From a virus, in the IMG/VR virus record IMGVR_UViG_3300024999_000482, positions 1 to 20,111 of that record: DNA of 20,111 nucleotides. One strand, 5' to 3'. The position numbers and the translations under genes were made by a program. Shown here one piece after another: positions 1-20,111 of this stretch (positions within the stretch are counted from its first letter, which is position 1; each line of letters starts with the position of its first letter). Under the pieces are notes generated by a model, which was given only the letters and a program-made list of their open reading frames with translations, made no database searches and was not told the DNA's origin.

Positions 1-1145
1 ATCTTATCAGATGTCTTTCTATAAATATGATGAGGATAAAATGATAATAGAGTTAAACCATTATCTTTACACAATTTTATTTTAGTATCTTTATCACTTG
101 CATATTTAATTTGCGATTTAAATTGTTTACCCAAGAATCCAAATACTTCAATAAATATATCTTTGCCATCTAAATGCAATAGAAAATCAAATCTATATCC
201 ACCTTTATAATTAGGTATATAGTCCCTGTAATATATTTTGTCAAGTTTAAAATCAATATTATAATCTTCTAACATCGTCGCAAATAAATATTCCAACATA
301 GATTTACATAGTCTTCCACCTTTTGTTGTCATCACTTTTGCAACTCTTTTAATTTTGAATTTGTTTCCAAATGCTCTCTTTAAAGCAGTATCCCAAGAAC
401 CAAATTTCTTAACATAAGTTGTATACCCTGGCATATTCTCTTCTTCATTTGTATCTGGTTGAGATGGATATCTATTATATTTTATATAAAAATCTTTTAA
501 ACATTGAATTAATTCTTCTTCATCCATTCTTCTGGTAATACTTCCTTGTGTTGGTCTTAATCCTACTAATAATAAAGAATTTGAAATATTACCAAAATGA
601 TGGTCATATGCACTAGCACTATAAAACCCATCTTTTTCTTGACTAAAACTGTTTAAATCATTTGTATTTGGTGTTCTTCCTAAAATATCATTTACTTCTT
701 TTAATTTTAATAGCATATTTTCTTCAAGTTTTTTATTATTGAATTCATTGTAATCATATCCGATTAATTTATATGTATTTTCTATACTCCCAAATCTTCT
801 CTCATAGGCAGAATAAGATTGGATATTATCATACTTTATAAAATCGGTACTATTTAATAAGAACACATTGTTTTTCAAATGAATCTCTGTAATCATCCTT
901 AAATCATCTAAAAGTTTTTCATCTGTCAATCTATCATTTTGATAAAATCTTTGTCTATCTTCTGGTATTTTTGCTCCTGCAAGCAATAATGACTCATACC
1001 AACTTCCAAATCTTTTTCTATACAACTCACTAGCAGGTAATCCGTTCTTTGCTTTGAAATCTTTAGATTTGGGTATTCCAATCTCCTTGATATAATCCCT
1101 CATGATTTCAATTAATTTCTCATCTGTAAACTTTTTTAATGCCAT
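1..1145 (-). CDS. Homing-type endonuclease with HNH-associated repeats and PD-(D/E)XK core (3' end cut by window)
   Basis: The frame is open from an ATG at 1145 to the window edge, giving 381 codons without a stop, so the C-terminus is missing. Four repeats of about 50 residues occur at roughly 5-57, 72-128, 143-196 and 208-259. Each ends in a version of RFGSWxxALxxAG, the signature of the homing-endonuclease-associated (HNH_repeat) module, which is thought to bind DNA. The region after residue 280 resembles a Vsr-like PD-(D/E)XK nuclease: a helix with Glu285, then YRFDF (Asp320) and IFIEVFG (Glu333). The upstream ribosome site (AAAGGCGG) is imperfect. A terminator hairpin separates it from the resolvase gene upstream. 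It probably makes site-specific double-strand breaks that spread the gene between phages. The repeat call is firm; the catalytic fold is inferred from the D...E-V-x-G pattern. Confidence 0.75.
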   Translation of the reverse strand, partial: MALKKFTDEKLIEIMRDYIKEIGIPKSKDFKAKNGLPASELYRKRFGSWYESLLLAGAKIPEDRQRFYQNDRLTDEKLLDDLRMITEIHLKNNVFLLNSTDFIKYDNIQSYSAYERRFGSIENTYKLIGYDYNEFNNKKLEENMLLKLKEVNDILGRTPNTNDLNSFSQEKDGFYSASAYDHHFGNISNSLLLVGLRPTQGSITRRMDEEELIQCLKDFYIKYNRYPSQPDTNEEENMPGYTTYVKKFGSWDTALKRAFGNKFKIKRVAKVMTTKGGRLCKSMLEYLFATMLEDYNIDFKLDKIYYRDYIPNYKGGYRFDFLLHLDGKDIFIEVFGFLGKQFKSQIKYASDKDTKIKLCKDNGLTLLSFYPHHIYRKTSDK

Positions 1146-1180
1146 CTTTTTCAACAACCGCCTTTCGTTTCTTTAATTAC

Positions 1181-1228
1181 TGCCTTAATCCAAAAAAAGA
1201 AATTAAGAGGAAAGAATAAATTAAGGCA
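1181..1228 (-). repeat. Inverted repeat in the leader of the partial endonuclease gene
   Basis: TGCCTTAAT at 1181-1189 and ATTAAGGCA at 1220-1228 are perfect 9-base complements separated by 30 bases. On the transcript this would form a stem-loop ending about 35 nt before the start codon at 1145. No T-run follows it, so it is not a terminator. It may affect translation or RNA stability, or be chance in AT-rich sequence. Confidence 0.4.
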
Positions 1229-1280
1229 AATTATCCTTTATCGAACTGCAGATTCTATCCTCTCAAGTGTTTTTACACAC

Positions 1281-1305
1281 AAATAAAGACACTATTTCTA
1301 GTGCC
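1281..1305 (-). terminator. Intrinsic terminator after the RuvC-like gene
   Basis: On the minus strand GGCACTA pairs with TAGTGTC (seven pairs, one G-U) around a GAAA tetraloop, followed by TTTATTT. It lies just after the resolvase stop codon at 1323 and before the next gene at 1145, a typical position for a Rho-independent terminator. The stem is short, so termination may be partial. Confidence 0.65.
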
Positions 1306-1322
1306 TAAAATTCTATGTAAAA

Positions 1323-1853
1323 TTATTTCTTAACCTTTTCCTTACTTTCCTTCTTAACCCTAACTTTTTTCTCTTTTAAAACAACATCTTTAATCCATTC
1401 TAACTTCCCATTCTTAATGAAATATGTAATTCCTACTGCCATAGCATCTGATTCATCGTCTGTTTTAAAAACCACATCAGGATATCTTTTCTTAATCTCT
1501 TCCTGCACTTGTTTCTTAGTAGCATTTCCACTTAATATTGCCTCTTTGACGGTTTTAGGAGGGTAGTATATCTGATCACAGTCATAAAACAACAAGTTTG
1601 TTACACCATGAACGCGATAAATTACTTGAGTTGCCATATTAAACCTACTAAATCCTCTTTCGATCACAATTGTTTTAGTAGGATAATTGGTTTTTAATTC
1701 TGCCATTTTAATTGCAATTACTTTAAGTCTTTTGCCATGAGATTGGCTTTTCTTTGTAGGGATCGAATCAATTAAAACTGGTATCATATTTTCATCAAAA
1801 ATACAAAACCCTGTTGATTCCATAGAAAGATCATATGCATGTATGTAATTAAT
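1323..1853 (-). CDS. RuvC-like Holliday junction resolvase, probable AUU start
   Basis: This is an RNase H-fold resolvase that would cleave four-way DNA junctions during phage recombination or before packaging. From the AUU at 1853 it is 176 residues. It carries the family pattern: AYDLSMESTGFCIF near the N-terminus with the first catalytic Asp (residue 8), IVIERGFSRFN with the second-motif Glu, and DDESDAMAVG with the terminal acidic pair. The first ATG in frame (1823) lies after AYDLS and would delete the first catalytic Asp. Upstream there is no in-frame ATG, GTG or TTG before a stop at 1862-1860. GGAG at 1867-1864 is followed by 10 nt and then ATT. An ATG overlapping the ribosome site is out of frame and stops after two codons. 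The C-terminus is Lys-rich. A base error or recent frameshift is an alternative to AUU. Confidence 0.8.
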   Translation of the reverse strand: MNYIHAYDLSMESTGFCIFDENMIPVLIDSIPTKKSQSHGKRLKVIAIKMAELKTNYPTKTIVIERGFSRFNMATQVIYRVHGVTNLLFYDCDQIYYPPKTVKEAILSGNATKKQVQEEIKKRYPDVVFKTDDESDAMAVGITYFIKNGKLEWIKDVVLKEKKVRVKKESKEKVKK

Positions 1854-1867
1854 TTTATTTCATCTCC
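1851..1867 (-). promoter_or_regulatory. Ribosome site and AUU start of the RuvC-like gene
   Basis: GGAG (1867-1864) in the context TTGGAGATGA is followed after exactly 10 nt by ATT AAT TAC ATA, in frame with the RuvC motif. The ATG inside GGAGATG reads ATG AAA TAA and cannot serve the gene. AUU starts are known for infC, where IF3 discriminates against them, so low or regulated translation is possible. Confidence 0.5.
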
Positions 1868-1960
1868 AATATCCCAATATCAAAACAAAGACATCACAAT
1901 AAAGCAATGCCTTTTATTTATTAATACTTAATCTAATATCCAATAACCAAATCTATCTCA

Positions 1961-2860
1961 CTATCTCAATAACTTAATATCATCACTCACTACATAACCC
2001 TTTTTAAGCAAATACTTCCACAACCACTCTAATCCCTTGCCTGTAACCTTAGAAGTAAATTCTGTAATAATTCCTCCAAATCCATTACTGTGTGTGCTTG
2101 GTTTTAATTCAAAATATCCTGCGTCAATGTATCTTTGATAAGGAATATTCCATTCACCTTTACTACTTTGCAAAATTTCCTCTGTTCTGAGTATATCAAA
2201 TAACTTCTTCTCACCAATTGTTTTATTATTTTTAACTCTCTCATTAAATATCTTAGCAACTTTTCTAACTCCTAGTAATGAATCTGTCACAGCGAATCTA
2301 TCTGCCATTGCAACCTTTGGTGCTTGGATTTGTAGTAATTCATCTTTTTCTGCAATCTGTTGATTTTTATATTCAACTAATTCTCCTACTGCAACCATTC
2401 TTCCTTCTTGAGAATTTGCTTTAATAATACTCAAACATAATTTATCTTCTTTAGTAATTTCTAATTCTTTTAATTCAAAATATTCATCAATCATTTGATC
2501 TTGAATATCATAGGCTAAATCATCTTCCATAATTCCGACTAATTTTAGATATCCTTTTCTACTGAGAAGATAGATATATGTACTAGCATTTAAAGCATTT
2601 TTAGTGTATATTTCGCTTTCGCAAAGTGCGATAGCAGAATGCACACTACTTTTTAAGTCTATAATATCAATCCCAAATCTAAATCTTTTGATATTTCTAT
2701 TTATCTTTTCATTTAATCTTCCTAATTCTACTCCATGAACATTAGCAATTTCTTTAACCAATGCACTTTTTTGGTTTTCTCCAAACTCACCAAATATATT
2801 ATGTATTTCCACATTATTGACCGTAGTGACTCCACTTACCGATAAATTATTATTTTCCAT
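1961..2860 (-). CDS. Phage antirepressor: ORF6N domain plus KilAC (ANT) domain
   Basis: The 299-residue protein has the usual two-domain plan of phage antirepressors. Residues about 17-140 match ORF6N: IHNIFGEFG, GVDIIDLK-like FGIDIIDLK, then YLLSRKGYLKLVGIMEDD. Residues about 180-299 match the KilAC/ANT domain: VAKIFNERV, IGEKKLFDILR and the end WLWKYLLKKGY. A possible coiled coil (residues about 165-180) joins them. Such proteins bind DNA or a repressor to switch lysogeny or early genes. The start at 2860 follows an AAGAAGGAA site. It sits between a small paralog-family gene and the resolvase, after the structural operon has been terminated. Its role here, regulation of the lytic switch, is inferred from the family. 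Confidence 0.88.
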   Translation of the reverse strand: MENNNLSVSGVTTVNNVEIHNIFGEFGENQKSALVKEIANVHGVELGRLNEKINRNIKRFRFGIDIIDLKSSVHSAIALCESEIYTKNALNASTYIYLLSRKGYLKLVGIMEDDLAYDIQDQMIDEYFELKELEITKEDKLCLSIIKANSQEGRMVAVGELVEYKNQQIAEKDELLQIQAPKVAMADRFAVTDSLLGVRKVAKIFNERVKNNKTIGEKKLFDILRTEEILQSSKGEWNIPYQRYIDAGYFELKPSTHSNGFGGIITEFTSKVTGKGLEWLWKYLLKKGYVVSDDIKLLR

Positions 2861-2906
2861 TATTAATTCCTTCTTTCTTCAAATTATTATTTATTGTATT
2901 ATTTGC

Positions 2907-3131
2907 TTACCTTACAACCTTGCGTTGACACCATTTTCCGAATATTTCTGTGGTCTGATCCCACCCGAACATTGCCCATACTCGTTTTGTAGTTGAATTA
3001 ATTCCAATTTGTTTTGGGCAAATACCATGACTAAGATAATAGTTAATTTGCAGGACATTGTATAAATATGTTACTTTTTCTTTTGTTGGGATTGTTTTTA
3101 TTTCTACTTTTTCATTTATAGACTCATTCAT
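2907..3131 (-). CDS. Small protein of the recurrent paralog family (copy C, DUF5659-like)
   Basis: The start at 3131 is chosen because AAAGGAGGAAC precedes that ATG; a longer reading from 3176 would put the ribosome site inside the gene. The product is 74 residues. Its second half aligns without gaps over 20 residues with the 57-aa protein at 19624-19797: GIxxxxxxxxxxTxRVxxxF, then a terminal W. It resembles phage DUF5659-type small proteins, whose function is unknown to me. It precedes the antirepressor gene rather than a nuclease and, unlike copies A and B, has no hairpin with T-run inside it. Confidence 0.65.
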   Translation of the reverse strand: MNESINEKVEIKTIPTKEKVTYLYNVLQINYYLSHGICPKQIGINSTTKRVWAMFGWDQTTEIFGKWCQRKVVR

Positions 3132-3178
3132 TTTAGTTCCTCCTTTCAATATATTTGCATCACAACTTTGAGACACAT

Positions 3179-3208
3179 AAAAAGAGCATAGTCAATAAAG
3201 ATATGCTC
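3179..3208 (-). terminator. Intrinsic terminator closing the structural operon
   Basis: On the minus strand GAGCATA (3208-3202) pairs perfectly with TATGCTC (3190-3184) around an 11-nt loop, followed directly by TTTTT. It lies 40 bases after the stop of the tail collar gene (3250) and before the small gene starting at 3131, so it separates virion genes from regulatory genes. Confidence 0.82.
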
Positions 3209-3249
3209 CTTCAATCAATCACAAAATATCTACCTTGAAATTAAATAAA

Positions 3250-3741
3250 TTAATATTTCAAAATAAATGAAACCGTACAGTAGGGCTGTAAATTATTATG
3301 CGCTAAACCACCTCCAACATTAGAAGTTCCCCAAGTTCCACTACCTGGATCTAATCTCCAATCGTTTGTAAATATATCACTAGTGTCTGTATTCGTATTA
3401 TTCCATGCTTGAAATGTATGATTATGGGAAGGCATTTCTGGCGTGGTAAGAATATGTGTCTTTTCGCCGGAACTTTTTCCAAGCGTATCAAATTCTATTT
3501 CTGAAGAATTCAAACCGACTGGGACTTTCCCTTTTAAATTAGGAACATTAAAAGTGACATTGCCATCTCCTGCTCCATAACTTATTCCAATGACATTAAA
3601 TAACTCTGAATATATTTCTCTTGATATAGCAGAACCATCACAAATCATCCAACCCGAAGGTGCTGTTAATCCTGCATACATTTGAATTGTTCCAGTAATT
3701 CCACTAATATTATGTAAACCTTGTGGTGGGCATGTTTTCAT
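3250..3741 (-). CDS. Phage tail collar domain protein
   Basis: The 163-residue protein carries a clear tail collar (microcystin-dependent protein-like) domain: GTIQMYAGLTAPSGWMICDG, then a YSELFNVIG helix, NVPNLKGKVPVGL, MPSHNHTF, and the C-terminal HNNLQPYCTVSFILKY. In related phages these proteins belong to tail fibres or baseplate appendages, with the SHNH histidines close to a trimer axis. The ATG at 3741 is chosen because GGAGGTG lies 6 nt before it; a GTG three codons upstream is part of that ribosome site. It follows the preceding structural gene by one base, so translation is probably coupled. It is short for a fibre and may be a tip or collar subunit. Confidence 0.88.
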   Translation of the reverse strand: MKTCPPQGLHNISGITGTIQMYAGLTAPSGWMICDGSAISREIYSELFNVIGISYGAGDGNVTFNVPNLKGKVPVGLNSSEIEFDTLGKSSGEKTHILTTPEMPSHNHTFQAWNNTNTDTSDIFTNDWRLDPGSGTWGTSNVGGGLAHNNLQPYCTVSFILKY

Positions 3742-3742
3742 A

Positions 3743-4759
3743 TTAAGCACCTCCGACCCATTTTACTTGCATCGTTGCATCAACAGATAATTGAAGATTA
3801 TAAGTTGATCCAGTTAATAAAAGAACATCAAATGCATACCATTTATTTATGTCAAGCGCAACACCACTATTTAATGTGCTAAGAACACCATCTACAGCAA
3901 GAGATAAAATTCCTGTAGCACTTGTAGAAACCATCAATGTAGATTGTTGATAATTTATAGCTGTATAATTTGCTGTTAATATATTAGTGCTTGCTGTTAC
4001 TGCTTTATTTGTTTGATTGTTAATTAGGGTTCCTATAGTGTATTTTAATATTCCTTTAAGATTAGCATTTATAGATCCTGGTGCATTAGGATCTATAACA
4101 GGTGTAGCAGAATTAGTTCCCAATGTAATATTAGCTCCATCTGCTTCCATAACTGGTATGACTCCTACACCTTGAGTATAATGATTTAATAAAAATTCAG
4201 TTTGAGCTACAGCACCATTTACAAAAATAAATCTAATATATTGTTTAGTTGGTGTTGTCCAAGGCATTAATGCCGATATTGTTGCACTACAACTTAACGT
4301 TGCAAGCGTTGTCCATCCAACATCTGGAGTAGCAGGATTATAGGTATCAGCTTGTTGTAAGGTTAATAATCCCGTAGAACTTGATTTTACATAAATACGA
4401 ATCATTCCATCAGGAACAGGTTGTCTAGGTCTATCAATTACAGGTGAAGTGTAAGTTGCATTAGCAAGTAGTAAATGAGTTGGATCTAAATTTGAATCTC
4501 TCATTACCATTGCAACATCACCATGAGTCATTGTTGCTCCTATGAGATTATTTCCAGATTCTAAACTAATTGAGCCTAAACTATCATTGCTTATGTCAAT
4601 CCAATTTTCGCCATCATAAGTTTGATATGTTTTTCTAACTCCTGTTGTTGTATTGAATTCATATAATATTGCACCTTTGTCACCGTGTCCTTTAGTGTCT
4701 GTGGATAGACATGTATAAATTGGAGTATGAGAATTTATTCCGACATATGTAAATGCCAT
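3743..4759 (-). CDS. Probable virion structural protein (tail appendage or fibre-associated)
   Basis: I do not recognise a named family. The 338-residue product is rich in Thr, Ser, Ala, Asn and Gly with few charged residues and predicted mostly beta, as in phage appendage proteins. Near the N-terminus are phrases typical of fibre or head-associated beta proteins, such as YEFNTTTGVRKTYQTYDGENW. The C-terminal half has WYAFDVLLLTGSTYNLQLS, suggesting a receptor- or carbohydrate-binding-like sandwich. It is followed after one base by the tail collar gene, so the two probably work in one appendage. AAAGGAGGAATC precedes the ATG at 4759. A strong terminator lies just upstream, so it probably has its own promoter. 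Confidence 0.7.
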   Translation of the reverse strand: MAFTYVGINSHTPIYTCLSTDTKGHGDKGAILYEFNTTTGVRKTYQTYDGENWIDISNDSLGSISLESGNNLIGATMTHGDVAMVMRDSNLDPTHLLLANATYTSPVIDRPRQPVPDGMIRIYVKSSSTGLLTLQQADTYNPATPDVGWTTLATLSCSATISALMPWTTPTKQYIRFIFVNGAVAQTEFLLNHYTQGVGVIPVMEADGANITLGTNSATPVIDPNAPGSINANLKGILKYTIGTLINNQTNKAVTASTNILTANYTAINYQQSTLMVSTSATGILSLAVDGVLSTLNSGVALDINKWYAFDVLLLTGSTYNLQLSVDATMQVKWVGGA

Positions 4760-4812
4760 TTTAATTTGATTCCTCCTTTGTTATTTTAGTTCGATTTTAA
4801 TAGGGATTTTAA

Positions 4813-4818
4813 ATTATA
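4813..4818 (-). promoter_or_regulatory. Possible -10 box for the 4759-3250 appendage operon
   Basis: TATAAT occurs on the minus strand just after the strong terminator at 4826-4877 and about 54 bases before the ATG at 4759. No good -35 box is seen at 17 bases (TTCTCC). The position after a terminator makes a promoter plausible, but TATAAT is common in such AT-rich DNA. Confidence 0.25.
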
Positions 4819-4825
4819 AAATAGT

Positions 4826-4877
4826 AAAAAAATAAGGAGAAGAAGACAATTGGTGTTGTCTGTCTTCTCCTTATTTT
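4826..4877 (-). terminator. Long intrinsic terminator after the third nuclease gene
   Basis: A 15-base outer arm (4829-4843 with 4863-4877) and a 5-base inner arm (4844-4848 with 4857-4861) pair perfectly, with one unpaired base (4862) and an 8-base loop. The minus-strand transcript then reads seven Ts (4832-4826). This is the strongest terminator in the window and should stop transcripts coming from the nuclease gene and the tail genes upstream. Confidence 0.88.
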
Positions 4878-4916
4878 GATGTTTGGATTTGGTGTTTTTT
4901 TATTTTGGGGTTGGTT

Positions 4917-4945
4917 AATTATAGGATTTGCAATTTCCTATAATT
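4917..4945 (-). repeat. Ten-base-pair hairpin just downstream of the nuclease stop codon
   Basis: AATTATAGGA (4917-4926) and TCCTATAATT (4936-4945) are perfect complements around a 9-base loop. The hairpin starts 13 bases after the stop codon of the nuclease gene and precedes the long terminator. There is no T-run, so it may protect the 3' end of the RNA or mark an insertion boundary. Confidence 0.5.
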
Positions 4946-4958
4946 ATAATTATTGTAA

Positions 4959-6245
4959 TTATTTTGCTACTAAACTAGATAATCCTAAAACTTCTTCTAA
5001 CTTACTTCTCAAATATTCAACATCATGCCATTTTGTATTATCTGCAATTCTAAGTAATTTAATTCCATGTTCAGGGATTAATTCATTTTTCACAGCATCA
5101 TTAGCTTGTAATGTTATAAAAGCTTCTTCTCCACCAAATTTAGTATATGGTTTTCTATGTTGCCTACCGTCTACCTCTACAACTAAATTATATTTTTCAA
5201 AATATCCATCACAAAATAATGGAAAATCATTTATTCCTCTTAACCAAATGAATGTTTTTTGAGATTCATATTCCTCATTTAAAATAATTGACATGTTTTT
5301 TAATACATAAGTTTCAAATATTGATTGTTTCTGCTGAGTAGGATACCCGTATGATTTACAGATGTTAGACCAGTTCATATTCAATTTTTTACGATATGTA
5401 CTATCATCATGTTTTGAAAGTTTATTAAATAATCTTGTAGAAGGATATATTCCTGTGTCAACGAAACATTTATCAAACACATTTCTAAATTCATTTTCTA
5501 AATCATCTAATGATAAAATAGTTTTATTCATATTTGCTACTCGACTACTTGTTTTAGTTTTATATTCTGATCTATATTTTATATATTCTTTATATTGTAA
5601 TTCAGAACTAAACATTTTAACTATCTGATTATAAACATCACCTTTTAAATTCAATATACTTGTATATGCTGAGAGTGATATTGGTGATATATTTTTAAAT
5701 TCAGCAAATAATGGAACTCTACCAATCTCATTTATCAAACTATGAAAATTACTATTTAAATTTTCTACTGTGTAATTTCTTTTATCATACTTAATGCCAG
5801 ATAATTCACTTATAATTTGATTTCCATAATATTTTATAAGGTTCTCTGAAAGATAATTGTGTTCTCTACAGAATGATTTAATACTTTTAGAATTTGTTTT
5901 ATTCATAAATATCTTAAATTCTTTTATAATATAGTCAAGCAAATCATTGTCTTTGGTAAATAATTTTAAAATCTTACACCAAGAAACATTATAATAATTT
6001 AAATATGTAAAACTATTATATTCAGATATATTATCAAAACCCTTTGGTGTTAGATGATAATCTTCCTTAATTATTGAATAGAAATTGCTTCTTAAAATAT
6101 CATCTGTGAATTCACTTATTGGTTTGGTTTTGTTCCTTCTTAATTGACCTTTATTTTTTCTATCTTTAGCACATGTATCACAATATTTTTTAGACAAGTG
6201 AACATTTATCATTGGTTCATTACATTTGATACAATATTTATCCAT
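4959..6245 (-). CDS. Homing-type endonuclease: N-terminal zinc ribbon, C-terminal Vsr-like nuclease
   Basis: The ATG at 6245 is chosen because GGAAGGAGAG precedes it, giving 428 residues. The N-terminus has a zinc ribbon (CIKC and CDTC pairs in the first 25 residues). A long middle region contains weak helical repeats such as LNSNFHSLINEIGRVPLFAEF, resembling DNA-binding repeats of other phage homing enzymes. The C-terminus shows FETYV...FPLFCDGYF (Asp near 346), VVEVDGRQH (Glu near 357, His near 363) and KLLRI, the PD-(D/E)XK pattern of Vsr and of the phage homing enzyme I-Bth0305I. It splits the tail-tube-like gene from the appendage genes. A hairpin lies upstream and a strong terminator downstream, so it looks like a self-contained inserted unit. 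Confidence 0.82.
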   Translation of the reverse strand: MDKYCIKCNEPMINVHLSKKYCDTCAKDRKNKGQLRRNKTKPISEFTDDILRSNFYSIIKEDYHLTPKGFDNISEYNSFTYLNYYNVSWCKILKLFTKDNDLLDYIIKEFKIFMNKTNSKSIKSFCREHNYLSENLIKYYGNQIISELSGIKYDKRNYTVENLNSNFHSLINEIGRVPLFAEFKNISPISLSAYTSILNLKGDVYNQIVKMFSSELQYKEYIKYRSEYKTKTSSRVANMNKTILSLDDLENEFRNVFDKCFVDTGIYPSTRLFNKLSKHDDSTYRKKLNMNWSNICKSYGYPTQQKQSIFETYVLKNMSIILNEEYESQKTFIWLRGINDFPLFCDGYFEKYNLVVEVDGRQHRKPYTKFGGEEAFITLQANDAVKNELIPEHGIKLLRIADNTKWHDVEYLRSKLEEVLGLSSLVAK

Positions 6246-6279
6246 TTTATTTTCTCTCCTTCCGATATAGGAAAATGGG

Positions 6280-6307
6280 AAAGACACCTGTATCGGCAGA
6301 TGTCTTT
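6280..6307 (-). terminator. Hairpin in the leader of the third nuclease gene, possible attenuator
   Basis: On the minus strand AAAGACATCTG (6307-6297) pairs with CAGGTGTCTTT (6290-6280) through 11 pairs including one G-U, around a 6-nt loop. The 3' side ends in TTT and is followed by CCCATTTTCC, so the T-run is weak. It lies between the small gene ending at 6367 and the nuclease start at 6245, close to the ribosome site. Confidence 0.5.
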
Positions 6308-6366
6308 AATTACTCTTATAAATCTGGCCTGACTCATAAGAAACCATATGTAATAATTTTAATAAA

Positions 6367-6609
6367 TCACTTCAAAGGTAATATTTTAAGATTAAAACAT
6401 CCATTAGTATCTTGGTCTAAATTACCTTCGTATTCAATAGTAATTATGTCGCCTTTTTTGTATTTTTCGGATTGTATTTTTGGATTAGTAAAATTAACTG
6501 CACAATACCATCCATTTAAATAAATGCAACAAAAAGTATCTTTGACATCTTCAATTGCAACATTAAATGTTTTCATAGTAATAATTATTTCTTCATCCGT
6601 TTTTACCAT
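6367..6609 (-). CDS. Small protein of unknown function upstream of a nuclease gene
   Basis: The ATG at 6609 is chosen because AAGGAGGTTTG lies directly before it; the longer frame from 6627 would overlap that site. The 80-residue product is not recognised. It has an acidic N-terminal helix, a central beta-like stretch with two cysteines (CCIYLNGWYCAVNF) and a lysine-rich segment followed by DIITIEYEGNLDQDTNGCFNLKIL, which could form a small beta barrel. It follows the tail-tube-like gene by about 45 bases and is followed by the nuclease. It is not visibly related to the small paralog family, although it has a similar position. Confidence 0.65.
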   Translation of the reverse strand: MVKTDEEIIITMKTFNVAIEDVKDTFCCIYLNGWYCAVNFTNPKIQSEKYKKGDIITIEYEGNLDQDTNGCFNLKILPLK

Positions 6610-6654
6610 TACAAACCTCCTTGACATAAAATTATATTTATATTAATGTTACAA

Positions 6655-7449
6655 CTACTGAGCAGGAATAAGACTTTCATCGTAAATCAACAAATACCAC
6701 ATGTCTGTATTTAGAGGACTCTTCAGTGCCTCAATAGGAATATCAAGTACACTGGGATCACCCGATGCATTCATTGAAATTTTCCAACTATCCTCGATTT
6801 TCGCATTTGGTACAATAATCTGACCAGCATAATCAGATTTAGTAAATTCATCACGTACCAAACAATCCATAGTAAGTTTAAAAGTTCCACCAAAACTAGT
6901 AGAAGTTACAGCAATTTTCTTAAGTGTTGCATCGCTATCTGCTTTATAGTATACTCTTGCAACCATAGAAGTTGCTTCAGCAAATGTTAAAACTTGAGCA
7001 GCAATAGAATATTTAGTTCCTTGTGCTGCTGCTGCATCGGCTGCTAACAAAGTCTTAGGTGTTACTCCATCTGCATCAAGAAGATATACAGAAGTTATTG
7101 ATTTAAGTTTCTTAGGTAAAGTAAGAGTGGTAACAAGATTAGAAATAGTTGCTTCATAAATCATATCTACAGCATGAACACCAGTAGTAATACTATTACC
7201 ACTCAAAGTTGCGAGGGCAATATTGTCGAAAATTGCATCTTGAAGGGTTATTTTGACAGCTTTACCACTCGAAAATCCAATTAATTTGGCATCTCCGCGA
7301 CCACCAGTTGAATATTTTGTTTCTGAAGATGTATCAATTTCTGCTGTTTTTAAAGTTCTCAAAGTTACTACTGCATTATAAGGAGAAGTCAAACTTGAAA
7401 AGGTAACATATGGAGTTTCTTTTATTGTCCAACGATTCGGAGTTGCCAT
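6655..7449 (-). CDS. Structural protein, tail-tube-like
   Basis: The 264-residue protein resembles a common phage structural family placed in the tail-tube position. It has an N-terminal beta region with TKYSTGGRGDAKLIGFSSGK, a central Ala/Thr-rich stretch with a VYYKADSDATLKKI strand (often seen as an inserted Ig-like domain), and a C-terminal part with IIVPNAKIEDSWKISMNASGDPSVLDIP, a pattern I associate with tail tube subunits. The start at 7449 follows GAAGGAATTTAGCA. It comes after the connector genes and a possible chaperone-position gene, as expected for a tube protein, but no tape measure gene follows in this window. Confidence 0.62.
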   Translation of the reverse strand: MATPNRWTIKETPYVTFSSLTSPYNAVVTLRTLKTAEIDTSSETKYSTGGRGDAKLIGFSSGKAVKITLQDAIFDNIALATLSGNSITTGVHAVDMIYEATISNLVTTLTLPKKLKSITSVYLLDADGVTPKTLLAADAAAAQGTKYSIAAQVLTFAEATSMVARVYYKADSDATLKKIAVTSTSFGGTFKLTMDCLVRDEFTKSDYAGQIIVPNAKIEDSWKISMNASGDPSVLDIPIEALKSPLNTDMWYLLIYDESLIPAQ

Positions 7450-7471
7450 TGCTAAATTCCTTCTTTCTTTT

Positions 7472-8191
7472 TTAATTTTTGATAATGTTCATCCAATTTA
7501 TGTCTTTCATATTTATTTCTTTTCCATTAACCGTTCCTGCATAAATACCGTTTAATGTAAATTGGTAATTATCTATTAAATTTAAGCGATTTAAAGCATC
7601 ATATAATTGATATATGGTTAAATCCCAAATATTTAATATGTTTAAATTGTTTGATTTGTTTGCAATTCCTGAAATCATACTAGGGAAAGTAATTGATTCC
7701 TTTATGGGGTTTTCTCTTTTCAAAGCTTTAATTTTTTCAATGATTTTTCTGGCTTGCTCATTTGCAGGATTATAATCTTCTTTTTCTCTTTTAACACAAT
7801 TCTGCATCTTAATTATTTTACAAATTTTATTCCAATTTTCACTGTTTATTTTTTTTTCTTTATCTAAAACAATATTACATTCTTCATCAATACCAAACGA
7901 ATTTGTATTTTCAATTCTTAAGAATAAACCAATAGCACCAATGAATCCTTCAAATAATTCCTGCAAACCACTTTTTAAAAATAAATCAAAAGTTGTAATA
8001 TCATTTAGTTCTTCAGGAATATCTTTTATAATGTCTTCAACCTCTAAAACAAATATATTCATTGTTTGATGATATTTTTCATATCCAATTTCAACAATCT
8101 CACTAATTGTAAAAGGTTTTATTTCAATTCCATCCATAAAAAAAGAACTACCTTTCAATAATCTTAATTCATCATCTATTTTTATATCCAT
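7472..8191 (-). CDS. Conserved phage protein of the tail module, unknown role
   Basis: The 239-residue protein looks like a family I have seen beside structural genes of Firmicutes phages, with no assigned activity. Conserved-looking stretches are LLKGSSFFMDGIEIKPFTI with EIVEIGYEKYHQ near the N-terminus, NWNKICKIIKMQNCV, NPANEQARKIIEKIKAL (helical) and LNIWDLTIYQLYDALNRL near the C-terminus. GGCGGTGAC precedes the ATG at 8191. Its place directly before the tail-tube-like gene suggests a tail assembly factor, but no slippery frameshift site or overlapping second product was noticed. Confidence 0.65.
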   Translation of the reverse strand: MDIKIDDELRLLKGSSFFMDGIEIKPFTISEIVEIGYEKYHQTMNIFVLEVEDIIKDIPEELNDITTFDLFLKSGLQELFEGFIGAIGLFLRIENTNSFGIDEECNIVLDKEKKINSENWNKICKIIKMQNCVKREKEDYNPANEQARKIIEKIKALKRENPIKESITFPSMISGIANKSNNLNILNIWDLTIYQLYDALNRLNLIDNYQFTLNGIYAGTVNGKEINMKDINWMNIIKN

Positions 8192-8230
8192 TTAGTCACC
8201 GCCTCACCACCCAAATACATAACTTATTAT

Positions 8231-8716
8231 TTAATCATTGAAATCATAAATTTTGTACGAAACCTGATAACCCTGCCACCTATCATTTACTCCTATCCAT
8301 CTACCATTAGAAAAACTTAATTTTCCAATACCTAAAACTCTTTGCTGATTAAATAATTTGTCTATCTCACTTAATATTGAATATGGCCTAAGTTTACCAG
8401 TTCCAGGCATTCTCCATAACTCAATATGACATAGAATATTAAATATTATTTTTGATGTTTTAAATGCTGTATTTATTTGTGCTAATGAAAAATCATCTTG
8501 TATAATAGTGATTAAACTCTTAGCAGAATCAGTAATTATTGGGGAAACAGGAGTTGGATATATTCTATCAAATAAGAGAATGCTAGTATCTTCAATATTA
8601 GGTTGAGACATAGGATCATCTTCATCATAGAATAAATATTTACATAAATCTTGAGAGGATAATAATTTCGTTAGAACTGTATCAATATTTAAGTTTAATT
8701 CTTCAAATCTACTCAT
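8231..8716 (-). CDS. Probable head-tail connector or neck protein
   Basis: The 161-residue protein sits between the Ig-domain connector gene and the tail module. I recognise no named domain with certainty. It has features of neck or tail-completion proteins: an N-terminal helix (LNIDTVLTKLLSSQDLCKYL), the phrase DDPMSQPNIEDTSILLFDRIYPTP, and a C-terminal part with IDKLFNQQRVLGIGKL followed by a strand ending GYQVSYKIYDFND. The start at 8716 follows AGGAAGTGATTAGG, about 16 bases after the previous stop. The role is inferred from position. Confidence 0.62.
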   Translation of the reverse strand: MSRFEELNLNIDTVLTKLLSSQDLCKYLFYDEDDPMSQPNIEDTSILLFDRIYPTPVSPIITDSAKSLITIIQDDFSLAQINTAFKTSKIIFNILCHIELWRMPGTGKLRPYSILSEIDKLFNQQRVLGIGKLSFSNGRWIGVNDRWQGYQVSYKIYDFND

Positions 8717-8732
8717 TTTACCTAATCACTTC

Positions 8733-9944
8733 CTAAAACAAACTCTTAATCTGAACAACCATTCCATCTTGACTAATAATTTCCTCATCCACACTTTTAC
8801 ACCATAATTTTACACTTCCTAAATTATTTCCCTTAATTATACAAGTATTGCTTACTGAATTTTGTGATGTAATAATTGATAATGTAGTTGGTAAATTATC
8901 AATTCCTGTTAACCAGAAAGATGATTCTTTAACTATAGACAAACCATTATTTTTGAATAATGCTAAATATTCTTTAGTGTACGTTTTGATTATACTTGTA
9001 CTTCCACTAATCTCTACAGTTTTATTATCAATAGGAACTTCCACAATCTCAACATTAATGTCATCCATTACACTAAGATCATTTTCCAATTTACAACTAA
9101 ATACAACATTTCCAACATCTAAAATTGTCACAACACCTGTACTAGAATTTATAGTTGCTTTTGTAATATCATTACTGCTGAAAATTAAATTTGGTACAGT
9201 AGAAACAATTATCCCATCAATTTTTACTTGTGCATTAATTGTTAATGGATCATTTTCATTTACTTGAATTGAATCTCCATTTAGTATTTCTAAAGTAAAT
9301 GTTGGAATTTGTTGTGATACTTCGCTATAAACCATCTTCATTAATAATAATCCATTAATTGTAATATCATTAATGTCATTTACGGAATAATTCCTCAATC
9401 CAATTTTATACACATCATTGATTTTAATTTGTCTAGTGATAGAAGTATTGCTTATTTGTATTGCAATTTCTGAATCTAATGTTGATATTATTTTTTGTTC
9501 ATCTAAACCAATTGAACCTTTGGTTACTATGCAGGGGATCTCATATAAAATTGAATTTTTATCGTAGAATTTTAATGTGTTACTACATCTTTCAATAATA
9601 CAAGAACTAGTTGGAGATTCTATTGTTCCTCCGTCAGTACATATCCAATATGAATCATTAAATTTATACATATCTCCTATTAATGTAGAGATACTATTAT
9701 CTTTAAAAATAACTTTTCTAAAATTATTTGATATGCTAGTTTTTAGTTTTAATTCATATGGTGTATCTAATCTTACAATTATTTCTTCATACAAACCTGT
9801 TGTATTATTATATTTTTGAATTGTATAAATATTAGATGCATTTTCGAATTGCTCATCTACTACAGCTTGTAAATCATCCCAATATATTTCCTTTGGAGAT
9901 GATGGAGCAATAGTTAAATAAGCATTATAATATTTAAGTGTTAT
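8733..9944 (-). CDS. Head-tail connector protein with Ig-like domains, probable AUA start
   Basis: From an AUA at 9944 the product is 403 residues. Its N-terminus TLKYYNAYLTIAPSSPKE followed by IYWDDLQAVVDEQFENAS reads as a conserved phage connector segment. A TTG at 9794 would remove the first 50 residues and has no good ribosome site. Upstream of the AUA the frame has no ATG, GTG or TTG before a TGA at 9953-9951. AAAGGAG lies 10 nt before the AUA. Residues about 217-302 form a BIG_2-like Ig domain (VNENDPLTINAQV, IFSSNDITKATINSSTGVV) and 308-400 look like a second one. It follows the 153-residue connector gene by 24 bases. The alternatives to AUA are AUC at 9947 or a single-base error. Confidence 0.75.
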   Translation of the reverse strand: MTLKYYNAYLTIAPSSPKEIYWDDLQAVVDEQFENASNIYTIQKYNNTTGLYEEIIVRLDTPYELKLKTSISNNFRKVIFKDNSISTLIGDMYKFNDSYWICTDGGTIESPTSSCIIERCSNTLKFYDKNSILYEIPCIVTKGSIGLDEQKIISTLDSEIAIQISNTSITRQIKINDVYKIGLRNYSVNDINDITINGLLLMKMVYSEVSQQIPTFTLEILNGDSIQVNENDPLTINAQVKIDGIIVSTVPNLIFSSNDITKATINSSTGVVTILDVGNVVFSCKLENDLSVMDDINVEIVEVPIDNKTVEISGSTSIIKTYTKEYLALFKNNGLSIVKESSFWLTGIDNLPTTLSIITSQNSVSNTCIIKGNNLGSVKLWCKSVDEEIISQDGMVVQIKSLF

Positions 9945-9960
9945 GATCCATCATCTCCTT
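9942..9960 (-). promoter_or_regulatory. Ribosome site and AUA start of the Ig-domain connector gene
   Basis: AAGGAGATGA (9960-9951) is a near-perfect ribosome site. Ten nt after GGAG comes ATA ACA CTT AAA TAT, in frame with the connector protein. The two ATGs inside the site read into TAA after six codons and are out of frame. The same GGAG plus 10 nt geometry occurs at the RuvC-like gene (1867-1851). Confidence 0.5.
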
Positions 9961-9968
9961 TATTGCAA

Positions 9969-10430
9969 TTAGGCATAATTACCGTAATTTCCTGATGCCC
10001 AATCTGACCAAGGGGCATTTTTCAGACCATAATCTACAATAGCCTGACTATTTATTTCTCTTAAAACTTCTTTTGCATCCATTTTTGCTTTTAAATTTTG
10101 AGCCTCAGAATAATGACGGAAATCCGTATCATTGAGGTGTAACTGAAGCTGAGTAACATCTAATATTTTAGAATTCATCCATTCAATTACCAATAAATTA
10201 GATAATATTACTTGCTCGGTTAGAGTTAAAAGCTCAGTAAATGTTTTATTTGGTATGTCTAAAATATTCTCTAAATCCTTTTGACAATTACTAAAATTAG
10301 GAATTGCTTTTAACATATATCCCAACATAACATTTTCAAAATCCGTAATACTTATTGTATATATTTTATCCAATTTATAGTCACGAATCGTCACAAGAGA
10401 AAAATCATAAATTTCATTAAAAGTAGTCAC
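9969..10430 (-). CDS. Conserved head-tail connector protein
   Basis: The 153-residue protein resembles a neck-region family of Firmicutes phages: an N-terminal FNEIYDFSLVTIRDYKLDKI, MLKAIPNFSNCQKDLE, a helical LTEQVILSNLLVIEWMN, LQLHLNDTDFRHYSEAQNL, and the end DYGLKNAPWSDWASGNYGNY. The largely helical make-up fits an adaptor bound to the portal. The start is a GTG at 10430, one base after the stop of the upstream nuclease gene, and its weak ribosome site (GAAGTGAG) lies inside the end of that gene, suggesting translational coupling. Confidence 0.75.
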   Translation of the reverse strand: MTTFNEIYDFSLVTIRDYKLDKIYTISITDFENVMLGYMLKAIPNFSNCQKDLENILDIPNKTFTELLTLTEQVILSNLLVIEWMNSKILDVTQLQLHLNDTDFRHYSEAQNLKAKMDAKEVLREINSQAIVDYGLKNAPWSDWASGNYGNYA

Positions 10431-10431
10431 A

Positions 10432-11808
10432 TTATATCAACTCACTTCTCTTCCTTTTTACATTTAAAATTTTATCATCAATTAATTTCTTCCAAGTTTC
10501 ATCTTTATCATCTGCCCAATAAGGAATTTCAACATAAAAATATCCTTGCGATTTCGCAAAGATTCTTTTATATCTATCTTTTAATTTTTGATAATGTAAT
10601 TCATAATCAGGTGTTGTATTATTCTTTTTTGCAGCCATGATTGCGAAATTAGTAATTTCATAATGTTGAATTCCATTGCACTCAAAAATAATATGTTTAT
10701 CATTTATTGTTATTTCATTATCGTAAGGAAGAAGATAATGAGTTTTAGGATTATAGCATTTTAAAGTACATTTAGATTCGTGCTTTAATTCAAAATCTAA
10801 ACCTTTTAAATATAATCTAATTTTATTCTGTAAAATAGATTCATCCAATTCTTCTACACATTCAGGACATCTAAATTTACATCTAGTAGAATTAGCTATA
10901 TTCCTTTTATAGTCTTTATGCTTACCTTCAGGACATTTCCACCATACCTCTCGATCAGCATAAGGAGAATATTCATAAGGAGACTTTTTATTTTTATCAG
11001 ACCAAATATTTAATGATTCGGAATGTAATGTACCTAAACTATCTAATGGATGTACTTTGCCATGTTGATTGGTGCAATAAGGGCATCTGTTTTCATTTAT
11101 AAAATTATTACAATTAGATATATAACTTTCATGATAGTCTTTTTCTTGGCATATTAACCAAATGTTCTTGCTTCTACTCCCATAACTAATTTTCCAAGGA
11201 CTAATGATGTTTCTAATATAATCCCAATACTTTTCAAGAAAATCTTTACATATGTTATCAATACCCCATTGGGCAAAGGAGTTGCATTTTCTACAATTCA
11301 TTACTCCTTTATGACCATTTGTAAAATCTCCTATATTACATAGCTCAGATTCGTGTATATCTCTTGGACATTTAAAATAAAATTTCTTTCTTGAACTATA
11401 ACATATTTCTTCTGGTTTATATTTATTTAGTTCATAGTCCCATCTATCAAGGATGTCTAGCCTACCATTTTCAATACACCATTGTTTAAATGATTTACTT
11501 TTTAATAATAATGTTATCATTTGTTTCTTAAGACCAGTTAATTTTTTAGAGCACTTACGACAATAATACTTACCATCTTCTTTTACACACATTTTATAAT
11601 TTGCCCAAGAAATAGGTCTCATATATGGATTTTCACAATGCTCTCCATCACATTTTACATGTACTAATGCAATACTTGTATTAAACAAATCTTCAACATT
11701 TACTTTAAAAACATCTCCTATTTTAGTAAATGCGTAACCCAAATTCTTAAAATGAGTGCATGTTGCCCTTTGCCAAGTTATTTCGACTGTCTCAGTTATT
11801 AATCCCAT
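10432..11808 (-). CDS. Homing-type endonuclease with multiple zinc fingers and Vsr-like C-terminus
   Basis: The ATG at 11808 is chosen because GGAAGGATTTG precedes it, giving 458 residues. The N-terminal part (WQRATCTHFKNLGYAFTKIGD) is a DNA-binding module I have seen at the start of related phage enzymes. Then come several zinc-ribbon-like units with Cys pairs: VKC/CRKC, FKCP/CRKC, LICQ/CPYC and WWKCPEGKHKDY/CPEC, of the 'probable zinc ribbon' (DUF4379-like) type. The C-terminus has a helix with ESILQNKIRLYL, an acidic LPYDNE, IIFECNGIQHYEI and a later YFYVEIPYW strand, fitting the EDxHD/Vsr nuclease fold. It lies between the small paralog gene A and the connector gene. Its stop is one base from the next GTG start. 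Confidence 0.82.
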   Translation of the reverse strand: MGLITETVEITWQRATCTHFKNLGYAFTKIGDVFKVNVEDLFNTSIALVHVKCDGEHCENPYMRPISWANYKMCVKEDGKYYCRKCSKKLTGLKKQMITLLLKSKSFKQWCIENGRLDILDRWDYELNKYKPEEICYSSRKKFYFKCPRDIHESELCNIGDFTNGHKGVMNCRKCNSFAQWGIDNICKDFLEKYWDYIRNIISPWKISYGSRSKNIWLICQEKDYHESYISNCNNFINENRCPYCTNQHGKVHPLDSLGTLHSESLNIWSDKNKKSPYEYSPYADREVWWKCPEGKHKDYKRNIANSTRCKFRCPECVEELDESILQNKIRLYLKGLDFELKHESKCTLKCYNPKTHYLLPYDNEITINDKHIIFECNGIQHYEITNFAIMAAKKNNTTPDYELHYQKLKDRYKRIFAKSQGYFYVEIPYWADDKDETWKKLIDDKILNVKRKRSELI

Positions 11809-11859
11809 ATAAATCAAATCCTTCCACTTTAAAATATTAACTATAAATAAATACAAATA

Positions 11860-12039
11860 TTATTTTTTACTCCATTCCATTAAAGCATCTTTAAATCCAT
11901 TGTCCTCAATATAAACAAAAAACTGCATCTTTGTCTGTGGATGCAGTCCTACTAATTTATATTTAATTCCTTTTGAATATAAAAAATCTTTGAGTTTAAA
12001 ACTATAGCAAGGAAATAATTCAACATCCATTCCTTCCAT
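11860..12039 (-). CDS. Small protein of the recurrent paralog family (copy A, DUF5659-like)
   Basis: A 59-residue product from the ATG at 12039; a GTG one codon upstream and an ATG three codons downstream are also possible, and AAAGGG lies just before. The core CYSFKLKDFLYSKGIKY, LHPQTKMQFFVY and final W align with the protein at 19624-19797 (CYSNKMKNFIKSMGIDY, VHPATNRVYFVF, W). The family resembles DUF5659 phage proteins of unknown role. It starts 9 bases after the preceding stop and precedes a homing-type nuclease. Its codons for LHPQTKMQFF contain a terminator-like hairpin. Function is unknown. Confidence 0.75.
   Translation of the reverse strand: MEGMDVELFPCYSFKLKDFLYSKGIKYKLVGLHPQTKMQFFVYIEDNGFKDALMEWSKK
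11917..11947 (-). terminator. Terminator-like hairpin inside small gene A
   Basis: On the minus strand ACTGCATC (11947-11940) pairs perfectly with GATGCAGT (11929-11922) around a 10-nt loop, with six Ts at 11922-11917 and then GTTTA. This is a full intrinsic-terminator pattern lying wholly within the reading frame, over the codons for LHP, QT and KMQFF. It precedes the nuclease gene by about 110 bases. Confidence 0.65.
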
Positions 12040-12047
12040 CACACCCT

Positions 12048-12737
12048 TTATCCCACCTGAATTTGCTTATATTCTTCAGCTATCTCGACAATACTTCTTG
12101 TATAAATTCTACTTAGGGCATCAACTTTATTTAAATCAATATCTTCTCCATTGGCTATTTTTCTTGCAATAATTGAAACAATTTGTTCCTTTTGCATTTC
12201 TGTAGAATTATTAAACAATTCAACCATTTCTTTACGATTGTAATCTAAAAGTTTTTCAATGATTTCTTTAGATAATAAGTTTTGATATATATCATATAAA
12301 CCATGATTTGCAATTACATTATCGTCACAAATGTAGAATAATCCCATTTCTGCAAAACGATTTTGATAATGAAGAATGTCTGCTAAATCAGCATATATAA
12401 TATTTTTTGTCTCACCAAATTTATCAAATTGATAAGGTTTCCCTTGCCCATATTGTGCTGTTGTTAAAACCAAAATGCCATCAGTAAGAGAAATAACTTT
12501 TATTCTTTTGCTTGAATGAATTTCTCCATATTCTTCTTTTGGTTGAGGTTTAAAAATAGGAACTTCAATTTCTTCTTTTGCTGTTTTATCTTCTTTAGAT
12601 GCAATTAGAGATTTTACTAGATTTTTTAATTCATCTAATTCACTCTCTAAATCTTCATAAGATTTTTGATTCTGTTTTATTTCCATAGTAACTTCTTTGG
12701 TTTGAGGAGTATTTTCTTTCTTTGGTCTTCCTGCCAT
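12048..12737 (-). CDS. Conserved phage protein after the major capsid gene, unknown role
   Basis: The ATG at 12737 is chosen because GGAAGGAAG precedes it, giving 229 residues starting AGRPKKEN. Residues about 25-45 look like a short coiled coil (SYEDLESELDELKNLVKSLI). The middle holds a compact region (RIKVISLTDGILVLTTAQYG, YADLADILHYQNRF, ICDDNVIANHGLYDIY) and the C-terminus is helical with KEQIVSIIARKIANGEDIDLNKV. I recognise no named domain. The AGRPKK start resembles an AT-hook core but this alone is weak. Its position between capsid and connector genes suggests a virion or head-completion role. A hairpin terminator upstream may lower its expression relative to capsid. Confidence 0.65.
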   Translation of the reverse strand: MAGRPKKENTPQTKEVTMEIKQNQKSYEDLESELDELKNLVKSLIASKEDKTAKEEIEVPIFKPQPKEEYGEIHSSKRIKVISLTDGILVLTTAQYGQGKPYQFDKFGETKNIIYADLADILHYQNRFAEMGLFYICDDNVIANHGLYDIYQNLLSKEIIEKLLDYNRKEMVELFNNSTEMQKEQIVSIIARKIANGEDIDLNKVDALSRIYTRSIVEIAEEYKQIQVG

Positions 12738-12796
12738 ATTTAATTTTCTTCCTTCCGTGTAAATAAATTTGTAGTAATCCAAATATTAAATAATTT

Positions 12797-12833
12797 AAAG
12801 AAGAGATGCAATTAAAATTAGAAATGCATCTCT
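12797..12833 (-). terminator. Hairpin terminator after the major capsid gene
   Basis: AGAGATGCA and TGCATCTCT (12825-12833 and 12802-12810 on the plus strand) pair perfectly over nine bases around a 14-nt loop, followed on the minus strand by TCTTT. It lies 21 bases after the capsid stop codon. The T-run is interrupted by a C, so some readthrough to the connector genes is likely, which would keep capsid the most abundant product. Confidence 0.7.
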
Positions 12834-12853
12834 ATATTTAAATTACCTATTGT

Positions 12854-13945
12854 TTAAGGTAGGGTAATGAGTCCTGCTAAAGAATTTGTGGCAACAATTG
12901 TTGTCCAGTTCTTTTTAAGAGTGGTAGATTGAGTTAGGTTGGCATTATCATATACTCCACTTGTCACGCTGGTTGTTGCTCCTTCTAGACACAATTTAAT
13001 AATTTTTTGACTAGAAGGTGATAATACATAAACTCTGGTGTCATCAAGCAACAGTTGGAAAGGATTTTTGAAATCTGCAACTTGTGGGATAACTAGGGCA
13101 TCTGACCCAAAAATAGTTCTTGTATATCCCAATTTTACATATTCAGAATCAAGAGTGTAGCGATAGTTGGCATCTTGTGGTAAAATTTTTGAGAGAGCAA
13201 TCTGTGTACCGACAAAAATACTTTTTGCTCCCATATTATAAGTTGTAATCTTTTGTGCAAGATTTACAGCAGCATCTTGACTGTATCCAACTACTTTAGT
13301 TCCTGCAACACCAGTAGCAAGATTTGTCATAGCGGTATTAAATGCATTATAAGCATCTACAGTCATTTGAGTTTCGATGGATCTTACTGCTTTCATGGTA
13401 AATTCTGCAAGGTTTTCTTCTCCTGCAAGTACACGATACAAACTAACTTGAACTGTAATATCATGCTCTTCGGGAATAGCAGTAACCATTCCATCAAATT
13501 GTTTGTGAACTTCAGATGTTCTCTTACCTCTACCTGCTTTAGAAATTACAAACAAATCACGAGGTTTTACTCTAAAGCTGAAACTAGATGCCATTTCTCC
13601 TGTGATTACATCTGTGTATAATCCCATTGAATCAATCAATGTCTCAGGTAAGATCATATCAATCATCGCAGAAATTACAGAAAACGTTGCCCAATTAAAT
13701 GTAGGATGAGAAGCCCATACTTCTGGTTTAAACTCACTCATATTTCCAAGACCAGATACGCGAGAAATTTCTCCTAACAATGCCTTGTGCATTTTTGCAC
13801 CTTTTTCATCAAAAGAGATTGTATTGTCAAACTGAACCTTCGTATTTCCATTGATAGAACGATAATGATTAAAATAATCTCTGAAAGCCTCATAAACTTC
13901 TGTTTTTCCTTGTGAAAATGTCATTACACTAGCTGGAATTTTCAT
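12854..13945 (-). CDS. Major capsid protein, HK97 fold
   Basis: The 363-residue length, and the position after a protease-scaffold gene and small head proteins, fit a major capsid protein. Sequence features agree: an N-terminal helical region, a long segment with SFSFRVKPRDLFVISKAGRGKRTSEVHKQFDG, then ITVQVSLYRVLAGEENLAEFTMKAVRSIETQMTVDAYNAF (a spine-helix-like stretch) and a C-terminal beta region with TIFGSDALVIPQVADF and LDDTRVYVLSPSSQKIIKL. Unlike HK97 itself, there is no visible long N-terminal delta domain, in keeping with scaffold supplied by the upstream gene. AAGGAGGATTT precedes the ATG. The structural role is family-based; no search was run. Confidence 0.87.
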   Translation of the reverse strand: MKIPASVMTFSQGKTEVYEAFRDYFNHYRSINGNTKVQFDNTISFDEKGAKMHKALLGEISRVSGLGNMSEFKPEVWASHPTFNWATFSVISAMIDMILPETLIDSMGLYTDVITGEMASSFSFRVKPRDLFVISKAGRGKRTSEVHKQFDGMVTAIPEEHDITVQVSLYRVLAGEENLAEFTMKAVRSIETQMTVDAYNAFNTAMTNLATGVAGTKVVGYSQDAAVNLAQKITTYNMGAKSIFVGTQIALSKILPQDANYRYTLDSEYVKLGYTRTIFGSDALVIPQVADFKNPFQLLLDDTRVYVLSPSSQKIIKLCLEGATTSVTSGVYDNANLTQSTTLKKNWTTIVATNSLAGLITLP

Positions 13946-14010
13946 ATTGTTAAATCCTCCTTATTATTTTTGATATTATGTAGTATTAATATTTATTATT
14001 TGTTTATTGA

Positions 14011-14553
14011 TTAAGAATTTGCGCTCGAAGCCCAAGCAAGAGCATACTGACCATCTGCACCAACTGCAAAAGTATTAGAACCAATTGTTCCGGTAATACC
14101 AGGAGCAGTCATTGTAAGAATATCTCCAACCATTGGTTTGAAAGCAGACAATATATCTCCTGCAATATTTACAAAATTTCTAACATCAGGGTCGATACCC
14201 TTAAACTTATTTGTTCCAGAAATGGTTACAACTACTTCAGGAGAATAAGCCATCCAAAGTCCAGTCGAATTATCTGCAACTTCAAATTGATAAGCAAGAG
14301 TACGTTGATTTCCAATGCTTCCATCAGCAATAGAGATATAGGTTGTTCCTACTAATTTGAGAGAGATTTTTAATCCACTTCCAGTAGCAGGTTGAGTTGC
14401 TGTCCACACTTCACCTTCACCTGCGGTAGTAGATTTTGTAGCCAAGTAAAAAATATGCCCATTGTCAAGATTAGCAGCACACACTGCACTTCTATTTAGT
14501 GAATCAACATTTGTAGCCTGTACGCCATTTTGTATTAATACGGTATTTGCCAT
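14011..14553 (-). CDS. Probable capsid decoration or head-associated protein
   Basis: The 180-residue protein begins ANTVLIQNGVQATNVDSLNRSA and has YSPEVVVTISGTNKFKGIDPDVRNFVNIAGDI followed by FKPMVGDILTMTAPGITG. This beta-rich pattern, with VGDI near the C-terminus, resembles small head proteins placed just before the capsid gene in Firmicutes phages. Charge is low and Thr/Ala/Gly content high. TGGAGGTAATAAACA precedes the ATG at 14553. It lies between a 51-residue coiled-coil gene and the capsid gene. Role assigned by position and composition. Confidence 0.65.
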   Translation of the reverse strand: MANTVLIQNGVQATNVDSLNRSAVCAANLDNGHIFYLATKSTTAGEGEVWTATQPATGSGLKISLKLVGTTYISIADGSIGNQRTLAYQFEVADNSTGLWMAYSPEVVVTISGTNKFKGIDPDVRNFVNIAGDILSAFKPMVGDILTMTAPGITGTIGSNTFAVGADGQYALAWASSANS

Positions 14554-14584
14554 TGTTTATTACCTCCATTTTTTATTTTTATTA

Positions 14585-14740
14585 TTAAATTACTTCCATT
14601 TGATTTATCCAATAATTAACTTCTTGAATTGCTCCACCAATAGCATTCATATCTGCCATTGCTTGTTCTATTTTTTGTTGAGTATCTTGGAATTGAGCGT
14701 TAAGTAAATTTAAACGTTCAATTAATAATTCAATATCCAA
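14585..14740 (-). CDS. Small coiled-coil head-module protein, TTG start
   Basis: A 51-residue frame starting at TTG 14740 with AGGAG 9 nt upstream. The product begins MDIELLIERLNLLNAQFQ, continues with TQQKIEQAMADMNAIGGAIQ and ends in NYWINQMEVI. It is almost wholly helical with a heptad-like pattern. Short phage proteins of this make-up, often ending near GAIQxxxYWIxQ, occur in head modules of many Firmicutes phages, with unknown role; a chaperone or scaffold function is possible. It sits in the gap between two beta-rich head genes and fits that gap with an in-frame stop and ribosome site. Confidence 0.72.
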   Translation of the reverse strand: MDIELLIERLNLLNAQFQDTQQKIEQAMADMNAIGGAIQEVNYWINQMEVI

Positions 14741-14755
14741 CCAAATTCACTCCTA

Positions 14756-15442
14756 TTATGCTACTACTGCATATTGCCATTTTGAACCATCAGACATAAA
14801 CAATTTGCCTACTCCAGTTGCGTGTGTAGTAAATCCAAGAGATCCAGCAGGAGCAGTTGTAGTTGTTGAATTAACCGTAATGGCTGTTGCTAAAGATACA
14901 AGATATGCTCCATTACTAAATTTAACATCTGCCGTAGGCACTGTTCCATCAGAACCAATTTCAATACCTAATACTGTTGTTGCAGTTCCCTCATTTACAA
15001 CTTCGACAAATAAACCCTTAACTACACCTACTGTTGCATCTGCATAGTTTTTTGCTTTAATATAGGCTCCTTGAATTGTATTAGCACCTGTATTAACGAG
15101 TTTATTAATAACTCTAAAATCTGCACCTGTGTCAGTTTGTGTACCAGTTGCAATAGAAGTTCTACCAAAACATGCCATAACTCCAGTTGTCGGTTTTGCA
15201 GGATCACCAAAACCATAAGCAGTTGTTCCTGTAATATCACCAATTGCAAATAATTTATGGTAATTAACCCCTACAGTTGTTGCTGATGCCATTGGTGCAA
15301 AATATGCCTTTGTTAATGTTGTTCCTGATAAACTATTCGGAGTCATTACCTGAAATCCTTGAATAAGAGTACCTAATGTTGCATTTTGTGCAGCTCTATT
15401 CATTCTGTTTAATCCTACTTTTACACTATCAGTAATTGCCAT
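14756..15442 (-). CDS. Probable head fibre or decoration protein
   Basis: The 228-residue protein is Thr-, Ala-, Gly- and Val-rich with little charge. The N-terminus SVKVGLNRMNRAAQNATLGTLIQGFQ is helical; the middle repeats beta-turn phrases (TGTQTDTGADFRVINKLVNTG) and the end reads GSLGFTTHATGVGKLFMSDGSKWQYAVVA, a pattern common at the C-termini of phage appendage or head-fibre proteins. AAAGGAGGTAAATAA precedes the ATG. It follows the protease-scaffold gene and precedes the capsid gene, so a head surface role is more likely than a tail one. I do not recognise an exact family. Confidence 0.62.
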   Translation of the reverse strand: MAITDSVKVGLNRMNRAAQNATLGTLIQGFQVMTPNSLSGTTLTKAYFAPMASATTVGVNYHKLFAIGDITGTTAYGFGDPAKPTTGVMACFGRTSIATGTQTDTGADFRVINKLVNTGANTIQGAYIKAKNYADATVGVVKGLFVEVVNEGTATTVLGIEIGSDGTVPTADVKFSNGAYLVSLATAITVNSTTTTAPAGSLGFTTHATGVGKLFMSDGSKWQYAVVA

Positions 15443-15468
15443 TATTTATTTACCTCCTTTACTTAAAA

Positions 15469-16962
15469 TTAAATTTTGTCCCAAAGACTTTTAGACTCTG
15501 TTTTATTATTTTCATTTACAAAAGGCAATCCAACTTTCATAATTCCATCATTGTTAGTTTTGCCTTTTGAAAAACTAAACGCTTCAGCTTTAACTTTATT
15601 TACCCAAATATTAAGATCATTTGCACAAAAATTCTTAGCATCTTCACGCAATTCTTCCATTTGCTCTTTTGGCATAGATTCCATAACTTCTGTAAGTGTA
15701 TATTCAATTACAGACAACATTTCTTTTTCTTCAATGTCTGATTTGAATTTTTTAAGTTGCTCATTTTCTGACATATAAATAGCCATTTGATCTTCAGAAG
15801 TAGACATTTTAGCAGTCATTTCAGACATTTGTACTTCTAGTGCAGAATATTTATTGTACATTTCTTCATACTTTTCAGACATATCTGTATATTTTGCTTG
15901 AAAATTATCTTCATCTTCTTTGAGAATAACTTCTTCTGCCATAGTTTCTTCAGTTTCTTCAAGTACAACCTCTTCAGCCATTTGTTCTTTGCTTTCTTCT
16001 GCTAATACTTTATCAGTTTCGGCTTGTTTATCAGCAAGTTCTGCTTGTGCTACTGCTTCCACGTTAGCATCTGCTCCCATTTCTTCTTGCTGTTCATTTT
16101 CTATAACTTCAAGTTTTTCAATTTCTTCTGTAGGCACTATTTCTTCCTCCTTCTTTACTTCTTCAAACTTTTCTGTTTGTGGATTAATTATGTTTTCAGC
16201 CCATTCTAAAGATTCAAACCCTCCTAGAAGATATTGTGCGGTTTCAGTTTTTGTCTTAGCTGAAAACTTTATTATGTTATGCAACAAATCTAAACTTACA
16301 AATTCATTATTTATTAATTGATTTGCAATGCTTATATTTACAGCAGTAGCACCTTTGGGATTGTTTTGTTTAAGAAAAATTCCTTTTTCTGCATTTTGTT
16401 TGACAATAGATGGTATTTTAAAGTCATACATAAGATGCTCAATTTCTTCTTTGACCTTAGAAAACGATAAAACTTCTGCTCTAGCATTAGGAATTGCAGG
16501 TGTAGTTCCAATTAATGTAATTCCACTGAAACAAAATGATTCAATTGAGTTATTTTCACCAGACTCTATAATTACAATCTCCATGCTAAGATTTTGTATT
16601 TGATCTCTATCTAAAACAAAAGCGACATCTTTTGCATATCTACACCATATAATACCATCGGCACAAAGCCATCTTTTCCCTTCTTCATCTATTTCATAAA
16701 AGATATCATTATCACATAAAATTACCCCTACTGGAACTTCATCTAATTCATGCCCCATTAATTGCTGACTATAGCGATTATACTTAGCTACAACTGGCTT
16801 TCCTATTAAAGTAGGTCTTGCTTTTTCAATTGCTGTCCAAGGAATAGGCTTATCGTGCTGATTATCTCCTTCGGATACTATCCATAAACGAACTTTCATA
16901 AGTTCACTGTTAGATATTTCCATTAAATCGAATTTACTTATTGCAAATGATAATTTATTCAT
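15469..16962 (-). CDS. Prohead protease fused to scaffold-like C-terminal domain
   Basis: The 497-residue protein combines maturation protease and scaffold. Residues about 1-170 match a phage serine prohead protease: LIGKPVVAKYNRYS, then GHELDEVPVG (His71) and QIQNLSMEIV (Ser126), the usual His/Ser pair, with an acidic residue in the following strand, and GITLIGTTPAIPNA. Residues about 265-440 are very acidic and coiled-coil-like, with near repeats EEVVLEETEETMAEEV and EEVILKEDED, as in scaffolds. The C-terminal 50 residues are less acidic and could bind capsid protein. AAGGAGGTGAAAA precedes the ATG. Expected function: guide capsid assembly, cleave itself and the capsid protein, and leave the head as peptides. 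Confidence 0.87.
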   Translation of the reverse strand: MNKLSFAISKFDLMEISNSELMKVRLWIVSEGDNQHDKPIPWTAIEKARPTLIGKPVVAKYNRYSQQLMGHELDEVPVGVILCDNDIFYEIDEEGKRWLCADGIIWCRYAKDVAFVLDRDQIQNLSMEIVIIESGENNSIESFCFSGITLIGTTPAIPNARAEVLSFSKVKEEIEHLMYDFKIPSIVKQNAEKGIFLKQNNPKGATAVNISIANQLINNEFVSLDLLHNIIKFSAKTKTETAQYLLGGFESLEWAENIINPQTEKFEEVKKEEEIVPTEEIEKLEVIENEQQEEMGADANVEAVAQAELADKQAETDKVLAEESKEQMAEEVVLEETEETMAEEVILKEDEDNFQAKYTDMSEKYEEMYNKYSALEVQMSEMTAKMSTSEDQMAIYMSENEQLKKFKSDIEEKEMLSVIEYTLTEVMESMPKEQMEELREDAKNFCANDLNIWVNKVKAEAFSFSKGKTNNDGIMKVGLPFVNENNKTESKSLWDKI

Positions 16963-16992
16963 TTTTCACCTCCTTAAAATAATAATAGTAAA

Positions 16993-17181
16993 TTAAATTA
17001 AAATTTTAATCCAAAATGGTGATTTTTCTAAAACCATTTCAAATTTATTTGTATAGCTGAAATAAAAAATCCCTTCTTTATTACTCAATAAAGGAATATT
17101 GTTATTAATTAGATAATCTTTAACTATTTTTGAGGTTGTTTTATAAGTGTTAGACAATGAAATTGGATTGGTAACAAACAT
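16993..17181 (-). CDS. Small protein of the recurrent paralog family (copy D, diverged)
   Basis: A 62-residue product from ATG 17181 with AAGGTGGTGATT upstream. KIVKDYLINNNIP, GIFYFSYTNKFEMVL and the late W line up with the paralogs at 11860-12039 and 19624-19797 (SNKEGIFYFSY against HPQTKMQFFVY), although identity is low. It lies between the CYTH gene and the protease-scaffold gene. A weaker hairpin lies at the matching region. Function unknown; it may be an older, diverged copy. Confidence 0.55.
   Translation of the reverse strand: MFVTNPISLSNTYKTTSKIVKDYLINNNIPLLSNKEGIFYFSYTNKFEMVLEKSPFWIKILI
17064..17093 (-). repeat. Weak hairpin plus T-run inside small gene D
   Basis: On the minus strand CTTTATT (17093-17087) pairs with AATAAAG (17082-17076) around GAGT, then after AAGGGA comes TTTTTT (17069-17064). 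The gap between stem and T-run and the AT-rich stem make termination doubtful. Its position in the gene is about three codons earlier than in copies A and B. Confidence 0.3.
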
Positions 17182-17195
17182 AATTAATCACCACC

Positions 17196-17687
17196 TTAGA
17201 TTAAATCCCATAAACGAGAACTTATATTATTTATTTTTGTAAAAACTTCAACAGTAAAAGATTTATCTTTTATTAACTCTTTGCCAAACCAATCTGGAAT
17301 AATAAAAGCATTCATAGATTCTTCTGTAGGAAATTCTACTTCAACAAGTTTATCTCCGGTGTCAATAAAATTATCAATTTCTGCTATTAATCCATTATCT
17401 AAATCAACCAATGTACGTTCTTTTACAACTGGTTTCTTGTTAATTACTTCAAAAATACGATTATATCTTTCTCCGCTAATACGATGTTCTAACTCTTCTC
17501 TGGTATTATCTTTCAATTGATATTTAACTGTATGATAATATGTATCTTGATTTTCAGAATTAGTAATCTTACGGACACGAACATCAGGAGAAAAGTTAGC
17601 GTATGTTTGAGTAATTGTAAATTTTTCCTTGATTTGAGAAGATGGAGGATCTGATTTTAATTTCCAACGCTTTTCACGTTCAATCAC
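17196..17687 (-). CDS. CYTH-domain protein (triphosphatase or nucleotide-binding tunnel fold)
   Basis: The 163-residue protein follows the CYTH pattern from end to end. The start IEREKRWKL is a variant of the ExExK signature with Arg in place of Lys. Then come RVRK (Arg37, Arg39), YHTVKYQ (Lys55), EELEHRIS (Glu64/65/67), VVKERTLVD (Lys89, Arg91), AEIDNF (Glu103, Asp105) and VEVEFPTEESMNAFIIPDWFGKEL (Glu116, Glu118). CYTH enzymes bind triphosphates in a beta tunnel with metal and act as inorganic or thiamine triphosphatases, mRNA capping triphosphatases, or class IV adenylyl cyclases. Which substrate applies here cannot be told. The GTG start at 17687 overlaps the stop of the upstream nuclease gene in GTGA, and AGGTGA lies 9 nt before. 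It is followed by a small paralog and the protease gene. Confidence 0.82.
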   Translation of the reverse strand: MIEREKRWKLKSDPPSSQIKEKFTITQTYANFSPDVRVRKITNSENQDTYYHTVKYQLKDNTREELEHRISGERYNRIFEVINKKPVVKERTLVDLDNGLIAEIDNFIDTGDKLVEVEFPTEESMNAFIIPDWFGKELIKDKSFTVEVFTKINNISSRLWDLI

Positions 17688-19594
17688 GCAGATAGTTCAC
17701 CTACTTTTTCTAAATATAACATGATAAAATCATTTAGTTTGTCCATAACTCCTTTACAATTATTTTTTAGGTCATTAGGATAAATGCCTATATAATATAT
17801 CTCTTTGTTGTTATTATAATAATTTTCTTTCCTATATGTTTTGTTCCTATATTCTACATATAGATTGTTTTTTGCTTTTATATCAAATAGTCCATAATAC
17901 TCAATAATTAGAGGTTTATCTAAAACATATGATCCAATTGTTTCAAGATAAAAATCGGGACAGTAATAATTATCAGTATTATCAGGATAAAACCGATACT
18001 TTTTCTTCTTACCACTCCCTATTGCCACAATTGAGTCTATTTCTAAATATTGATAAATATAATCAAATACCATCTTCTCTTCATAACTATAAAACTTACT
18101 AAAACCATCAACACCTGTATAAATTCTGAAATCTTTTTCTTCTAATTTAAATTCTGGATACATAGTATTCAAACAATCAAATATTGAATCATAATGATTG
18201 TATTTGTAAATGTATGTAAGTATATTATTTATTTTATTATTGTGTCTATCTTTAAAAATTATTGGCAATTCATTTCTAATGTTATTCAAAGAATTTACAT
18301 TAACTATGTTGTATAAAACATGTTTAACATATTCATTAAAATTATCTCTACTTTGCCAAAATTTTAATGATACATTATTTAATTCATAAATTTTTATATT
18401 GTACTCAGGAAAAATAAAATTTAAAATATCATACAATGTCATTCCATCAAATAAACTATATAAAATCTTGTACTCAACAAACATTTTATAATATATATTT
18501 TGAACTAATTTTTGTTTATTGTCTAATCTTACAACATTCATTATGACGAATCTGCACAATTTTATTATGTTTTCTTCTGTTTTGATATTCATAGGTATGG
18601 AGTAAAGCAACTTACCATTGGGAGTGCCATAGTAAATCCATTTCCACCATTGGATAATATCATATTTACTAGTAGAGGATTCATTATCTAGTTCTATTCC
18701 AAACTTTTTATAGTAGAGTTTTTTACCCTCTTTATTCATCCAATCTTTAGTGTCAGATGTACAAATTGTACTTGGATTTTTAAATTTTATTTTTAGTTGT
18801 GCTAGTTTTTTACCAACTCCATCCACAGTTCTATTTGGTAATATTAACAGTAAATCTTGCATTGACTTATCACTATGATCAAAACTTTTTACAATATCTA
18901 ATTCATCATTTGTCCAATATTTGGCCTTATTATTTAAATTATAGTTAAATGTTTTACATTTTACGTATGTGTTTACATATGTTTTATTGTTCAATAGTGG
19001 TACGATATCTTCAATATTCATTCCTTCACTATTTTTTAACAAATCCATTTCTTCTTTAGACCATGATCCAGAAGATTCTTTGATTATCTTTTGTTTTGGT
19101 TTATACTTTAAGTAAACTTTTATTTTCTTATTAAATAAATTTATGCCACATTTTTCATTTATCATAGTTATGAAATCGACTAATCCTAATTTGTAAAAAT
19201 CCAATATCCAATTAATTTTCAATGTTTTTATTAATTCGCTATTAAAACAAATATTGTCATCCTTGTCTGAAGTAATAATATTATCATAAATATATTTCAT
19301 TAATGTCAATAAGTTTTTATCATTTAATAGTTCCGAAGGAATTTGATTAATATTTTTACCGTTTGGGGTGTTATAATACAAAAATTCCCACCAGTTAATG
19401 ATACTATATGTATTAAAATATTTATTAAATTCTAGTATAATACCATACTTCTTTTTATATTTTTCAATATTTCTTTGCTTATTGGCACAATTCTTACATA
19501 TATGTCTTAAACCAAATTTTCTACTTTTGTCTTGTAGAAAGTATTCTACCGTAAACGGATATTCATTATCACATTTTATACACTTCTTTTTCAT
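17684..19594 (-). CDS. Homing-type endonuclease with zinc ribbon, duplicated module, two Myb/SANT domains and PD-(D/E)XK core
   Basis: The 636-residue protein starts at ATG 19594 behind GGCGAAGGAGA. Residues 5-36 hold a zinc ribbon (C5/C8 and C33/C36). A module with KKYGI, INWWEFLYYNTPNGK and an ensuing helical region spans about 48-150 and is repeated at about 296-400 (KKFGIEL, IQWWKWIYYGTPNGK), an internal duplication. Between them lie two Myb/SANT-like helical domains: SWSKEEMDLLKN (about 177-218) and YWTNDELDIVKSF (about 226-270). A third related helical region starts at FWQSRDNFNEYV (412). The C-terminus has YCPDFYL (Asp547) and LIIEYYG (Glu565), a PD-(D/E)XK nuclease. It splits portal from the CYTH gene. 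Its stop overlaps the next gene's GTG. Homing activity is inferred from the family. Confidence 0.82.
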   Translation of the reverse strand: MKKKCIKCDNEYPFTVEYFLQDKSRKFGLRHICKNCANKQRNIEKYKKKYGIILEFNKYFNTYSIINWWEFLYYNTPNGKNINQIPSELLNDKNLLTLMKYIYDNIITSDKDDNICFNSELIKTLKINWILDFYKLGLVDFITMINEKCGINLFNKKIKVYLKYKPKQKIIKESSGSWSKEEMDLLKNSEGMNIEDIVPLLNNKTYVNTYVKCKTFNYNLNNKAKYWTNDELDIVKSFDHSDKSMQDLLLILPNRTVDGVGKKLAQLKIKFKNPSTICTSDTKDWMNKEGKKLYYKKFGIELDNESSTSKYDIIQWWKWIYYGTPNGKLLYSIPMNIKTEENIIKLCRFVIMNVVRLDNKQKLVQNIYYKMFVEYKILYSLFDGMTLYDILNFIFPEYNIKIYELNNVSLKFWQSRDNFNEYVKHVLYNIVNVNSLNNIRNELPIIFKDRHNNKINNILTYIYKYNHYDSIFDCLNTMYPEFKLEEKDFRIYTGVDGFSKFYSYEEKMVFDYIYQYLEIDSIVAIGSGKKKKYRFYPDNTDNYYCPDFYLETIGSYVLDKPLIIEYYGLFDIKAKNNLYVEYRNKTYRKENYYNNNKEIYYIGIYPNDLKNNCKGVMDKLNDFIMLYLEKVGELSA

Positions 19595-19623
19595 TCTCCT
19601 TCGCCCTCCAATTAAACTAAAAA

Positions 19624-19797
19624 TTATTTCTTTACCTTATTCCACAATTGAATATTTTCATCTAGTTCATTGCTTTTCTGAAAAACAAAATACACCCTGT
19701 TGGTTGCAGGGTGTACGTCTTTTTTTATATAATCAATTCCCATTGACTTTATAAAATTTTTCATTTTATTACTATAGCAATAAAATAAACAAGACAT
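19624..19797 (-). CDS. Small protein of the recurrent paralog family (copy B, DUF5659-like)
   Basis: A 57-residue product, starting at ATG 19797 with TAGGAGGTAATAT before it and ending at TAA 19624. The sequence reads MSCLFYCYSNKMKNFIKSMG, then IDYIKKDVHPATNRVYFVFQ, and ends with ELDENIQLWNKVKK. It aligns over nearly its full length with copy A. The family resembles DUF5659 phage proteins, role unknown. It lies between the portal gene and the largest nuclease gene, 29 bases before the latter. The codons for VHPATNRVYFVF hold a very strong terminator-like hairpin. Confidence 0.78.
   Translation of the reverse strand: MSCLFYCYSNKMKNFIKSMGIDYIKKDVHPATNRVYFVFQKSNELDENIQLWNKVKK
19681..19715 (-). 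terminator. Strong terminator-like hairpin inside small gene B
   Basis: On the minus strand TACACCCTG (19715-19707) pairs perfectly with CAGGGTGTA (19699-19691) around a 7-nt loop, followed at once by TTTTGTTTTT. It is one of the most GC-rich spots in the window and lies wholly inside the reading frame. The plus strand has T-rich DNA just after the stem too (19720-19726), so it could act on both strands. Confidence 0.72.
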
Positions 19798-19815
19798 ATA
19801 TTACCTCCTAGTGGA

Positions 19816-20111
19816 TTATTTTTTCATTTCATTCGATGAAGCATCTCTCGTAATTACTCCTGCATCTCCTAATTCACCATCAGGTTTTCTTGGCCTCCCA
19901 TTTTCATTATCTTTGCCACTCATCTGCGATGCCATTACAATAGGAGTTAGACCATCTACAAATCCTTTAGCCTTTGCCATTGCTAATTCTCTTTCAAAAT
20001 CAAAGGGATTCTTACCTAATGCTGCTGCAAAACTTTGTGGCAACACCATACCAAGTTGTGCTAAAGCATTCGCATTATCTAATCTTTCTTTCCTACTTGC
20101 TGGCATTTGAG
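19816..20111 (-). CDS. C-terminal part of a probable portal protein (5' end outside window)
   Basis: The frame is open to the window edge, so at least 98 residues of the C-terminus are present. It contains LDNANALAQLGMVLPQSFAAALGKNPFDFE, then AKGFVDGLTPIVMASQ and a disordered polar end NENGRPRKPDGELGDAGVITRDASSN. The combination of an LPQ...AAALG helix pair with an SLTPI-type phrase and a GRPRK...GAxTRD tail is what I associate with portal proteins of large Firmicutes phages. The place upstream of the protease-scaffold and capsid genes agrees. An ATG at 20106 exists but is probably internal. The next gene begins 19 bases later. A conclusive call needs the missing part. Confidence 0.65.
   Translation of the reverse strand, partial: QMPASRKERLDNANALAQLGMVLPQSFAAALGKNPFDFERELAMAKAKGFVDGLTPIVMASQMSGKDNENGRPRKPDGELGDAGVITRDASSNEMKK

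Follow-up and report, generated by a model that had tools for sequence, protein, structure and literature searches.

What is the role of a terminator-like RNA hairpin that is folded into the coding sequence of a small phage gene, directly before a homing nuclease? This question is raised by an entire IMG/VR virus record of 20,111 bases (the window), which has its main genes on the - strand. The features concerned, all on that strand, are the following.

19816..20106 (-), portal gene, C-terminal part, the upstream neighbor of B1 (by comparison)
19804..19808 (-), strong Shine-Dalgarno sequence GGAGG of gene B1, 6 nt before the ATG (from the sequence)
19624..19797 (-), gene B1, a 57-aa DUF5659/phrog_21297-like small protein, predicted beta-alpha-beta-beta-alpha (by profile match and model)
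19690..19716 (-), terminator-like hairpin in gene B1, codons V28-Y36 (by fold, shuffles and synonymous recoding)
19680..19689 (-), U-rich tail (TTTGTTTTTC), part of the FVF codons (from the sequence)
17684..19594 (-), nuclease N4, 636 aa, with an endonuclease-VII-like N-terminus, homologous to the nuclease of relative L015 (by comparison)
15469..16962 (-), conserved head gene that comes next behind the cassette, with a homologue at L003 7615-9324 (by comparison)
11860..12042 (-), gene B2, a second DUF5659-like gene, directly upstream of nuclease N3 (by profile match)
11919..11950 (-), second terminator-like hairpin within a coding sequence, in the same codon register as in B1, with a 10-nt loop and a T-rich tail
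10432..11811 (-), nuclease N3, with a DUF4379 treble-clef and a homing endonuclease C-terminus (by profile match)
10542..10563 (-), terminator-like hairpin at the 3' end of the N3 coding region, with a matching hairpin in the N3 homologue L038 (from the sequence)

The B1 hairpin has a 10-pair stem, consisting of nine Watson-Crick pairs and one terminal G-U, with arms GUACACCCUG and CAGGGUGUAU around the 7-nt loop CAACCAA, and is followed by UUUGUUUUUC. Its predicted stability is -15.2 kcal/mol (z = -3.9), a value reached by none of 200 shuffles, and it ranks first in the list of terminator-like sites in the window, of which 10 were found compared to 4.9 expected in shuffles. A stable G+C-containing stem, a short loop and a U-rich tract directly after it, all on the transcribed strand, are the sequence features of an intrinsic terminator. 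The hairpin lies about 100 nt from the portal gene, begins at nucleotide 82 of the B1 reading frame, and ends 96 nt before the ATG of N4 at 19594. The protein encoded by B1 falls just short of the Pfam cut-off for DUF5659 (PF18903; 23.1 bits against 23.6) and matches phrog_21297 with E = 2.7e-13. The AlphaFold model of the B protein (pLDDT 92) has the same fold as its best viral match, the model of an annotated DUF5659 protein (TM 0.95), and a fold search of the PDB with this model gave no significant match. The RNA hairpin spans the codons for the predicted beta2-turn-beta3 of the protein. We found no literature on DUF5659.

A hairpin within a gene could arise by chance from the codons that a conserved protein motif requires. 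In B1 three of the stem pairs are fixed by amino acids and the tail is T-rich because of the FVF residues it encodes, so a codon-aware null is needed. When synonymous codons were drawn from the window's own usage, the observed hairpin score was reached in 0 of 3000 recodings of B1 and 3 of 3000 recodings of B2. When synonymous codons were instead permuted within each of the 24 genes, hairpins of B1/B2 strength within coding sequences appeared at 0.047 per permuted window and never twice in any of 150 trials, whereas the real window has two, and both lie in its DUF5659-family genes upstream of nucleases. The B2 hairpin, which was absent from the original prediction, has the core CTGCATC/GATGCAG and the tail TTTTTTGTTTAT; its codon register is that of B1 while its bases differ. 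B2 belongs to phrog_21297 (E = 6.7e-15), is 39-40% identical to B1, and precedes a nuclease, N3, that differs from N4. The stems are built from the uncommon codons CTG, CAC, GTG and AGG, and among the 464 leucine codons of the other genes, CTG, which the B2 stem uses, occurs 5 times. Given both kinds of recoding test, the uncommon codons and the association with nucleases described below, we consider it extremely improbable that the hairpins arose by chance. The presence of a terminator-like hairpin within a coding gene directly before a homing nuclease, as originally predicted, thus stands, beyond what codon choice would produce.

The association with nucleases extends beyond the window. A terminator-like hairpin, counted from the start of the small gene to 100 nt after its stop, is found in 14 of 17 distinct DUF5659-like genes before a homing-type nuclease, compared to 1 of 13 without a nuclease (Fisher p = 6e-5, kinship ignored). 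These classes were set after seeing the data, so that this and the following p-value describe the sample and are not confirmatory; the copies recovered depended on the search patterns, the 13 copies without a nuclease are on average more divergent, and the nuclease-flanked set comes partly from one sampling site, with near-duplicates removed. Two loci, L089 and L092, were excluded from the comparison because it is unclear which class of gene follows; counted as lacking a nuclease, they would change the second fraction to 3 of 15. The association spans several nuclease types, including GIY-YIG. Among later copies from the same large phages, two (L084 and L093) precede GIY-YIG nucleases and have the hairpin, and eight precede other genes and have none; L085, with a nuclease and no hairpin, is an exception alongside L015. 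When all genes of these loci are considered, a terminator-like hairpin lies within 220 nt upstream of 15 of 29 nuclease genes compared to 20 of 162 other genes (p = 7e-6, kinship ignored). Several of these 20 genes sit directly behind a nuclease, suggesting that nucleases tend to be bracketed by terminators.

Other observations concern the surroundings of these genes. The window holds four homing-type nuclease genes (3-1157, 4959-6287, 10432-11811 and 17684-19594), which occupy more than a quarter of the 20-kb record. Additional terminator-like hairpins on the - strand lie upstream of nuclease N1 (1287-1306) and directly downstream of nuclease N2 (4838-4871), so that three of the four nucleases have such a hairpin upstream and two of the four have one at or behind the 3' end. 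Hairpins of this kind also occur in the C-terminal coding region of nuclease genes, at 4709-4737 in both L018 and L030, around 3460-3570 in L038 and at 10542-10563 in the window, over the residues EGVREKLTSFF in L018 and IFAKSQGYFY in N3 and its L038 homologue. Two small genes of the window with no nuclease directly after them, 2907-3131 and 16993-17181, may be distant relatives of the DUF5659 family, based on phrog_31036 and on a weak resemblance to L018's second small gene. In L089 and L092, the DUF5659-like genes and hairpins are followed by a ...VGxVIKNYxxxC... family of unknown function (phrog_36702 for L092), possibly another type of mobile gene. Searches made of viral contigs and phage records returned no relatives of N4. 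Relatives of the L012 nuclease from Staphylococcus, Bacillus, Lactobacillus and Streptococcus phages (L098-L107) have no DUF5659 gene and no strong upstream terminator (0 of 10); most of these nucleases lie inside or beside split terminase genes, and some are annotated as intron-encoded.

The position of the hairpin varies among relatives. In most nuclease-linked copies, including gp9-gp11 of Geobacillus virus E3, it overlaps the stop codon of the small gene. Most homologues before nucleases lack pairing at the B1 codon position, an outcome that the original prediction named as refuting it, although the stop codon of these homologues is in most cases the site of a terminator-like hairpin. In the L018 group (ten distinct sequences), the stop-codon hairpin is paired in 90 of 90 cells, two of its pairs having exchanged G-C for A-U through changes on both sides, and a second small gene behind the nuclease has its own hairpin within the coding sequence. 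The original prediction held that hairpin and protein motif appear to have evolved together, and the relatives do not support it. L035 encodes the same ten residues as B2, GLHPQTKMQF, without an internal hairpin, and its stop codon is covered by a terminator-like hairpin of 11 pairs; the motif therefore needs no RNA hairpin, and the hairpin is not tied to that codon position. L015 encodes a protein 63% identical to that of B1 and precedes a nuclease, without a hairpin. The nearest relative of B1, L003 (74-77% identical), has a weaker hairpin (-7.7 kcal/mol). Compensatory synonymous change between the window and L003, suspected from the alignment, was rejected when the register gave a C-A mismatch and a G-U pair, and judged from these sequences the state of the L003 hairpin is one of decay or weak conservation. 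We likewise discarded the idea that the internal hairpin keeps its codon register across the whole family, since L012, L015, the L018 group and L035 lack it. A scan of prokaryotic genomes with a three-sequence alignment gave no match.

Comparison with empty sites bears on the mobility of the arrangement. Where the portal site is occupied, the order is portal, small gene, hairpin, nuclease, second small gene (absent in L012) and head gene. The portal site is free of a nuclease in four records from three large phages, two of these records being near-identical here: behind the portal come a single small gene and then the next head gene, and neither the upstream small gene nor a terminator-like hairpin is present. 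For B2, its hairpin and N3, the site stands naturally empty in L003. The homologues of the two flanking genes (39% identical each, E = 2e-30 and 1e-38) are adjacent there, with 12 nt from stop to start codon and no hairpin. As far as these genomes can indicate, small gene, hairpin and nuclease seem to have been gained or lost as one unit, and the empty site in L003, the nearest relative, suggests a joint entry into the phage of the window. The leader TTTAGTTTAATTGGAG is common to the window, L003 (with one mismatch) and L015, ahead of differing nucleases, which suggests that nucleases were swapped behind a retained small gene. Rfam RNAs, including group I introns, had no match in the window, L003, L012, L015 or L035. 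In L015, the portal reading frame is broken at 2383-2781 by about 400 nt that may be an intron, with no Rfam match at gathering thresholds.

We predict that the hairpin is probably an intrinsic (Rho-independent) terminator that belongs to the homing-nuclease cassette and limits transcription from the late operon into the nuclease. Homing nucleases favor tolerated insertion sites, and the hairpin follows the portal gene closely; a terminator of the head-gene operon could therefore have been there beforehand, with nucleases settling behind it because insertion at such a place is harmless. This order of events is quite unlikely, as neither the empty portal sites nor the L003 junction has a hairpin, small genes without a nuclease have one in a single case of 13, and the same type of junction occurs at different genome positions. 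No relative sampled has the small gene and hairpin at the same site without the nuclease. Alternatively, the hairpin could influence RNA stability or processing, or control translation of the nuclease, given that T4 uses hairpins that mask the ribosome-binding site, as well as RNase E processing, to control its nucleases (PMC2988022). The distance to the nuclease start, the lack of pairing with the nuclease ribosome-binding site in the predicted fold, and the U-tract directly after the hairpin in all strong cases make such a role very unlikely.

The original prediction went further and described gene B1 as a coding attenuator, in which ribosomes on the small gene melt the hairpin so that polymerase reaches the nuclease and poor translation leads to termination. 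The hairpin does sit in a translated frame, the stop codon lies in the loop or 5' arm in many relatives so that a ribosome there would cover the hairpin, and attenuators that depend on an upstream reading frame are known in Bacillus (vmlR and bmrCD; PMC9226507). However, no alternative antiterminator was found, pairing between the arms and upstream sequence being no better than for shuffled arms (p = 0.67 and 0.56). The hairpin in B1 starts within the first 100 nt of the reading frame, a region in which E. coli terminators work with almost 100% efficiency (Li 2015, as reported in PMC7858274). An attenuator opened by translation also requires ribosomes close behind the polymerase, but B. subtilis polymerase outruns ribosomes and terminators lie a few nucleotides from stop codons (PMC7858274), and the overlap with the stop codon in most relatives is the layout typical of bacteria with such runaway transcription. 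In L038 and L039 the hairpins are wholly 3' of the stop codon. A dedicated leader peptide with regulatory codons or a stall motif was not found; the small protein is a conserved folded domain without a regulatory codon run, and it occurs in many phages, also without a nuclease. Control by translation is thus unlikely, and we expect that translation does not relieve termination. The small protein could itself be the regulator in a three-part mobile cassette of DUF5659 gene, terminator and nuclease, for example as an RNA-binding antitermination or autoregulatory factor that acts on the hairpin of its own gene. If this were true, nuclease output would depend on the level of the small protein; we regard it as a speculative reading with little probability.

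For the terminator that we favor, we propose that RNA polymerase from the late head-gene operon, here coming from the portal gene, would enter the small DUF5659 gene and that most or part of it would stop at the hairpin and U-tract ahead of the nuclease, which would then be made from read-through transcripts only. The benefit would be a low dose of nuclease. The mobile unit would consist of small gene, terminator and nuclease, in many cases closed by another terminator at the nuclease 3' end, and the predicted terminator would lie over the small-gene stop codon in most relatives and within the coding sequence in both cassettes of the window. Some observations fit less well. L015 and L085 have the small gene and the nuclease without a hairpin, and the L003 hairpin is weak. 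If the small protein is of importance, it is odd that the B1 mRNA would end short of its stop codon; full B1 protein in this phage would need read-through RNA. Nor does this reading explain how transcription would reach the genes beyond the cassette despite the terminators. Since the named relatives are Geobacillus, Lysinibacillus and Clostridioides phages, we infer that the host of this phage belongs to the Bacillota.

Terminators of this kind have a precedent among phage nucleases, although the original prediction knew of none. The free-standing homing endonucleases mobE and segF of T4 have intrinsic terminators in their 5' coding region, and that of mobE ends about 30% of transcripts (PMC2988022). 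As with mobE, a homing-type nuclease is inserted here between conserved phage genes at sites also known in the empty state, and a terminator in a coding sequence would reduce the transcription that enters or crosses a free-standing homing endonuclease gene lodged in an operon; termination is measured for mobE and predicted here. In T4 the terminator lies in the nuclease gene, whereas here a separate small DUF5659 gene, which accompanies several nuclease families in relatives of Bacillota phages, carries it internally or at its end. No mobE-type terminator was found in the 5' part of the nuclease coding sequence, a further hairpin lying at the N3 3' end. Hairpins upstream of T4 I-TevI and segB and of Aeh1 mobE (PMC2988022) are similar in preceding a phage homing endonuclease and in low expression, which is predicted here, but those hairpins mask the ribosome-binding site and lie over late promoters, in contrast to a B1 hairpin 96 nt away with a U-tract. 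Bacillus vmlR and bmrCD (PMC9226507) likewise place a short translated reading frame and an intrinsic terminator ahead of the gene under control; here, no antiterminator or anti-antiterminator and no known stalling peptide was found, and the small reading frame encodes a conserved folded domain. Most relatives resemble the terminators of runaway-transcription bacteria, which lie a few nucleotides from or overlap the stop codon (Johnson 2020, as reported in PMC7858274), unlike the terminator of the window, which lies about 90 nt before it. We found nothing on point in the literature on Term-seq or ONT-cappable-seq at phage homing nucleases.

For selfish nucleases that reside in essential late phage operons, a small partner gene with a folded-in terminator is a concrete and recurring candidate answer to how they may avoid over-expression. 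DUF5659, a widespread phage family of unknown function, gains a genomic role as a recurrent neighbor of homing nucleases. Geobacillus virus E3, for which a complete genome is available, is a phage in which the arrangement could be tested, at gp9-gp11.
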